Shown here piece by piece: positions 1 through 64,000 of a stretch of DNA of 64,000 nucleotides. The translations under genes were made by a program, and so were the position numbers. Under the pieces are notes generated by a model. The model saw nothing but the letters and a program-made list of their open reading frames with translations. It was not told the origin of the DNA and did no database searches. The DNA is taken from the NCBI RefSeq assembly GCF_008831545.1, contig NZ_CP044523.1, positions 496,001-560,000 on the forward strand. Direction: 5' to 3'. This DNA is from Halorussus halophilus (GTDB lineage Archaea; Halobacteriota; Halobacteria; Halobacteriales; Haladaptataceae). Position 1 is the stretch's first letter. Each line of letters begins with the position of its first letter.

Positions 1-786
1 GTGCAGGCGCTCTTCGACCGTCTCGCGCGGAATCGTCACGTCCGCCGTGACGCTCCGGCCGCGGCCCTCGACGGCGTTGATTGCGGCCGGTTTCTTGTCC
101 GTGCAGAGATTGCCCGACAGGGCGACCAGCGAGGCGGGCGTCTCTTCCTCGACCAACTCCGACGCTTCCCGAGTCGCGATGGTCACCATGTTCATCCCCA
201 TCGCGTCCTTGGGGTCGTAGACGAACCGCAGGAAGACGGAGTCGCCGACGACGTAGGTGTCCACGTCCAGCAGTTCGCCGTGGCTGGTCGTCGATTCGGC
301 GGCTTCCCGCAGCGCATCGCGGTTGTCCCGCACCCACGAGACGACCTCCTGCGCCTCGGCGATGCCCGACACCCGGAAGACGGGCGCGCGGGTCATTCCG
401 GTCTTCGTAACGCGGGCGTCAGCGCCGCCGGACGAGGCGATGACCGAACAGCCACGATTCACGCTCGCCAGTAGCGCGCCTTCGGTGGTCGCCAGCGGGA
501 GATAGAACTGTCCGTCCGCGGCCCCGCCAGCGACCTCGACGGGTCCGGCGATGCCCATCGGAATCTGGGCCGCGCCGACCATGTTCTCGATGGCCGATTC
601 GGTGGCCTGTTGTGCGTCGAGTGCGTACTCGCCGACCGTTTCGAGGTCGGCGTCGGTATCAGCCGCGATTAGCTGGCGACGGGCCGCGACCGCCGTCTCG
701 GCGTCGGCGTGGTCCTCCAGTTCGTGCAGTCGAAGCTCTCCCTCGCGCACCTTCTCGACGAGGTTGGAGACACTGGAATCGCTCAT
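1..786 (-). CDS. hmgA: HMG-CoA reductase (3' part beyond the window edge)
   Basis: Reduces HMG-CoA to mevalonate with NADPH, the committed step to archaeal isoprenoid lipids. The minus strand is open from an ATG at 784-786 to base 1 (262 codons), so the C-terminal part is missing. Family motifs are in order: ENMVGAAQIPMGIAGP, TTEGALLASVNRG, TKTGMTRAP, DAMGMNM and LCTDKKPAAINAVEGRGR, the last carrying the catalytic Lys. Frame and motifs leave little doubt. The IPP isomerase at 57.4 kb acts later in the same pathway. Confidence 0.95.
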   Translation of the reverse strand, partial: MSDSSVSNLVEKVREGELRLHELEDHADAETAVAARRQLIAADTDADLETVGEYALDAQQATESAIENMVGAAQIPMGIAGPVEVAGGAADGQFYLPLATTEGALLASVNRGCSVIASSGGADARVTKTGMTRAPVFRVSGIAEAQEVVSWVRDNRDALREAAESTTSHGELLDVDTYVVGDSVFLRFVYDPKDAMGMNMVTIATREASELVEEETPASLVALSGNLCTDKKPAAINAVEGRGRSVTADVTIPRETVEERLH

Positions 787-1134
787 ATCTGGAAGATTGA
801 GTAGGCGGCCCCTAACAGTTCTCATTCGAACTTCGGGACCACTTTCACTTTCACTCCGCCCATGGCTGACGTTTATCTCCCATCCGCGTGTACGGTAAAT
901 TGTCTTCGAGAACGCCGAGGTGCCCAGCACACCTCGGTTTGCGCGACGCGTGGGTTCTCCACGTTAGACGCGTGGGTCTCCCACGCTCGATTCCGTGTCC
1001 ACGGATTCGCGCACTCGGAGACACTTCGCGGGACAACTTAGTTCCTGCTCCGCGGAGGTCGGCCGTGCGGCATGCCTGCCATCTGCCATCCCTGCCGCCG
1101 CGCGGCCGCCGGCTTTCGGCGTGATTCTCCTTGC
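787..1134. other. Intergenic stretch with small perfect hairpins
   Basis: No credible gene. It holds two perfect inverted repeats: CCGAGGTG/CACCTCGG (915-922 and 930-937, 7-nt loop) and GCGTGGG/CCCACGC (970-976 and 980-986, 3-nt loop). The style matches the hairpin modules beside the dispersed repeat elements elsewhere in the window, but the conserved core of that family is not seen here. Short open frames on both strands are low-complexity. Confidence 0.5.
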
Positions 1135-1665
1135 TCACAGCAACCGGTAGCGTCCGCGACTCTCGCTGACCTCGCCGCGCCGCGTCAACTTGTCGAGTGC
1201 TTTCCTGACGTACTCAGCAGAGACACCTTGCTCGTCTGCGTAGGCAATTACGTCCGCTTCGGTCGGTTGATCGAGTTCGCGGAGCGCCGCAAGCACCGTC
1301 TCTTTGCGGTTGCTCGCGCCGCTCGCTGCCCGGCCGCTCTCGGCGCGCTCTCCGGCCGCCGCGACTTCCTCGTCGTCGAGGCCAGAGGCTTGCAGAAATT
1401 CTGCCTCTCCCATCCCGGCGTCGTCTATCTGGTCCTCCATCTCGGCGAACGAATCCATCTCGGCGAACGTCTCGCCCTCGCCCTGCCGGTTGGCCAGCAT
1501 CGACGAGCGGACCTCACGGGCGTGGTCCTCGTCGTCGGTCTCCACGAACTTCTTCAACTTCTCGTACTTGTGGCGCTTGCCACAGCGCGGGCACTCCGTG
1601 GTGTCGGGCCGCCCCTTCAGAATCTTGAGCGCGCTGCACTCGCTACACCCGACGACGGCGTACAT
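1135..1665 (-). CDS. Zinc-ribbon / winged-helix protein (DUF5817-like)
   Basis: A 176-residue protein. The N-terminus carries a zinc ribbon (CSEC near residue 8 and CPRC near residue 26). The middle (about 45-115) is acidic and probably flexible. The last 60 residues, starting NRKETVLAALRELDQPTEA, look like a winged helix ending in RRGEVSESRGRYRLL. This layout matches a conserved haloarchaeal family (recalled as DUF5817) presumed to bind DNA or RNA. Its target is unknown. It stands alone between two intergenic stretches. Confidence 0.75.
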   Translation of the reverse strand: MYAVVGCSECSALKILKGRPDTTECPRCGKRHKYEKLKKFVETDDEDHAREVRSSMLANRQGEGETFAEMDSFAEMEDQIDDAGMGEAEFLQASGLDDEEVAAAGERAESGRAASGASNRKETVLAALRELDQPTEADVIAYADEQGVSAEYVRKALDKLTRRGEVSESRGRYRLL

Positions 1666-2238
1666 GTGTGGGGGTGGGTCCTCTTCGTACCTGAATGTTC
1701 GGACCTACACATCGTAATTGGATTGGTCGGACAACTCGCTCTTGTCGGCCAAACTGTCGGCGCGCGCTGGCGCGACCACGGGGGTCGCGCCGAACCCGTG
1801 CGAGGTCTGCACGAACGGAAGTGAATGCAGGCTCGGAAGACGAGTGGTGCGAAGTCTTCCGGTGGATGAGTAACGGAACGCGGGAGACGCGACCCAAATG
1901 GTCGTCTCCCGAACCTGAGTAACGCAATCGGTTGGGGAGGGTGTGGCCCTCGCGGTGCGGTCTCTCATCGGCTTCGGGAGTAGCGAGCCTCACTGCGTTC
2001 GTCAGTGCGATGTGACAGTTGAAACAACCGATAATTCTTTCTCGAAAGTCCCCGGTCGCTCGCGGTTGCTGTGCAGGATATTCTGGCCTTTCCGCACCGT
2101 CCGGCCAGAATAGGGCCTGCACAGGCGACTACATAAACGCGCCCGACCGCCCCCTTTCAGTCCCACCCTGTGGTGTGGTTCACCGAGCGTTATTGGCGGT
2201 TGGTAAGTCAGCCCTTCGCTTTTCGACCACTCTACGCA
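1666..2238. other. 573-bp intergenic region holding repeat copy R1
   Basis: No coding frame is convincing: the minus-strand frame 1643-2122 overlaps the zinc-ribbon gene start and is Arg/Pro-rich. Most of the stretch is a copy of the dispersed element, listed separately, with a hairpin GGGAGAC..GACC/GGTCGTCTCCC at 1882-1894 and 1900-1910. Confidence 0.6.
1882..2166 (-). repeat. Dispersed intergenic repeat, copy R1 (minus orientation)
   Basis: Read on the minus strand the modules run: A, GTGGGACTGAAAGGGG (2151-2166); B, GGGGACTTTCGAGAAAG-like (about 2038-2066); C, GCTCGCTACTCCCGAAGCC plus GATGAGAGACCGCACCGCG (about 1950-1988); D, GGCCACACCCTCCCCAACC (about 1929-1948); then a hairpin module (1882-1910). 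The order and spacing match copies R4 and R5 at 48.7 and 57.0 kb. Confidence 0.7.
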
Positions 2239-2652
2239 CTACTCCACTTCTTCTTCCGGCGCGACCACTTCTACTTTCATCCGCTCGGGGTCCTCGAAGT
2301 ACAGCGCATAGTAGTCCTCACCACCAGCATGCGGATGCTCGTCTTCGTAAAGAATCGTCCGACCCCGCTCACGCAACTTCTCGGTCAACTCGTCCACGTG
2401 TGTCCGTGACTCCGCATGAAAAGCCAGATGGTTCAGGCCCGGATGCCGACGATGGTACTCCTCGTTTTCGTACTTCTCGGGCGCACGCACGAGAACCAGA
2501 TACGTGGGGCCGCACTTCCACGAGCGCCCGTCGTCCCAGTCCTGATACACCTCGTAGCCGAGTTCGCCGAGGAACCACTCCCAGAAGGTCATCGACTCCT
2601 CGAAGTCCGAGGCGTACAACTCGACGTGGTGCAGGAGGCCAGTTTCGTCCAT
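2239..2652 (-). CDS. VOC (glyoxalase/dioxygenase superfamily) protein
   Basis: A 137-residue single-domain vicinal-oxygen-chelate protein. LLHHVELYASDFEESMTFW at the N-terminus and HPGLNHLAFHAES mid-protein are typical of the paired beta-alpha-beta-beta-beta units, with candidate metal ligands in HHVEL, LNHLAF and the distal KVEVVAPE strand. Substrate is unknown. The ATG at 2650-2652 was chosen because the longer frame adds 28 Cys/Arg-rich residues unlike the family. It is divergent from the cupin gene at 2721, with 68 bp between them. Confidence 0.85.
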   Translation of the reverse strand: MDETGLLHHVELYASDFEESMTFWEWFLGELGYEVYQDWDDGRSWKCGPTYLVLVRAPEKYENEEYHRRHPGLNHLAFHAESRTHVDELTEKLRERGRTILYEDEHPHAGGEDYYALYFEDPERMKVEVVAPEEEVE

Positions 2653-2720
2653 ACTACTCCTCCAGAAGCACGCGTGAAAAACACACCCACATTTAGGTCG
2701 CCTGCCCGCATTGCTCCGGC

Positions 2721-3059
2721 ATGGAACGCGTTCCAACAGAAGCGGTCGAATCCACGGAAGCAGTCGAGGGCGTCCACCTCTCGATGCTGGCAGGCGGCGA
2801 ACAGATGAACGTCCAGCACTTCTTCATCGAACCCGGCGCGACGGTGCCGGAACACAGCCACCACCACGAGCAGGCGGGCCTCATCACGCAGGGCACCTTG
2901 ACGTTCCTCGTCGATGGCGAGGAAATCGACGTTGGTGAAGGCGACTCCTACTCGATTCCGGGCGACGAACCACACGCCGCGGAGAATCGCGGCGACGTGC
3001 CGGTGAAAGGCGTGGACATCTTCAGTCCGCCGCGAGAGAACCCGGACTGGCAGGAGTAG
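2721..3059 (+). CDS. Small cupin-domain protein
   Basis: A 112-residue single cupin. Cupin motif 1 is PGATVPEHSHHHEQAGLITQ, with the metal-binding His cluster and Glu, and motif 2 is PGDEPHAAENRGD, giving the usual metal-site His. Such small cupins bind a divalent metal and act as sugar or dioxygenase-type enzymes or as sensors. Nothing here fixes the reaction. It is transcribed divergently from the VOC gene; the pairing of two small metal-dependent folds may be functional but is not proof of it. Confidence 0.85.
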   Translation: MERVPTEAVESTEAVEGVHLSMLAGGEQMNVQHFFIEPGATVPEHSHHHEQAGLITQGTLTFLVDGEEIDVGEGDSYSIPGDEPHAAENRGDVPVKGVDIFSPPRENPDWQE

Positions 3060-3072
3060 TCGAGTCCCGGAA

Positions 3073-3957
3073 TTACGTTTCGAGCAGGTCCGCGACGACT
3101 TCACCTTCCAATCCGCGGAGGTCTTTCGGCTCCCCGTCTTCGACCTCCGGCCGGAAGTCGGCGGGGTCGGCGTCAGTCTCGCCCTCTCGTAGATACTCGA
3201 ACAGCGCGTCGGTACGCTCCGAGAGCGACTCGCGGTCCTCTTCGACGCTGTCGAGCAGGTCGTCGGCGTCTACTTCATAGTCTGTTTCGCTCGCGTACCC
3301 CGCGAGAATCACGCCCGCCCCGAGGACGAGCGCGTACACGTCCGCGTGCGTGTGAACCACGTCGCGTCGCTGCCACGTCGCTTCCAGCAGGTCGAGACCC
3401 ATCTCCTCGTCGCCGGTCGTCAGCTTCTGGAGCGCGAAGCCGTAGAGACGACTGGCGCTATCCTGTGTGTGAATCTGGTCGGCGTACTGAGAGACGAGTT
3501 CGTCGCGCTTCTCTTCGCTGATTTCGTCTGGTTCCGCTCGACCGAGCGCCATCAGGGCGTTGCCCCACCACTCTTGCAGGGCGTCGTCGTCGCCCTGCCG
3601 TTCGGCGATGGAGATGATCTCTTCCATCACTGCGAGCGCCGCCGGAGCGTTCGCATCCCGCGCGTGGAGGTCGGCGAGTCGTTGGAGGTGCTTGCGCGCT
3701 CGTCCGAGTTCGCCGTTCTCGCGGGCGGTGACGACAAGTCGCTCGCCGAGCGCGATGGACGCCTCTCTGTCGCCGAGTGTTCCCCGGAGCGACAGCGCTC
3801 GGTCGTAGTAGTCGGCGGCGGTTCCGAACTTGCCGCGCGCCGCTGCACGGTCGGCGCGCTTCTCGCAGTAGTACGCCTCCAGTTGCTGCTTTCGCTCGCG
3901 GAACTCGTCGCGGTACGCGTCGAACCGCTGACTTTCGTTCGTATTTGCTACTACCAT
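3073..3957 (-). CDS. TPR-like helical repeat protein
   Basis: A soluble, strongly acidic 294-residue protein built of helical hairpins: ARGKFGTAADYYDRALSLRG, ASIALGERLVVTARENGEL and RARKHLQRLADLHARD resemble successive tetratricopeptide-like units, so a protein-protein scaffold role is inferred. There is no signal peptide or catalytic motif. The C-terminal 60 residues are Asp/Glu-rich. Its minus-strand end lies 14 bp from the cupin gene end (convergent). Confidence 0.6.
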   Translation of the reverse strand: MVVANTNESQRFDAYRDEFRERKQQLEAYYCEKRADRAAARGKFGTAADYYDRALSLRGTLGDREASIALGERLVVTARENGELGRARKHLQRLADLHARDANAPAALAVMEEIISIAERQGDDDALQEWWGNALMALGRAEPDEISEEKRDELVSQYADQIHTQDSASRLYGFALQKLTTGDEEMGLDLLEATWQRRDVVHTHADVYALVLGAGVILAGYASETDYEVDADDLLDSVEEDRESLSERTDALFEYLREGETDADPADFRPEVEDGEPKDLRGLEGEVVADLLET

Positions 3958-4037
3958 GGGCTATAGTCGCACTCGAGATTTTATAAATTTCTCTATCGAG
4001 GAAATTAAGTGTTGGTGAGGATGTCTGAGTCACTCCC

Positions 4038-4928
4038 TCAGTGATGTGCGTCTTTCCACTCGCCGAGTCCGGCAGGGTCTAAGTGGACGTGTACGTCGGA
4101 AACCGGTTCGATTTCCCGAACCCGTTCGCGGAGTTCGGTCTCGATTTGGTGCGCCTGTGCGACCGTGTAGTCGGCGTCGATTTCGGCGTGAAACTCGACT
4201 TCGATGACGTGCCCGGAGTAGTAGGCGACGAAATCGTGCGTGCCGTGGACGCTCGAATGCGAACGTATCGCTTCCTTGATTCTCTCCTGTTCGTCCTCTG
4301 GTGGTGCGCTGTCTGCGAGGTATCGTACGTTCTCCCGGGAAATCTCCACGCCCTGGTGGACGACGAGTAGACTCACGATTCCGCCCGCAATCGGGTCGAG
4401 GACAGGGTAGCCGAGTGCCATCCCCGCGACGCCGACGAACGCCGCGAGCGTGGTGTAGATGTCGTTCAGACTGTCGGCCGCAAGTGCCCGGAGACCCGGA
4501 GAGTCGAGGTCACGGTTCACGAGTTTCGTGTACCAGTAACAGCCGTACCGGTTCGCCAGCGCGAACAGCAGTCCGACGACGAGCAATGCGTTGTACTCCG
4601 CCGTCGGACCTTTGACCAGTGACGTGCCAGCGTCGTAGAGGAGTTTCAGACCGAGCAACACGAGGACGCCGCCGACGAACAACGCGCTTAGGGGTTCGAA
4701 TCGGTCGTGGCCGTGGGGATGCGACTCGTCGGGGTCGTCGTAGACGAACCGGCCCCAGACGAGGACGACCGCACTCGCCAAGAGGTCGGCGACGGAGTGA
4801 GCGGCGTCAGCAGTGAGTGCGAGACTCCCGGAGACGACGCCGAGAGTGCCTTCGACGACGATTTTCGAGACGTTCGAGAGAACGTTCACCCACGACACCT
4901 TGAGGAACGACGCTCGCTGGTCAGACAT
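4038..4928 (-). CDS. Cation diffusion facilitator (HD-DD type)
   Basis: A 296-residue CDF transporter that exports a divalent metal in exchange for protons. About six membrane helices are followed by a C-terminal ferredoxin-like metal-sensing domain (about 205-290, ending EPVSDVHVHLDPAGLGEW). Transmembrane site A is H-S-V-A-D in helix 2 and D-S-L-N-D in helix 5, and the loop HPHGHDRFEPL is the usual cytosolic signature. It is paralogous to the CDF at 19184, which has Asn instead of His in helix 2, so their metals may differ. Confidence 0.9.
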   Translation of the reverse strand: MSDQRASFLKVSWVNVLSNVSKIVVEGTLGVVSGSLALTADAAHSVADLLASAVVLVWGRFVYDDPDESHPHGHDRFEPLSALFVGGVLVLLGLKLLYDAGTSLVKGPTAEYNALLVVGLLFALANRYGCYWYTKLVNRDLDSPGLRALAADSLNDIYTTLAAFVGVAGMALGYPVLDPIAGGIVSLLVVHQGVEISRENVRYLADSAPPEDEQERIKEAIRSHSSVHGTHDFVAYYSGHVIEVEFHAEIDADYTVAQAHQIETELRERVREIEPVSDVHVHLDPAGLGEWKDAHH

Positions 4929-5108
4929 CTCTCAATGTCGAACAGCTATTCACACATAAGAGGTGTCATTAGGCGCATAAAATGGAGTTTTTGATTGAAT
5001 CTAATTCTCGGTTCTGAGTCGAGGGGGAGACGGTGGAGTCGGACACGTCTCGCTCGCGTGGCAATAAAAGCGAAGATTCGGCAGTGAAAGAGCGCACGAA
5101 AAGCTCGC

Positions 5109-6368
<1,260 letters not shown>

Positions 6369-6393
6369 AGACGTGTGAAGGTGCGGGAGAGAG

Positions 6394-6401
6394 GGATAAA
6401 A
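6394..6401 (-). promoter_or_regulatory. TATA-like box of icd
   Basis: On the minus strand the sequence TTTTATCC lies 26-33 nt before the icd ATG. This is the spacing expected for an archaeal TATA box driving a transcript with almost no leader. Confidence 0.55.
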
Positions 6402-6475
6402 GGCCTGCCGTTTGCCTCCGTGTGTGCGATAAACTCCCTTAGAGTCCTAGATTGTCAACGGGCAACACGCTTACA

Positions 6476-6575
6476 GGTCGCCGCGACTGAACTGCGCGTC
6501 GTCGTCTGAAATATCACGTTTCTAACCCACTCAGGCCGTACAAAACTTGTTTTGGCGGTTAGAGGCTCAACAATT
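6476..6575 (-). pseudogene. Relic 5' end of a third propeller-protein gene
   Basis: On the minus strand this 100-bp segment resembles the promoter and first codons of the two propeller genes at 8598 and 10249. It shares CTCTAACCGCCAAAA (near 6550-6567), then GTTAGAA, and then a degraded start: the paralogues have ATGTCCGACGACGAAGGCAT followed by GCAGTTCAGTCGCCG, while here ATATTTCAGACGACGACGC is followed by GCAGTTCAGTCGCGG. The start codon is destroyed and the homology stops after about 12 codons, so this is a truncated copy, not a gene. Confidence 0.7.
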
Positions 6576-6602
6576 CCGGAACACCGGCCCTGAGTGGACA
6601 TA

Positions 6603-7121
6603 TCAGACCTCGTGAACCGTCACGTCAAGTTCGCCGTCCGCGACGTCCGCGGTCAACATCGTCGCTGATTCTGCGGGGTCGGCACCCGTCACGCTCCCCG
6701 GATTCAGCAGTCGAATCCCGTCGTAAACTCGGTCTACGAGTTCGTGGCTGTGGCCGCCGATACCGACCACCGGTTCCTCGCCGTTCTCTCGGGCAGTCCC
6801 CGAGATGCTTTCATTCCAATCTTCGCGCGTGCGAACGAGTTCGTCCGTCTCGTGAACCACGTCCCCATGCGTGACGACGAGGGTCACGTCTTCGACTTCG
6901 ACCGAGGCGACCGTCGGCAGGCCGAAGTCTTCGGGGTCCATGTTCCCGTGGACGGCAGTCAGTTCAGTGGCGAGTTCTCGCACCTCCGCCAGCGTCTCTT
7001 CGGTCGTGAAGTCGCCAGCGTGGACGACGTGGTCGGCCTCCCGAATCAGGTCGGGGAACTCCTCGGGAATCTCGTCTTCTCTGTCGGGGACGTGAGTGTC
7101 GGAAATGATTGCGACAGTCAC
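6603..7121 (-). CDS. Metallophosphoesterase (YfcE/MJ0936-like)
   Basis: A 172-residue calcineurin-like phosphodiesterase. The metal-site motifs are in order: ISDTHVPDR (D-x-H), VVHAGDFT (GD), AVHGNMD (GNxD), VVTHGDVV and GGHSHE (GHxH). Family members hydrolyse phosphodiester or phosphomonoester bonds with two divalent metals; the natural substrate is unknown. The start is a GTG at 7119-7121 giving VAIISDTH directly, as in homologues. It separates a relic propeller fragment from the two intact propeller genes. Confidence 0.9.
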   Translation of the reverse strand: MTVAIISDTHVPDREDEIPEEFPDLIREADHVVHAGDFTTEETLAEVRELATELTAVHGNMDPEDFGLPTVASVEVEDVTLVVTHGDVVHETDELVRTREDWNESISGTARENGEEPVVGIGGHSHELVDRVYDGIRLLNPGSVTGADPAESATMLTADVADGELDVTVHEV

Positions 7122-7209
7122 ACGGCAGAGTTGTCACGTACCCGATTAAAATATTGGGGTGAGAAACCGTGCCGGACTGCAAAAAGTGAATGGGGTGACC
7201 CGACAGTAC

Positions 7210-8598
7210 TCAGCAGTCCGACCCCGAGTCTTCGTCGCCGTCAGAGTCACCGCCTCCGTCGTCTCCGGATTCACCGTCTCCGTCGTTGGACGCTTCACGG
7301 AGTGCGACTACTTTCTCATCGACCGTCGTGTATATCGTCCCGTCTACGACGACGAGGTCTGCTTGTATGCCCGAATTACCGTCGTCGCCGTTCGTACTCG
7401 TGTCCGGAACGTCGCTCGTCCCGAGGTAGTCGCCCGTCTTGGCGTCTCGGTAGTGTATCTCGTCGTAGTCTCTGACCTTCATCTCGCCGTAGTACAGCGT
7501 GTCGCCAGCGACCGCCAGCGACCCGGGAGTCCACGCGAGGTTGCCTTCGTTGGCGATTACGACGGACCACAGCTGTTCGCCAGTCGCCAAGTCGAACGCA
7601 TTCAAATCCCGGTCGTCGCTGATGTACACGATGCCGTCACCGACGGCGAGGAGGTCGATATACCGCGGGTCGTCGTCCGACAACTCGCTGCCTTCCTTGG
7701 ACCACCTGTGTTCGCCTGTTTCGGGAGTGAGACAGTGGACTGCTGCCTCGGTGGTGGCGAGGATTCCAGTCTCGGTCGCCACGACGTGCGACATCACGCC
7801 GAGGTTGGTGCTCCACTCTATCTCGCCCGTCTCGGGCGCGAGTGAGACGACTTTCGAGTTGTCTTCGGTGCCAATGTCAGACGCCGCGGCGTACAGCGTC
7901 CCACCGACGCTGGCAAGCTGCGCTTTATCGTAATATTTGAACTCGTGAGTCCACTGGACGCTTCCATCGGCGCGGGACAGGGCAACGAGGATGGGTTCTT
8001 CGTCGGCCCCTCCGGTCTCCTCGCCGACGGCGACGAGCAACTCGTCAGTGACGACCGGGTAGATGCCGCCTCGTTCCTGCGACCACAGTTTGGTGCCGTC
8101 GCTGGCGTCGTACACTTCCGTGTAGCAGCGCCGAGTGACGTACACGTCGCCGTCGGCCACCACGATTTCGTCCGGTTCGTACCAGCCTTCAGGGTCCTGA
8201 TTCGTCAGTTTCCGCGACCACTGTTCGCTCCCGTCTTCGGCATCGAGGGCCTTCAGATGTTGCTCGCCTGTACTTTCACTTCCCAAGATGGTGTAGACGA
8301 TGCCGTCTGCGACGGCGGGTCCCTCGTTCAGATTCCGAGACGCATCGACCGTCCACGCGTCCGTCAACGTTCCCCGTGGTCCACTCCCATCTTCGTTGTA
8401 GTAGGTTCGCCCGTTGTCGGAGCCCATTTGTGGCCACGCGTTCGTCCCCCAATCGACCGTCGAATCGTCGTCGTAGTCGGCGACTCTCGAATTCGCTCCC
8501 AGTTTGGCGACTGCCGTCGAAGTTCCTGCGAGGCCGAGGGCGGCGGTGCCTGCGAGAACGGAACGACGGTTGAACTGCATGCCTTCGTCGTCGGACAT
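7210..8598 (-). CDS. Tat-exported PQQ-like beta-propeller protein, copy 1
   Basis: A 462-residue secreted protein. The N-terminus MQFNRRSVLAGTAALGLAG is a twin-arginine signal. The body has PQQ/WD-like blades (LKALDAEDGSEQWSRKL, VYDASDGTKLWSQE, VSLAPETGEIEWSTNLG, HCLTPETGEHRWSKEG, NAFDLATGEQLWS). The last 25 residues are Gly/Asp/Ser-rich and end exactly in SDC, a terminal Cys also present in copy 2. Blades of this kind can bind a cofactor or act as scaffolds such as BamB; no dehydrogenase active site is obvious. Tandem duplicate of 8777-10249 with a shared promoter block. Confidence 0.85.
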   Translation of the reverse strand: MSDDEGMQFNRRSVLAGTAALGLAGTSTAVAKLGANSRVADYDDDSTVDWGTNAWPQMGSDNGRTYYNEDGSGPRGTLTDAWTVDASRNLNEGPAVADGIVYTILGSESTGEQHLKALDAEDGSEQWSRKLTNQDPEGWYEPDEIVVADGDVYVTRRCYTEVYDASDGTKLWSQERGGIYPVVTDELLVAVGEETGGADEEPILVALSRADGSVQWTHEFKYYDKAQLASVGGTLYAAASDIGTEDNSKVVSLAPETGEIEWSTNLGVMSHVVATETGILATTEAAVHCLTPETGEHRWSKEGSELSDDDPRYIDLLAVGDGIVYISDDRDLNAFDLATGEQLWSVVIANEGNLAWTPGSLAVAGDTLYYGEMKVRDYDEIHYRDAKTGDYLGTSDVPDTSTNGDDGNSGIQADLVVVDGTIYTTVDEKVVALREASNDGDGESGDDGGGDSDGDEDSGSDC

Positions 8599-8635
8599 GT
8601 TACAGTTCTAACGACCACGATTACAGGTAAACTGA

Positions 8636-8659
8636 TTTTGGCGGTTAGATGCTCTAAAA
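8636..8659 (-). promoter_or_regulatory. Shared upstream motif of the propeller genes (site 1)
   Basis: Minus-strand GAGCATCTAACCGCCAAAA lies about 40-60 nt before the ATG at 8598. The same block with one change lies upstream of 10249 and in the relic at 6550-6573. Because these are duplicates, conservation may reflect recent copying as well as function as a promoter or operator. Confidence 0.5.
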
Positions 8660-8776
8660 AAGTAAACTATCGGTCGGTAGGCAGCGTTCGCAGTCAGTAG
8701 TTACCAGCTATCCGTCACACTACGGTACTCGAATCGGAATGCGAGTTACCGTCGAAAGAGGAAAGGACTCCGACTA

Positions 8777-10249
8777 TCAGCAGTCGTCGTTCGAGTCGTC
8801 ACTTCCGTCCGAGTCGCCGTCCGACCCACCGGAGTCGTCGCTACCGGAGCCGTCACCTCCGCTCGAACCGTCGTCGTTGCCATCGGAGTCGTCGTCGGTT
8901 CCGTCGTCGGAACCGCCTTCGGGGGCGTCGTTCTCCCCTTCGCGGAACGCGACCAGTGCGTTCTCGCTGACAGTGTATATCGTCCCGTCTACCGGTGCGA
9001 GATAGCCCTGTAGTTGCGAGTCGCCGTCAGGTCGGTCGCCGGTCACGTCTGGCACCGTCCGCTTGGCGATGAGTTCCCCGGTGTTCGGGTTACGGAGGTG
9101 AATCTCGTCGTAGGCGTCGGGGTCGCCGCTCCCCGAGTCGTCTTTCTTGTCCACCGCGTAGTACAGCACGTCGCCGACGACCACCACGCCCCACGCGTTC
9201 GGATGCATCTCGGCGGACCACTGCTGTTCGCCCGACCGGGCGTCCAACGCGTAAAGCATCGAATCGACCGTGACGTACGCCGTTGTCTCGCCGACGGCTT
9301 GGAAGGTGAGGGACGGGTCTTGGTCGTCCGAGAACTCGGTCTTTGACTTCGACCACATCTTCTCGCCGGTCTCCGCGTCGAGTGCGTTCACGGCCGCGTC
9401 GGTTTCCACGAAGATCACGGTGTTCGTAGCGACGGTGTAGCCGTTCGGTCCGACTTCCGTGGTCCACTCTTCCTCGCCCGTCGCCGCGTCGAGGGAGACG
9501 ACTTTCGAGTTCTCTTCGCTCCCTGGGTTCGACCCTGCGGCGTACACCGACCCGCTCGCCGCGGCGGGAAGCGCGTCCCCACGCTGGTCGAAGTCGTACT
9601 CCCACTGGATGCTCCCGTCCGTGCGAGAGATACCCGTTATCTTTGCCGTGGTGACTGCACCGTCGTCTACGTTGTTGCCTTCGACGACGAGCATCTCGTC
9701 GGTGACCATCGGATAGCCGCCGCCGTGTTCGACCTCCCATCGCTTGGTCCCATCGACGGCGGTGTAGACCTCCGTGTGACCATTCCGAGTGAGATACACT
9801 TCTCCGTCGGCGATGACCGTCTGGTCCGTCCCGTAGCCGCCGTAGGAGTCGTCGGTCGTCAGGTTTCGGGACCACTTCTTGCTCCCGTCAGCGGCGTCGA
9901 GCGCGACCAGTTTCTCGGTGCCTGCTTCGGGGTAGCCAGTGAACGTGTAGACGGTGTCGTACGCGACTAGTGGGTACTCGGCCAAGTCGGCGTTGCCTTC
10001 GAAGAACCAGTCACCCGTCAACTCTCCAGTCGGACCGCTCCCCTCGCCGTAAAAGTAGGTCCGGCCGTTGTCGAAGCCGGTCTGGGGCCACGCGTCTGTC
10101 CCCAAATCCACCATCGAATCGTCGTGGTCGGCAAACTCTCCCTTGCCGAACTCCTTTGCGACAGCCGTGGAGGTTCCTGCGAGACCGAGGGCAGCGGTGC
10201 CTGCGAGGACTGAACGGCGACTGAACTGCATGCCTTCGTCGTCGGACAT
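8777..10249 (-). CDS. Tat-exported PQQ-like beta-propeller protein, copy 2
   Basis: A 490-residue paralogue of the 7210 gene. The first 25 codons and the upstream 60 bp are nearly identical (MSDDEGMQFSRRSVLAGTAA). Blades include VALDAADGSKKWSRNLT, VYTAVDGTKRWEVEHG, VSLDAATGEEEWTTEVG, NALDAETGEKMWSKS and YALDARSGEQQWSAE. The body has diverged more than the 5' end, which suggests gene conversion or constraint there. The tail of about 55 residues is Asp/Ser/Gly-rich and ends in Cys (NDDC). Likely cell-surface or exoplasmic; substrate unknown. Confidence 0.85.
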   Translation of the reverse strand: MSDDEGMQFSRRSVLAGTAALGLAGTSTAVAKEFGKGEFADHDDSMVDLGTDAWPQTGFDNGRTYFYGEGSGPTGELTGDWFFEGNADLAEYPLVAYDTVYTFTGYPEAGTEKLVALDAADGSKKWSRNLTTDDSYGGYGTDQTVIADGEVYLTRNGHTEVYTAVDGTKRWEVEHGGGYPMVTDEMLVVEGNNVDDGAVTTAKITGISRTDGSIQWEYDFDQRGDALPAAASGSVYAAGSNPGSEENSKVVSLDAATGEEEWTTEVGPNGYTVATNTVIFVETDAAVNALDAETGEKMWSKSKTEFSDDQDPSLTFQAVGETTAYVTVDSMLYALDARSGEQQWSAEMHPNAWGVVVVGDVLYYAVDKKDDSGSGDPDAYDEIHLRNPNTGELIAKRTVPDVTGDRPDGDSQLQGYLAPVDGTIYTVSENALVAFREGENDAPEGGSDDGTDDDSDGNDDGSSGGDGSGSDDSGGSDGDSDGSDDSNDDC

Positions 10250-10286
10250 GTTACGATTGTAACGACCACGAACACTTGTAAACGGA

Positions 10287-10310
10287 TTTTGGCGGTTAGA
10301 AGCTCTAAAA
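10287..10310 (-). promoter_or_regulatory. Shared upstream motif of the propeller genes (site 2)
   Basis: Minus-strand GAGCTTCTAACCGCCAAAA lies about 40-60 nt before the ATG at 10249 and is followed by a GTTTAC element in the TATA position. It is nearly identical to site 1 at 8636-8659. Confidence 0.5.
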
Positions 10311-10371
10311 ATCTAGAACGTCGCGGCGAGAGACCGCGTGAACTAAGCGCCCTCACTCAGAAATCGCGTGC

Positions 10372-11268
10372 ATGAAAGTCATCGTCCACGGCGGTGCTGG
10401 AAGCGCCCCAGACGAACCGACACCGAGACAAGCAGTCTTAGACGAGGCCGCCGTCGCTGGCGAAGCCGAGTCGTCGGTCGTGGACGCTGTCGAAGTCGCA
10501 GTCAACGTCCTCGAATCGTCGCCACGGTTCAACGCCGGAGTCGGCGGTGCCGTCCAAAGCGACGGCGAGATTCGCACCGACGCCGGATTGATGACGAGCG
10601 ACCGCGACGCAGGCGCGGCCTGCTCGATGCCGGGCGTCGAACACGCCGTCAGTGCCGCTCGCGTGGTCATGGAGGAGACGCCCCACGTACTGGTCAGCGG
10701 CGACCACGCCACCGAACTCGCCGCCGATTTCGGCGTCGAAACCGGTGTAGACCTCTGGACGGAAGACAGTCGGGAGCGCTGGAACGATTACGACGCGCCG
10801 GAGGGCACGCCAAGGGAACACGTCGCGTGGCTCCGGGAGCGGTTCGGCGGGAGCGCGGCGACGACTTCCGGAGACGACGGGCGCTCGAATCCGAAGGACC
10901 ACGACACGGTCGGTGCAGTCGCGCACGACGGCGAGGCGTTCGCCGCGGCCACCTCGACTGGCGGCCGCTGGTTCGCGCTCGCCGGTCGCGTCGGCGACGT
11001 CCCCCAAATCGGGAGCGGATTCTACGCCGCGCCCGCTGGCGCGGCGAGCGCGACGGGTGCTGGCGAGGACATCGCCAAGACGACGCTCACTCGGCGGGCA
11101 GTTCGGCACCTCGAATCCGGACACAGCGCCCAAGAAGCCGCAGACCGTGCTATCGAGGAGTTCGCGGAACTGACCGGCTCTTCGGCTGGCGTCATCGTGC
11201 TGGACCGCGACGGAACCGCGGGGAGCGCGTTCAACAGCGAACAGATGCAGACTGCGGTGGAGGGCTAG
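10372..11268 (+). CDS. Isoaspartyl peptidase / plant-type L-asparaginase
   Basis: A 298-residue N-terminal-nucleophile hydrolase that removes isoaspartyl dipeptides or hydrolyses Asn. VIVHGGAGSAP opens the alpha chain. The autoproteolysis site is in KDHDTVGAVAHDG, where Thr becomes the N-terminal nucleophile of the beta chain. Downstream GRVGDVPQIGSGFYAAP, ASATGAGEDI and SSAGVIVLD are the usual substrate-pocket segments. Length and motifs match intact family members. It is divergent from the propeller gene; the intergenic space carries that gene's promoter. Confidence 0.93.
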   Translation: MKVIVHGGAGSAPDEPTPRQAVLDEAAVAGEAESSVVDAVEVAVNVLESSPRFNAGVGGAVQSDGEIRTDAGLMTSDRDAGAACSMPGVEHAVSAARVVMEETPHVLVSGDHATELAADFGVETGVDLWTEDSRERWNDYDAPEGTPREHVAWLRERFGGSAATTSGDDGRSNPKDHDTVGAVAHDGEAFAAATSTGGRWFALAGRVGDVPQIGSGFYAAPAGAASATGAGEDIAKTTLTRRAVRHLESGHSAQEAADRAIEEFAELTGSSAGVIVLDRDGTAGSAFNSEQMQTAVEG

Positions 11269-11406
11269 AGAGCGCACAGAGTGAGCGGGCAGTAGTTTTC
11301 ATCGACGTTTTGCAAGCGAGCGTAGCGAGCGCAGGAAAAGGCGGGTTGCGTCGCCACTCCCGGCCAGACAGTTTCAGAAAAAGAATCGCGGGGTCGTCGC
11401 TCGCTC

Positions 11407-12930
11407 TTATGCGGTAGTCGTCTCCGCGGCGGTCGTCGTTTCGCCGCCTTCGGTCGTCGTTTCACCACCTTCGGTCGTCGTCTCTTCGCCACCTTCCGTG
11501 GTCGTCTCGCCACCTGCCATCGTCGTTTCCTGTCCACCCACGATAGTCAGGTTGGCCGTCTGACGCGCGTCACGAGTGTAGACGCCGTGTTCGAACGTTC
11601 CGGTGGGGAACGCGCCCACGTCGGCGTTGGTGATGTTGTACGTCACCGTCATGGATTCTCCGGCCGGAATCTCCACCAGTTCGGCGTCGATGACCGACCC
11701 TTCGATACGGTAGGACACCTGCTCGACGACTCGTTCGCCGCCGTTGTTGACGACGACTGCCTCGACGGTGTAGTTCTGGCCTTGCTCGACCTCCGACGGA
11801 GCCGATAGGTTCTGGATGCTCAGAATCTGCACGTCTCCTTCACCGGCGGACGAGGAGGCCGCCGAGGCCATGCCGACCGTCGCGTTCTGGACCGTGACGC
11901 TTCCGACGCTGACGCTGTCGATGACTGTCCCGCTTTCCTGAGCGGTCGCGGTCTCCTCTGCGGTGGTCGTCTCCTCTTGGAGCGCGCCTTCGGTCGTGGT
12001 CTCCTCGGCCATCGTGGTTTCCTCAGCCATGGTGGTCTCTTCTGCCATCGTCGTCTCGTCCATCTCTTCGGTCGTGGTCGCGGGTTCTTCTTCCGTCGTC
12101 TGCGCCGGTTCTGCCGCGCCACCCGTCTGTATGCTCTCGACGGTTAGCGTCGCGATAGTCATCTGGTCCACGTTGACCTGCCGGATAGTCGCGCTCTCGA
12201 CGGAGACCGAATCGACTTCCTGCATCCCGCCGTCGTCAGCCATGTCGGTCGTGGTCTCTTCTGCCATGGTGGTCTCTTCCGCCGCTGTCGTCTCTGCGGC
12301 GGTCGTCTCCGCACCACCCTCGGTCGCAGTTTCCGTGGTCTCTTGGAGTGCAGCCTCGGTCGTAGTCTCCTCTGCCATGGTCGTCTCTTCAGCCATGGTG
12401 GTCTCCTCGGCCACTGTCGTCTCTTCCATCTCCTCGGTCGTCGTGGTCTCCTCTGCCATGGTGGTCTCTTCCTCCATGGTCGTCACGTTCGCCTCACCGT
12501 CCGTCTGGACGTTGAGGTTCTCGACGGTGAGGGTGTTCACGTCCATCTGCTCGATGGTCAGGTCCTGCACCGTGACCGACTCGACGGACGCGTTGCCGCT
12601 GAGTGCTTGCGAGAGCGTCTCGTCGTCGGTCTGTACGTCAGCCATCGTGACGTTCTCGAACGAGAGACTCGCCAGCGAGACGTCCTGGAGCGTCGCGTTC
12701 GTGAGCGTCTCGTCTTGGCTCTCTATCTCGACAGTATCGACTCGCATCTGCTGGACAGTCGCGTTCTCGACCGTCGCGTTACCCAACTGCAACTCCCCTA
12801 CCTGTACGTTCTGTAGCAGTACGCCGTCCGCTTGTGAAGTCTCCCCCGACGTCCCCCCGAGTGTCGCCAGCGGAACGCCAGCGAGCAGAAGGAGGGCAGC
12901 CATCACCAGTGCACCGGTCTCACGTTTCAT
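11407..12930 (-). CDS. Secreted Thr/Glu-rich repeat surface protein with beta-solenoid-like repeats
   Basis: A 507-residue secreted protein. The start ATG at 12930 gives MKRETGALVMAALLLLAG, a signal peptide; a longer frame adds ten unlikely residues. Residues 35-145 and later blocks repeat a short pattern of alternating hydrophobic residues (VENATVQQMRVDTVEIES, LTNATLQDVSLASLSFEN), suggesting a beta-solenoid. Between them are long runs of a TTMAEE-type repeat (about 155-240 and 290-330). A C-terminal region (QGQNYTVEAVVVNNGG) looks like a CARDB/Ig-like domain. The end is another TTEGGE repeat. Many N-x-T/S sites suggest glycosylation. Function unknown. Confidence 0.8.
   Translation of the reverse strand: MKRETGALVMAALLLLAGVPLATLGGTSGETSQADGVLLQNVQVGELQLGNATVENATVQQMRVDTVEIESQDETLTNATLQDVSLASLSFENVTMADVQTDDETLSQALSGNASVESVTVQDLTIEQMDVNTLTVENLNVQTDGEANVTTMEEETTMAEETTTTEEMEETTVAEETTMAEETTMAEETTTEAALQETTETATEGGAETTAAETTAAEETTMAEETTTDMADDGGMQEVDSVSVESATIRQVNVDQMTIATLTVESIQTGGAAEPAQTTEEEPATTTEEMDETTMAEETTMAEETTMAEETTTEGALQEETTTAEETATAQESGTVIDSVSVGSVTVQNATVGMASAASSSAGEGDVQILSIQNLSAPSEVEQGQNYTVEAVVVNNGGERVVEQVSYRIEGSVIDAELVEIPAGESMTVTYNITNADVGAFPTGTFEHGVYTRDARQTANLTIVGGQETTMAGGETTTEGGEETTTEGGETTTEGGETTTAAETTTA
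11990..12480 (-). repeat. Tandem hexapeptide-coding repeats (TTMAEE type)
   Basis: Within the surface-protein gene, two clusters of 18-bp units coding for Thr-Thr-Met-Ala-Glu-Glu and variants lie at about 11990-12070 and 12245-12480. Units differ at synonymous positions, so they are not very recent perfect duplications. Such tracts can change copy number by slippage. Confidence 0.75.
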
Positions 12931-13154
12931 ATGCGGCCCATCATATTCTGGATGCGGCAATAAACTGGGAGAACCGTTTCGGACAGTTCTTTGCTTTGAC
13001 GGCCTATTACTGCCGTTACCGCGGAATTAAGATTCGAGTACGACTGCCCTAACCCGTGGGTGACATATCTGTCGCCGAACCCGTTTGCTAGCGGTAGACC
13101 ACGGAATTCGGAGACAACGCAAACTCTTTCTGGCGTTCTACCCAAGAAGTCGCC

Positions 13155-14054
13155 ATGAGCGACAGCGAACTGGACCTCGAAGCAGAGAAGTACGAGAAAC
13201 ACCGCGAGGCGGGCGAAATTCTTGCACAGGTCCGCGAGGAGGCGGCCGACCGCGTCGAAGTCGGAGCCAAGCATCTGGACGTCGCGGAGTACGCCGAGGA
13301 CCGAATTCGAGAACTCGGCGGCAACCCGGCGTTCCCGGTCAACATCAGCATCGACCACGAGGCCGCCCACGCCACGCCGGAGATAGACGACGACACGGAG
13401 TTCGGCGAAGAGATGGTCAACCTCGACATCGGCGTCCACGTCGATGGTTGGCTCGCCGACACGGCCATCACCGTGGACCTCTCCGGGAACCCGGAACTCG
13501 CGGAGGCGAGCGAGGAAGCACTCGACGCCGCGCTCGAACTGGTCGAACCGGGCGTCGAGACAGGCGACATCGGCGCGGAAATCGAATCGGTCATCGACGG
13601 CTACGGCTACAACCCCGTCGTGAATCTCACCGGGCACGGACTCGACCAGTACCAACAGCACGTCCCGCCGAACATCCCGAACCGCGCCGTCTCACAGGGC
13701 GTCGAACTCGAAGTCGGCGACGTGGTCGCCATCGAACCGTTCGCCACGGACGGCACCGGCAAGGTCACGGAGGGTAACAGCGAGCAGATTTTCGCGCTCG
13801 AACACGAGGGGTCGGTCCGTGACCGGCAGGCCCGCCAGGCACTTGACCAGATTAGCGAGGAGTTCAAGACGCTCCCCTTCGCTACTCGCTGGCTAGACGT
13901 CGCCCGTGCGGAGATGGCACTCCGCCGCCTGAAGATGAACAACATCGTCCACGGCTATCCCGTGCTGCAAGAGGACGAGGGTTGTCTCGTGAGCCAGAAG
14001 GAACACACCGTCATCGTGACCGAAGACGGGTGTGAGATTACCACGAAGAACTGA
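13155..14054 (+). CDS. map: Methionine aminopeptidase, type II
   Basis: Removes the initiator Met from nascent proteins. The 299 residues are the usual archaeal length. Pita-bread-fold metal ligands are visible: two Asp in NLDIGVHVDGWLADTAITVD, His in NLTGHGLDQY, Glu in VVAIEPFAT, and the last Glu in SQKEHTVIVTEDG. The insert between the metal-site segments marks type II. The gene is monocistronic; its 3' flank carries two perfect hairpins (14099-14117 and just after). Confidence 0.95.
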   Translation: MSDSELDLEAEKYEKHREAGEILAQVREEAADRVEVGAKHLDVAEYAEDRIRELGGNPAFPVNISIDHEAAHATPEIDDDTEFGEEMVNLDIGVHVDGWLADTAITVDLSGNPELAEASEEALDAALELVEPGVETGDIGAEIESVIDGYGYNPVVNLTGHGLDQYQQHVPPNIPNRAVSQGVELEVGDVVAIEPFATDGTGKVTEGNSEQIFALEHEGSVRDRQARQALDQISEEFKTLPFATRWLDVARAEMALRRLKMNNIVHGYPVLQEDEGCLVSQKEHTVIVTEDGCEITTKN

Positions 14055-14098
14055 GTCTCCGCTGTTTTTGATGCAGATGTTGCAAGCGAGCGAACGCC

Positions 14099-14117
14099 GG
14101 AAGAGCGAAGCTCTTCC
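14099..14117. repeat. Perfect 8-bp hairpin downstream of map
   Basis: GGAAGAGC (14099-14106) pairs with GCTCTTCC (14110-14117) across a GAA loop. A second hairpin, GTCGCGC/GCGCGAC, follows immediately. They resemble the hairpin arrays of the dispersed intergenic repeat family; a terminator role is possible but there is no T-run. Confidence 0.5.
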
Positions 14118-14246
14118 GAGCAGTCGCGCGACGGCGCGACGACGAAGTGAACGAGTCCGCCGAAGCAGTCGCTCGCTGGGGATAGTCAACGGGGAAGAAG
14201 CAGGGACCGCGGTCAGGGCCGCGGGGACTAACTCTCTCTCGGCGGC

Positions 14247-14447
14247 TTACGCGTTGTTCATCCGCTGGCTGCTCGTCTCACCGCACACCTGACACTCGGT
14301 GACGCGGTAGGGTTCGCGCGAGAACTCCGCGTTCTCGCGTTTCTGACTCTCAGTCTTGATCTCCACGGAAACTTCGTGGGGGGTGTCGCGTTCGCAGTCG
14401 TCGCACGATTCGGTGATGGCCTGAAAGCTTTGGTTTTGTGTTGCCAT
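14247..14447 (-). CDS. Small zinc beta-ribbon protein
   Basis: A 66-residue protein with two CxxC pairs (SCDDCERDTPHE near residue 15 and TECQVCGETSSQR near residue 55), i.e. a small zinc ribbon conserved in haloarchaea (recalled as a DUF7835-type family). The ATG at 14447 was preferred to a longer frame whose extra 27 residues include the AT-rich promoter segment. Role unknown; such microproteins often bind RNA or partner proteins. Confidence 0.75.
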   Translation of the reverse strand: MATQNQSFQAITESCDDCERDTPHEVSVEIKTESQKRENAEFSREPYRVTECQVCGETSSQRMNNA

Positions 14448-14652
14448 TGTGACCTTCCTCTCACTTTCTCCTTGCGCTGATACGAGCATAAAAACCCCTT
14501 TCTGTTGGGGGTAGTTCGAACCGTTCATTCCGTTCCCGTACTGCGATTTTCACCCAAAATTAGAGCAGAATCGGTGAAACAGTTTATCGACGTATTAGAC
14601 CGAGTAATGAAACAAAAACTGGCCGCAACGGCCGCAGGTTTTATATACTTGT

Positions 14653-16290
14653 TCACGGCTCCAAACCGCGGATTGCAGACCGCAAGAAGACGAGGACCGG
14701 TATAATTTCCAGGCGGCCGACCCACATATTTAAGAGGAACATACCTTCGGCGAGAGTCGGCATCGACGGGCCGGTGATGCCTGTCGATAGTCCGACGTTA
14801 CCCTGGGCGCTCGCCACCTCGAACAGGGCGTCGGCGTAGCCGAACGTTGCAGGAGCGACGTCTACGAGTATTAGGCTGCTGCTAATCAGCACGATGAGCC
14901 ACAACATGCTGACGATGGCGGCCTCGCTGAACTCCCGTTCCATCGACTCACGGTCGAGGACGCGTCCACCGATATCGACGTTGACGACGGCCGAGGGAGG
15001 GAGGAACACCCGCGAGAACTGCCACTGGATGCCTTTGCTGATGGTGTACCCGCGGATGATCTTGATGCCGCCGACCGTGGAACCGGCCGCGCCACCGAGG
15101 GTCATGGCGAAACTGACTATAAGTTTTCCCCCGGCGGTCCACCGACCGATAGGCGCAGACTGAAAGCCGGTGCAGGTGAGCGCGCTAACGAACTGGAACG
15201 TCGAATCGCGGACCACGCCCGACTGTCCACCGAACACCGCTCCGATGTCCGGTGTCAGGAAATTTTGCAGTGTAAGTGCGGCGACACCCGCCGCGAAAAG
15301 AACGAACAGCCACTTCGTCTGGAGGTCGTCGAACAGCACCTTCAAGTCCCGATTTTTTAGCACGCCGTAGTGGATAGGAAACGCGATGGCACCGAGGGTC
15401 ATGATGGGCAACAGTAGCGTCTCGACCAGCGGCGAATCGTACGACGCGATGGAGTTGTCGGTCACGCTGAACCCACCCGTCGAGAGGGCAGTCATGGCGT
15501 GGTTTATCGCCTGCCAGAGCGCGGTTCCCGGCGAGAGTGGTTCCGTCCAGAGGAGCGCGGCGAACAGCACGCCAATCGAGAGGAGCGTGTAGCCGACGAA
15601 TATCTTCCAAACGGTCTGAACGGTATGAATGATGCTCGGATGGATGCGCTCCTCGCGCGTCTCGGCTTGGTACAGCGCGTAACTGCCGCTTCCCGGCCGA
15701 GCGAGGATAGCGGTCGTGAGGACGATGACGCCGACGCCGCCGACCCACTGGATGAACGAGCGCCACCACTGTATCGCGTGGGGAAGCGACGGTTCGTGGA
15801 CCGCCATCGTCAGGCCGCTTCCAGTCCACCCGGACATGCTCTCGAAGACGGCGTGCAACGGGTTCTGGAAGTACGCGAGACTCGACAGCGTCGTCGTCGT
15901 TCCGACCTGGATGGCAGTCCAGTCGGTGGTGTCGGCGGTCGCGGGGACGTAACTCGACATGACTTCAGGGGGCGTCAGGTGTGCCGCGAGGAAGAACGGG
16001 AGGGCGCCGAACAGCGCCGTCGCTAACCACCCGCCTGCGGCGATGACCATCCCGTGTTTCATCTTCGGTTCGGGCGCCTCTCCGAAGAGTTTGCGAGCAG
16101 TGCCACCGAACGCGGCGGTGATTCCGCCCGCGAGGAGGAACGCCAGCGCGGGGTACCACTCCCCGAAGAAGGCCGCGATACCGACGCTCGCGGCCATCAT
16201 CGTGGCCTGCATCAGGACCAACGCGCCCACGTCCCGGAGGATGACTGCAAGGTCACTCGGCACCCCGTTGACGGTCGGTCTCCGTGGCAT
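14653..16290 (-). CDS. trkH: Trk potassium uptake system, membrane subunit TrkH
   Basis: A 545-residue potassium-translocating subunit with four pore repeats. P-loop-like segments are MSGWTGSGLTM, LSTGGFSVTD, LTCTGFQSAP and QGNVGLSTGIT, each with the Gly of the selectivity filter. It forms a TGATG overlap with trkA upstream, so the two are co-translated. Potassium import supports the salt-in strategy of haloarchaea. Confidence 0.94.
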   Translation of the reverse strand: MPRRPTVNGVPSDLAVILRDVGALVLMQATMMAASVGIAAFFGEWYPALAFLLAGGITAAFGGTARKLFGEAPEPKMKHGMVIAAGGWLATALFGALPFFLAAHLTPPEVMSSYVPATADTTDWTAIQVGTTTTLSSLAYFQNPLHAVFESMSGWTGSGLTMAVHEPSLPHAIQWWRSFIQWVGGVGVIVLTTAILARPGSGSYALYQAETREERIHPSIIHTVQTVWKIFVGYTLLSIGVLFAALLWTEPLSPGTALWQAINHAMTALSTGGFSVTDNSIASYDSPLVETLLLPIMTLGAIAFPIHYGVLKNRDLKVLFDDLQTKWLFVLFAAGVAALTLQNFLTPDIGAVFGGQSGVVRDSTFQFVSALTCTGFQSAPIGRWTAGGKLIVSFAMTLGGAAGSTVGGIKIIRGYTISKGIQWQFSRVFLPPSAVVNVDIGGRVLDRESMEREFSEAAIVSMLWLIVLISSSLILVDVAPATFGYADALFEVASAQGNVGLSTGITGPSMPTLAEGMFLLNMWVGRLEIIPVLVFLRSAIRGLEP

Positions 16291-16973
16291 CAGTCGTGGT
16301 CCTCGTAGTGGCCGAACACGTCCGTCACGTTCGGTGTCGCACCTTCCTCGGAGAAGACGGTCACGAGGTCACCCGGTTGGAGTTTGGTGTTCCCGCGCGG
16401 AGTGACGACGTCGTGGCTCTCGGCGCGCTCGATAGCGACGACGAGCAGGCCTTCGTCGAGGAGACCGCCCTCGGCCGCGTCTGCCAGCGTCTTTCCAGCG
16501 ACCGGAGCTTCCTCGCCGACAGTGATTTCGAACACTTCGGCGTGGTCGCCGACACGCATGTAGTCCTTGACGGAGGGCCGCTTGACCGCTCGGTAGAGGT
16601 ACTCCGCGATGAGTCGCTGGGGGTTCTCGATGACGTTGATGCCGATTTGCCGGAAGATACTCATGTGTTCGGGGTTGTGGACGACAGAGACGAGAGAGGG
16701 AATCTCCAATTCTTGGCCCAGCAGACTCACCATGATGTTGGTCGCGTCGTGCTGGGTCGTGGCGATGAGCGCGTCCGCGCGGTCGCCACCGGCCTCCAAG
16801 AGCGTGTCCATGACGGTCGCATCGTCGTTCAGCACCAGCGCGTCGAACTGCGCGGCGGCCGCTTCGGCCCGTGCCGAGTCCTTCTCGATGACCACCACGT
16901 CGTTGTCGTTCTGCGTGGCTATCTCGATGAGTTGCGACCCGATGTCGCCAGCACCGACAATGATGAGATACAT
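16290..16973 (-). CDS. trkA: Trk potassium uptake regulator TrkA
   Basis: A 227-residue cytosolic gating subunit. The N-terminal RCK domain starts MYLIIVGAGDIGSQL, a Rossmann GxGxxG nucleotide site, with Asp/Glu at the end of strand 2 (VVVIEKD). Residues about 140-220 form the RCK_C (TrkA_C) domain ending GDLVTVFSEEGA. NAD(H) or ATP binding is expected to gate TrkH, encoded immediately downstream. Confidence 0.93.
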   Translation of the reverse strand: MYLIIVGAGDIGSQLIEIATQNDNDVVVIEKDSARAEAAAAQFDALVLNDDATVMDTLLEAGGDRADALIATTQHDATNIMVSLLGQELEIPSLVSVVHNPEHMSIFRQIGINVIENPQRLIAEYLYRAVKRPSVKDYMRVGDHAEVFEITVGEEAPVAGKTLADAAEGGLLDEGLLVVAIERAESHDVVTPRGNTKLQPGDLVTVFSEEGATPNVTDVFGHYEDHD

Positions 16974-17218
16974 TCGTGTCCCCGCAGAGACGCCCTATCT
17001 TTGAAAAGTTACCTTTCTCCTCGTTGTGCGCGAGAAAATCCGGCAATTGTTGCGAGTGTCAGTTCCCGGTCAGTGTTGCGTTCACCGGGCGAATTCGTTG
17101 CAGTTCGTTGCAGTGGTTCGTGAAATGGAAATGGGACCGTACGAACTGGAAGCCGAGTATACGAGAGGACGGGCAGAAATCAATACAATCTTTACATTTT
17201 GGGAGTGCCATTCACCTG

Positions 17219-17794
17219 ATGAGTGAGAAGCAATCTACGAACAACTGCTCTCGTACGTGGTTCGCACAGACACTCCCCGCAGGACTCCTCGTTGGAGGCA
17301 TTCTCGTCTACTTCCACGCCACGATTCTCACGGCACTCGGGTGGGCAGGTGGGTTTCGATTCCTTAGAAAAATCAGCCTGGTGTATTTCGCTATCGGAGC
17401 AGTAGCACTCGTTGGCGCGCTGTCTCGGCACGAATTCGACGTTCGCTACACAGTAGTGGCTACTATCGTGAGTCTCCCAGTCATACTCGGTGGCATTCTT
17501 CTACTTCCAAGTGAAGCTATTTTCAGCAATCTCGGCCGATTTTTGCTCTACGGTTCGGTAGCGTTCGCGTTCCCGCTCGGCGTCGCACACGACCGCTCGC
17601 AAGAGGAGAGTACGTACCTCCTGCTGGGCGTCGTGTGCGTCGTCTGGGTGGCGCTCACCGGACTGGTTTTACAGTCCGCACCTCGTGGCCCGATTGGTCT
17701 CTATCTCGTATGGAACTTCGCGACGACGCTCGTCTTCGCGGTGCCCGTGTACCTGACTGGTCGCGTCCTCGCACGACCAGTTCCCGAGCAGTAG
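17219..17794 (+). CDS. Six-helix integral membrane protein, unknown function
   Basis: A 191-residue protein of about six hydrophobic segments (LPAGLLVGGILVYFHATIL, ISLVYFAIGAVALVGAL, YTVVATIVSLPVILGGILLL and three more). The ATG at 17219 is preferred: the upstream in-frame extension is Cys/Trp/Arg-rich and unlike a membrane protein. No family recognised. It lies 56 bp before the HIT gene on the same strand. Upstream, 17080-17110 holds a tandem TTCGTTGCAG repeat. Confidence 0.65.
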   Translation: MSEKQSTNNCSRTWFAQTLPAGLLVGGILVYFHATILTALGWAGGFRFLRKISLVYFAIGAVALVGALSRHEFDVRYTVVATIVSLPVILGGILLLPSEAIFSNLGRFLLYGSVAFAFPLGVAHDRSQEESTYLLLGVVCVVWVALTGLVLQSAPRGPIGLYLVWNFATTLVFAVPVYLTGRVLARPVPEQ

Positions 17795-17850
17795 CAAAAT
17801 CCCCGCCACGAACCGCCGAAAGCTAAATCGCTGGACCTCCACTCGCCTGC

Positions 17851-18390
17851 ATGGACCAAATCTTCGCCCCGTGGCGAATCGAGTGGGTCGAGCGCGACGA
17901 CAAGAACGAGGGCGTCGAGTGCGTCTTCTGCGAGTTCCCCGAGCGCGGCGACGACCGGGAGCATCTCGTCGTCGCCAGGAGCGACCACGCCGTCGTCATG
18001 CTGAACAACTACCCGTACAACCCCGGTCACGCGATGGTCATCCCCCGAAAGCACACCGGCGACTACGGCGAGTTGAACGAGGAGGAACTACTGGACCACG
18101 CGCGCATGAAGCAACGAACGTTCGACGCGCTCGAAGTCGCGTTCGCTCCCGACGGCTTCAACGCTGGCTTGAACCTCGGCGGGTCGGCCGCTGGCGGTTC
18201 GATAGACGACCACCTCCACACGCACGTCGTGCCGCGCTGGGGCGGCGACACGAACTTCATGCCGGTCGTCGGCGACACGAAGGTCATCGTGGAGGCACTG
18301 GACGACACCTACGACCGGGTTCACGAGGCGTTCGCCGAGCAGGACGGAGCCGAAATCTCGGAGTCGGGTGCGGTCGAGTTCTCGTTCTAA
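17851..18390 (+). CDS. HIT-family nucleotide hydrolase/transferase
   Basis: A 179-residue histidine-triad protein. The triad HLHTHVV is at about residue 112, and YPYNPGHAMVIPRKH and a CxxC near residue 27 (CVFC) are typical of the AP4A phosphorylase/HIT-like branch, where the Cys pair helps bind zinc. Likely splits dinucleoside polyphosphates or adenylated compounds. The exact substrate cannot be told. Confidence 0.9.
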   Translation: MDQIFAPWRIEWVERDDKNEGVECVFCEFPERGDDREHLVVARSDHAVVMLNNYPYNPGHAMVIPRKHTGDYGELNEEELLDHARMKQRTFDALEVAFAPDGFNAGLNLGGSAAGGSIDDHLHTHVVPRWGGDTNFMPVVGDTKVIVEALDDTYDRVHEAFAEQDGAEISESGAVEFSF

Positions 18391-18405
18391 TTTGTAGATG
18401 CACTC

Positions 18406-18861
18406 TCAGCAGTCACAGACGCACTCCGGCGTCGTCTCGGCCGGGACCGCACAATCCACGTCCTGACACTCCACGACTTCGACTAGCGACTCCACGTCGG
18501 CCATGATTCCGGCGAGCTCTTCACCGTGGTCGGTGAGTCGATACGTCGTGGTCGGTGGGGACGTAGCGTGAACTTCGCGCGCGACGAATCCCAGACAGCG
18601 GAGTTCGGTCAGCCGCTCCGAGAGCGTCTTCGCGGTTACGCCGTCGAGTTCGCGCTTGAGTTCGTTGAACCCGCGTTCGTCCTCGGCGAGCGCGCGGAGG
18701 ACGTGAAACGCCCACTTCGAGCCGAGGACGTCGCGCACGGCGTGCCACGTGCGTTGCCAGTCATCGCCGACTCCTGATTTCTCGTCTGTTCTCCCCACGG
18801 ACTCGTCGGTTGTTCTCCCACCAGATTCGTCAGCTGTTCTCCCCACGGACTCCTCGTTCAT
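18406..18861 (-). CDS. HxlR-type winged-helix regulator with Cys-rich tail
   Basis: A 151-residue DNA-binding protein. Residues about 35-130 form the HxlR winged helix (LGSKWAFHVLRALAEDERGF, LKRELDGVTAKTLSERLTEL, TYRLTDHGEELAGIM). The N-terminus carries three 8-residue repeats encoded by three 24-bp units. The last 20 residues hold five Cys (ECQDVDCAVP and PECVCDC), an unusual tail able to bind a thiophilic metal or respond to redox. It is divergent from a Cys-rich microprotein and a CDF exporter, and a perfect 11-bp palindrome lies beside its TATA box. Auto- and cluster regulation is inferred. Confidence 0.85.
   Translation of the reverse strand: MNEESVGRTADESGGRTTDESVGRTDEKSGVGDDWQRTWHAVRDVLGSKWAFHVLRALAEDERGFNELKRELDGVTAKTLSERLTELRCLGFVAREVHATSPPTTTYRLTDHGEELAGIMADVESLVEVVECQDVDCAVPAETTPECVCDC
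18787..18858 (-). repeat. Three tandem 24-bp repeats in the HxlR regulator 5' end
   Basis: Units at 18787-18810, 18811-18834 and 18835-18858 each begin TGTTCTCCCC/A on the plus strand. They encode ESVGRTAD, ESGGRTTD and ESVGRTDE. The repeat keeps frame, so copy number changes would alter only the N-terminal extension. Confidence 0.8.
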
Positions 18862-18886
18862 TCACCGAAAGTTGGTTCCCCACTCG

Positions 18887-18892
18887 TATAAG
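18887..18892 (-). promoter_or_regulatory. TATA-like box of the HxlR-type regulator
   Basis: Minus-strand CTTATA lies about 27-32 nt before the ATG at 18861, consistent with a leaderless transcript. Confidence 0.5.
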
Positions 18893-18899
18893 AGTCTGT

Positions 18900-18925
18900 G
18901 GGCGGTTTCCACGCGGAAACCGCCC
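18900..18925. promoter_or_regulatory. Perfect 11-bp inverted repeat, candidate operator
   Basis: GGGCGGTTTCC (18900-18910) is exactly complementary to GGAAACCGCCC (18915-18925) with a 4-nt spacer. It sits just upstream of the regulator's TATA box and 90 bp before the microprotein ATG. HxlR proteins bind palindromes as dimers, so an operator is plausible; a hairpin element unrelated to regulation is the alternative. Confidence 0.5.
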
Positions 18926-19017
18926 TTCTGGGTTGCAACTACCTCACAGGTCACACCCTGCATTTCTGTCGGGAAGCTGACTCGCTTATCTACGTCTCGT
19001 GCGTAGTCGAGACTGCA

Positions 19018-19107
19018 ATGTCCGACGACTGCTGTGTGACCGACACCGACTGTTGCATCGACACCGACCAAATCGTCGTCTGCTGCTGCGGTAGTGGCTG
19101 TTGCTGA
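19018..19107 (+). CDS. 29-residue cysteine-pair microprotein (metallothionein-like)
   Basis: An ATG at 19018 opens a 29-residue frame with nine Cys (31 %): CC at residues 5-6, CC at 12-13, CCC at 22-24 and CC at 28-29. The first half is Asp/Thr-rich, then IVV, then GSG. A TATA-like TTATC lies about 30 nt upstream, matching leaderless starts nearby. The frame can extend upstream, but that part looks non-coding. It lies between a Cys-tailed regulator and a CDF exporter, suggesting thiolate metal binding. Its size and lack of a known family keep confidence moderate. Confidence 0.6.
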   Translation: MSDDCCVTDTDCCIDTDQIVVCCCGSGCC

Positions 19108-19183
19108 ATGTCGTGACTGTTCGGGCGCGAACGCCCGCCGAAAGCGATACGCCCTTTTTCCCGGAGTCCCAATCTCTACTTCC

Positions 19184-20101
19184 ATGTCCCGGAGGACCAC
19201 CGTGCGCCGAGTCGGCTTGCTCGTACTCGTCGCCAATCTGTTGCTGGTCGTCGCCAAGGGGGCCGTCTGGTGGTCCACCGGGAGCCTCGCGGTCGGCTCC
19301 GAGGCAGTCAACAGTCTCGCCGACGTCGCGTACAGCGCCGTCGTGCTTGCTGGCCTCTACTTGACGACCCGACCGCCCGACTTCTCGCATCCGCACGGCC
19401 ACGAGCGCATCGAACCGTTCGTCTCGCTGTTCGTCGCCGTCGGCGTCTTCGCGGCTGGCGGCGCGGTCCTCTGGCGCTCGACGACCACGGTGCTTTCGGG
19501 CGACGTAGCCGTCACGGCCAGTCCCGCCGCAGTCGTCGTGTTGGCCGGAACCGCTGTCGTGAAGTTCGGTCTCTACCGATACTGCCTGAGCGTCAGCGAC
19601 GAGACACGTTCACCCGCAGTGAAAGCCACCGCGCTGGACAACCGCAACGACATTCTCACCGCTGGCGCGGCGCTCGTCGGTGTCCTCGGTGGTTTTTTCG
19701 GCTTCCCGATACTCGACCCGCTGGCGGCGGGCGTCGTCTCCGTGGGCATCCTCTACACCGGGTGGGAAATCGTCCAAGACAACGTCGATTACCTCGTCGG
19801 GAGCGCGCCCCCGGACGACCTGCGCGCGGACATCGTTCGCCGTGCGCTCGTCCACCCCGAAGTGAAAGGTGCCCACGACGTTGTCGCCCACTACGTCGGC
19901 CCGGAGATAGACGTAAGCCTCCACATCGAAGTCGAGGGGGACCGAACGCTGTGGGAAGCCCACGACATCGAGACGGCAGTCGTCGAGTCTATCCGGTCGA
20001 TAGACGAGGTAGACGACGTGTTCGTCCACATCGACCCCAAGGAACTCGGGGAGTGGAAGGCCGACGACTCGGTAGACAATCTCGTCAGCGAGCGACAGTG
20101 A
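19184..20101 (+). CDS. Cation diffusion facilitator (ND-DD type)
   Basis: A 305-residue CDF exporter with about six helices and a C-terminal cytosolic domain (DVVAHYVGPEIDVSLHIEVEG, DDVFVHIDPKELGEW). Metal site A is N-S-L-A-D in helix 2 and D-N-R-N-D in helix 5. Asn replaces the His or Asp found in most zinc and iron members; ND-DD sites are reported for some manganese exporters. The ATG at 19184 starts 77 nt after the Cys microprotein, and earlier in-frame residues look like that intergenic spacer. Probably part of the regulator/microprotein cluster. Confidence 0.9.
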   Translation: MSRRTTVRRVGLLVLVANLLLVVAKGAVWWSTGSLAVGSEAVNSLADVAYSAVVLAGLYLTTRPPDFSHPHGHERIEPFVSLFVAVGVFAAGGAVLWRSTTTVLSGDVAVTASPAAVVVLAGTAVVKFGLYRYCLSVSDETRSPAVKATALDNRNDILTAGAALVGVLGGFFGFPILDPLAAGVVSVGILYTGWEIVQDNVDYLVGSAPPDDLRADIVRRALVHPEVKGAHDVVAHYVGPEIDVSLHIEVEGDRTLWEAHDIETAVVESIRSIDEVDDVFVHIDPKELGEWKADDSVDNLVSERQ

Positions 20102-20188
20102 GAATTGTTCTCTCCCCTCGATAAATCGCTCGAATGAACCTACCAGTGTTTCCGAAGATTAACGTAGGTGAAGCAAACAGGGCGTGTC

Positions 20189-22642
20189 ATGGATATCGAC
20201 CCGCGGAAGAGCTACGGCGCGAAGGTCGTCGCGGGGTTGCTCGTCGTGTTACTCGTCGGAGGCACGGCGGGTGCGTACACGTACGCGACCACGAACGACC
20301 GCGTTCGTGACAACCAGATGAGCACGCTGGGCCGACAGGCCGACGTGCAAGACGACCTCGTGGACACTATAGTGACCGACAAAACCGAAGACACGCGACA
20401 ACTCGCCAACAGAGCGTTCGAAATCGACATGCAAGACCAGACCGCCGCAGAGGAGGAACGCAAACTGCGGACGCTCGTCAACGACCAAGTCCAGCAGTCC
20501 GAGGACGTAAAGCGCGTCCACTACGTCGATTCGGTGAACGAGACCGTCGAAGTCAGTTCCACCAAGACCTTCGAGGGGATGAACATCAGCAACCTCGGCT
20601 TCTCCGTGCCGAGAGACGAACTCTATAGCCGAGAACCTGCCGTGACGTTCCGCTCGCACGCTGGCAACCAGTCGTGGGTCTTCTTCGTCCCCGTCAGCAC
20701 CCAGTGGATGGTCGTGGAAGTTCCGGCGTCGGCCGTCGCGGCCGACGTGCAACCGATTATGGAGGGTACTCGAACTCGAATCGTGAATTCGGAGGGCGTC
20801 GTCGTCCTCGACACCGAAGACCCCTCGGCAGTCGGCAAACAGCACGTCGAAGGTGCCGGTGTGAACTCCCCGGCCGTGGAGTCCGGACTCGCGGGCGGTA
20901 CGAACGTGACGACGCTCTCCGCCCAGCAGGCAGGCGCGGGCGAGAAAGCCGTCGTCGGCTACGACACGATAGAGGACGCAAATTGGGCACTCGTCGCCTA
21001 CTCGCCGCCCGGAACCCTCTACTCGGTCGCCCACACCGTCGGCCAGAACATCCTCTACTTGCTCGGTGCGGTCGGAATTCTGCTCGTGGGATTCGGTCTC
21101 GTGGTCGAGCGACCGACCATCGGGTCGGTCTCGACACTCTCCGCTCACGCCGAATCGCTCCGACAGGGCGACCTCGAATCGCGCATCGAGAGCGACCGGC
21201 GCGACGAGTTCGGCGACCTCTTCGACACCTTCGACCGGATGCGTTCGGACCTCCGCGAGCGAATCGCCGAGGCCGAGCAGGCCGAGTCTGACGCCGAAGA
21301 GGCGCGTCGAGACGCTGAACGCCAGCGCGAGCAGGCTGAAGTCGCACAAGAAGAAGCCGAGGCCGCCCAACGCCAGGCCCAAGCGGTCAACGAACACCTC
21401 GAACGGAAGGCCGCCGAGTACGGCACGGCGATGAGCGCGGCCGCCGACGGCGACCTCACGACGCGAGTGGACCCCGAGAGCGACCACGAAGTTATCGCCC
21501 AGATGGGTCGGCAACTCAACGACGTGCTGGCCGACCTCGAAACGACCGTCGCGGACGTCGAGGCCGTCGCCGACGAAGTCGTGGAATCGAGCGACCAACT
21601 CACCGACAGTGCGGCCGAAATCTACGACGCTGGCGAGCGCGTCAGCGAGTCGGTCCAGACGATAAGCGACAGGACCGACGACCAGCAAGACCGTCTCGGC
21701 GACGTGGCGAGCGAGACGAACGGCCTCTCGGCGACCATCGAAGAGGTCGCCTCGACCGCCGATTCGGTCGCCTCGACGGCTAACAAGACCGAGCGCCGTG
21801 CAGAGGGTGGCCGAGACGCCGCCGAAGATGCCGTGGAAGCGATGGAAGAAGTCGGCGAAACCGCCGGAACTGCGGTGTCGGAAGTGGACGAACTGGTCGA
21901 GGAGATTCACGAAGTCGGCGAAATCGTGGACATCATCTCCGACGTGGCCGAGCAGACGAACCTGCTCGCGCTGAACGCGAACATCGAGGCGGCCCGCGCC
22001 GAAGCGGGCGGCGAAGGGTTCGCTGTCGTCGCCGAGGAAGTCAAGACCCTCGCCGAGGAGACCCAGCGCCACGCCGACGACATCGAAGCCCGAATCGAGA
22101 CGATTCAGGGCCAGACCGAGACGACCGCCGGACGGATTCGCGAGTCGCGCTCGCAACTCGTGGAAGGCACCGACACGGTCGAAGAGGCCCGTGAGGCACT
22201 GAACGCGGTCGCAGATCTCGTTGCCGAGACGAACACCGGCATGCAGGACATCAACGCCGCGACGGACGAACAGGCCGCCAGCACTGAGGAAGTCGCGGCG
22301 ATGGTCGATAGCGTGACCGACGCCGCAGAGCGCGCCGCCGAAGAGACCGAGGAAGTCGCTTCCTCCGCCCAGCAACAGACTGCGGCATTGGACGAAGTCA
22401 CGGGCGTCGTCTCCGAGTTGGAGGACCGCGCGGCACACCTCGAAGCGGCCGTCTCCCGGTTCGAGGTCGATGCGGACGCGGCGTCGGCCGAGACCGCAAA
22501 CGCGGCTGTGGAGGACTCGAGTGGGGTGGCGGGCGACCACGCCAGCGAGTCCGCGTTCGACTTCGACGACCGCGAGCAAGAGGCGGTCTCGGTCTCCAGC
22601 ACGGCCGAAGACGCACACGCGCCGACTCGGACCGACGACTGA
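20189..22642 (+). CDS. Halobacterial transducer (methyl-accepting chemotaxis protein)
   Basis: An 817-residue membrane signal transducer. Helix 1 is near residues 12-30 (VVAGLLVVLLVGGTAGAY). An extracellular sensor of about 240 residues with no cache signature I can name precedes helix 2 (ILYLLGAVGILLVGFGLVV). Then come a HAMP domain, a coiled coil (EEARRDAERQREQAEVAQEE), a second HAMP-like unit and the signalling domain with hairpin tip VAEQTNLLALNANIEAARAE. It should control CheA and archaellum rotation; the ligand is unknown. The ATG at 20189 is preferred over an in-frame GTG seven codons upstream. Confidence 0.92.
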   Translation: MDIDPRKSYGAKVVAGLLVVLLVGGTAGAYTYATTNDRVRDNQMSTLGRQADVQDDLVDTIVTDKTEDTRQLANRAFEIDMQDQTAAEEERKLRTLVNDQVQQSEDVKRVHYVDSVNETVEVSSTKTFEGMNISNLGFSVPRDELYSREPAVTFRSHAGNQSWVFFVPVSTQWMVVEVPASAVAADVQPIMEGTRTRIVNSEGVVVLDTEDPSAVGKQHVEGAGVNSPAVESGLAGGTNVTTLSAQQAGAGEKAVVGYDTIEDANWALVAYSPPGTLYSVAHTVGQNILYLLGAVGILLVGFGLVVERPTIGSVSTLSAHAESLRQGDLESRIESDRRDEFGDLFDTFDRMRSDLRERIAEAEQAESDAEEARRDAERQREQAEVAQEEAEAAQRQAQAVNEHLERKAAEYGTAMSAAADGDLTTRVDPESDHEVIAQMGRQLNDVLADLETTVADVEAVADEVVESSDQLTDSAAEIYDAGERVSESVQTISDRTDDQQDRLGDVASETNGLSATIEEVASTADSVASTANKTERRAEGGRDAAEDAVEAMEEVGETAGTAVSEVDELVEEIHEVGEIVDIISDVAEQTNLLALNANIEAARAEAGGEGFAVVAEEVKTLAEETQRHADDIEARIETIQGQTETTAGRIRESRSQLVEGTDTVEEAREALNAVADLVAETNTGMQDINAATDEQAASTEEVAAMVDSVTDAAERAAEETEEVASSAQQQTAALDEVTGVVSELEDRAAHLEAAVSRFEVDADAASAETANAAVEDSSGVAGDHASESAFDFDDREQEAVSVSSTAEDAHAPTRTDD

Positions 22643-22818
22643 CTCGGCAGCCGTCTTTCTGTTAGTTAGGTAGCCTCGCTGTTTTGAATCGAACGGAATT
22701 GTGGCGTATCTGGTTTCGGAAGTTCACTCTCTGCCTCCTCCGGACCGATTCCCACGTACTGAAAACCGCGTCGTGGGCTTTTCTACGAGGTGTCCGACAC
22801 TGTAGACACTGGTCCCCA

Positions 22819-23712
22819 ATGACAGACGACGCAAGCTACGACCGGCGGTCGGTTATCAAATCAGGCGCTTCGGCCCTCGCAGTCGGGTCGCTCGCGGGCT
22901 GTGTCGGCGGAGCGGACGGTGGAATCGGTGGCTCTGGTGACGGAACGACTACTGCTTCGACCACCGCTTCCGACAGCGACGAACACGTCGTTGAGGTTGG
23001 TCCCGACGGAAATCTCACGTTCGAACCCGCAGCACTCGAAGTCGAGCCCGGAACGACCGTGACGTGGGTCTGGAAGTCAAACAACCACAACGTCGTTTCG
23101 AAAGACCACCCCGAGAATGCCGACTGGCAGGGAACCGACGGCGGCGACTCGAAGGTGTACAATCAGGGCCACGAGTACAGCCACACGTTCGAAACGCCCG
23201 GCACGTACGGCTACTACTGCACGCCCCACAAGGCGGCCGGGATGAACGGCGAAGTCGTCGTCTCCGGGTCGGCGAGCGCGACGACTGAGGCGGCCGAGAC
23301 GGAACACGAGACGACTGAGGAAGCAGATACCGAACCAGAGACGACCGAGGAGGACGAAGCAGCGACGACCACCGAACCGGCGACGGCCGACGACCTCCCC
23401 GTCCGAGTCGGGCCGAACGGCGAACTCCGCTTCGAACCCGGTACCGACGAACCGCTGAAGATTCCCGCCGGGACGACAGTGCCGTTCGTCTGGGAGTCGG
23501 ACAGCCACAACATCGTCGTGGACTCCCAACCCGATGGTGCAGACTGGCAGGGGACGCCCGGCGCCGAGTCGAAGGTGTACGACGAGGGCTACGAGTACAA
23601 CCACACCTTCGACGTGGTTGGCACCTACGAGTTCCACTGTCAGCCTCACGAGTCGGTCGGTGCGACGGGTACCATCGTCGTGCATGGCGGTACGGAGACG
23701 ACCGGGAACTGA
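22819..23712 (+). CDS. Two-domain blue-copper (halocyanin-like) lipoprotein
   Basis: A 297-residue exported protein. The signal RRSVIKSGASALAVGSLAGC combines a twin arginine and a lipobox Cys. Two plastocyanin-type domains follow (about 58-150 and 200-295), joined by a Thr/Glu linker. Domain 1 has the ligands in NNHNVV and YYCTPHKAAGM (His, Cys, His, Met). Domain 2 keeps DSHNIVV and FHCQPHESVGA, but Ala stands where the axial Met should be. Probably an electron carrier at the outer membrane face; domain 2 should have altered copper chemistry. Confidence 0.88.
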   Translation: MTDDASYDRRSVIKSGASALAVGSLAGCVGGADGGIGGSGDGTTTASTTASDSDEHVVEVGPDGNLTFEPAALEVEPGTTVTWVWKSNNHNVVSKDHPENADWQGTDGGDSKVYNQGHEYSHTFETPGTYGYYCTPHKAAGMNGEVVVSGSASATTEAAETEHETTEEADTEPETTEEDEAATTTEPATADDLPVRVGPNGELRFEPGTDEPLKIPAGTTVPFVWESDSHNIVVDSQPDGADWQGTPGAESKVYDEGYEYNHTFDVVGTYEFHCQPHESVGATGTIVVHGGTETTGN

Positions 23713-23763
23713 CCGATTTCTCGCCGCAAAACGTTATTGACACGCACGTCGAGAGACGGGGCT

Positions 23764-24609
23764 ATGGGGGGAGCAGACGACACGACCGATTCGGGGAGAG
23801 AGGGAGAGACGAGAGACGCGCCGAGAGCAGACGACGCGGGCGAACGGGAGGGACCACCGACGAAGACGCGCCGCGGAGTACTGGCCGCTGGCTGCGCGCT
23901 GGCGCTCGGCGGCTTCGGCACGTTCGAATCGCTATTCGCCGGACCCGACGACGAAGACCAATCGACCGACGACCAAGATACTGAGACGACGACTATCGGC
24001 AACGACACGACGCGATTCTTCGACAACGGTACGACGCGTTTCTTCGACAACGGCACGACGTTCTTCGTGGACCCCGACGACCGCGCGAACAGAACCTATA
24101 CGACGGGCTTCTTCAACGGCACGACGAACTTCTTCGGCACTTACACGACGGACTTTCTGCGGACGGCGGGTCGTCGTCGCCGTCGTGGTCGGTGGACGAC
24201 CCGCTACAGGAGACGCCGGTTCCGGACGTTCACGACGAACTTCCGCAGGCGACGCCGAGGATACGGCGGAACTACCGTCACCTTCGACGACGGATTCGAA
24301 CCGGGCGATACCCCGTCCGGCGCGGAGGTTCTCAGACCGCCGGTGACCTTCTCCGGTCGCATCAGTCCCGCCTTCGACGTGGACTACTTCCAGTTCTTCG
24401 CGCGGCGCGGCGAGCAGATAATTCTCGACCCCTTGACGGTTACCGGGCCGCTCATCTGGTCGTTCCTCGGGCCGAACCTCGGACTGCTCACGTTCGGTCT
24501 CCGACGGACGCAACTGCTCGTTCAAAATACGGGGTTCCAGTACCTGCGTATCGAGTCTCGCGGGAACAACATCGGTCGCTACACGTTCAGGCTGTGGGTG
24601 AGAGCTTAG
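23764..24609 (+). CDS. Exported repeat protein with a PPC-like C-terminal domain
   Basis: A 281-residue protein. TRRGVLAAGCALALGGFG resembles a twin-arginine signal. Residues about 80-145 contain degenerate repeats of a T-T-x-F-F-x-N-G pattern (two perfect TTRFFDNG copies, then TTGFFNG, TTNFFGT, TTDFL). An Arg-rich block follows (GRRRRRGRW, YRRRRFRTF), very unlike the acidic proteome. The last 100 residues, from FDDGFEPGDTPSGAE, resemble a bacterial pre-peptidase C-terminal (PPC) fold. ATG 23764 is preferred to an upstream TTG. Its end overlaps the convergent tRNA-modifying gene by 4 bp. Role unknown. Confidence 0.7.
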   Translation: MGGADDTTDSGREGETRDAPRADDAGEREGPPTKTRRGVLAAGCALALGGFGTFESLFAGPDDEDQSTDDQDTETTTIGNDTTRFFDNGTTRFFDNGTTFFVDPDDRANRTYTTGFFNGTTNFFGTYTTDFLRTAGRRRRRGRWTTRYRRRRFRTFTTNFRRRRRGYGGTTVTFDDGFEPGDTPSGAEVLRPPVTFSGRISPAFDVDYFQFFARRGEQIILDPLTVTGPLIWSFLGPNLGLLTFGLRRTQLLVQNTGFQYLRIESRGNNIGRYTFRLWVRA

Positions 24610-25856
24610 ACCGGGTCGCCGAACGCGTACACCGTACTGTGACCGGTAATCTCCACGTCCACGAAGTCGCCCGGTTCGACGCCGTGTTCCGTGGCGTTCT
24701 GGACGATGACCTGCCGGTAGGCCTCGTCGTAGCACTTCACGGAGTCGCCCGTACCGGGTTCCACGACGAGAACTTCGTGGGTCTCGCCGACCATGTCGTC
24801 GTACGCCTCGCCGACCACATCCATCTTCAGGTCGGACATCTCCTTCGAGCGCTCCTTCTTCAGCGTGCCGCCGAGTCCCTTCATGTCGGCGGCGTCCGTC
24901 CCGGGCCGCTTCGAGAAGCGCGTCACGTTGATTTTCTCGGGCCGGGTCTCCTTGAGCAAGGCCAGACTCTGGGCGTGGTCCTCGTCCTCTTCTGTGGGGA
25001 AGCCGACGATGAAGTCCGTGCTGAGCGTCCAGTGGTCGAGCGCCTCGTCGAACGTCTCGACGATTTCGACGTACTCCGAGACTTGGTGTTGGCGGCGCAT
25101 GTCGCCCAGTACGTCGTCGGAGCCAGACTGCACTGGCGCGTGGATGAAATTGTATAGCTTCTCGTTCTCGGCGAAGACTTCCGCGAGTTCGTCCTTGATG
25201 CCGTGGACGCCCTTCGGGTTCGCCATGCCGACGCGCACCCGGAACTCGCCCTCGATGTCGCAGATGCGGTCTAGTAGCGTGTGCAACTCACGCTCGCCCT
25301 TGTCCCAGCCGTAGACGCCAGTGTCCTGGCCGGTAATTCGAATCTCCTTCGCCCCGGCGTGGACGAGCGCGCGGGCCTTCTCGACGTTCTCTTCGACCGG
25401 CGGCGAGTCTATCTTGCCAGTCGCGCGCTTTGTAATGCAGTACGAACAGTCGGACATGCAGCCACGAGCGATGGGGAGGATGCCGATGACCCCATCCAGA
25501 ATCGGTTCGGCGTCGGGCGTCGTCGTCGGGCACTCGCCGTTCGTCACCGCCGTCGGTACCTCGTCCCAGTGAAGTACGTCGGCGTCCACGCCAGCGTCGT
25601 GGAACTCCTCGCCCTGTGCGAGTGCCATGCATCCGGTGACGATGAGGTCGGCAGTCTCGTCTTCGAGTTCTTTGGCCCGCGTCAGCATGTTGCGCTCGGT
25701 CTTCTCGACCACCGTGCAAGTGTTGAGGATGGCAACGTCGGCGTCGTCTGCACCCTCGACGCGGTGGTGGCCTGCGTCGCGGAGTCGCCGCTCTATCTCG
25801 CGGCTCTCACCCCGGTTCGACGTACAGCCGTAGGTCTCGATGTGATAGCGGGCCAT
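24606..25856 (-). CDS. tRNA t6A37 methylthiotransferase (CDKAL1/MtaB type)
   Basis: A 416-residue radical-SAM enzyme that adds a methylthio group to N6-threonylcarbamoyladenosine at tRNA position 37. The N-terminal UPF0004 domain starts YHIETYGCTSNRGESREIE and has ILNTCTVVEKTE. The radical-SAM cluster motif CMSDCSYC lies in GILPIARGC. A C-terminal TRAM domain (about 355-416) ends VDVEITGHSTVYAFG. Two iron-sulfur clusters are expected, one from the three N-terminal-domain Cys. Monocistronic, convergent with the repeat protein. Confidence 0.93.
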   Translation of the reverse strand: MARYHIETYGCTSNRGESREIERRLRDAGHHRVEGADDADVAILNTCTVVEKTERNMLTRAKELEDETADLIVTGCMALAQGEEFHDAGVDADVLHWDEVPTAVTNGECPTTTPDAEPILDGVIGILPIARGCMSDCSYCITKRATGKIDSPPVEENVEKARALVHAGAKEIRITGQDTGVYGWDKGERELHTLLDRICDIEGEFRVRVGMANPKGVHGIKDELAEVFAENEKLYNFIHAPVQSGSDDVLGDMRRQHQVSEYVEIVETFDEALDHWTLSTDFIVGFPTEEDEDHAQSLALLKETRPEKINVTRFSKRPGTDAADMKGLGGTLKKERSKEMSDLKMDVVGEAYDDMVGETHEVLVVEPGTGDSVKCYDEAYRQVIVQNATEHGVEPGDFVDVEITGHSTVYAFGDPV

Positions 25857-25981
25857 TCGCTACCGGTCTTTCTGCCTACGTGGCCAAAAACGCGACGGAT
25901 TCGGGTGGTGGAGTCGAACGGCGTATCACCGGGAATGGAAATGCCCGTGACATTTTTGTCAGTTCGGCGAAACCGCTCGGT

Positions 25982-26707
25982 ATGGTCGTCCTCGACACGT
26001 TCGGTGACGCGCTTTCGCTCCTCCGTCGTCATCCGACACTCGTGGTGTATCTCTTCGTTACTGGCGTCGTCTCGAACGTCCTCGGCAGCGGCGAGTACCT
26101 CGATCTCCCCGACGGCGGGACGCTGTTGTTGAGTCTGCTCTCGCTGGTAGTCGGTCCCGCGATAACGGTCGGCGTCATCGGACTCGTGAACGACGCGGCC
26201 GAGAACGCCCGCGTCTCCGTTGGGGCGTTCACCGCGTCGGTACTCCAGAACTAGTTCTCCGCTCTCGCGGCCGGTCTCATCATCGTCCTCGGGATTGTCA
26301 TCGTCGTCATCGTCGGCTTCATCGCGGCGATGATTCCGCTCGTCAGCATCGTCGTCGTTTTCGCCTTCATCGTCCTCATCATCGCGGCGGCCATCACGCT
26401 CCAGTTCGTGGACCTCGCTATCGTCGTGGACGACGCAGGAGCAGTCGATGGTATCGAGCGAAGCTACGAAGTCGCCATCGCCAACCTCGGCGCAGTCATC
26501 GGCTACGTTCTCTTCGAACTGCTGTTCGTCTTGCTGATTACTGCACCGTTTCTCGTCTTGTGGTTCGACGACGGATTTACGACGGCTACCCCGACGGTCC
26601 AACCGACACCTGCTCTCGTCGGTGCACTCGTCGTCGCCGCGCTCGGTTCGACGGTGTTGCAGACGTATCGCGTGACGTTCTACCGCGCGCTGTCGAATCG
26701 AACCTGA
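25982..26707 (+). pseudogene. Multi-helix membrane protein broken by an in-frame TAG
   Basis: One reading frame from the ATG at 25982 to TGA at 26705-26707 would give 241 residues of continuous membrane protein, but codon 91 (26252-26254) is TAG. The first half (MVVLDTFGDALSLLRRHPTL onward) and the second (FSALAAGLIIVLGIVIVV onward, ending VTFYRALSNRT) are in the same frame without indel, and both look coding. It resembles a haloarchaeal family (recalled as DUF7847). A single change of a Tyr or Gln codon would create the TAG. Nonsense mutation, sequencing error or readthrough cannot be separated here. Confidence 0.75.
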
Positions 26708-27297
26708 ACTACTTCCTGACCTCTCCCCGCAACCGGTTCGAGCGCGTAGCTATCGACGCGTCGAGCAGCGTTAAATCCAACCGTACTGTGCCGAAATTTG
26801 ATTCTCAGCTGGCCGAAGTTTCGGCGTCTCAGGAGTTCTCCGACACATGCGTGGTTTCGGTCGCGTCGCAACCTGCCGTTTCACCTCTCGAATCGATGGC
26901 ACGTTCGAGGCGGGTCGCGGCGTCAGACGTGACCAACTGCCCGCCTCCAGCGAACTACCGCAATCGTGACGCGTCAACCGAAGCTGCTTACATCGGCGAA
27001 TCGCCAGTTGACGCGGTCGAAAACTGTCTCAGACGCTGACGCTTACGAGCGTCTGCGAGGAAGTGTAGGATACTGGTCCGTTTCGTGGCACCACGTCAGA
27101 GTCGTCGAGCCTGACCGACGATTGTTCGAAATACCGATAAATCGGCCGAGATGGCTACTCGCGGGCGGTACAGAGTACGACGGAGTCACAGAAACCACGA
27201 ACCAGTGTTGGAGCAAATAACAAAATCCCTGGATGGTGGCTCTGTGTTGGTGCGTCGGGACCGTGCGACTTTCTCGGTCGCTGCTCGGCGCTCAATC
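26708..27297. other. 590-bp gene-free stretch
   Basis: No convincing coding frame and no copy of the dispersed repeat. Open frames here are Arg/Ser/Pro-rich, and the plus-strand frame reaching into the MscS-like gene lacks codon bias before 27298. One perfect 8-bp hairpin, CAGACGCT/AGCGTCTG (27030-27037 and 27048-27055), is the only clear structure. Confidence 0.55.
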
Positions 27298-28050
27298 ATG
27301 AACACGTACCAAATACTGCTGCAAGCGGACGACGGTGGACTGTTCGGTGACCTACCGGGATGGCTGGGAAACGCACTCTCGGAAATCGTCGCGGCGCTTC
27401 CCAGACTAATCGGAGCGATAGTCATCCTCCTCCTCGGTTGGCTCGTCGGTCGGACACTCGGCGGATTCGTATCGCGACTCTCGGATAGAGTCGGCCTCGA
27501 CCAGCGTACACGCTCCACGCCGCTCGGTCGCATGTTCGGCGAGTCCCGAAACGCCGTCTCGAACTTCCTCGGCAAAGTGACGGCGTGGTTCGTCTACGCG
27601 CTGGCCATCCTCGCGGCCGCGAACACGCTGGCGATAGAGACGCTGTCGGAGTGGATTGCGACCGCGGTGTCGTACCTGCCTGCGTTCGTCGCGGGCCTGC
27701 TGGTCATCATCCTCGGGTTCATAGTCTCGGACTTCGTCGGCGACGCAATCGAGCGTACGCGGGCGGCGACCGAGACAGCCTACACGACGTGGTTCGCCAC
27801 GGGCGTCCGGTTCTTCCTCTACTTCGCGGCCATCGTCATCGGTCTCGACACGATGGGCATCGACGTACAGATTCTGTACGTGTTCGCCCAAGCGTTGTCG
27901 TGGGGACTCGCCGCGGGCGTCGCGCTCGCCATCGGTATCGCGTTCGGGTGGGGTGGCCACGACTACGTGGCAGCGCACATCGACGACTGGATGGGCCGCG
28001 CTCGACAGGGGACGCCGACGCCCTCCTCGGAGACGGCGGACGACGACTGA
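27298..28050 (+). CDS. MscS-like mechanosensitive-channel family membrane protein
   Basis: A 250-residue protein with about five helices. Its repeated conserved-TM-helix segments (LIGAIVILLLGWLVGRTLGG, FVAGLLVIILGFIVSDFVGD, then ALSWGLAAGVALAIGIAFGWGG) are typical of archaeal MscS-related proteins lacking the large cytoplasmic vestibule. Charged loops such as RLSDRVGLDQRTR follow helix 1. It may relieve turgor or form small pores. The ATG at 27298 was chosen because the 49 earlier in-frame residues are non-hydrophobic and atypical. Confidence 0.8.
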   Translation: MNTYQILLQADDGGLFGDLPGWLGNALSEIVAALPRLIGAIVILLLGWLVGRTLGGFVSRLSDRVGLDQRTRSTPLGRMFGESRNAVSNFLGKVTAWFVYALAILAAANTLAIETLSEWIATAVSYLPAFVAGLLVIILGFIVSDFVGDAIERTRAATETAYTTWFATGVRFFLYFAAIVIGLDTMGIDVQILYVFAQALSWGLAAGVALAIGIAFGWGGHDYVAAHIDDWMGRARQGTPTPSSETADDD

Positions 28051-28106
28051 GTCGCTGTGAACTGTTGACCAGAATATATTTTTCCGTGGGCTGAGCAGGA
28101 GATAGT

Positions 28107-29372
28107 ATGCCCTCCAGACGACGTTCTCTTGCGGCCCTCGACAAGCGACGCTCCCACGATTCTCTCGACAGACGCCAGTATCTCGCAACTATCGGGTCCG
28201 TCGGCGCGGTTGCACTCGCAGGGTGTACCACTGGCGGCGACTACGACGAGGCCGCCGATTCGGCAGGCAAAACGACCGACTGGCCGACGCTCGCTCACGA
28301 CGGAGCGAACACGGGATACAACCCCGAAAGTCGCGGCCCCGAGTCGAGCGTCAAGGAGCGATGGAAGACACCCGTCTCCTCGCCGACTGCACCGCCTGCC
28401 GTCGCAGACGGTCGGGTGTACGTCCCGGCGGGCGACACGCACGACTGTTTCGCGGCCGACTCCGGAGAATCGCTCTGGAGCTACGATTTCGACAAAGAGG
28501 GCCGGGGTATGTCGGTGTGGTCCGCGCCCACCGTTCGTGACGGACTGGTCTACATTTCCGGCGGCAACAGGGACGCCTTGCTCGTCCTCGACGCCAAGAC
28601 CGGCGAAGAAGTTCGAGCGTTCGAAACGGAGGGCGAAGTCTCGGCCGCACCTCGATTCGACCACGACGGGCGATTTATCTACGCCGTCACGCGCGACGGG
28701 TGGGTTCATTGCTTCGACCTGAACGACAACGACGAGGAGTGGCGCACCGAACTGTTCGGTCATATAGCCGCACCGCCAGCAGTGTCGGAGACTTCGCCAC
28801 TGCTCTACGTCGCCACCGAGGGCGGCGAGGTGTTCGCGCTCTCGAAGTTCGACGGCGAGGGTTCGTGGCGACAGAAGCTACCGGGGATGGTCAACACCGC
28901 TCCAGCAGTCGTCAGTCGGCGTCTCTACGTCCTCCCGTTCGGTGGCAAACTCCACTGTCTGAACACCGGCCGAGTCGGCAAAATAGAGTGGACGAGCGAC
29001 GACCGCGTGTTCACCGACCACCACCTCGCAGTCGCCGACGGACGCGTCTTCGCCTCTGGCGCAGACGGCGTCGTCGCTATCGACCGCGAGTCCGGGAAGA
29101 CCGACTGGACGGTCTCCACGAAAGACAACGTAAACTGCGCGCCTGCGGTCGCTGGCGACACGCTCTACATCGGCGACGAGGGCGGGCGACTCCACGCCAT
29201 CAAGACGGGCGGCGGAGTCGGGTTCGGTGGCATCGACGTGAGCGCGCGCCGCTGGAAACTCGACTTGGGGGTTCGCGTGCGCGAAGGAATCGCAGTCTCT
29301 GGTGGTCGCGTCTACGCCTACACGAAACCGCCGAAGGGGGAAGGCTACGTCCACGCGCTGGAAGCGAAGTAG
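28107..29372 (+). CDS. PQQ-like beta-propeller lipoprotein, copy 3
   Basis: A 421-residue exported protein. DRRQYLATIGSVGAVALAGC gives a twin-arginine-type signal with a lipobox Cys, unlike the two propeller proteins near 8-10 kb. Blades are DCFAADSGESLWSYDF, LVLDAKTGEEVRAFET, HCFDLNDNDEEWRTEL, HCLNTGRVGKIEWTSD and VAIDRESGKTDWTVST. Likely membrane-anchored and exposed outside; a role in assembly or redox is possible. A TATATTTTT tract about 30 nt upstream is a candidate promoter. Confidence 0.87.
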   Translation: MPSRRRSLAALDKRRSHDSLDRRQYLATIGSVGAVALAGCTTGGDYDEAADSAGKTTDWPTLAHDGANTGYNPESRGPESSVKERWKTPVSSPTAPPAVADGRVYVPAGDTHDCFAADSGESLWSYDFDKEGRGMSVWSAPTVRDGLVYISGGNRDALLVLDAKTGEEVRAFETEGEVSAAPRFDHDGRFIYAVTRDGWVHCFDLNDNDEEWRTELFGHIAAPPAVSETSPLLYVATEGGEVFALSKFDGEGSWRQKLPGMVNTAPAVVSRRLYVLPFGGKLHCLNTGRVGKIEWTSDDRVFTDHHLAVADGRVFASGADGVVAIDRESGKTDWTVSTKDNVNCAPAVAGDTLYIGDEGGRLHAIKTGGGVGFGGIDVSARRWKLDLGVRVREGIAVSGGRVYAYTKPPKGEGYVHALEAK

Positions 29373-29384
29373 CTGAAAGTCGCC

Positions 29385-30026
29385 TCAGTAGTTCTGTCGG
29401 AAGTCCTCGACGATTTCGACGCCCGAACTCGCGCCGATGCGTTCCGCGCCTGCGTCGAACATCGCTCGGGCCTGTTCGTAGTTACCGACGCCGCCGCTGG
29501 CCTTTACAGGGAGATACTCGCTCATCAGTTCCACGTCTTCGACTTTCGCGCCGCTCTCGGCGAATCCGGTGGAGGTCTTGACGAACGCCGCGTCGGCGTC
29601 TTTCGCGGCCTGACAGGCGTCGTGTTTCTCCTCGTCGGTGAGCAGGGCTGTCTCGATGATGACCTTCACTGGGATGGGAACCGCGGCGACGACTTCCTCG
29701 ATGTCTTGGCGGACTGCTTCGGTTTCTCCGGCCTTGAGTCGGCCGACGTTGATGACCATGTCCAGTTCGTCCGCGCCGTCCTCGTAGGCGATGGCCGCTT
29801 CTTCACGCTTGGCGGCGGTGGCGTGCTGTCCGTGCGGGAAGCCGATGACCGTAGCGAGGGTCACGTCGGGAGTGTACTCCGCCGCTTCGGCGACGTAGCA
29901 CGGCGGGATGCAGGCGTTCAGGCCGTACTCGTCGGCGTCGTCTAAGACCTGCTGTACGTCGGCGAAGGTCGTCTCGGGTCCGAGGACCGTGTGGTCGATG
30001 CTCGCGGCGAGTTCGGCGTCGTTCAT
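29385..30026 (-). CDS. deoC: Deoxyribose-phosphate aldolase
   Basis: Cleaves 2-deoxyribose 5-phosphate to glyceraldehyde 3-phosphate and acetaldehyde in deoxynucleoside breakdown. The 213 residues carry the Schiff-base Lys in AFVKTSTGF, the second catalytic Lys in [12 protein letters not shown], and the phosphate loops KASGGVGN and ERIGASSGV. The ATG at 30026 gives [17 protein letters not shown], matching the family start; an in-frame extension adds nine residues. It is divergent from the ribose-1,5-bisphosphate isomerase gene, a fitting partnership in nucleoside sugar use. Confidence 0.93.
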
Positions 30027-30338
30027 GCTAACAGGTGGTGTTTGGGGTTTCAAATGTCCTCCGACTCTAGCAGTGTGCGAGGGTGCGTGGTATTCGGTGG
30101 GAAAGAGTCGTTCTGCTCGGTGCGAACCAGAGCGATAGCTTGAGTTGATTCTGTGGAGTCCGCGAGATTAGTGGATTCTGAGAACCGGAAGCTAGCTACT
30201 CCCGAAACCACGGAGAGAACGTGTCGCCACCGTACCGCCACCGTGCCACCGCGCACAGCCACACCCTTCTCACCCGACTCCACCGTCTCATCATCCCGAC
30301 ACCTACCCTTTTGCCCCCTGACATCCTACACTCACTTT
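30027..30338. other. Divergent intergenic region with repeat copy R7
   Basis: The 312 bp between deoC and the ribose-bisphosphate isomerase gene contain no gene. Positions about 30188-30215 and 30256-30280 carry diverged modules C and D of the dispersed repeat; the rest must hold both promoters. Confidence 0.5.
30188..30280 (+). repeat. Dispersed intergenic repeat, copy R7 (partial, diverged)
   Basis: Module C, AAGCTAGCTACTCCCGAAA, begins at 30189 and is identical to copy R4 over those 19 bases. Module D is diverged (AGCCACACCCTTCTCACCC near 30257-30275). Module A was not found upstream, so the copy is partial. Confidence 0.6.
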
Positions 30339-31307
30339 ATGAACGAGGTCCATCCCGCCGTCGATTCGGTCGCCGAGGACATCGCCAGCATGGAGATACG
30401 TGGCGCGGCGACCATCGCGGACGCGGCGGCCGAGGCGTTGGCGACCCAAGCGCAGGACAGCGACGCCGACACCCCCGAGGCATTCCGTGCGGAGATGCGC
30501 GCCGCGGCCCGTCGCCTGCGCGAGACCCGCCCGACTGCGGTCAGCCTCCCCAACTCGCTCCGATACGTGTTCGGCGGGATGAGCGGCGAGAGCGTCGAAG
30601 CCCTCCGAGAGAGCGTGGTGGCCAGCGCGGCTGAGTTCTGCCGCGAACTCGACCAAGCGCAGGACAACCTCGGCCAAATCGGCGCGAACCGCCTGCGCGA
30701 CGGCGACACCGTGATGACTCACTGCCACTCGACGGACGCCCTCTCCTGCGTCGAGGCGGCCCTCGACCAGGGGAAGGAGATTAGCGCCGTCGTCAAAGAG
30801 ACCCGGCCGCGAAAGCAGGGTCACATCACCGCCCGACAACTTCGCGAGTGGGACGTGCCGGTCACGCTCGTCGTGGACAACGCCGCGCGTCGGTATCTCG
30901 ACGAGGTTGACCACGTGCTGGTGGGCGCGGACTCAATCGCCGCCGACGGGTCGGTCATCAACAAAATCGGCACCTCCGGACTGGCGGTCAACGCCCGTGA
31001 GCGCGGCGTCCCCATCATGGTCGCGGCTCAGACGTTGAAACTCCACCCGGACACGATGACCGGCCACACGGTCGAAATCGAGATGCGCGACGAGCGAGAA
31101 GTCCTCACGGCCGAGGAGGAAGCCGAAATCGACGGCGATTCCCAGGGAGAAGGCCTCACCGTCGAGAATCCCGCGTTCGACGTGACGCCACCGCGCTACG
31201 TCGATGCCATCGTCACCGAGCGGGGGCAGTTCCCACCGGAGAGCATCGTCACGCTGATGCGAGAACTGTTCGGCGACCAGCAGGGCGGCGAACCGTGGGA
31301 CGAGTAG
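30339..31307 (+). CDS. Ribose 1,5-bisphosphate isomerase (eIF2B-like)
   Basis: Converts ribose 1,5-bisphosphate to ribulose 1,5-bisphosphate in archaeal nucleoside degradation. The 322 residues match the archaeal R15P isomerase/eIF2B-related family: MTHCHSTDALSC holds the catalytic Cys region, VLVGADSIAADG the catalytic Asp, and INKIGTSGLAVNARERGVP the sugar-phosphate loop. The ATG at 30339 is clear because upstream in-frame residues derive from a repeat. In haloarchaea lacking RuBisCO the product enters the non-carboxylating pentose bisphosphate pathway. PfkB and nucleoside phosphorylase genes lie at 37-39 kb. Confidence 0.9.
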   Translation: MNEVHPAVDSVAEDIASMEIRGAATIADAAAEALATQAQDSDADTPEAFRAEMRAAARRLRETRPTAVSLPNSLRYVFGGMSGESVEALRESVVASAAEFCRELDQAQDNLGQIGANRLRDGDTVMTHCHSTDALSCVEAALDQGKEISAVVKETRPRKQGHITARQLREWDVPVTLVVDNAARRYLDEVDHVLVGADSIAADGSVINKIGTSGLAVNARERGVPIMVAAQTLKLHPDTMTGHTVEIEMRDEREVLTAEEEAEIDGDSQGEGLTVENPAFDVTPPRYVDAIVTERGQFPPESIVTLMRELFGDQQGGEPWDE

Positions 31308-31434
31308 CGCGAACCAGAACCGGGAAACGGGCGATTGACGACTCGTATTCGAGCGTTCGGGACACGCTTTCCGATTTCCTCGCCGTAACTCTGCGTATAA
31401 CTAACGCCTCGTCCGTGGTTCAGTGGGTCGGACT

Positions 31435-31938
31435 ATGCAAGACACGGAACGACGCGCGTTCCTCAGAGTCGCCGGACTCATGGGAGCGATGGGATTCGCG
31501 GGGAACGTCGCGGGACAGGAGACGACCACCGCAGACGGAGAGCAAACGGAAAACGGCCTCGTCACCGTTTCGAGCGACCGGAGCTTCGACCGAACGCTGA
31601 GCGACGTACAGACCAACATCGAACTGAACGAGAATCTGACGCTCATCGAGGTCGTGGACCACGCCCAGAGTGCCGAGCGATTCGGGATGGACCTCAGACC
31701 GACGACGCTCCTGATTTTCGGTAATCCCCGACTGGGGACCCAACTGATGCAGGCCGAACAGACCGCGGGTATCGACTTGCCACAGAAGATGCTCGTCTGG
31801 GAGGCCGACGACGGGTCCGTCTACGTCACCTACAACGACCCGAGATGGCTGGCCGAGCGTCACGGCATCGAGGGCCAAGAAGACACGCTCAACGCGATTT
31901 CGAACGCGTTAGAGTCGCTGGCGACGAGCGGGAACTGA
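31435..31938 (+). CDS. Exported DUF302-domain protein
   Basis: A 167-residue protein. ERRAFLRVAGLMGAMGFAG is a twin-arginine signal; a linker precedes a DUF302 fold (about 50-165): DRTLSDVQTNIELNENLTL, GMDLRPTTLLIFGNP, PQKMLVWEADDGSVYVTYND. The family binds small ligands or redox cofactors; function is not established. The ATG at 31435 puts the Arg pair near the N-terminus. Confidence 0.85.
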   Translation: MQDTERRAFLRVAGLMGAMGFAGNVAGQETTTADGEQTENGLVTVSSDRSFDRTLSDVQTNIELNENLTLIEVVDHAQSAERFGMDLRPTTLLIFGNPRLGTQLMQAEQTAGIDLPQKMLVWEADDGSVYVTYNDPRWLAERHGIEGQEDTLNAISNALESLATSGN

Positions 31939-32199
31939 GAGCGGAGACGGTGCAAACACCTCCGTAAACCAATTAACGCAATATCAATTCTTCAATGCTT
32001 CGGGCGAACCACAGTTTCGGAGGATGGGCTAGCTTTGGGTCACATCTCCGTCGAGTCGTGGTTCTTCTCACCGGCCAAGGGTCAATATCGAACCTTCACG
32101 AGCTTAACTGTCGGATAGACGCGAGAAATTGCGTGGATTCCCGCGCTGCTGAATAGTGTTGCCACTCCCGAGCAGCAGACTCAACGAAGGCTCAGCCGG
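31939..32199. other. Flank between DUF302 gene and the transposase
   Basis: 261 bp without a gene, more AT-rich after about 31960. It should contain one end of the insertion sequence. I could not fix the terminal inverted repeat: the best candidate pair (near 31995-32020 against 33850-33880) is imperfect. Confidence 0.4.
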
Positions 32200-33822
32200 T
32201 TAATCGGGCGGAATCAACGCCGAGGCAACGATCTCGACACACTCACCCGCGGTCAACACGGGCGCGTAGTCCATTTCGCCGTCGACGCCGGCTTTCAGCA
32301 GGAAATCAGTGAGTCGCCAGATATTGTAGAGCAACACCGCGAACACGAAATAGAACAGCCGCACGCGATAGTCCTTCGAGGAGGTCCTCGCCAGAAAATC
32401 ACCCTTGATGGACTTGTACTCGTTCTCGATCTGCCAGCGACGACTATAGCGCCGACAGAACGTCTCGGCCTCATCCGGCCCGACTCGGAGATTCGTCGCG
32501 AACACCGTGGTCCTCTCGCCACTCGTCGATGGGACGTACAGAAACCGCATCGGATGCGAGCCGGCCTCGACGTGGACGGACGCGGATTCAACAGCGATCT
32601 CCTGGTCGTCCTCGTCCATCCGCTCGATCACCCCGCGTTCGGAGCTGGTGATGCGCTTTGGGATGAGGTAGTTCACACTTAGGTTCGAGAGCGTCTGGAA
32701 CACCCGCATGGAATCGAACTCGCGGTCGCAGAGGACTGTCTCGATGGGGACGTGATCTTTCGCACGCTGGACGAGCCGCCGGACAACGCGGTGGATTTGG
32801 TTCGACGGGTTCTCATCCCACGCCGAGCTCTCTCGGACTGGTTCAATAGCCAAGACGAGCGGGATGTTCTGCCCGATAACCGAGAGCGTCGCGAACTTGA
32901 ACGCGCGACGCTCGCCGTCTTTCGTGCCGCTTACCATCGGCATCTCCTCGACATCCCCGTAGTACGGGATAGTCGTGATATCAATCGCAGCGGTCACTGG
33001 ACGGCGAAAGGATGCTTCGGAGGCGATAGCCGAAAGCAGGCGATCGCTGGCCCGATCGAACCCCTTGATTAGGGAATCGGGCTCAAACTGCTTGACTGCC
33101 CGCAGATGTGTGTCTCCGTGGGGACCGTATTCCTCGCCCCGTCTGTACTGGAAGCGAGCAGCACCCTGAGCCGTCCCACAGCCGACCATCCCCATGAACG
33201 TCTGGAGCTCAAAAAACCGCGTGTCCTCATAGGTGGCGTTCTGAGCCCGCCCTGAGTTGAACCCGTCGAAGCCGTGGTCACGGGCGAGACGTGTGGCCTG
33301 ATGGATCTGCTCGTCGGAAAACTCTCGCCCGGCAGATTCATCGTCCTCATCGGCAGGTTGTGACTCGTCTTCTCGGTCAGTGATCTCCTCCTTGGGGCGA
33401 ACAGCAGAGACAGATGGGCCGTATTCATGGATCTCTTTCACGACGAAGTGGGCGGCGGTGGTCACGAACTCGCGGACATCACCGTCAAACCGGTTACGCC
33501 ACGTCCGTGAGAGTACGGACTCGTCAGGGACGTGATCCAGACCGAACGCATCAGCGAGTTCTTGGTACTGGGCAAGGGTTCGATAGCTGTCGCCCGTGAT
33601 CTCTCGGTAGATGAACAGTCGAATCATCCCAAGGAACGAATCGGGTGCTGGGTGCCACTCAGGATACGAGTCATCGAGCGTTCCACTTCGGATCGTCACC
33701 TCGGTCACGCTTGTCTGGAGTTGATTTCCATCTCGGAGAGATCCCCGTATTTCGATCCCGGCTTTGTAAGCGTCAGTCTTGAGGGCATCTCGTTTACGGT
33801 AGAAGTCGGAGGAGTCTTCCAT
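32200..33822 (-). mobile_element. IS4-superfamily transposase gene of an insertion sequence
   Basis: A 540-residue DDE transposase. The acidic residues are in AAIDITTIPYYGD (first Asp) and VLCDREFDSMRVFQ (second Asp). The IS4 signature Y-x2-R-x3-E-x6-K is exact in YSRRWQIENEYKSIK. The frame is intact, so the element may be active. Ends and target duplication were not resolved. It borders the AT-richer accessory patch on its right side. The same coordinates can be taken as the CDS. Confidence 0.9.
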
Positions 33823-33928
33823 CGGACGGCGATTCTAATAATAGTGTTTCAAAGTGGCCGAGTTTCGAGCATGACTAACTGAGCCAGGGTATGTAGACAG
33901 GAGACTGCGGTTCGTTCAGCGAATTTGG

Positions 33929-34519
33929 TTATTGCTCCAACTTGAAATTGAATCCCCACACACCAACATCTCCCAAATCACGTTGCATCCGATATTCGCC
34001 CGGGTCTGGACAGGTGCCGTTTAGTTCCCCATCGACGCCAGCAATCGCGTACGATCTCTTCGTTTGCTCACCTGCTTTGAGAACAGTATTCTTGATTCCA
34101 TCAGCTCGAACGAACTGATCGACTCGTGCACACCCACTGGATATATCTATCAATTGCGCTCGCACTTCCTCTTCTAATCCGATCACGAGCCCGCCGGTCT
34201 CTGAATCATGAACACCTTGGGGAAAGGGTAGATCACTGACTCCCCCTGCATAGGACCAACTAACGGTTTCATCACCGGTGTTTTTCACAGTAATCTCTAC
34301 TATCGGCACTTCTGCCGTGCTCAGTCGATCGTTTGATACGGTGACCTCGAAAGACAGTGGTTCGGGAGCGTTATCCACACTGGTCAGTGAAAAATGCATT
34401 GGCACCTCTTCTGAGCCATTTGTATTAGGGCCACTCGCGTCGGTGATAGCGCTAATGCAGCCACTCACGGCGACGATGGCAGTACTACCTACACCAGCCA
34501 GGAACTTTCGTCGGTTCAT
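33929..34519 (-). CDS. Exported lipoprotein of unknown function
   Basis: A 196-residue protein. MNRRKFLAGVGSTAIVAVSGC has a twin arginine and lipobox Cys. The rest is beta-rich with an Ig-like segment (PIVEITVKNTGDETVSWSYAG) and two later Cys (SGCARVD and NGTCPDPGEY) that could form a disulfide. Base composition is clearly less GC-rich than the surroundings, a sign of recent transfer. It is divergent from the membrane-anchored regulator at 34632, suggesting a two-gene acquired unit. Confidence 0.7.
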   Translation of the reverse strand: MNRRKFLAGVGSTAIVAVSGCISAITDASGPNTNGSEEVPMHFSLTSVDNAPEPLSFEVTVSNDRLSTAEVPIVEITVKNTGDETVSWSYAGGVSDLPFPQGVHDSETGGLVIGLEEEVRAQLIDISSGCARVDQFVRADGIKNTVLKAGEQTKRSYAIAGVDGELNGTCPDPGEYRMQRDLGDVGVWGFNFKLEQ

Positions 34520-34631
34520 ATCTCCCCGTTGGAGCCCCTGTTAAATGACCACTGGCCAGACTCAAGTGGCCACTTTAGCGAGGGGAAGGGCCAAAACTAC
34601 GGGTTACAACTAGAGGAGAAAGGACCATCCA

Positions 34632-35270
34632 ATGTCTGAGAACACCCAACAGGAGGAAACAAAGAGCGCATTCCCACTTCGCTGGCCAGTCACCGTTCGT
34701 ACGGACCAGGAGGCACGTCTGGTTGAGATTAGTGATGAGGGTGCGACGGCAGTGTTTGACACGCTTACATCAGAAACCGCACGGCAACTACTGAGTCGCC
34801 TCCACGATGAACCACAAACTGCGTCCGATCTCGCCGAATCTGTCGATACGTCCGTTCAGAACGTCAAATATCACCTACAGAAGTTCGAGGATGTAGGACT
34901 TGTCAAAGTCGTTGATCACTGGTATTCCTCTCGTGGGACCGAAATGAAAGTGTATGGCCCGTCAGATAACGCGCTCGTACTATACACTGGCATGGACCTA
35001 GACAGCACATCTTTGCGTGATGGCTTATCACGAGTTCTTGGTGCTGTCGCTCTGCTCGGAATTGCCAGTCTCTTCGTTGACTATCTTGTTCAGATGCTTG
35101 CCGCAACACCTAGGGCACCACCAACCAGCGATACCCCTGGTGGTAGTTCTCCCCCCACAAATCCAATCGGGTTTGAGATTATGGACATAATGATCTCTCC
35201 AGGGATGGCATTTTTCGTGGGCGGCGCATTCGCTCTCGGAGTTGGACTTCTGTGGTGGTATTGGCGATAG
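34632..35270 (+). CDS. ArsR-type winged-helix regulator with two membrane helices
   Basis: A 212-residue protein. Residues about 40-105 form a winged helix (LLSRLHDEPQTASDLAESV, NVKYHLQKFEDVGLVKVVD). A short strand region YSSRGTEMKVYGPSDN leads to two membrane helices (about 135-155 and 187-210) separated by a Pro/Ser/Thr-rich loop (PPTSDTPGGSSPP). It is therefore a membrane-tethered one-component regulator; the signal may be sensed at the membrane. Codon use is AT-richer than neighbours. The divergent lipoprotein gene at 34519 is a candidate target or partner. Confidence 0.8.
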   Translation: MSENTQQEETKSAFPLRWPVTVRTDQEARLVEISDEGATAVFDTLTSETARQLLSRLHDEPQTASDLAESVDTSVQNVKYHLQKFEDVGLVKVVDHWYSSRGTEMKVYGPSDNALVLYTGMDLDSTSLRDGLSRVLGAVALLGIASLFVDYLVQMLAATPRAPPTSDTPGGSSPPTNPIGFEIMDIMISPGMAFFVGGAFALGVGLLWWYWR

Positions 35271-35648
35271 TGAGCGTGTCATAGAATCCGGCTCGTGCCC
35301 TGAACTCCCTCTTCGCAGATTATCTTCTTATTCGTGCGCTCGATTTGGTCTGGATATCTCTTGTAGCTGGTCGCGTGCCGAAGCGTCCCTAGCCTAGAAG
35401 TGTAGGAACCCACAGAGGAACATCTAATCTTCACTAGAACATACCTTGGAAACAAGGCACACAACAATTCCATCCTCCGAGGTTGTGGGGCGAACGAGGT
35501 CCGAGGAGGGCTGCTGTCTGGCGCGCTGCACGGAGATTCTCGGCTCTTCGGCCGTTACTTACTCATGAAGACGAACTGACGAAGGACGTGATTGGCGGAA
35601 TGCACAACTAGCAACGCAAGCGCGTTCCCGAACAAAAATCGAAGTCGG
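35271..35648. other. 378-bp gene-free stretch in the AT-richer patch
   Basis: I see no supported gene. A 64-codon minus frame (35279-35473) lacks haloarchaeal codon bias and known motifs. The sequence is irregular and may include remnants left by mobile elements. Confidence 0.45.
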
Positions 35649-36059
35649 TTATCGGCTCTCCGGTTCTGCCGTCGTCGTGCGACGGGCCGTTTCGCGGGCC
35701 GCGTAGGCGTTGTATCCCGCGAGGACTGCGACGAGCAATCCGCTGATTACGTCGCTCCAGAACGACGCCGCGCCGGTCGTCTCGAAGAGGAACGGCGCGA
35801 TTATCATCCACAGACCGAGCAGTGCGACGAGCCCGGACCAACTCGCGCTGATGCCTTGGCTACTCGACTTGACGGCGTTGTAGCCTGCAATCGTAGCGAT
35901 GGCACCCCCAACGATGACGTCGTTCCAGAAGTTCGCCTCCGGTATCGGGTCGAAGACGAACACGCTGACGAGTAGCCACGTACCCAGCAGGGCGGCGACG
36001 GCCGAAATCCAGCCTTGCGTGTTACTCGTCTGCCGTGTTTCGTTCGTTGTTTCGCTCAT
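35649..36059 (-). CDS. SPW-repeat membrane protein
   Basis: A 136-residue protein with four helices in two repeats. Each repeat has a helix pair around a W-x-D motif: ANFWNDVIVGGAIATIAGYN and ASFWSDVISGLLVAVLAGYN, preceded by LLGTWLLVSVFVF and LLGLWMIIAPFLF. This is the SPW (PF03779-type) duplication. Function unknown. ATG 36059 gives MSETTNETRQ; a longer start adds five residues. Confidence 0.85.
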   Translation of the reverse strand: MSETTNETRQTSNTQGWISAVAALLGTWLLVSVFVFDPIPEANFWNDVIVGGAIATIAGYNAVKSSSQGISASWSGLVALLGLWMIIAPFLFETTGAASFWSDVISGLLVAVLAGYNAYAARETARRTTTAEPESR

Positions 36060-36205
36060 TCTCTCAACCCCCATTCTAGTTGGGGCCGAAACGACATAAA
36101 TAGAGCGGGTACTTGATAGCTAAGGCCGCGTACCGCGAGTCTAGCGTTCCCGTGGGACGAGGAGCGACCGCAAACCTTTCAGGTTCCCGCTTCGCCACTG
36201 TTTCC

Positions 36206-37018
36206 ATGATACTCCCAGAGGGGTTCGCACTCCCGCCGTTGCAGTACCTCGTCCCCCTGCTCGCGGCGGTCGCACTGGTCGGGTGGTCGCTCGCCCGGAG
36301 CGACCCCACTGTCTCCGACCGGACCGTCCTCGCACTCGCGCCGTGGGTCCTCGTCGGGTCGAGTCTGCACGTCCTCTACGTCGTCGAGTGGGTCCCCGAG
36401 AGCGTCGCTCCGCTGTTGGGCACGCCCTCGGTGTATCTGACGACGTTCGTCGCCGCGGGCCTCGTCTGGCTGGCGGCCCTGAAGTCTGATTCGCCCGTCG
36501 AGCATAGGCTCGCCGTGAGCGGTCTCACAGTCGGTGTTCCTATCGTCGGCTACGCGCTCGCCCGTGGCGATAGTACGGGGACGGGACTCCAACTGTTTTG
36601 GCCCAGTGTCGGGTTGGTGGCCGCGATTATACTGACCGCGCTAGCGTGGGCCGCGACTCGCCAGCAGTTCCCGGACGTAGCGGCCGCGACGGGCGCAGTC
36701 GGCGCGCTCGCGCTGTTCGGCCACGCGCTCGACGCCGCTTCGACTGCGGTGGGCGTCGATGCACTCGGCTTCGACGAGCGAACGCCTCTTTCTGCCGCCA
36801 TCCTCGAAATCGCCGCCGACCTGCCGACTGCGGACGTACTGGGCACCGGGTGGCTGTTCGTTCTCGTGAAGCTCGCTATCGCCGAACTCGTCGTCGTCCT
36901 CTTCGCAGATTTCGTCCGCGAGGACCCCACGGAAGGCTACCTGCTACTGGGCGCCGTCGCGGCCGTCGGTCTCGGTCCGGGCGCTCACAATCTACTGTTG
37001 TTCGCCATCGCGGGCTGA
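36206..37018 (+). CDS. DUF63-family membrane protein
   Basis: A 270-residue archaeal membrane protein of about seven to eight helices. GHALDAASTAVG is the DUF63 signature, and a second conserved stretch is LGPGAHNLLLFAIAG at the C-terminus. Function is not established. The ATG at 36206 fits the family start (ILPEGFALPPLQYLVPLLAA); earlier in-frame residues overlap the divergent promoter of the SPW gene. Confidence 0.85.
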   Translation: MILPEGFALPPLQYLVPLLAAVALVGWSLARSDPTVSDRTVLALAPWVLVGSSLHVLYVVEWVPESVAPLLGTPSVYLTTFVAAGLVWLAALKSDSPVEHRLAVSGLTVGVPIVGYALARGDSTGTGLQLFWPSVGLVAAIILTALAWAATRQQFPDVAAATGAVGALALFGHALDAASTAVGVDALGFDERTPLSAAILEIAADLPTADVLGTGWLFVLVKLAIAELVVVLFADFVREDPTEGYLLLGAVAAVGLGPGAHNLLLFAIAG

Positions 37019-37103
37019 TTTCATCGGACCCCACAGTATTTTCACCGCCGGGTACATACGGAGAGGATATGTCGCTCGTCAATCGCCGCCTCCGTCGTCA
37101 CGC

Positions 37104-38018
37104 ATGGTCGAGGTAGTCACTGCCGGGCACGTCAACTGGGACGTGACCCTCCGCGTGGACGCGCTCCCCCAACCGGACGGGGAGGCGCGAATCGACTCTC
37201 AGCGCCGCTCCGGCGGCGGCAGTGCGGCAAACGTCGCCGTCGCGCTCGCCGGAATGGACTTCGAAACCGGACTCGTCGGGAGCGTCGGCGACGACGAGAG
37301 CAGTCACCTCGTCCGCCGCGAACTGAAGAACGCAGGCGTCGATTGCAGTCACTTGCTTGCAGTGACGGACGGCGAGACGACCACGAAGTATCTCATCGTA
37401 GACCCCGCTGGCGAGGTGATGGTCTTGGGCAACGAGGGTGCCAACGAAGCCATCGAACCAGCGGACGTGGACCCGGAGTACGTCACGCAGGCGCGACACC
37501 TCCACCTGACGAGCCAACGCCCGGACACGGCCGCCCACCTCGCGGCAGTCGCCACCGAGGCGGGCCTGAGCGTCAGTTTCGACCCCGGCCGCCGCCTCGG
37601 CGAGCGCGACTACTCGGAGGCACTCGCGTACTCAGACATCGTCTTCCTCAACGACCGCGAGGCCCGCGAGATTCTGGACAAGGACCTCGAATACCCCTCT
37701 TCGGAACTCCACGGTCGCGTCGTCGTCATCAAGCACGGCGGCGACGGCGCACAGGTTGACACCCCCGGTTGCTCGTACGCTCACCCCGGCTTCGACGCGG
37801 AAGTCGTGGATACGACGGGTGCCGGTGACGCCTTCGCGGCCGGATTTCTGCGAGTACTGTTGGAGTCGGAGGGTCCCATCGGCCCGGACGCCGAGTACGA
37901 CCGGGCGCTCGAATTTGCGAACGCCTGCGGTGCGATGGCCGCGATGCGAGAGGGTGCGCGAACCGCCCCGACGTGGGCAGAAGTGGGTTCGTTCTTGAAC
38001 GAGCAGTATTCGGGTTAG
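37104..38018 (+). CDS. PfkB-family sugar/nucleoside kinase
   Basis: A 304-residue ribokinase-fold kinase. The N-terminal motif is SGGGSAANVAVALAGMDFET and the C-terminal catalytic motif is DTTGAGDAFAAG, with the Asp base. The substrate could be ribose 1-phosphate, a nucleoside or another sugar. A nucleoside phosphorylase gene starts 118 bp downstream on the same strand, and ribose-1,5-bisphosphate isomerase lies 6 kb upstream. Ribose-1-phosphate kinase of the pentose bisphosphate pathway is thus an attractive but unproven assignment. Confidence 0.88.
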   Translation: MVEVVTAGHVNWDVTLRVDALPQPDGEARIDSQRRSGGGSAANVAVALAGMDFETGLVGSVGDDESSHLVRRELKNAGVDCSHLLAVTDGETTTKYLIVDPAGEVMVLGNEGANEAIEPADVDPEYVTQARHLHLTSQRPDTAAHLAAVATEAGLSVSFDPGRRLGERDYSEALAYSDIVFLNDREAREILDKDLEYPSSELHGRVVVIKHGGDGAQVDTPGCSYAHPGFDAEVVDTTGAGDAFAAGFLRVLLESEGPIGPDAEYDRALEFANACGAMAAMREGARTAPTWAEVGSFLNEQYSG

Positions 38019-38135
38019 TCTCTGTAGGCTAGTCTGATTCGAGGCGAGTGGGACGCGCTCGACAGGTACGAGTGAAGCCGAACAGTGAATCTCGAACCCG
38101 CACGCTTTTTCTCCCGCTCCCGAGAAACTGCCCGT

Positions 38136-38867
38136 ATGGCGAAACAGCCCCATCTCCTCGTCGAAGAGGGCGACGTAAACGACATCGCGCTGATTCCGGG
38201 CGACCCCGGCCGCGTGGACCGCATCGCTAACCTCTGTGACGACTCGGAGGTCGTCGCGCAGAACCGCGAGTACAAGGTCGTCAACGCCACCTACGAGGGC
38301 ACCGACCTCACCATCTGCTCGACCGGTATCGGCTGTCCCTCCGCGGCTATCGCCGTCGAAGAACTGAGTGCCGTCGGCGTCGAGACGGTCATCCGCGTCG
38401 GGACGACCGGCGCGCTCCAGTCCGACATCGAAATCGGCGACATGATCGTCGCAACAGGTGCGGCGAAGAACGAGGGCACGAGCAAGCGCTACGAGGCCGT
38501 CGAGTACCCCGCTGTGCCGGACTACGGCGTGCTGACCTCGCTCGTGGACTCTGCGGAAGCCAACGACGAAGACATCCACGTCGGTCCCATCGCCAGCGAC
38601 GACGCCTTCTACGCAGAAACTGACGAGTACGTCGAAGACTGGGAGAAAGCCAACATCCTGTCGGTCGAGATGGAAGCGGCGGCCGTCTTCTCGCTGACCC
38701 GCCGCAAAGGCATGCGCGCCGGAGCCATCTGCACGGTTGACGGCAATCTCGTCGCGGGCACGCAGAAGGGTGAGACCGAAGACGAGGAACTGCCGGAGAA
38801 GGCCAAGAACAACGTCGAGCGCGCGATTCTGATTACGCTCGACGCCGTGGTCGAACTCGCGGAATAG
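38136..38867 (+). CDS. Nucleoside phosphorylase (uridine phosphorylase-like)
   Basis: A 243-residue NP-I family phosphorylase that cleaves a nucleoside with phosphate to base and (deoxy)ribose 1-phosphate. Motifs are ALIPGDPGRVDRIA (phosphate site), STGIGCPSAAIAVEELSAVG, RVGTTGAL and SVEMEAAAVFSLTRR (ribose-binding Glu-Met-Glu). Base specificity (uridine, guanosine or other) cannot be decided. The ATG at 38136 removes 17 atypical residues. It follows the PfkB gene on the same strand. Confidence 0.9.
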   Translation: MAKQPHLLVEEGDVNDIALIPGDPGRVDRIANLCDDSEVVAQNREYKVVNATYEGTDLTICSTGIGCPSAAIAVEELSAVGVETVIRVGTTGALQSDIEIGDMIVATGAAKNEGTSKRYEAVEYPAVPDYGVLTSLVDSAEANDEDIHVGPIASDDAFYAETDEYVEDWEKANILSVEMEAAAVFSLTRRKGMRAGAICTVDGNLVAGTQKGETEDEELPEKAKNNVERAILITLDAVVELAE

Positions 38868-38932
38868 CGTCCTGAGTCGGATATTTTCGAGTTGGCGATT
38901 TTCGAGTTAGTGATTCACCATCGGCGCGCGCC

Positions 38933-39095
38933 GTCGGACCCCTGTGGTCCGACGAGTCGCGCGAGGGATGAGCAGTGAGCGCAGAAGACGTGACCGCTTC
39001 GGGTCACGTCTTCTGAACCCGAACCGCGCAGTCGGCTGGGGAGGGTGTGGCCGTGGCGGTGCGGTTGCGGTCTCATCGGTTTCGGGAGTAGCTAG
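38933..39095 (-). repeat. Dispersed intergenic repeat, copy R2 with tandem hairpins
   Basis: Core modules D (39029-39052, GGTTGG changed to GGCTGG) and C (39055-39095, ending TCGGGAGTAGCTAGC) read on the minus strand like R1. Upstream lie two perfect hairpins: GTCGGACC/GGTCCGAC (38933-38940 and 38946-38953) and GAAGACGTGACC/GGTCACGTCTTC (38984-38995 and 39002-39013). Confidence 0.7.
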
Positions 39096-39175
39096 CGTCT
39101 CTCTCTTGCGTATAGAATCTGGCTTGCTTGTGTCTAACTTCGCTGACTTGCACTCTCTTCGGTGTCGAAGAACAA

Positions 39176-39225
39176 CACTACTGCCGGTGCCTATGAGAAA
39201 CCGCACAGCACCGCAACCGCACACG
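39176..39225 (+). repeat. Dispersed intergenic repeat, copy R3 (diverged core)
   Basis: ACTACTGCCGGTGCCTATGA followed by GAAACCGCACAGCACCGCA aligns with the R5 core at 57208-57245 (ACTCCCGGTGCCTAGAAGAC then CGCACCGCACAGCACCGCA). It faces copy R2, making a head-to-head pair about 80 bp apart. Confidence 0.55.
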
Positions 39226-39483
39226 AAACCTCGCACGAGTCACTCCTGTCGTCGCTCCCGCATGTCGAGTTGGTACTGAAAATTGCATCGTTTGCATACC
39301 CGAGACCCTCATTCCGTTCGCGCCTGCTCGCGGCTTCGCCGTTCGCATCGAGGTTCTCTCCCCTCCGAGAACCTCACGCCTCGCGGTTTCACCGCTCGGA
39401 CAAACGAGGTCTTCACTTCGTTCAGACCTCGCGCCTCGCACCGATAGACAGACATTTACTCCCCCGTAGCCCACATTCCGACA

Positions 39484-41025
39484 ATGTTGGACGGACTGCG
39501 TGACCGGTATCACGCCGTCCTGCGGCGGGCGCGACGGTTCGAGCGACGCGAAGTCGCCGAGTTTCGACGGTGGTTGGAACACACCACGAACCTCATCCAC
39601 CTGTCGGTGCTGCTGTTGGTGCCACTGCTCATCGCCGTCGTCACGTGGTTCTCGCAGGCGCTTTCGGTCGTCTCGTTCCTGCTGTTCCCGCCGTTGGCCT
39701 CCGGTACCTACACGCTCTTCGCGGACCCCGAAGGAAAGTACGCCTCGCCGACGAAGTTCGTCGGTGGGATGACCGCGGGAGCGGTCTGTGGGTGGGTCGC
39801 ACTGCTGATTTCGGCGAACCTCCACCGCGTCGAGCCCTCACAGCTCAGCCCTCATGCTAGTGGTGCCGCACTCTCGATTCTCCTTACTGGTGCCGTCACG
39901 TGGGCGCTCGACCTCGAAGAGCCGACCGCCTTCTCGACAGCCCTGCTCGTTCTTATCACCGACGCGGCCGTCGGCGAGATTGCGGAGGTGACGATACTCT
40001 CCTCGACGGTGACCGTCGGCGTCTCGGGGGCGTTCTCCTACGTGGTGAGCGTCGCACTCACCAGCGGGTTCGTCGCGGGCGTGTTCGTCCTTTGGCGCGA
40101 CCACTTCTACGAGCAACGTTCGCGCTACCTCTACCAGTCCACGAAGGGCGACGACCACGTGCTCGTGCCGATGCGGGGCGACCGGGCGAGTTCGGCCGCG
40201 ATGTTCGGCGCGCAACTCGCGGCGGCCCACGACGCGGGCAAGGTCGTCCTCTTGGACGTAGTGGACGAGGAGACAGTCAAGACGGTCGCCGAGACCGGAG
40301 ACGAGTCCGACGGCACCGACGACGACCAACCCGAACTCGTAGACGCCGAGACCGTCGAAGCAGAGGGTGCAGCGGCCGAAGCGGTGCAGGTCGCAGACGA
40401 ATCGGCGAAACGCCTCGAAGCGGAAGCCAACCGCATCAAGACTCGTGTCGGCGTTCCGTGCGAAGTGGTCGTCGCGGGCGACGGAGCCAACACTGCATCG
40501 ACGGTTCTCAAGACCGCCCACGAGACGAACTGCGACCTCGTCGTCGCGCCGTACGAAGAGCAGAACGGCGGTCTCTCCCCGTTCGTTCGCGGACTCTTCC
40601 GCGGCGACGTGGACACCATCGCGTTCCGCTCCGCACCGGAGAGCGACGGGCGCGAGCGGTGGAAACGAGTCCTCGTCCCGGTTCGACGCGCGGGCGACAC
40701 GGCCCACGCGATGATAGACTTCGCGCGCCGGTTGACGGGCCTCTCGGGAAGCGTCGGCGTCTGTACGTGCATCGACCGGGAGGCCGAACGCCGCGCGACC
40801 GAGACGAAACTGGCGAACCTCGTCGAGACGTTCGACGGGTCGTTCGAGACGCGCGTCTCGCGGTCCTCAATAGAGTCGTTCCTCTCGGCCAACGACAGCC
40901 ACTATGACCTCGTAATCATGGGGGCGAGTACCGACCGCTCGACTGCTTCGCGGTTCATCTCGCCGCCGACGTTCGAGCGACTCCACGACTTAGAATGCGA
41001 TGTGGCGGTCGTCCACCGGGCGTAG
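39484..41025 (+). CDS. HPP membrane domain fused to tandem universal stress domains
   Basis: A 513-residue fusion. Residues about 38-205 form an HPP-type four- to five-helix domain (HLSVLLLVPLLIAVVTWFSQ, LLFPPLASGTYTLFADPEGK, SPTKFVGGMTAGAVCGWVAL). Two USP-like domains follow (about 220-380, beginning HVLVPMRGDRASSAAMFGAQ, and 395-513, beginning KRVLVPVRRAGDTAHAM). The second lacks a clear G-2x-G-9x-G(S/T) ATP loop. HPP proteins in bacteria and plants carry nitrite; the fusion implies transport coupled to stress or nucleotide sensing. Substrate unproven. Confidence 0.85.
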   Translation: MLDGLRDRYHAVLRRARRFERREVAEFRRWLEHTTNLIHLSVLLLVPLLIAVVTWFSQALSVVSFLLFPPLASGTYTLFADPEGKYASPTKFVGGMTAGAVCGWVALLISANLHRVEPSQLSPHASGAALSILLTGAVTWALDLEEPTAFSTALLVLITDAAVGEIAEVTILSSTVTVGVSGAFSYVVSVALTSGFVAGVFVLWRDHFYEQRSRYLYQSTKGDDHVLVPMRGDRASSAAMFGAQLAAAHDAGKVVLLDVVDEETVKTVAETGDESDGTDDDQPELVDAETVEAEGAAAEAVQVADESAKRLEAEANRIKTRVGVPCEVVVAGDGANTASTVLKTAHETNCDLVVAPYEEQNGGLSPFVRGLFRGDVDTIAFRSAPESDGRERWKRVLVPVRRAGDTAHAMIDFARRLTGLSGSVGVCTCIDREAERRATETKLANLVETFDGSFETRVSRSSIESFLSANDSHYDLVIMGASTDRSTASRFISPPTFERLHDLECDVAVVHRA

Positions 41026-41028
41026 GAA

Positions 41029-42186
41029 TTAGTCGCTGCGCTCGCCTGCTAAGCGGTCTGCGACGTCTTCCATCTCGTCGTCGCCGAGTGCCGAACGCAC
41101 GAGCAGGTGGCCGATGATGTTCGGACTGATGACGGTGTCCGCACCAGCGCGCTTCAACTTCTTGACGTTCTCCTGTTCGGCAGCGCCCGCGACGATGCGA
41201 ACGTCCGGATTCAGCTGCCGGGCGGTCAGCACTGCGAGCGCGTCGTCGGCGTCGCTACTCGTCGCCGCGATGACCGCCCGTGCGTGGTCGATGCCCGCCC
41301 GATTCAGCGTCTCCTCGTCGCTCGGGTCCGCGTCGAGGACTTTGATGTCGCGTTCGTCGAGTTCGGCTCGAACCTGGTCGTCCCGGGTGACGACGAGGAA
41401 CTCGGACTCGTCGCCGAGTCTGTCGAGTATCGATTCGGTCAGCAATCGTCCGTAGCCGAGGACGATGACGTGGTTCTCCAGCAGTTCGAGTTGTGAGTCT
41501 GTCATTCTTCCGAGTGCGCTCGCGAACCGTGATTCGATGGCGGGACCGAGTAAGGTACCGAGCGCGAGCGCGAAACTCGCGGTCCCCAAGACGACGACGG
41601 AGATGCCGAACAGGCGGCCCTCCGGCGTTTGAGCCGTCACGTCGCCGTATCCGACCGTACTGGACGTGACGATGGCGTAGTAGAGGGCGTCTAGCGGCGT
41701 GTATATGCTGTCGAACTCGTCGCGGAGCGCGTACGCTCCGACGGTGGCGTACACCTGCACGCCGACGAGCGCCAATCCCGCTGCGAGTTGTGACGTCGAG
41801 AGTTGAATCTCGCGGTCGAAGCGGTGGCGATTCCGAACGACGAACGGGAACGCGACTGCGGAGAGAGCGACGAGCGGATAGGAGAAGTCGGACGCTTGCA
41901 TGACTCCCTGAATCGCCGTCATCGGCAGGAGCAGGACCGTCGAATACCACGCCGCACGCAGCCCTCGGCGCATCCCGAGCGCGCTCGCCAACATCAGAAA
42001 GCCGGTCAGCGCGCCCGTAAACCCGGCTATCTGGCGGAGCATCTCCGGAACGAACGGTGCGACTAGCTGGGACACTTCGTTCGTCCCGATTTTGGCGACG
42101 CCCGTGGCGACGGAGAGGAGCGCGACGGCTAACGTCAACCAGATGGTAAGCTGGACGCCGTACCGTTCGCGCCGCGTCACCTCCAT
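41029..42186 (-). CDS. Potassium channel with RCK domain and extra N-terminal helices
   Basis: A 385-residue channel. About four N-terminal helices precede the two-helix pore module (about 155-240), whose selectivity filter is TSSTVGYGDVTA. A cytosolic RCK_N domain (about 258-375) starts HVIVLGYGRLLTESIL; the usual GxGxxG is GYGRLL. It probably passes potassium under nucleotide or ion gating. The ATG at 42186 (MEVTRRERYG) is preferred over upstream Met codons that lie in non-coding-like sequence. It is convergent with the HPP/USP gene, 3 bp apart. Confidence 0.88.
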   Translation of the reverse strand: MEVTRRERYGVQLTIWLTLAVALLSVATGVAKIGTNEVSQLVAPFVPEMLRQIAGFTGALTGFLMLASALGMRRGLRAAWYSTVLLLPMTAIQGVMQASDFSYPLVALSAVAFPFVVRNRHRFDREIQLSTSQLAAGLALVGVQVYATVGAYALRDEFDSIYTPLDALYYAIVTSSTVGYGDVTAQTPEGRLFGISVVVLGTASFALALGTLLGPAIESRFASALGRMTDSQLELLENHVIVLGYGRLLTESILDRLGDESEFLVVTRDDQVRAELDERDIKVLDADPSDEETLNRAGIDHARAVIAATSSDADDALAVLTARQLNPDVRIVAGAAEQENVKKLKRAGADTVISPNIIGHLLVRSALGDDEMEDVADRLAGERSD

Positions 42187-42310
42187 ACACGTCCCTGTCC
42201 TCGGCATCGGTGATAAACTGTCGGACTCCGGTCGGTTCTGAACGCTCGAATCTCGACGAAGTCGGCGACCCGTCGATACATCTTTACGCCCCGTCTGCAA
42301 CCCCGAAACA

Positions 42311-43579
42311 ATGGCTCTCGGTTCGTCGCTGCCCGTGCAACTACTCCTCGGCATCTATCTCGGGGTGCTGACGGCGGTGGTGCCCGCGCTGGTGGCGTGG
42401 ACGCTCGGTTTCACGTTCAAGTACTTCACCGGCGTCACGCTCCCCGGATTCGGTGTTGTCGTCCTCGGCGTCGCGCTCGCTGGCGTGCAGGGCGGTCTGC
42501 TCGGCCTGCTCGAACCACAAATCGTCGCCTCGCCCGCCGCGCTCGTCTCGGCGCTCGTCGTGATGATGGCGACGCTCTACGCCCACGCGCAGGGCGACAA
42601 GATGGGCGCAGAGTTCCCGCGCCGACTCACCCTCCGCGGACTGCGAGAGCGCAGTCTCTCGGCCGACGTAGTCGAGCGGGTCGGGCGGTTCGGCAACGTC
42701 CGCGTCCGCGTCACCGGCGAAGTCGGCGACGTAGAAGGGTATCCCTCGCTCCCGGCCGACCTCCGAACGGCGATTCGGGAGCGCGAGTGGACGTTCCCCG
42801 CAGACCTCCCGCTCTCGGAGTTGGCGGCGCGACTCGAAGAGCGACTCCGAACCGACTACGACCTCGCGGAAGTCGCTGTGGACATCGACGAGCGCGGCCG
42901 GGCGACGGTCAGTGCCGCCCCACCTGTCGGGGCGCTCTCACGTCGCGTCCCGCAGGACAAGCGCGCCGTCTCTGTCTCGGCGCTCGTGCCGACCGGACTT
43001 GCCCGTCGGGACGAAGTGACGCTCTCACTCGCCGAGGAAGATGGCGAAATAGACGACGAAATAACGGGTACAGTACTGAGCGCGAAGTCAAACGGCGCGG
43101 GGAACGCGGGGTCGAACTCTCAAACTGTCCCGACCAAAATAGTCGGCGACGAGTCTGAGGGGGACGAGAGAGCGCAGAATGCAGTCGCCACGACACCTGC
43201 TCAGCAGGCAACTGGAGGTGACGGCCGTGTGACCGTCGCTGTTTCACCAGCGGACGCGACCACGTTGCTCGATGCGGAGTCGCCCCGTCTCCGGGTTCGC
43301 GCTCGCGGTACCCGCCGGGAGTTCGAACTGCTGTCGCTGCTCCGCCGAGACGGCAAACGAGTCCGCCGAGTGAAAGTTCGTGACGACGGCCCGCTGGCCG
43401 ACCAGACGGTCGGAAGCGCGACGTTCCGGTCGGCGTACGGCGTCGCGGTGCTGGCAGTTCGACGCGGCCGTGACTGGACGTTCGCGCCGGGCGGAGCGAC
43501 CCCACTGTCGGACACAGAGGAACTGTACGTCGTCGGCGCGCGCTCCGCGCTCGACCGCTTCGAGGAGGTGGTCGCGTGA
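42311..43579 (+). CDS. Membrane protein with RCK_C (TrkA_C) domains, first of pair
   Basis: A 422-residue protein. Three helices (about 8-30, 40-62, 70-88) are followed by a soluble region with a TrkA_C-like fold: VAVSPADATTLLDAESPRLR, VKVRDDGPLADQTVGSA and an end LSDTEELYVVGARSALDRF. No pore loop or Rossmann motif is visible, so it is a regulatory or ligand-sensing membrane protein rather than a channel. Its stop overlaps the GTG start of the next gene by 4 nt (GTGA), so the two are translationally coupled. Located beside a potassium channel gene, divergent. Confidence 0.8.
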   Translation: MALGSSLPVQLLLGIYLGVLTAVVPALVAWTLGFTFKYFTGVTLPGFGVVVLGVALAGVQGGLLGLLEPQIVASPAALVSALVVMMATLYAHAQGDKMGAEFPRRLTLRGLRERSLSADVVERVGRFGNVRVRVTGEVGDVEGYPSLPADLRTAIREREWTFPADLPLSELAARLEERLRTDYDLAEVAVDIDERGRATVSAAPPVGALSRRVPQDKRAVSVSALVPTGLARRDEVTLSLAEEDGEIDDEITGTVLSAKSNGAGNAGSNSQTVPTKIVGDESEGDERAQNAVATTPAQQATGGDGRVTVAVSPADATTLLDAESPRLRVRARGTRREFELLSLLRRDGKRVRRVKVRDDGPLADQTVGSATFRSAYGVAVLAVRRGRDWTFAPGGATPLSDTEELYVVGARSALDRFEEVVA

Positions 43580-44745
43580 ACCTCTTTGCGACTATCGAAC
43601 GGCCGGTGATGGCGCTCGTCCGAATTCTCGGACTCGCACTGCTCTCGGGCGCAGTGACCACCTCCGTCGGATTCTGCTACCGATGGTACGCCCGCCAACG
43701 GATGCCGACTGGTCTCGCGGTTCTCGTCGGGTGTGGCAGTATCGGCATTTGGCTGAACACCTCGACTGCGCTGAGTCAGTACGTCGGTGGCGGCAACGCG
43801 GTCCCGCCAGTCGGCACCGCGCTCGTGAACGTCGCCGCGTTCGCTCTCGGAGCAGCCACCGCAGTCGCCGGTGCGCGAACAGGTGAGGCCGCGACTGGCC
43901 AGTTCGGCCGCTCCGCCGCGACCGAACTCGAAGGCGACGTGAGTCGGTTCGTGCAGGCAGTCGGCCGGTTCGTCACCGTCGAACTGCCCGAGGAAATCGA
44001 AGACATCGAGGGCTACGAACCAGTCGCACCCGAGACGAAGGCCGCGCTTTCGGGGGCGACGTATCGGTTCCCGCGGCGAATGACTGTCACGGAACTCCGC
44101 GAGCGACTCGTCGCCCGCCTCCGCGACGACTACGCTATCGGCCACGTAGACGTTGACCTCGCGGACGACGGTACGGTGTCGTACGTCGCAGTCGGCGGTC
44201 GGGCCGCCGGAATCGGTCCGACGCTCCCGCCGGGAACGGTCGCCGTGGCCGTCCGCGCCGACCCCGCGTTCAGCGCGAGTGCGGGCGACCTCGTGCAAGT
44301 TTGGGAACCGAGTGAGACGGGAGACGCCGAGCGAGTCGCTACCGCAGAGCTTCGGGCAACCGTCGGCGACGTAGCGACGCTCGCGCTCGACGCGGACGCG
44401 ACGCTCGACCCCGAAACGGAGTATCGACTGGTGACGCTGCCGACGGAACCGCGCGCCGACCGAGAGTTCTCCGCCCAACTGCGGGCCGCAGACGAGACTG
44501 TCAGCGCGCTCGAACTGGACGAGGATAGCCCTCTGGTCGGTCTCCCAGTCGGAGGACTCGTCGTTGCGGTCGTCGCGGTTCGCGGCGACGCTGGCGTCGA
44601 GACACTTCCGCCGCGAGAACGCCTGCTTCGCGGGGGCGACACGCTCTTCGTCGTCGCCCAACCGGAGTTGCTTCGGAAGGTCGAGACTGCGGCCGGGAGT
44701 GCCAGTGGTGCTGCGCCGTCCGTCGTGCTGACCGACGGCGGATGA
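43576..44745 (+). CDS. Membrane protein with RCK_C (TrkA_C) domains, second of pair
   Basis: A 389-residue relative of the preceding gene, sharing the helix-then-RCK_C plan: three helices (about 15-35, 45-65, 78-97), a conserved soluble segment (YRFPRRMTVTELRERLVARL) and a C-terminal domain with LVGLPVGGLVVAVVAVRGDA and LRGGDTLFVVAQPELL. The GTG start at 43576 lies in the overlap with the upstream stop. A hetero-oligomer with the first protein is likely. SAMP1 follows 56 bp downstream on the same strand. Confidence 0.8.
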   Translation: MNLFATIERPVMALVRILGLALLSGAVTTSVGFCYRWYARQRMPTGLAVLVGCGSIGIWLNTSTALSQYVGGGNAVPPVGTALVNVAAFALGAATAVAGARTGEAATGQFGRSAATELEGDVSRFVQAVGRFVTVELPEEIEDIEGYEPVAPETKAALSGATYRFPRRMTVTELRERLVARLRDDYAIGHVDVDLADDGTVSYVAVGGRAAGIGPTLPPGTVAVAVRADPAFSASAGDLVQVWEPSETGDAERVATAELRATVGDVATLALDADATLDPETEYRLVTLPTEPRADREFSAQLRAADETVSALELDEDSPLVGLPVGGLVVAVVAVRGDAGVETLPPRERLLRGGDTLFVVAQPELLRKVETAAGSASGAAPSVVLTDGG

Positions 44746-44801
44746 CCGCTCTGCCCTGCCGGGTGAGTAACCCTCTTTGCGCTGGTGGCACAAGTTCGGG
44801 T

Positions 44802-45077
44802 ATGCAGTGGAAGTTGTTCGCGGACCTCGCCGAAGTCGCCGGTGGAAAACACGCCGAGGTAGACGCCGAACCGGGCGATACTGTTGGGACGGCGTTAGAC
44901 GAACTCGTCGCCGACCATCCCGGACTGGCCGACCGCATCTACGACGACGGCGGCGAGTTGCGCGACCACATCAACGTCCTCCGAAACGGGACGAACGTCT
45001 ACAGCCAGCAGGGTCTGGAGACCGAACTCGAAGACGGCGACGAACTCGCGCTGTTCCCGCCAGTCAGTGGCGGCTAA
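44802..45077 (+). CDS. samp1: Ubiquitin-like small archaeal modifier protein SAMP1
   Basis: A 91-residue beta-grasp protein of the MoaD/ThiS family ending in Gly-Gly (ALFPPVSGG), needed for isopeptide attachment to target Lys and for sulfur transfer to molybdopterin. MQWKLFADLAEVAGGK and LRDHINVLRNGTNV match Haloferax SAMP1 closely. The ATG at 44802 is standard. The next gene on the same strand (45155) is an unknown four-helix membrane protein whose paralogue (62184) precedes the desampylase gene. E1-like UbaA is not in this window. Confidence 0.92.
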   Translation: MQWKLFADLAEVAGGKHAEVDAEPGDTVGTALDELVADHPGLADRIYDDGGELRDHINVLRNGTNVYSQQGLETELEDGDELALFPPVSGG

Positions 45078-45154
45078 CGCTGTCCTCCTCTGCCTGCAAG
45101 TTCAGGCCGAAGTAATTACGCACTTCGGGACCGTGTGAGTTTGTGGGAAAAATC

Positions 45155-46381
45155 ATGGGGGCACTCGACACGGACAGACAGTCACGGGTAGACGACGTAC
45201 GAGAGGAAGCGTCGAACCTCCGTTCGATGCTGGAGGTACACGGCGAGAACCGCATCAAACAGTGGTTCCTCCTTCGTGGGGACCGCTGGAAAGTCGCGGT
45301 CGCACTGATGGTCAGTGTCCTGGTCGCCCTCCTGCTTCTGACGAGAGTGCAGTCTATCGAGTTGCGCCAACTGTTGACCGACACGAACACCATCCAGACG
45401 TTGTTCAATACGCTACTGAGCGGCATCATCCTGCTCGTCTCCATCGTCGTCTCTATCAACTCGGTGTTCCTCTCACAGGAGATAACCGACATCGAGAGCC
45501 AGCAACAGCGCGTGGACGCCACCGTAAACTACCGCAACCGAATCGAGGAGTTCATCGACTCGGACGTGAGTCCGGCGCGACCTGCCGAGTTCCTTCGGGT
45601 CGTGTTGGGGACCATCAACCGACAGGCCGAAGTTCTGGCCGACAGAGCGGCCGACAGCGACGAGGAGGCGTTTGCCGATGAGGCTACTGACTTCTACGAC
45701 CGAGTGACAGAAGACACGAAGAACGCCGGAGAGACCCTCGAAGACGCCAAGTTCGGCACGTTCAACGTGCTGCTGGCGGGATTGAACTACGACTACTCGT
45801 GGCAACTGCACGTCGCTCGGCGGTTCAAGCGCAAGTACCGAGACGCGCTCACGGACGGAGAGAACGAAGCTATCGACGACTTGACGGACACGCTGAAGTT
45901 CTTCGCGGTCGGCCGGGAGTACTTCAAGTCGCTGTACTACAAGCGGGAACTCGCACGACTGTCGAGTCGCCTGCTGTACGTCGCCCTGCCGACGCTCGTG
46001 TTCACGTCCTACGTCCTGCTCGCGCTCGACTCGAAGCTCTTTCCCGACGTGTCGATGTTCGGCATCTCGCCGCTCGTCGTGTTCGTCAGCATCGCGTACA
46101 CGCTCGCGCTCGGACCGTACCTCATCTTCACCGCGTACGTGATTCGGGCCGCGACCGTCACGCAACGAACGCTCTCGGCCGGGCCGTTCGTCCTCCAGCG
46201 AGGGACCGACGTGGGCGGCCTCGACTGGGACGGCACCGTCGAGTCCATCGACTGGGACGGGCCGTCGGAACAGAGCGAGCGCGGGGAATCTGCAGCGGAA
46301 TCGGCGAGCAAGAAGGGAGAGGACGGACCGACTCCCGACGCAGAGGTCCACGCAGATCGGGAGTCGGAAGCGGACGACTAA
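45155..46381 (+). CDS. Four-helix membrane protein of unknown function, linked to SAMP1
   Basis: A 408-residue protein. Two helices (about 45-65 and 85-110, FNTLLSGIILLVSIVVSINS) are followed by SVFLSQEITDIESQQQRVDA, a soluble helical domain of about 150 residues (EDAKFGTFNVLLAGLNYDYS, ARRFKRKYRDALTDGENEAI), two more helices (about 275-340) and an acidic tail. The ATG at 45155 is preferred over a GTG four codons upstream. It starts 77 bp after samp1. The paralogue at 62184-63251 shares the middle domain strongly. No family with a known function recognised. Confidence 0.8.
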   Translation: MGALDTDRQSRVDDVREEASNLRSMLEVHGENRIKQWFLLRGDRWKVAVALMVSVLVALLLLTRVQSIELRQLLTDTNTIQTLFNTLLSGIILLVSIVVSINSVFLSQEITDIESQQQRVDATVNYRNRIEEFIDSDVSPARPAEFLRVVLGTINRQAEVLADRAADSDEEAFADEATDFYDRVTEDTKNAGETLEDAKFGTFNVLLAGLNYDYSWQLHVARRFKRKYRDALTDGENEAIDDLTDTLKFFAVGREYFKSLYYKRELARLSSRLLYVALPTLVFTSYVLLALDSKLFPDVSMFGISPLVVFVSIAYTLALGPYLIFTAYVIRAATVTQRTLSAGPFVLQRGTDVGGLDWDGTVESIDWDGPSEQSERGESAAESASKKGEDGPTPDAEVHADRESEADD

Positions 46382-46391
46382 AACTGAACTT

Positions 46392-47306
46392 TCAGTCCTT
46401 GGTGAGGTCTGCGCCCATCACGAAGTCCGGTTCGTCGGCGATTTCGGTTCGACAGTAGGCAACGTCGCTGACGACTTCGACCGTCTCGGGAATCAGCACG
46501 CGAGTGTTGTCGGCGTCGCAGTCCGCGGCGTCTCGCGCGATGGTGTCGAGCAGTGACGCCGCGGCTTCGGCGTCGGCCCACGCGCCGACGCCGTACTCGG
46601 CCCACCGCTCCATTTCGCCGTCTTCGTCCGGCAGTTCGTACTCCCGGACGCGGTGGGCGAATCCGCGCGTGCCGTTGGCTCCGTCTCGAACGACGAACAG
46701 TCGGTCGTCGTCCGCGGCCTCGTGGAGCGTCTCGCGGGTGAGTTCCGAGAGCGCCCACGACTCGTCGTCGTCGAGTGCGAGTCCCCGGAGGTGGTCGCGG
46801 GCCGCGCTGTCGGTCCAGAAACTCCACGCGGCGTCTGGGTCGCTCGTCGTCGTGAGGTCGGGGCTCGCGTCCGCATCGGGCGTCGGGTGCGCCCACCGGA
46901 ACTCCGTAATCGGGTCGTAGCCGCTCGCCCGTGACTGGCCTAACCCGGCGGCGTTCCACGAGAAGACCATGTTCCGGAAGACGCGTGCGCCACGCTCGCG
47001 GGACCACTCGAAGAGATGTTCGGTCATCTGCGTGGCGATGCCCTCGCCACGGAATACGGGGTTGACGCGTAGACCCTGTCCCCACGCTTCCCACTCCGAG
47101 AGCAGCACGCACTGGACGACTCCAGCGAGTTCGTCGCCCGCGTCTGCTACGATAGTTAGCTGGTCGTCGCCCTCTATCCAGTCGTGGTAGATGTGGGGCA
47201 GGTAGTCGTCTCGGCCGTGGTCCGACCACGTGTCCTCGGTGAACGCGACCACGTCGTCGTAGTCGTCGTGGGTGGCCTCGCGTATCTCGATTGCCTCGCT
47301 AGCCAT
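46392..47306 (-). CDS. GNAT-family N-acetyltransferase
   Basis: A 304-residue protein. The N-terminal GNAT domain (about 6-155) has the acetyl-CoA loop VNPVFRGEGIATQMTEHLFE, in which R-G-E-G-I-A matches the Q/R-x-x-G-x-A/G motif. A C-terminal half (about 160-300) looks like a second, degenerate GNAT repeat (EYGVGAWADAEAAASLLDTI). Acceptor unknown. It is convergent with the SAMP1-linked membrane gene (10 bp) and lies 9 bp after gatD on the same strand, so co-transcription with gatD is likely. Confidence 0.85.
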   Translation of the reverse strand: MASEAIEIREATHDDYDDVVAFTEDTWSDHGRDDYLPHIYHDWIEGDDQLTIVADAGDELAGVVQCVLLSEWEAWGQGLRVNPVFRGEGIATQMTEHLFEWSRERGARVFRNMVFSWNAAGLGQSRASGYDPITEFRWAHPTPDADASPDLTTTSDPDAAWSFWTDSAARDHLRGLALDDDESWALSELTRETLHEAADDDRLFVVRDGANGTRGFAHRVREYELPDEDGEMERWAEYGVGAWADAEAAASLLDTIARDAADCDADNTRVLIPETVEVVSDVAYCRTEIADEPDFVMGADLTKD

Positions 47307-47315
47307 CCTACTCGC

Positions 47316-48557
47316 TTACTCCCACGGCACCGACCGCTCTTGAATCTCCCCCGCGAGCGACTCCGCGACGGCCTTCTCGGGGTTGTCGGCGTTCGCCAGC
47401 ACCCACATCAGTTTGACCTTCGCGGTGCCGGGGAGCATGTCTTCGCCCTCCACGACGCCCGCGTCGAGCAGGTCGCGGCCCGTGTCGTAGACGCGGTCAC
47501 AGACGCGGCCCTCGATGCACTGACTGGTCATGACAACGGTCGTGCCGGAATCGACCAATTCGCCGATGCGGTCGGCCCAGTCGGAGTGGACGTGACCCAG
47601 TCCGGTGCCCTCGATGACGAGTCCTGTCTTGCCCTCGAAGGCGTCGAGCGATTCGACGCTCATGCCGGGCGTGAACTTCAGCAGTTCGACCTCCGATTCG
47701 AGGTCGGCAGCGAGGCTGAGTTCGGTGCTTCCGCGCTCGGAGTAGTCGCGGCGGAAACTAACTTCCTTGCTGTCGTACTCCACTTCGCCCAAGGGCTTCG
47801 CACCCACTGTCTCGAAGGCGTCGCGACGCGAGGTGTGGTTCTTGCGAACCCGCGTCCCACGGTGTAGCGCGCAGTCGTCGTCGCTCTCGGAGGCGTGCAT
47901 GCAGACCATGACCTCCGCGGCGTCGGCCTTGGCGGCCTCGACGGCACAGACGGCGTTCATCACGTTGTCCGAAGACGGTCGGTCGGCAGAACGCTGGCTC
48001 CCCGTAAAGACGATGGGAACCGGCGTGTCGAGCATGAACGAGAGCGCAGACGCGGTGAACTGCATCGTGTCGGTACCGTGCATGACGACGACGCCGTCCG
48101 CGCCGTTCTCGATTTCCTCGTAGACGGCCTCGGCCAAATCGACCCACACGTCGGTGGTCATGTTCTCGCTGAGGATGTTGGCGACGACGCGCCCGCGGTA
48201 GTTCGCCCGGCCAGCGAGGTCCGGCACGGCGCGAAGCACGTCTTCGGCGTCGAACTGCGCGGTCACCGCGCCGGTTCGGTAGTCTACCGTCGAGGCGATT
48301 GTGCCACCGGTCGAGATGAGCGAAATCGTCGGCAGTTCGGGGTCGAACTCCACGACCGAACTGTCGCTGGTCTCGCCCTCTTCGATGTCGTACACCTCGG
48401 TTTCGAGTACGTCTACGTCGGCTTCGTCGCGGTCGATACCGACGTTGTAGCCGCCGTCGAGTTTGACGACGAGGTTCTGGCTCGTCGAAGAGGGAAGCAG
48501 TACACCCTCGAAGGTCTGGTCGGCCCGCTCGACGCGGACCCGGTCGCCGGGATTCAT
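47316..48557 (-). CDS. gatD: Glu-tRNA(Gln) amidotransferase subunit D
   Basis: The glutaminase/asparaginase subunit of archaeal GatDE, which makes Gln-tRNA(Gln) from Glu-tRNA(Gln). The N-terminal domain (MNPGDRVRVERADQTFEGVL) is followed by the asparaginase fold: ISLISTGGTIASTVDYRTGA, VVMHGTDTMQFTASALSFML, and later IEGTGLGHVHSDW. 413 residues is typical. The ATG at 48557 discards 43 upstream residues from intergenic sequence. GatE is not in the window. Confidence 0.95.
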   Translation of the reverse strand: MNPGDRVRVERADQTFEGVLLPSSTSQNLVVKLDGGYNVGIDRDEADVDVLETEVYDIEEGETSDSSVVEFDPELPTISLISTGGTIASTVDYRTGAVTAQFDAEDVLRAVPDLAGRANYRGRVVANILSENMTTDVWVDLAEAVYEEIENGADGVVVMHGTDTMQFTASALSFMLDTPVPIVFTGSQRSADRPSSDNVMNAVCAVEAAKADAAEVMVCMHASESDDDCALHRGTRVRKNHTSRRDAFETVGAKPLGEVEYDSKEVSFRRDYSERGSTELSLAADLESEVELLKFTPGMSVESLDAFEGKTGLVIEGTGLGHVHSDWADRIGELVDSGTTVVMTSQCIEGRVCDRVYDTGRDLLDAGVVEGEDMLPGTAKVKLMWVLANADNPEKAVAESLAGEIQERSVPWE

Positions 48558-49126
48558 ACCTGCGAGTACCGCCGCGCGCGACTTGAAACCATCTTTTCGA
48601 ACAGCGGGGTTGTGGGCTGGGTTGGAGGTTGTGGAACCGGGAGACGAGAGCGGGGCGAACAAATGGCGGCAAGTAAGAGGACTCACACCACGGGGGGACT
48701 GAAAGGGGCCGCGCGGTCGCGCTTGCGTGGTTGCTCGGCGACCACTATCCGCGCGGTTTGCGGATATGTCGGCGAGCGATCGCGACCGGGCGGGGGCTTT
48801 CGAAGAAGAAACTGCGGTGTCGCTGACTGCTACGTCACAACGACGAATTGTGCTGACTGCGACAGAGCAACGACGAAGGCGGTGAAGCTAGCTACTCCCG
48901 AAACCGATGAGACCGCAACCGCACCGCATCAGCCACACCTCCCCAGCCGACTGCGCTACTCACTTCGCTCCGTTGCTCGTCCCTCGCACGGAGTGGCGAG
49001 ACACGCTTCGCGGTCGCGCCAGCGCGCGCCATATTTCGGTTCCGTGGTCTCCTCTTCGTTTCAATACAACCCGAACCATCCCTAGCCACGAAAAGACCCA
49101 TTACCTCGGGGAACTCACACCTACCC
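48558..49126. other. 569-bp intergenic region holding repeat copy R4
   Basis: No gene. Positions 48695-49030 are a full copy of the dispersed repeat. The remainder must contain the promoters for gatD (minus) and the membrane gene at 49127 (plus). Confidence 0.6.
48695..49030 (+). repeat. Dispersed intergenic repeat, copy R4 (full)
   Basis: Modules in order: A, GGGACTGAAAGGGGCC (48695-48710); a hairpin TATCCGC/GCGGATA (48746-48752 and 48760-48766); B, CGGGGGCTTTCGAAGAAGAA (48791-48810); C, AAGCTAGCTACTCCCGAAA from 48884, then CCGATGAGACCGCAACCGC; D, CCACACCTCCCCAGCCGACT (48932-48951); and a GC-rich tail with GCTCGTCCCTCGC (48974) up to about 49030. Confidence 0.75.
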
Positions 49127-49636
49127 ATGCCTCAGCGCTCCGACCAGCGCGAACGCGACACGGTCGCCGACGACTTTAGCTCGCTCTTGGACGACGACGA
49201 GTCGAGCAGCCAGCGCCAGCCCTCCCAATCCAGCGAGTCCGGTCCCTCCTACTTCCAGCGCGCGAAGACCCGCGCGGGGCGGATATTCTCGCCGAAGGTG
49301 TTCCTCTCCGCGGTCCTCCTGCTCGGTGCGGGGATGGCCGCCGGGACGTTCTTCGTGCCGATTCCGCTCCTCGACAAGTTCACCGGCTTGCTCGGGGTCT
49401 TCGGCGGGGCGTTCCTGCTCGGCCTCGTGCTCGAACGCTCGACCATCTTCGAGTCCGCCGTCGCCGGTGCGGTCGTGTCCGGTCTCGTGGCGATTCTAGG
49501 TAATCTCGCGCTGACCGCGTTCGGCGACGCAGGCGTGCCTATCGGGCTGTTCGGCGCGGGCGTCGGACTACTGGCGGGTGCGCTCGGCGCGTACTTCGGC
49601 GGCGACCTGCGGAAAGGTCTGACCGAGGATATCTGA
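49127..49636 (+). CDS. Small membrane protein with disordered N-terminus
   Basis: A 169-residue protein. Residues 1-50 are hydrophilic and low-complexity (SSSQRQPSQSSESG). Four helices follow (FLSAVLLLGAGMAAGTFFV, FTGLLGVFGGAFLLGLVLE, SAVAGAVVSGLVAILGNLAL, GLFGAGVGLLAGALGAYFGG). No named family recognised; similar Gly/Ala-rich helix pairs occur in other haloarchaeal DUF membrane proteins. Confidence 0.75.
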   Translation: MPQRSDQRERDTVADDFSSLLDDDESSSQRQPSQSSESGPSYFQRAKTRAGRIFSPKVFLSAVLLLGAGMAAGTFFVPIPLLDKFTGLLGVFGGAFLLGLVLERSTIFESAVAGAVVSGLVAILGNLALTAFGDAGVPIGLFGAGVGLLAGALGAYFGGDLRKGLTEDI

Positions 49637-49679
49637 AAAGGGAGCTACTCGCTGTTGTTCTTCCATGTTGTTCTTCCAC

Positions 49680-50513
49680 TCACTCACGCGCGAGTTCCCA
49701 CTCGTCGCCTGCTTGCTGGACGACCCCGCGCGTTTCGAGCAGGGAGAGACACTCTTCGACGACCGGCATCGGAGCTTCGACCGAGCGACTGATTTCTTCG
49801 GTGTTCGTCGCGCCGCCTGCAACTGCGGCCAGCACCGCCGCGTGGAGTCGTCGCTCGCCGTTGGCGTCTAACACGTCGCAGAGGCGGTCCTGCACGTCCG
49901 CGATGCGGCCGTGGACCCATCGCTGGGCGAGCGACAGTTCGCTCTGGAGGTCCTCTAACTCGTCTAGTTCTTCCGCGAGGTCGGCGGCATCGGTGGCGTG
50001 TGTTCCGGCGACTCGCTCTTCCGCCGTCGAGCGCTCGCCTTCCTCGTCGTTCGCTTGCGGGTCGTCCATCCCCGCGTCGTCGCTCTCCGTGTCACGTACC
50101 GTCTCCGCGTCGTCTACTACTTCGCCGCCTGTCGATTCTTCGTGCTCGCGCTCCACCTCGGGCGCGTCGTCGCTCGCTCCGTACTGGACGTTCAGCGAGA
50201 TGTGCCGACAGCGACTCACGTCGAGGTTCGTACTCGCCGGATAGGCGCTCTTCATGCCGAACTCGTACGGCGAGACGTTCACTTCCAACCGGAGGTTGCG
50301 CGAGATGCTGAAGTACTTACGGCGCTGGTCGTCCGTGCGACTCTCCACGAGTCCGGCGTCTTCTAACTTGCGCAGGTGGTCGATGACGGCCTTCGGACTG
50401 ACGCCGAGGTATTCACTAATCTCGGTGACGTAACAGGGCTTGCGTGCGAGCAGACGCAGGATGCGTCGCCTATTTTCGTTTCCAAGTATATCGAGCAGCT
50501 CGGCGGAGTCCAT
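49680..50513 (-). CDS. ArsR-type regulator with two winged-helix domains
   Basis: A 277-residue DNA-binding protein. The N-terminal winged helix (about 1-75) is LDILGNENRRRILRLLARKP, YVTEISEYLGVSPKAVIDHL, DAGLVESRTDDQRRKYFSIS. A conserved segment (RLEVNVSPYEFGMKSAYPAS) follows, then a 60-residue acidic linker, a coiled coil (EELDELEDLQSELSLAQRW) and a second winged helix (about 217-277: HAAVLAAVAGGATNTEEISR). Ligand unknown. A protein of this layout is widespread in haloarchaea. Confidence 0.85.
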   Translation of the reverse strand: MDSAELLDILGNENRRRILRLLARKPCYVTEISEYLGVSPKAVIDHLRKLEDAGLVESRTDDQRRKYFSISRNLRLEVNVSPYEFGMKSAYPASTNLDVSRCRHISLNVQYGASDDAPEVEREHEESTGGEVVDDAETVRDTESDDAGMDDPQANDEEGERSTAEERVAGTHATDAADLAEELDELEDLQSELSLAQRWVHGRIADVQDRLCDVLDANGERRLHAAVLAAVAGGATNTEEISRSVEAPMPVVEECLSLLETRGVVQQAGDEWELARE

Positions 50514-50575
50514 TCACGGTGTCGGCTAGGCAACGAGCGCGGAAAAGGGTGTCTCTCCGTCCGAGTCCAAAACCG

Positions 50576-51529
50576 CTAGAACAGCGTGCCGACGAACGTA
50601 CGTGGAAGCGCGCCGCCGATGGACACGCCTTCGAGCCGAGATGAGAACTCAGACGACGGCGAGTCGGTCACGTCCGCCGACTCGTCCGCGGGGCCGTTTC
50701 CTGTTCCGTTGCCCTCCACGGGATTGGTCACGTTCGCGGAGGCGTCTCCGTTGCCGACGTCGGCGGGTCGTCCACCGTTGTCGTCGCCGTTACCGTTGCC
50801 ATTCCCGTTTCCCGGCGCATCGACCGGCAGGTCGCCCGTGGACCCGTTGGCCGCGCCGACGCCAGTTCCGTTCGTGCCTGCCGCCGCGTTCGCGGGCGGA
50901 CCGCCACCGACGTTACCGAGACCGACGCCGGTCGTGTTCCGAGCGACGGCGGAGATTTCCGGGCCGCTCAGGTTCTTCGCTTCCTCCCGCATCGATTGGA
51001 GTTGCGAGACGTTCGCACCGACTTGTCTGGCCTTCGGGGCAGTCGTGTCGATGGCCGACTGGAGCGCGTTGATTCGTCCGAGGAGGTGGCTGAGCTTCGC
51101 CTTGTACCGGGTCTCGCTTATCTCTCCGGCTTCGTGTTGGGCGACGAGTTCGTCTCGGCGTTGCTGGAGCGTCTGTAGCTCGCCGCGCAACTCTCGCGTT
51201 CGGCGCTCTACGAGTCGAGTCTTCACCGACTGGTTGTTGGTTCCGTTGAACGCCGCGGACCACATCCCCGTTTCAACCGCACCGCCGATTTCGGCGGCAC
51301 TCGACTGCATGAACGAGGAGATGTCCGCACCGAGCGTGGCGTTCTCGCTATCGTTGGCTGTCTGTTCGCTCTGGACGTTCTCGATGGAGGGCGGCGTCTC
51401 GATAGGTTGTATCGGCTCGACCGAGGGCGTCGGGGCGTCGGTAACCCCGATGGCACCTGCGGGGGAGGCGACCGCGAGGACGCTGCCGACTGTCACCAGC
51501 GCCAACAAAACGGCTCGATAGGTACTCAT
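50576..51529 (-). CDS. Secreted coiled-coil protein with Gly/Asn-rich tail (DUF7096-like)
   Basis: A 317-residue exported protein. MSTYRAVLLALVTVGSVLAV plus ASPAGA forms a Sec signal peptide. Residues about 100-185 form a helical coiled coil (RELRGELQTLQQRRDELVAQ, KLSHLLGRINALQSAI). The C-terminal third is Gly/Asn/Asp-rich (GNGNGNGNGDDNGG). No transmembrane anchor follows. Recalled as a haloarchaeal DUF7096-type protein; function unknown. The ATG at 51529 is preferred over a GTG one codon earlier. It follows the ArsR-type gene's upstream region on the same strand. Confidence 0.7.
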   Translation of the reverse strand: MSTYRAVLLALVTVGSVLAVASPAGAIGVTDAPTPSVEPIQPIETPPSIENVQSEQTANDSENATLGADISSFMQSSAAEIGGAVETGMWSAAFNGTNNQSVKTRLVERRTRELRGELQTLQQRRDELVAQHEAGEISETRYKAKLSHLLGRINALQSAIDTTAPKARQVGANVSQLQSMREEAKNLSGPEISAVARNTTGVGLGNVGGGPPANAAAGTNGTGVGAANGSTGDLPVDAPGNGNGNGNGDDNGGRPADVGNGDASANVTNPVEGNGTGNGPADESADVTDSPSSEFSSRLEGVSIGGALPRTFVGTLF

Positions 51530-51634
51530 CACCCGCTCTTTTTTCTCCCACCGCTTAAAAAGACGGACATTCGTTCGTTCTGTTCACCGAGCGAATCGAA
51601 GGGTGGAGCATCGCCCTGAGCGTTCAAAAAGCAA

Positions 51635-52288
51635 TTAGCGCACGCTATTCTGGTCCCGCGAAGAGAGTCGGTCGAACGCCCGAGACGCGGCCACGACCGA
51701 CAGAATCGAGAGAGCGACTGTCGCGGCAGGGAGTACCAACCCTGGGTCGTAGCGCAGGGGTGGATGGTAGCCCCACACGTAATCGACGGCGTCGTTGACC
51801 AGTAGCGCGCCAAGCGCCGTCGCCAGCGCGCCGCGCGTCGTCGCACCGAAGGAGGGGAGCGCGCCCGCCTCCACGACGAACCCCAGGTGGGTCACGATGA
51901 TGAACCAGTAGGCCCAGAGCGCGTCGGGTTCCCACGGGAGTCCGAAGTACTGGGAGAACCCGAGGTTGAGCGCGACGGCCGTCCAGACGCCGTACTTCAC
52001 CAGCCACGCGAACGCGAACGTGTGGAGGTACGCGAGCGGTCGGTTTCTGGGTGATTCAGACACACTGCGCCCGAGGTTCGGCAGGAGCGTCACCAGCGAG
52101 AGCGTCACCAAGAACAGCGCGGCGGGTGAGTCGGCGTACAGCGGCCAGAGGTACGTCGGCACGTCCGGCATCGTCTCGACGTAGAACCGCAGGCCGACCA
52201 GCATGGCGAGGACGTTCACGGCCAGTAGCCACGCGAGGCCCGGCCCGCGTTCCAGATATTGGCGTACGAACCGGCGCGAAATCGTCAT
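51635..52288 (-). CDS. DUF1405-family membrane protein
   Basis: A 217-residue membrane protein with about six helices: LAWLLAVNVLAMLVGLRFYV, PLYADSPAALFLVTLSLVTL, HTFAFAWLVKYGVWTAVALN, ALWAYWFIIVTHLGFVVEAG, and two more. The stretch VDYVWGYHPPLRYDP is characteristic of the DUF1405 family. Function unknown. The ATG at 52288 is preferred; the longer frame adds nine residues. Confidence 0.85.
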   Translation of the reverse strand: MTISRRFVRQYLERGPGLAWLLAVNVLAMLVGLRFYVETMPDVPTYLWPLYADSPAALFLVTLSLVTLLPNLGRSVSESPRNRPLAYLHTFAFAWLVKYGVWTAVALNLGFSQYFGLPWEPDALWAYWFIIVTHLGFVVEAGALPSFGATTRGALATALGALLVNDAVDYVWGYHPPLRYDPGLVLPAATVALSILSVVAASRAFDRLSSRDQNSVR

Positions 52289-52411
52289 ACGTTGGCGCGG
52301 GCGCGCCAGCGTCAAAGGTCTTCCCAGACCGATTGCACGTCGCGTTCGATTTTCGGACGGGGAAATCTTCTCGAAATTCGAACACTCCTAAAACAGATTT
52401 AGAACGTATTA

Positions 52412-52437
52412 AGTAGTGCCTTTGCACTACTATATAA
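52412..52437 (+). promoter_or_regulatory. Palindrome abutting the TATA box of the 52487 gene
   Basis: AGTAGTGC (52412-52419) and GCACTACT (52424-52431) form a perfect 8-bp inverted repeat around CTTT. TATATAA (52431-52437) begins at its last base, about 50 nt upstream of the ATG. The overlap with the TATA box suggests an operator for a dimeric regulator. Confidence 0.55.
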
Positions 52438-52486
52438 TCCTATCCATAGGTTTTATCTATCCCGGTGTGGTACGGTAGCGTGTATC

Positions 52487-52843
52487 ATGTTCGAGGACTT
52501 CTCCAGCGGCTACTACCTCGGACGGTTGTACGTCCAACCGCACGACGACGAACGCGTCGTGATGCGCCGTGACCAGCACGAACACATCAACCGTCAACTC
52601 TACACGACGGGCGAGGGCGTCGAGCGACTCGACAACCCGCTCGTGATGAAAGTGGACCAGCACCACCTCGCGGTCGAAGGTGCCGACGACGTTCCGGAAC
52701 GAACGCTCGTCCTGCCCCGCTCAGTGTTAGACGACACCGGCATCCGAAACCCGCCGAAACTCAAGGAAGTGCTACTGGCGAAAGCAGACCGGGCCGCTCA
52801 GATGCTCCGCTATCAGGACTGTCACCCGGGCGTCGGGACCTGA
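52487..52843 (+). CDS. DUF5802-family haloarchaeal protein
   Basis: A 118-residue soluble protein. MFEDFSSGYYLGRLYVQPHD, HINRQLYTTGEGVERLDNPL and DDTGIRNPPKLKEVLLAKAD match a small family found across haloarchaea. Function unknown; one Cys (YQDCHPG) and several His are conserved-looking. A palindromic element overlaps its TATA box, hinting at regulated expression. Confidence 0.8.
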   Translation: MFEDFSSGYYLGRLYVQPHDDERVVMRRDQHEHINRQLYTTGEGVERLDNPLVMKVDQHHLAVEGADDVPERTLVLPRSVLDDTGIRNPPKLKEVLLAKADRAAQMLRYQDCHPGVGT

Positions 52844-52906
52844 GCGATTCATTTCTCCCTTACTCGGGCAAAACCAACATATGCAGAGCGGTACGTATCC
52901 CCCTGC

Positions 52907-53179
52907 ATGGCAAAAGAGGTCGGGAGCGGCAACTCGCTGACGTACACCGAAGTCCACGCGGCTATCCTCGGTGTCGTCGTCGGCGTCCTGTCGGGATTCG
53001 CGTACAGTACCGGTCGAACGGAGGTCGCGGTCGGACTCGCCTCCTTCTTCGTCGGCGTCTCGCTCGGCGTCGGCGGCAGTGGCGAACTTCCGGCCGCCCA
53101 ACGCACGGTTCGCCGGGAACCGTGGTACGCGCTCGCGGCGTTCCTCGCGGGCGGCGTTGCGGGCGTCGTAGTCGTCTGA
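52907..53179 (+). CDS. Small two/three-helix membrane protein
   Basis: A 90-residue protein with hydrophobic segments HAAILGVVVGVLSGFAYSTG, TEVAVGLASFFVGVSLGVGG and WYALAAFLAGGVAGVVVV, the last running to the C-terminus. No family recognised. It starts 63 bp after the DUF5802 gene on the same strand. Confidence 0.7.
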   Translation: MAKEVGSGNSLTYTEVHAAILGVVVGVLSGFAYSTGRTEVAVGLASFFVGVSLGVGGSGELPAAQRTVRREPWYALAAFLAGGVAGVVVV

Positions 53180-53267
53180 GACCCGTCGCAGAAGCACCCA
53201 CTACCGAGGCGGTAGCGAGTGGAAGAACGAACTCGCGTGGAACAAGCACCGCTGGGACAAAAACCAG

Positions 53268-53678
53268 ATGGCGTGGCACGACGTCGGCGACGGCTACTGG
53301 AAACCTGCGGGTCCCAGCGACGGCGGAAGCGTGAGTACGACCCACACTGTCAGCGTGACCGTCGGTTGGATGACGACCAGCATCTCCTACGGGTACAGTT
53401 GGGGGTACACCGAACCAGCCATGGAGCGAACGGACCAGTCCTCACAGTACCACGGCTACAACCAGTGGAAGTGGGACGTCCAAGACCGCTGTGACGGGTC
53501 GGTTCGGGAGAGTACGCTCGCGATGCAACCGTCGAGTACCTGTGACATGGAAAACTACGACTGTAGCATGGGTCGGCGAGACATCTGTGAAAACGAAGTC
53601 AAAGCCCGGTTTACCAGCAACTGTAGCGGCGACTGGCACGAACTGTGGACCACCTCGATGTTCTACAAGGAGTGCTGA
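53268..53678 (+). CDS. Cys/Trp-rich orphan, possibly 5'-truncated
   Basis: A 136-residue frame from the ATG at 53268 with seven Cys clustered in the last 70 residues (DRCDGSV, SSTCDMENYDCSMGRRDIC, SNCSGDW, KEC) and many Trp and Tyr (VSVTVGWMTTSISYGYSWGY). This is typical of an exported disulfide protein, but it has no signal peptide. The frame stays open upstream to a TAG at 53169-53171, and the extra part (EWKNELAWNKHRWDKNQ) looks coding yet has no ATG, GTG or TTG. It may be the 3' remnant of a longer secreted-protein gene. Confidence 0.5.
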   Translation: MAWHDVGDGYWKPAGPSDGGSVSTTHTVSVTVGWMTTSISYGYSWGYTEPAMERTDQSSQYHGYNQWKWDVQDRCDGSVRESTLAMQPSSTCDMENYDCSMGRRDICENEVKARFTSNCSGDWHELWTTSMFYKEC

Positions 53679-53708
53679 CGCGGCGAAAAACAGTACCTCT
53701 CTAACTCT

Positions 53709-56700
53709 CTACTGACCCCACTCTCTCTGGGTCTTCGGCCGGTCGCCGACCGACTGCACGTCGAGCGGGTCGTCTTTCGCGGCGAGCGCTTCCAGCGCGG
53801 CGCGTGCGCTCGCTTCCGTCGAGAAGTACGGCACTTCCTCTTCGACGGCCATCTCTAGGGCCTCGCGGTCGTCGGTGACGAGCAGGTCGATTTTCCCTCT
53901 CTTCAGGGCCTCCGTCACGTCGTCGAACGAGTCGAGGTCGTAGTACTCGCCGAACCCGTCGATGTCGAAGTCCACGACGGCGGTTCCACCCTCTTTCGGA
54001 ATCGGCGACCCCGTGGAGTCTTGGGCCTTGTCGTAGGCCTTCCCGAAGGTGTCTGCGGTGCCCATCACTTCGCCGGTGGACTTCATCTCCGGGCCGAGGC
54101 GCGGGTCGCTTCCCGGAAGACGGTCGAACGGCAGGACGACCTCTTTGACGCTAATCTGCTCGGGGACCTGCTCCTGTGCGTCGAGTTCTTTCAAGCTATC
54201 GCCCGCCATCACCTTCGCGGCGAGTTTCGCAATCGGAACATCCGTCGCCTTCGAGACGAACGGCACCGTACGGGAAGAACGCGGGTTGGCTTCGAGGACG
54301 TACACTTCGCCATCTTGCACTGCAAGTTGGACGTTCAGCAGGCCGACCGTATCCAACGCGGTGGCGATGTCTTCGACCACTTCGCGCACGCGGGCGAGTG
54401 TGTCGTCGGAAAGCGAGCGCGTCGGAATCAGGCAAGCCGAGTCGCCGGAGTGAACCCCCGCGCTCTCGACGTGTTCCATGATTCCCCCGATGAGTACGTC
54501 ATCGCCGTCGGCAACGGCGTCAACGTCTAGTTCGACTGCATCCGCGAGGAACTCGTCCACCAGAATCGGTTTGTCGGGCGAGACGCGCACTGCTTCCTCG
54601 ATGTACTCTTTCAGTTCGTCGTCGTCGGACACAACGTCCATCGCGCGGCCACCGAGGACGTAACTCGGGCGCACGAGGACCGGATAGCCGATGTCGTGGG
54701 CTAGTTCGAGGGCCTCATCCTTGCTGGTTGCCGACCCACCGATCGGTTGGCTGATGCCCATGTCGTCCATCAGGCGGTTGAACCGGTCGCGGTCTTCCGC
54801 GAGGTCCATCGCCTCGACGCTGGTGCCCAGAATCTCGCAGTCCAAATTCCGGCGTGCCAACTCGTCTTCGAGCGGGTCGCCGATGTCCACGCTAGTCTGG
54901 CCGCCGAACTGGACCATCACGCCGTCGGCGTTCGTCGTCTCGATGACGTCCGCGACCTCTTCGGCGGTAATCGGTTCGAAGAACAGGCCGTCGGAGGTGT
55001 CGTAGTCCGTCGAGACCGTCTCGGGGTTGTTGTTCACTACGTGGGCGTCGATGCCTTGTTCGCGCAGGGCGCGCACCGCGTGGACCGAGCAGTAGTCGAA
55101 CTCGACGCCCTGTCCGATGCGAATCGGGCCGCCGCCGACCACGACGACGCTCTCTACGTCCCTATCGACTTGGACTTCGTCTCTGCCGAGTCCCGCGCCG
55201 GGTCTGCGCGAGGAGTAGTAGTACGGCGTCGAGGCGGCGAACTCGCCCGCGCACGTATCGACTTGCTTGAAGTCGCGTTTCGGTGCGGCGGCTTCGACGG
55301 TTCCCACGTCCGCGCCAGCTTTCGCGGCGACCTGCTGGTTCGTGAAGCCAGTTTCTGCGGCTTGGGCGAAGTCGCCGTTCTGTGCGGCGACAGACGCTCC
55401 GGCGACGTTACCGAAGCGTTCGACGTACCACTCTTCGATGCCCGTGAGGTCCACTACGTCCGAGACGGTGTAACCGCGCTCGAAGGCTTCGAAGATGGCG
55501 TACGGGCGGTCGGGCGTCGGGGTTTCGAGGTACTCGGCTTCGAGCGTCTGGTCGGAAATATCCGTCCAGTCAACGTTCGGGTCGTACTCCGAGGACCTGA
55601 GAGCCTTCAGCATGGACTCTTCGAACGTCCGGCCGATGGCCATCGCCTCGCCGGTCGATTTCATCGCGGTACCGAGTTCGAACTCCACGTCGTCGAACTT
55701 GTCCTTGGGCCAGCGCGGCACCTTCGTCACCACGTAGTCGATTGCCGGTTCGAAGGCGGCGGTCGTCTCGCCGGTAATCTCGTTCTCGATTTCGTGGAGA
55801 CGCTTGCCGAGCGCGACCTTCGCCGTGACTCTGGCGATTGGGTAGCCAGTCGCCTTCGAGGCGAGCGCGGAGGAGCGCGAGACGCGGGGGTTGACCTCGA
55901 CGACGCGGTACTCGCCGCCGGGGGTGCCGTCGTCGCGCCACGCGAACTGGATGTTACAACCGCCTTGGATGCCCAAGTCCCGAATCACTTCGAGCGCGGC
56001 GTCGCGCATCTCTTGGTGTCCGTCGTCCGGGATGACTTGACTCGGGGTCACGACCGTCGATTCCCCGGTGTGAATCCCCATCGGGTCGATGTTCTCCATG
56101 TTGCAGATGATGACACAGGAGTCGCCCGCGTCGCGCATGACCTCGTATTCGAGTTCGACCCACCCGGAGATGGATTCGGTAATCAGGACCTCGCTGTTGC
56201 GCGAGAGGCGTAGGCCCTTCCTGACGCGGTCGTACAGTTCGTCCATCTCGTGGACGACGCCGGACCCCGACCCGCCGAGCGTGTAGGTCGTCCGGGAGAT
56301 GACGGGGAGGCCGCCGACTGCATCGACGGCGTCTTCGACGCGCCCCTGTACGTCCTCTTCGCTCAGTTCGGCGACTCGTTCGTCGTCGTCCAATTCGATG
56401 GTGGTCGAGCGCGGCACCGGTTGGTCCAACTCGTGCATCCGCTGGCGGAACAGTTCGCGGTCCTCCGTCGCGTAGATGGTGTCCAACGGAGTGCCCATGA
56501 TGTCCACGTCGTGCTCTTCGAGAACGCCCTCCTCGGAGAGTTCCGCCGTGACGTTCAGTCCGGTCTGGCCCCCGAGTCCGGCGATGACGCCGTCCGGGTT
56601 CTCCTTCGCGATGATTTCCGCGATGGCTTCGGTGGTGATGGGCTCGATGTACACCTCGTCGGCCATCTCGGGGTCGGTCATGATGGTCGCCGGATTCGAG

Positions 56701-56852
56701 TTGACCAGCACGACTCGCGCGCCCTCCTCCTGTAGCGCGCGGCACGCTTGTGCCCCAGAGTAGTCGAACTCCGCGGCCTGTCCGATCTGAATCGGTCCAC
56801 TCCCGATGAGCAGGATGGTCTGCCCTTCGCCAGCCTTGGTGTCCTCGGTCAT
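53709..56852 (-). CDS. carB: Carbamoyl-phosphate synthase large subunit
   Basis: Makes carbamoyl phosphate for arginine and pyrimidines from bicarbonate, ammonia (from CarA) and two ATP. The 1047 residues contain the duplicated ATP-grasp architecture: ILLIGSGPIQIGQAAEFDYS opens half one and VVVVGGGPIRIGQGVEFDYC opens half two. CNMENIDPMGIHTGESTVV and VEVNPRVSRSSALASKATGY lie in half one, and GIMEHVESAGVHSGDSACLI in half two. The last 110 residues form the MGS-like allosteric domain. A TATA-like box lies 29-35 nt upstream of the ATG. carA is not in the window. Confidence 0.96.
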   Translation of the reverse strand: MTEDTKAGEGQTILLIGSGPIQIGQAAEFDYSGAQACRALQEEGARVVLVNSNPATIMTDPEMADEVYIEPITTEAIAEIIAKENPDGVIAGLGGQTGLNVTAELSEEGVLEEHDVDIMGTPLDTIYATEDRELFRQRMHELDQPVPRSTTIELDDDERVAELSEEDVQGRVEDAVDAVGGLPVISRTTYTLGGSGSGVVHEMDELYDRVRKGLRLSRNSEVLITESISGWVELEYEVMRDAGDSCVIICNMENIDPMGIHTGESTVVTPSQVIPDDGHQEMRDAALEVIRDLGIQGGCNIQFAWRDDGTPGGEYRVVEVNPRVSRSSALASKATGYPIARVTAKVALGKRLHEIENEITGETTAAFEPAIDYVVTKVPRWPKDKFDDVEFELGTAMKSTGEAMAIGRTFEESMLKALRSSEYDPNVDWTDISDQTLEAEYLETPTPDRPYAIFEAFERGYTVSDVVDLTGIEEWYVERFGNVAGASVAAQNGDFAQAAETGFTNQQVAAKAGADVGTVEAAAPKRDFKQVDTCAGEFAASTPYYYSSRRPGAGLGRDEVQVDRDVESVVVVGGGPIRIGQGVEFDYCSVHAVRALREQGIDAHVVNNNPETVSTDYDTSDGLFFEPITAEEVADVIETTNADGVMVQFGGQTSVDIGDPLEDELARRNLDCEILGTSVEAMDLAEDRDRFNRLMDDMGISQPIGGSATSKDEALELAHDIGYPVLVRPSYVLGGRAMDVVSDDDELKEYIEEAVRVSPDKPILVDEFLADAVELDVDAVADGDDVLIGGIMEHVESAGVHSGDSACLIPTRSLSDDTLARVREVVEDIATALDTVGLLNVQLAVQDGEVYVLEANPRSSRTVPFVSKATDVPIAKLAAKVMAGDSLKELDAQEQVPEQISVKEVVLPFDRLPGSDPRLGPEMKSTGEVMGTADTFGKAYDKAQDSTGSPIPKEGGTAVVDFDIDGFGEYYDLDSFDDVTEALKRGKIDLLVTDDREALEMAVEEEVPYFSTEASARAALEALAAKDDPLDVQSVGDRPKTQREWGQ

Positions 56853-56880
56853 CTGTTATACGTTCGAAGTTCGTTCATCG

Positions 56881-56887
56881 TAATAAG
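56881..56887 (-). promoter_or_regulatory. TATA-like box of carB
   Basis: Minus-strand CTTATTA lies 29-35 nt before the ATG at 56850-56852, consistent with a leaderless transcript. Confidence 0.5.
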
Positions 56888-57039
56888 TCCGACGATAGAT
56901 TGCGAGTTCCGTAATGGAATTTCGAATATCGGAATTTGGGTATGGTTGGCACGGGGAGTGAGTGTCGGACAGGGCGGAAAGTGGTCGGAAACGGCCGGTG
57001 AGACAATCCACGGGAAACGGCCGGTGGACCATATGGAGG

Positions 57040-57375
57040 GTGGGACTGAAAGGGGCCGCGTGCTAAACGAACCCCGACGAAGCAAGCACCGCAGGCTTAG
57101 CCAAGGAGCGCAGCAAGTCGCGGGAGTTTAGCGAGCGGGGGCTTTCGAAGAAGAAACAGCAGTTGTGCTGATTGCTACGTAGAAATACCAAACCAAGAGG
57201 AAGCTAGCTACTCCCGGTGCCTAGAAGACCGCACCGCACAGCACCGCACGGGCCACACGCCTCCCCAACCGACTGCGCTTCTCGACCTCCGCTACTCTCC
57301 GGTCTGCGATGCTCATCCCTCGCGCGACGGTCGGCGCAACACCCTTCGGGGTTACGCCAGCGCACGCCGAACCAT
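57040..57375 (+). repeat. Dispersed intergenic repeat, copy R5 (full)
   Basis: Modules: A, GTGGGACTGAAAGGGGCCGC (57040-57059); B, CGGGGGCTTTCGAAGAAGAA (57136-57155); C, AAGCTAGCTACTCCCGGTGC from 57201, then AGACCGCACCGCAC; D, GCCACACGCCTCCCCAACCG (57252-57271), then ACTGCGCT; tail GCTCATCCCTCGCGCGACGG (57311-57330). Modules A and B are identical to R4 over 16-20 bases, while the hairpin sequence between A and B differs. Confidence 0.75.
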
Positions 57376-57454
57376 TGACAACCCAGTCTCCGTACTTTTC
57401 CCCCTCTCCTAGCAACCGAAGAGCGTTTTACCCATCCCACAAAATTCAGTCCCA

Positions 57455-58042
57455 ATGAGTACCGACGACGCGCCGTCGAGCGCCACCACCGCCGCAACCG
57501 ACGAAGTCCACGAGAACGCAAAGCAGGACGTTATCGTGGTCGATGCAGACGACAACGAGCAAGGACTAGCGAACCGCCTCGACGCCCACACCGGCGACGG
57601 CACGCGCCACCGGGCGTTCACCTCGCTCGTGTTCGACGGCGACGGCAACATCTTGTTGGCCCAGCGCGCGCCCGGCAAGCGCCTCTGGGGGTCGTGGTGG
57701 GACGGTACCGTCGCCTCCCATCCCGTGCAGGGCCAGAGCCAAGAGGCGGCCACCCGCCAGCGACTCGACGAAGAGTTGGGCATCACGCCCGACCAGTACG
57801 ACGACCTGCGCGTGACCGACCGCTTCGAGTACAAGCGCTACTTCGAGAACGCGGGCGTCGAACACGAGGTCTGTGCCGTGCTGAAAGTGACCCTAGACGA
57901 CCTGAGTCTCGACCCCGACGAAGAAGAGGTCGCGGGCCTGATGTGGGTTCCCTACGAGCGCCTGCACGACCACCCCGAGTGGTATCGCCAACTGCGTCTC
58001 TGCCCGTGGTTCGAAATCGCGATGCGCCGCGACTTCGAGTAA
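57455..58042 (+). CDS. idi: Isopentenyl-diphosphate delta-isomerase, type I (Nudix)
   Basis: Interconverts IPP and DMAPP. A 195-residue Nudix-fold protein with HRAFTSLVFDGDGNILLAQR, LWGSWWDGTVASHP, the Nudix-like helix QEAATRQRLDEELG, and VEHEVCAVLKV, which carries the catalytic Glu. By alignment with E. coli Idi (VCGHP, active-site Cys67), this protein has VASHP, so the Cys is replaced by Ala. The overall match is otherwise good. Haloarchaea often have a type II isomerase as well, so this enzyme may be altered or serve another diphosphate. Confidence 0.85.
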   Translation: MSTDDAPSSATTAATDEVHENAKQDVIVVDADDNEQGLANRLDAHTGDGTRHRAFTSLVFDGDGNILLAQRAPGKRLWGSWWDGTVASHPVQGQSQEAATRQRLDEELGITPDQYDDLRVTDRFEYKRYFENAGVEHEVCAVLKVTLDDLSLDPDEEEVAGLMWVPYERLHDHPEWYRQLRLCPWFEIAMRRDFE

Positions 58043-58159
58043 CGACTCCACCTCTCCGGCCCTCCAACGTTTTCACCGCGCCGCGCGTACGCCCGCGAGC
58101 AGTACGCTGGCAACCAACTCGCGGTCTTCCACGACGCCGAGTCGCTCACCGACGAGCAG

Positions 58160-58984
58160 ATGCAGCGTCTCACGCGCGAAACCAACTACTCGGAGGCGAC
58201 GTTCGTCGAGTCTACGACCGACCCCTACGACGTGCGTATCTTCGACCCCGTAGAAGAACTGCCGTTCGCCGGTCATCCGACGCTCGGCACCGCGTTCGTC
58301 CTCCGGGAGTACGTCTGCGAGGACAGTCCCGACGAACTAACCCTGAACCTCGGCGTCGGCGAGATTCCCGTCTGGGTCGAGCGCGAGGGCGGGGAAGAAA
58401 TCTTCTGGATGCGCCAGATTCCGCCGTCCTTCAAGGGGACAATCGACCACGAACTCGCGGCGCGCGTGCTGAGTCTAGCCGAATCGGACATCGACCACGA
58501 CTACCCAGTACAACTCGTCTCGACCGGTCTGCCGACGCTCGTCGTCCCCCTCGAATCGCTCGATGCACTCCAGCGCGCCGAGACGAACCACGACCCCTAC
58601 TACGAGGAGCTAATCGAACCATACGGCAATCTGAATATCCTGCTGTTCGCGCCAGAGTCACACGGAGACGGGGACCAGTCCGAAGAAGCGCCTGAAGACA
58701 ACGACCTCAGCGTTCGCGTGTTCGCCGACTGCGGGGGCGTTCCGGAAGACCCTGCAACTGGCTCATCGAACGGCTGTCTGGCGGCGTATCTCGTGGCGAA
58801 CGACTACTTCGACGGCGAACGAATCGACGTGAGGGTCGAACAGGGCTACGAAATGGACCGACCCTCGCTCCTGTACTTGCGCGCGTCTCGAACCGACGCG
58901 GACGGCGAAAACGAAGCAGTTCCGACCATCGAAGTCGAGGTCGGTGGCCGCGTGATTCCGGTCGCCGAAGGACGACTCATCTGA
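58160..58984 (+). CDS. PhzF-family protein lacking a start for its N-terminal strand
   Basis: A 274-residue frame from the ATG at 58160 with PhzF hallmarks: [10 protein letters not shown] (catalytic Glu), [16 protein letters not shown] and [17 protein letters not shown]. In the family the sequence Y-A-G-N-Q-L-A-V-F precedes this Met. That motif is in frame upstream (58103-58129), but no ATG, GTG or TTG precedes it before a short Arg-rich run. So either the 5' end is lost, an unusual start is used, or a sequencing error hides it. The idi stop is only 60 nt before the motif. Substrate unknown. Confidence 0.7.
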
Positions 58985-59011
58985 CTGCAACTGGCTACTC
59001 GCTCCGACTGA

Positions 59012-59644
59012 CTACTCTCTGCTCGCCAATCCGGCGAGATGTCCGGCCTCTTCGACGATGATGCGCTCGGCACCGAGACGTGCGGCGTTCTCGCTGCCCG
59101 GCAGGCAGAAGACGGGGGTGCCGTCGGCGATGCCCGCTCGCGCGCGCGTGCCGACGACTTTGGTGCCGATTTCGTCGTGCGAGAGCAGCCTGAACAACTC
59201 GCCGAAGCCCGGCAGTTCCTTGTCGAACAGCGGCGCGACGGCCTCGATGGTCACGTCGTCAGGCGTGACGCCAGTGCCGCCAGTCGTGACCACCGCGTCA
59301 ACGTCGGAGCGTCCGACCAGTCCGTCCACTGCGCTCTGGACGCCGTCGAAGTCGTCGGCGACGAGGTCGCGACTCACGACTCGGTCGCCGTCGCGCTCCA
59401 GTATCTCCACGATGGCGTCGCCGGAGGGGTCGTCCGAGAGCGACCGCGAGGACGAGACGGTGACGACCGCGACGCCGAGCGACTCGATGTCGTGATGGTG
59501 GTGGTCGTCGGTCTCGGCGTCGTGGTCGTGGGTCTCTTCGGGCGTTTCGTCGTGTGTCGGTTCGGGTTCCTCGGTCTCTGTCTCGGCTTTCTTTTCGTCC
59601 TCGTCGTCGCTTCGCCGGGTGTCACGCGATTGGAAATCGACCAT
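59012..59644 (-). CDS. Molybdopterin biosynthesis protein MoaB/MogA type
   Basis: A 210-residue protein. The MoCF/MoaB domain (about 55-210) has the molybdopterin-binding motif [18 protein letters not shown], preceded by [18 protein letters not shown] and followed by [16 protein letters not shown]. It adenylates or helps process molybdopterin. An N-terminal extension of about 50 residues is acidic and His-rich ([14 protein letters not shown]), unusual for the family and a possible metal reservoir. The ATG at 59644 was chosen over one eight codons upstream. Confidence 0.88.
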
Positions 59645-60009
59645 AGAACGTAATTCGGCCGCCATCACGTAAAATCAACGCCGTTATATTTCTATTGTGT
59701 TGGATTAGCTACTGCTTGTTGGTTGGAAGGGAGGCATTCGGACGTGACTGTCGAGAGGCGACGGGACAGCAGCACAGCAGTGCGACGGGAACGAACTGAC
59801 TACTTCCTCAGTGTTGTGACGGCTTCAGTGCTGTCCGCAGACTCGATGGACGACGCTACGGAATAGCGTCCTCAGATTTGGTTGTCAATCCCCAGAGTAG
59901 TGTTGGTGATAAAAGCCGATTACACAACTACTTCACAGAACCATGCCACTTTTTCGCACACATCGCCGTTTGGAATACTACTTTATCCTCTCGAACCCAC
60001 CACCAGACC
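59645..60009. other. 365-bp intergenic region upstream of the oxidoreductase
   Basis: No gene. A TATA-like TTTATCC (59982-59988) lies 22-28 nt before the ATG at 60010. Elsewhere it is AT-richer with scattered short repeats, and no clear copy of the dispersed element was seen. Confidence 0.45.
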
Positions 60010-61056
60010 ATGAAAGCAGTCCAGTTCAGCGAACACGGCGACCGGGACGTAATCGAGTACGGCGAGTTCCCGGACCCAACGCCGGACCGCGACGAAGTCC
60101 TCGTGGACATCAAGGCAGGCGCGCTCAACCACCTCGACGTGTGGACTCGAAAGGGTCTGCCGGGTCTCGACCTCGACATGCCACACGTTCCGGGGAGCGA
60201 CGGCGCGGGCGTCGTTCTCGAAGTCGGCGAAGACGTGACTCGGTTCGAAGCGGGCGACCGCGTCGCGGTTTCGGCGGGCGTCTCCTGTGGGAAGTGCGAG
60301 TTCTGCCGCCACGGCGAACATTCCCTCTGTAAGGGCTACCACATCATCGGCGAACACGTCCGGGGCGTCCACAGCGAGATGGCTGCGGTTCCGGAAGCTA
60401 ATCTCGTCCCCGTACCGGAAGGCGTCTCGTGGGAGACTGCCGCCGCAGCACCGCTCGTGTTCCAGACCGCGTGGCGGATGCTGGTCGTGCGCGCAGACGT
60501 ACAACCCGGCGAGAAAGTCCTCGTGTTGGGAGCCTCGGGTGGCGTCGGCCACGCCGCAGTACAAATCGCGGACTACATCGGCGCGGAAGTGTACGCCACC
60601 GGGAGCAGTCAGGAAAAGCTCGACCACGCGAAAGAGATGGGCGCGGAGTACGCCATCAACTACGCCGAGGAGGACTTCGCCGACAAAATTAGCGAACTCA
60701 CCGGCAAGCGCGGTGTGGACGTAGTGGTGGACCACATCGGCAAGGAGACGTACCCCGATTCGCTGAAGAGTCTGGCGAAGGGCGGCCGACTCGTCACCTG
60801 CGGCGCGACCACCGGCCCGAACCCCGGCGCGGGACTCAACCGCATCTTCTGGAACCAACTCTCGATTCTCGGTTCGACGATGGCGAGCCACGGCGAGGCC
60901 GACGACGTACTCGAACTCGTCTGGAAGGGCGAGTTCGAACCAGCCATCCGGGAGGTCCTGCCGATGAGCGAGGCCGACCGGGCACACGAGATGCTCGAAG
61001 AACGCGAAGGCTTCGGCAAGGTCGTCGTCGTCCCTGACAGCGAGTACGACCGCTAA
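60010..61056 (+). CDS. Zinc-type medium-chain dehydrogenase (quinone reductase-like)
   Basis: A 348-residue MDR oxidoreductase. MKAVQFSEHGDRDVIEYGEF and HVPGSDGAGVVLEVGEDVTR begin the catalytic domain. The structural zinc lobe CGKCEFCRHGEHSLC is complete. The catalytic zinc Cys expected near ALNHLDVWTR is absent, so this may be a reductase without catalytic zinc. The Rossmann motif GASGGVGHAAVQIADYIGAE selects NAD(P). A 2-bp gap to the 61059 gene implies an operon. Confidence 0.9.
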   Translation: MKAVQFSEHGDRDVIEYGEFPDPTPDRDEVLVDIKAGALNHLDVWTRKGLPGLDLDMPHVPGSDGAGVVLEVGEDVTRFEAGDRVAVSAGVSCGKCEFCRHGEHSLCKGYHIIGEHVRGVHSEMAAVPEANLVPVPEGVSWETAAAAPLVFQTAWRMLVVRADVQPGEKVLVLGASGGVGHAAVQIADYIGAEVYATGSSQEKLDHAKEMGAEYAINYAEEDFADKISELTGKRGVDVVVDHIGKETYPDSLKSLAKGGRLVTCGATTGPNPGAGLNRIFWNQLSILGSTMASHGEADDVLELVWKGEFEPAIREVLPMSEADRAHEMLEEREGFGKVVVVPDSEYDR

Positions 61057-61058
61057 GC

Positions 61059-61334
61059 ATGGGCGAGGACACCTACACTCATCGCCCGGGCAAGGTAGAC
61101 AACGACCGCGAAGACGTGGCCGAGAACGCTCCCATCGAGCGCGGCAAGGAGTCGTTCGTCTGGCGCGACTGGCTACTGGTCGGTCTCATCGCAGTCTGTT
61201 TCCTCGTCATCCCCGCGACGATTCTGGTACTCCCGCCAGTGCGACCGTTCAAATTTGCCTACCTCGTGTTGCCGCTGATTCCGGCGGTCCTGCTCGGTCT
61301 AGTCGCGGTCTGGTCGGCGCAGCGCGGTGAGTGA
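61059..61334 (+). CDS. Small two-helix membrane protein
   Basis: A 91-residue protein with a charged N-terminus (REDVAENAPIERGKES) and two helices (WLLVGLIAVCFLVIPATILV and FAYLVLPLIPAVLLGLVAVW). It begins 2 bp after the dehydrogenase stop, so co-expression is likely. Function unknown. Confidence 0.75.
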   Translation: MGEDTYTHRPGKVDNDREDVAENAPIERGKESFVWRDWLLVGLIAVCFLVIPATILVLPPVRPFKFAYLVLPLIPAVLLGLVAVWSAQRGE

Positions 61335-61706
61335 ACTCGGGACTGTTTTCGGAGGTGGATTTGGCGTTCTGGTTTTCGTGGATTTTGACTGACGAACTGG
61401 CGCGCGCGGCGCGACCCTCGTGGTCGCGACCTGTTCGCGCGAGGGACGAGACTTGCGAGACGCTTCGCGTCTCGCTGATCTGCGGATGTACTCCGCAGAC
61501 AACGCAACTTGGAGGACGCGCCGATGCGCGGCCTCCTAAAATGAGAAGCGAGTCGGTTGGGGAGGACGTGGCTCTCGCAGTGCGGTGCGGAGCGGTGCGG
61601 TCTTTGCACGGCTTTGTATCGGGAGTAGCTAACTTCGTCGTGATGTTCACTAGAAGTCGTATTCTCGTTCTACCTTTCTCCTGTTCGCACCGACGCCAAC
61701 TCACCC
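61335..61706. other. 372-bp intergenic region holding repeat copy R6
   Basis: No supported gene; the minus frames are Arg/Ser-rich. It holds the hairpin array and core of repeat copy R6 (about 61455-61632). Confidence 0.6.
61455..61632 (-). repeat. Dispersed intergenic repeat, copy R6 with three hairpins
   Basis: Three hairpins in a row: GCGAGACGC/GCGTCTCGC (61455-61463 and 61467-61475), TCTGCGGA/TCCGCAGA (61479-61486 and 61492-61499) and GGAGG..GCGC/GCGC..CCTCC (61511-61536). Then module D (GTCGGTTGGGGAGGACGTGG, from about 61552) and C (TATCGGGAGTAGCTAAC, near 61617-61633) follow in the minus orientation. Module A was not seen. Confidence 0.7.
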
Positions 61707-62150
61707 CTACTCCTCAACCACACGGACTTGTTCCCGGACGAACTCATCGCCGGTCCAGTTCCACGAACCCAGTGACCACTCTCCATCGTCGCAAAACAGA
61801 ATCACGTACGACTTGTCCGGCCACGTCGCCTCCGCAACGTCAGTCGCGCTCGGTTCCGGCGGGCCAGCGGGATGCGAGTGGTAGAATCCGACGACCTCGC
61901 GGCCGTTCGCCTCGATTTCCTCCATGACCGCCAATTGCTCGCGTGGGTCAATTTCGTATCGTGATTGTTGGTTTATAGCGGTGTTTTCGACGGAATGCTG
62001 GCGCTCGACGAAACGCTCGCCAACGGCGTCCTCGCTACCCTGCTCGTTGCTTTTCCCAGCCAAAATTCCACAGACCTCCGCAGGCGCGCCCGAACGAGCG
62101 TGCGCGACCAGTTCGTCCCGAACCGCCGCGGAAATCACGAGTTGTCCCAT
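61707..62150 (-). CDS. Desampylase (JAMM/MPN+ metalloprotease)
   Basis: A 147-residue JAMM protease that should cleave SAMPs from conjugates. The zinc motif H-S-H-P-x(7)-S/T-x(2)-D is complete: GFYHSHPAGPPEPSATDVAE. The N-terminal segment PAEVCGILAGK holds the upstream Glu. It resembles Haloferax HvJAMM1. The ATG at 62150 is preferred over a GTG one codon earlier. The gene starts 33 bp after the membrane gene 62184-63251 on the same strand, so the two probably form an operon. Confidence 0.92.
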   Translation of the reverse strand: MGQLVISAAVRDELVAHARSGAPAEVCGILAGKSNEQGSEDAVGERFVERQHSVENTAINQQSRYEIDPREQLAVMEEIEANGREVVGFYHSHPAGPPEPSATDVAEATWPDKSYVILFCDDGEWSLGSWNWTGDEFVREQVRVVEE

Positions 62151-62183
62151 CACGTCTCACCTGCGTCACTCGCGACTCTCATC

Positions 62184-63251
62184 TCACCCGTTCTCCTCCC
62201 AGTTTATCTCGTCGCTCCGATCGACTCTCCGGAGGACGAACGACCCGATGGAGAGGGTTCGCTTCGCGACCGTCGAAATCCGGAGGATGTACGCGAGCAG
62301 AATCATGAACGGTGCGACGGCGACCGTCATCCCGAAGCTGATCGCCAGCACGTCGTTGCTGATGCCGAGCGTCGCGCCCGGAACCGACTGGGCGTCGTAG
62401 TAGGTAATCATCGACGCGGTGACGATGAGCGCCGGAACCGCCGAGTAGAGCATCGCCCGCGAGAGGTTGACCAGTTCCCACTGGAAGTACAGCGTCTTGA
62501 AGTGTTCGCGCGCGGGACCGAAGAACTTCAGCACCTCGACGAGGTCGTCGAAGGCCTCGCGCACTTCGTCGGTCAGCGCGTCGCGGTGGTCGTTGCGGAT
62601 GCGCCGCGCGAGGAATATCTTCCACGAGTAGTTGAAGTTCAGCACCGCCGAGAGCAACTGGAAGGTGCCGAACTGCGCGTCGTCCAGTTGGTCGCTCACC
62701 TCGTCGGCGTTGGTCTCTAACCCATCGACGTAGCTGTGGATCTGCTCTTTCAGTTCTTCGTCGCGACTCTCCTCCACTGCGTCGGCGAGGTCGTTGGCCC
62801 GCGAGCGCGTCACGTCGATGAGTGCTTGCAAGAAAGAGGCGGGTTCCGGTGGACTCGTCTTCGTCTCCAGCACGTCCTCTACGTCCTCCCGGAACTCCAT
62901 CGCACCCTCCATGCGACTGCGCTGGTCGCCGACCGGACCCAATTCCTGCGAGAGGACGAGTTGGTTGAGCGTCACGACCAGCGTCACGCCGGTGATGATG
63001 GCGGTGACGAACGCCTGAAACAGCGTCTCTGCTGGGTCAGATGCAGCGACGGATTGCTGGACGCCGCGGGGGTCCAAGACGCCGAGGATGACCATAGAGA
63101 GGAAGACCCCCAGCAGGAGTGCGCCCGCGACGTGCCACCGATTGGCCTCCATGAGTACCCAGAGCTTCGCACTGCTATCGTCTGCTCGTTCGCGCATCGT
63201 GTCGCCCGGTTGTGACTCTTCGCCCGCCGACCCCGACCCGTCGTTCGACAT
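62184..63251 (-). CDS. Four-helix membrane protein of unknown function, linked to desampylase
   Basis: A 355-residue paralogue of the 45155 gene. Helices at about 40-62 and 82-105 precede QLVLSQELGPVGDQRSRMEG, a helical domain (DDAQFGTFQLLSAVLNFNYS, ARRIRNDHRDALTDEVREAF, VEVLKFFGPAREHFKTLYF) and two more helices (about 262-330). The phrases D-A-x-F-G-T-F, the N-Y-S-W region and R-D-A-L-T-D are shared with the other copy. It is immediately upstream of the desampylase gene. No family with a known function recognised. Confidence 0.8.
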   Translation of the reverse strand: MSNDGSGSAGEESQPGDTMRERADDSSAKLWVLMEANRWHVAGALLLGVFLSMVILGVLDPRGVQQSVAASDPAETLFQAFVTAIITGVTLVVTLNQLVLSQELGPVGDQRSRMEGAMEFREDVEDVLETKTSPPEPASFLQALIDVTRSRANDLADAVEESRDEELKEQIHSYVDGLETNADEVSDQLDDAQFGTFQLLSAVLNFNYSWKIFLARRIRNDHRDALTDEVREAFDDLVEVLKFFGPAREHFKTLYFQWELVNLSRAMLYSAVPALIVTASMITYYDAQSVPGATLGISNDVLAISFGMTVAVAPFMILLAYILRISTVAKRTLSIGSFVLRRVDRSDEINWEENG

Positions 63252-63365
63252 GTCCTGTCACTACGTCGGCAGGCCAGAAATACCCGTGGGCCCCGACGGT
63301 CGTCGAGTGTGCGATATCGTCGCCAGTCGGTGGACCTTTTTGGTCGCTCGGCCCGTGGTCGTGGT

Positions 63366-64000
63366 ATGCGACGACACACCAGGTCCATCCTCGTGGTGGT
63401 CGTCCTCCTCGTCTTCGGAGGCACGGCCACCGTCGCGGGCCACCCGTCGCAGATGGGTGGGGAACAGCAGTCGCTCTCGATTGGGCAGGCAACGTCCGAG
63501 CAGGCCGAGAGCGAGACCAACGTCACCGTCGTCACGGAAGGGTTCGACCCCGATTACGACCCTGAAACAGTTCTCGCTCGCGTCGAGGAACTCAGGGACT
63601 TGAACGCCATCGAGGACGTGACGCTCCACGAGTACGCCGACGAAAACGAGAGCGTCGCCGACGTTCGCGACCAGTTCGGCGCGATTCGGCCCGCGGGTGC
63701 CCGCGCGTTACAGTTGTACTCGAACGGTTCGACCGAACAGCGACTGCCGCTCGGGTACACCATCGAACGCGACGACGGCGTCCACATCTATCTGATGAAC
63801 GAAACCGACGTACAGGCGTACAACCTCTCGCAGGAACTCGTCGTCGCCCACGAGTTTGTCCACGCCTTGCAGTTCCAGCACGACCTCATCTCTCCCTCTC
63901 GGACCGAGTTCCGCGACGACTTCGAGATGTGGACCACCGACGCGATACTCGTCGTCACGTCACTGATAGAGGGCGACGCGATGACGGTCACCGAGCAGTA
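63366..64000 (+). CDS. Hvo_1808-like surface protein with HEFVH motif (3' end missing)
   Basis: The frame opens at the ATG at 63366 and runs past the window end (211 codons seen). MRRHTRSILVVVVLLVFGGT is a signal peptide. VVAHEFVHALQFQHD is a gluzincin-type zinc-protease motif (HExxH). The start resembles the haloarchaeal Hvo_1808 family of surface proteins. No transmembrane end or third zinc ligand can be judged because the protein is cut. Confidence 0.8.
   Translation, partial: MRRHTRSILVVVVLLVFGGTATVAGHPSQMGGEQQSLSIGQATSEQAESETNVTVVTEGFDPDYDPETVLARVEELRDLNAIEDVTLHEYADENESVADVRDQFGAIRPAGARALQLYSNGSTEQRLPLGYTIERDDGVHIYLMNETDVQAYNLSQELVVAHEFVHALQFQHDLISPSRTEFRDDFEMWTTDAILVVTSLIEGDAMTVTEQ

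What the first reader, a model, noticed from the sequence alone, without database searches (positions are those of the whole stretch)
18406..20101. Regulator / nine-cysteine microprotein / CDF exporter cluster
An HxlR-type regulator with five Cys in its last 20 residues is divergent from a 29-residue frame with nine Cys arranged as CC, CC, CCC and CC, followed on the same strand by a CDF exporter with an unusual ND-DD metal site. Known metal systems pair a sensor, a buffer and an exporter, but this combination with a tiny paired-Cys peptide is not one I recognise.
Basis: partly seen in the sequence, partly recalled or inferred. Interest (0 to 1): 0.78.

Follow-up and report, generated by a model that had tools for sequence, protein, structure and literature searches.

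The report
Haloarchaeal regulator with paired-cysteine microprotein
Some salt-loving archaea carry a small two-gene unit, a cysteine-tailed regulator divergent from a tiny protein full of cysteine pairs, which probably senses and mops up a thiol-seeking metal or metalloid (arsenite is the best guess); the exporter next door is only a neighbour.

Summary
In 19 haloarchaeal genomes from five families, one lineage of HxlR regulators with a Cys-rich C-terminal tail lies divergent from a 27-67-residue ORF with 8-17 cysteines, mostly in CC runs; 16 of 19 end in CC-stop. In 573 kb of held DNA no other ATG-started ORF is as Cys-rich. The cysteines stay while their codons and the rest of the sequence drift. 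Between the two genes lies a palindrome, GGTTTC-N6-GAAACC, at a fixed distance from the regulator; a perfect copy occurs once in the whole genome, here. The CDF exporter is not part of the unit: it is in all 28 family genomes beside the HIT gene with or without the pair, keeps its own upstream element, is absent beside the pair in the other four families, and its ND-DD site is the known Mn signature. The regulator's closest relatives sit in arsenic operons, or opposite a DUF2703 gene under the same palindrome. Best reading: an archaeal, HxlR-based counterpart of the smtB-smtA sensor/metallothionein pair, probably tuned to arsenite or another thiophilic metal(loid). Ligand, metal binding and regulation are inferred, not shown.

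The parts
18406..18861 (-). HxlR-family regulator with Cys-rich C-terminal tail (Cys89 plus Cys132, 137, 147, 149, 151)
   Evidence: PF01638 E 1.6e-18; orthologues in 7 genomes of the family and 12 micro-linked genomes of other families; C89 and C132 invariant in alignment A1; 0 of 19 control HxlR proteins have 3 or more Cys in the last 35 residues
19018..19107 (+). 29-aa paired-Cys microprotein
   Evidence: counterpart divergent from the regulator in 19 genomes; none elsewhere in 573 kb; pN/pS below 1 in most pairs with Cys retained
18900..18925 (.). perfect palindrome GGGCGGTTTCC-ACGC-GGAAACCGCCC (core GGTTTCN6GAAACC at 18904-18921), predicted operator
   Evidence: only exact core copy in 4.45 Mb; 10 of 12 or better in 15 of 19 micro-linked loci at -58 to -60 from the regulator start
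18886..18892 (-). TATA-like box of the regulator, about 25-31 nt before its ATG (leaderless)
   Evidence: sequence; position typical of haloarchaeal leaderless genes (general knowledge)
18977..18990 (+). CTGA...CTTATC, BRE/TATA-like element of the microprotein about 28-41 nt before its ATG (leaderless)
   Evidence: CTGA plus TTATC-like element conserved at the same spacing in the family
19145..19156 (+). CGATACGCCCTT element upstream of the CDF, also kept where the pair is missing
   Evidence: e.g. L058, L060; argues that the CDF has its own promoter or leader
19184..20101 (+). CDF exporter with ND-DD (Mn-type) A-site; neighbour, not a member of the unit

Best explanation
The regulator and the microprotein form a two-gene thiol-metal(loid) stress unit. 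The HxlR dimer binds the palindrome between the two divergent leaderless promoters and controls its own gene and the microprotein. When a thiophilic metal(loid), most likely arsenite or antimonite, loads Cys89 and the Cys tail, DNA binding changes and the microprotein is made. The microprotein is a metallothionein-like buffer whose vicinal Cys pairs bind and hold the ion. It works like smtB-smtA with a different regulator family and an unrelated peptide. Shown here: both genes, their pairing, the conserved palindrome, protein-level constraint on the peptide. Inferred: ligand, binding by the peptide, DNA binding and direction of regulation.
For: In 19 genomes of five families the Cys-rich ORF is divergent from this regulator lineage, and the regulator is the only neighbour shared by all five. 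No comparable ORF elsewhere in 573 kb. Cys retained with changed codons; pN/pS 0.23-0.61 in 7 of 8 pairs. Palindrome at 10-12 of 12 in 15 of 19 loci, nearly always -58 to -60 from the regulator start; single perfect copy in the own genome; 6 of the 11 exact copies in 19 genomes lie in this gap. Same palindrome at 10-12 of 12 in 7 of 11 loci where the regulator is instead linked to a DUF2703 gene, 9 of 12 in three more. In seven genomes, mostly on plasmids, a relative of the regulator follows an Rdx gene ending in GCC, in the ones read in full inside arsenic operons with arsA, hcsL/hcsS, arsD, acr3, arsR and in some arsM. DUF2703 is in an ars cluster and induced by arsenate in Rhodococcus (PMC6514093). 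Vicinal Cys pairs are implicated in metalloid sensing by ArsD (PMC4562236).
Against: No expression or binding data. The arsenic link is by kinship of the regulator, not by genes at this locus: the window genome has no acr3 and no DUF2703 match (control uninformative). No palindrome match beside the regulator in the ars-operon group. acr3 is if anything rarer in genomes with the pair (3 of 7 against 15 of 21). In f5 and f13 loci an old-yellow-enzyme-like gene is 1-2.5 kb away, as would suit electrophile sensing. The tail is predicted disordered (shallow alignment).
Confidence: 0.6

Rival explanations
1. Same pair, but the signal is electrophile, quinone or disulfide stress, as for YodB, HypR and QsrR. 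The microprotein is a sacrificial thiol or persulfide buffer, not a metal ligand.
For: Nearest solved relatives include HxlR, YybR/HypR, YodB and QsrR. NCBIfam redox regulators RrpB/RrpA are the best named matches, far below cut-off. OYE-like neighbour in f5 and f13.
Against: Dense CC runs in the peptide and Cys-rich regulator tail, ars-operon context of the sister regulators, DUF2703 partner.
Confidence: 0.2
2. One reading: sensor, buffer and CDF exporter act as one metal system, the CDF being co-transcribed with the microprotein.
For: Same strand, gap 52-77 nt, order HIT-regulator-micro-CDF kept in all 7 family genomes that hold the pair.
Against: CDF next to HIT in family genomes without the pair; pair without CDF in four other families; own upstream element; ND-DD is Mn-type (PMC5703985), and Mn is not thiophilic.
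Confidence: 0.08
3. The peptide is a precursor of a modified peptide (thiazole or thioether type) with an antimicrobial or signalling role.
For: One orthologue gives a weak match to a TOMM precursor model (TIGR03602), E 0.005, 16.8 bits against a cut-off of 35; fast-changing sequence.
Against: Below cut-off and composition-driven; no modification enzyme recognised nearby and no shared neighbour but the regulator.
Confidence: 0.05
4. The peptide is not a buffer but part of the sensor: it delivers the ion to the regulator or acts as its co-repressor.
For: Cys-rich tail and Cys-rich peptide are kept together; in lineages with another partner (DUF2703) the regulator tail differs.
Against: No direct evidence; tail and peptide do not co-vary in any obvious way.
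Confidence: 0.07

Closest known systems
smtB-smtA of cyanobacteria (general knowledge)
   Same: Regulator divergent from a small Cys-rich metal-binding protein, palindromic operator in the shared gap
   Different: SmtB is ArsR/SmtB family, here HxlR; SmtA has CxC/CxxC spacing and a fold, here CC runs with no sequence similarity
Haloarchaeal ars operons with halo-CC-star proteins HcsL/HcsS (NF041416, NF041415)
   Same: A close relative of the regulator lies in them; proteins ending in CC-stop
   Different: HcsL/HcsS are larger, with a YlbF-like domain in HcsL; the microproteins match neither model
HxlR/DUF24 regulators YodB, QsrR, HypR, HxlR
   Same: Winged-helix family, Cys- or electrophile-based sensing in several members
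   Different: No comparable Cys-rich C-terminal tail known to me; targets are redox or aldehyde enzymes
Haloferax C(P)XCG zinc-finger micro-proteins (PMC11241148)
   Same: Haloarchaeal proteins under 70 aa rich in Cys
   Different: Two C(P)XCG motifs forming a zinc finger; that spacing is absent here
Mn-type CDF (MntE-like, clade 1)
   Same: CDF with ND-DD A-site
   Different: Only a neighbour of the pair; metal not tested

Membership tests
HxlR family (regulator) | HxlR winged helix-turn-helix domain | tested here: met
   PF01638, E 1.6e-18, 66.8 bits against cut-off 20.8
Characterised redox regulators RrpA/RrpB | NCBIfam model above cut-off | tested here: not met
   41.3 bits against 175 and 28.5 against 185
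Metallothionein-like buffer (microprotein) | Very small, Cys-rich, genetically encoded | tested here: met
   27-67 aa, 16-34% Cys in 19 genomes
Metallothionein-like buffer (microprotein) | Binds metal ions through thiolates | not testable with these tools
   needs purified peptide
Known metallothionein families | Match to a curated Pfam or NCBIfam model | tested here: not met
   window microprotein: 0 families at E up to 1 in Pfam and NCBIfam; five orthologues scanned in NCBIfam gave only one sub-cut-off TOMM match
halo-CC-star HcsS/HcsL | Match to NF041415 or NF041416 | tested here: not met
   no match for P0002 nor for five orthologues
C(P)XCG zinc-finger micro-proteins | Two C(P)XCG motifs | tested here: not met
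   sequence of the window microprotein
CDF family (exporter) | Cation_efflux plus dimerisation domain | tested here: met
   PF01545 and PF16916, TIGR01297 above cut-off
Mn-CDF clade 1 | ND-DD A-site quartet | tested here: met
   N43, D47, D152, D156 in 27 of 27 orthologues; signature from PMC5703985
MntE | MntE equivalog model above cut-off | tested here: not met
   NF052621 107.6 bits against 500
ars resistance system | Linked arsenite efflux, reductase or methylase genes at the locus | tested here: not met
   none among the neighbours read; own genome without acr3; met only for sister regulators
smtB-smtA | ArsR/SmtB-family regulator | tested here: not met
   HxlR, with only sub-cut-off HTH_5 and HTH_metalloreg matches

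The most novel reading that the evidence does not exclude
A new family of archaeal arsenite- (or other metalloid-) binding CC-run microproteins with its own HxlR-type metalloid sensor: an HxlR metal(loid) sensor and an archaeal sensor/metallothionein pair, with the same regulator lineage also placed on ars operons and on DUF2703.
Probability: 0.45. Interest if true: 0.78.

Novelty: new variant of a known kind. Interest (0 to 1): 0.62.

Why it matters
It would give haloarchaea a defined sensor/metallothionein pair, add metal(loid) sensing to a regulator family known for redox and aldehyde sensing, and show a protein family held together only by cysteine runs and by its genetic partner, which similarity searches miss. 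The pair, its palindrome and a simple induction test make it directly testable. It also offers a handle on the unstudied halo-CC-star proteins of ars operons.

Tried and rejected
Chance ORF: rejected. CDF as part of the unit: rejected on distribution. ND-DD as unusual: rejected. The 33-aa MEGVC...GCC ORF upstream of the ars-group regulator looked like a second microprotein but is the end of a 101-aa Rdx-family protein. A palindrome match for the ars group was sought near the regulator and not found. Presence/absence of the pair on the CDF+HIT tree needs about 5 changes, so repeated loss or regain; not resolved. The regulator contexts are clustered on the regulator tree, but the micro-linked ones need 4 changes and long branches meet, so a single origin is not shown. 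No literature on halo-CC-star, and only one paper with HxlR, arsenic and haloarchaea together in the held library (listed, not read). The regulator was not found at this strength outside the order in 393 genomes of the phylum. The structure model is low-confidence outside the winged helix and was not used for a fold search.

Full report
WHAT IS THERE. The window is from a haloarchaeon of the family that holds Halorussus and Haladaptatus (named loci; family Haladaptataceae for Halorussus). The gap between regulator and microprotein holds two divergent TATA-like boxes, each about 25-33 nt before an ATG as in leaderless haloarchaeal genes, and between them a 26-nt perfect palindrome, GGGCGGTTTCC-ACGC-GGAAACCGCCC.

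THE MICROPROTEIN IS REAL. Six further genomes of the family carry the regulator (73-83% identity in the matched part) and all six carry a Cys-rich ORF in the same place behind the same promoter element. A search of 392 genomes of the order with a nine-sequence alignment found the regulator in 40. In 12 of these outside the family, from four more families, a CC-rich ORF is again divergent. In total 19 loci: 27-67 aa, 8-17 Cys, 16-34% Cys, 16 ending in CC-stop. In 573 kb of held sequence, six frames, the only ATG ORFs of 20-70 aa with at least 7 Cys and at least 16% Cys are 18 of these 19; the nineteenth starts with GTG. Close pairs keep the Cys while the codons alternate between TGC and TGT (105 against 91 overall); pN/pS is 0.23-0.61 in seven pairs and 1.0 in one. 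This is protein-level constraint. Translation itself is not shown.

THE UNIT IS THE PAIR, NOT A TRIAD. The CDF is in all 28 family genomes and sits beside the HIT gene; in the 21 without the regulator there is no microprotein, and HIT and CDF are direct neighbours wherever both could be seen. The CDF keeps an upstream element (CGATACGCCCTT-like) whether or not the pair is present. In the other four families the pair lies among other genes (deacetylase and nucleotidyltransferase; thiolase and OB-fold genes; thioredoxin and a membrane protein; an acetyltransferase-like gene; all my reading of the sequences, not a family search), usually convergent with the next gene, and the regulator is the only predicted neighbour shared by all five families. 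The CDF site ND-DD is the published A-site of the Mn clade (PMC5703985) and is invariant in 27 orthologues. Mn does not favour thiolates, so the exporter also fails on chemistry.

THE PALINDROME. GGTTTC-N6-GAAACC without mismatch occurs once in the 4.45-Mb genome, here. In the 19 loci the best match in the 130 nt before the regulator scores 10 of 12 or more in 15, all of them 58-60 nt before the start, against about 7.2 for shuffled sequence. Of 11 exact copies in 19 genomes, six are in this gap. The site abuts the regulator's own TATA box, so autoregulation is the simplest reading; how it acts on the microprotein is open, and protein binding is not shown.

WHAT IT RESPONDS TO. Relatives of the regulator give the hint. 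In a second group of 11 loci the regulator is divergent from a DUF2703 protein in those inspected (PF10865, E 1.5e-23 for the one tested), often ending in CGCGC, CGCDC, CGC or CC, and seven of the 11 loci have the same palindrome at 10-12 of 12, three at 9; an LMW-phosphatase-type gene lies near one, and an ArsP_1 permease with an ArsR gene near another. In a third group of seven, mostly on plasmids, the regulator follows an Rdx gene ending in GCC inside an arsenic operon where it was read: ArsA, HcsL, HcsS and Rdx, with arsD, acr3 and ArsR in both annotated records and arsM in Halorussus limi. DUF2703 is part of an arsenic cluster and is induced by arsenate in Rhodococcus (PMC6514093); vicinal Cys pairs are implicated in metalloid sensing by ArsD (PMC4562236); haloarchaeal ars genes are arsenite-induced in Halobacterium (PMC3600143). 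Tail Cys are special to this lineage: 0 of 19 control HxlR proteins have three or more Cys in the last 35 residues, while members of the three groups have three to six. Cys89, at the end of a predicted helix of the winged-helix domain, is invariant together with Cys132. So a thiolate-bound metal(loid) is the most likely signal, As(III)/Sb(III) first. Against this, the window genome lacks acr3, the ars group has no visible palindrome next to the regulator, and no experiment bears on it.

HOW IT PROBABLY WORKS. Inference: the regulator dimer sits on the palindrome; metalloid binding to Cys89 and tail Cys changes its grip; the microprotein is made and holds the ion in CC pairs, protecting the cell or passing the ion on. 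This is the logic of smtB-smtA with an HxlR regulator. My estimates: pair real and regulated together about 0.9, thiol metal(loid) function about 0.7, arsenite as the natural signal about 0.5.

NOVELTY. Sensor plus metallothionein is a known kind. An HxlR sensor, CC-run peptides without a family model, and their spread over five haloarchaeal families are a new variant. No paper found in the held library describes them, but that library is not complete and gene annotations of the chromosomal loci could not be read here.

Noticed in passing
L150 and L151 (Halorubrum lacusprofundi pHLAC01, Halorussus limi plasmid): Haloarchaeal ars operons carry halo-CC-star proteins HcsL and HcsS and an Rdx protein with a Cys-rich end (CC-stop in the copies translated); NCBI names HcsL/HcsS but no paper in the library mentions them.
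   Followed up: partly
L128, L131, L125, L138 and other regulator loci: A DUF2703 (thioredoxin-like) protein divergent from the same regulator lineage, mostly under the same palindrome, ending in CGCGC, CGCDC, CGC or CC.
   Followed up: partly
L121-L124, L134, L139: An old-yellow-enzyme-like gene lies 1-2.5 kb on the microprotein side in two families, a possible hint at electrophile stress.
   Followed up: no
family genomes: The window genome has no acr3 match; acr3 above the curated cut-off is in 3 of 7 genomes with the pair and 15 of 21 without.
   Followed up: partly
L031, 17-Cys orthologue in Halorussus amylolyticus: Microprotein expanded by repeated CC-Gly-rich units, looking like internal duplication.
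   Followed up: no
window 22684-23712: Protein with two plastocyanin/azurin-type copper domains (PF00127), two genes beyond the CDF.
   Followed up: no
L122, L123: The true start of these microproteins is probably a GTG nine codons in, as in the orthologue of L124.
   Followed up: no
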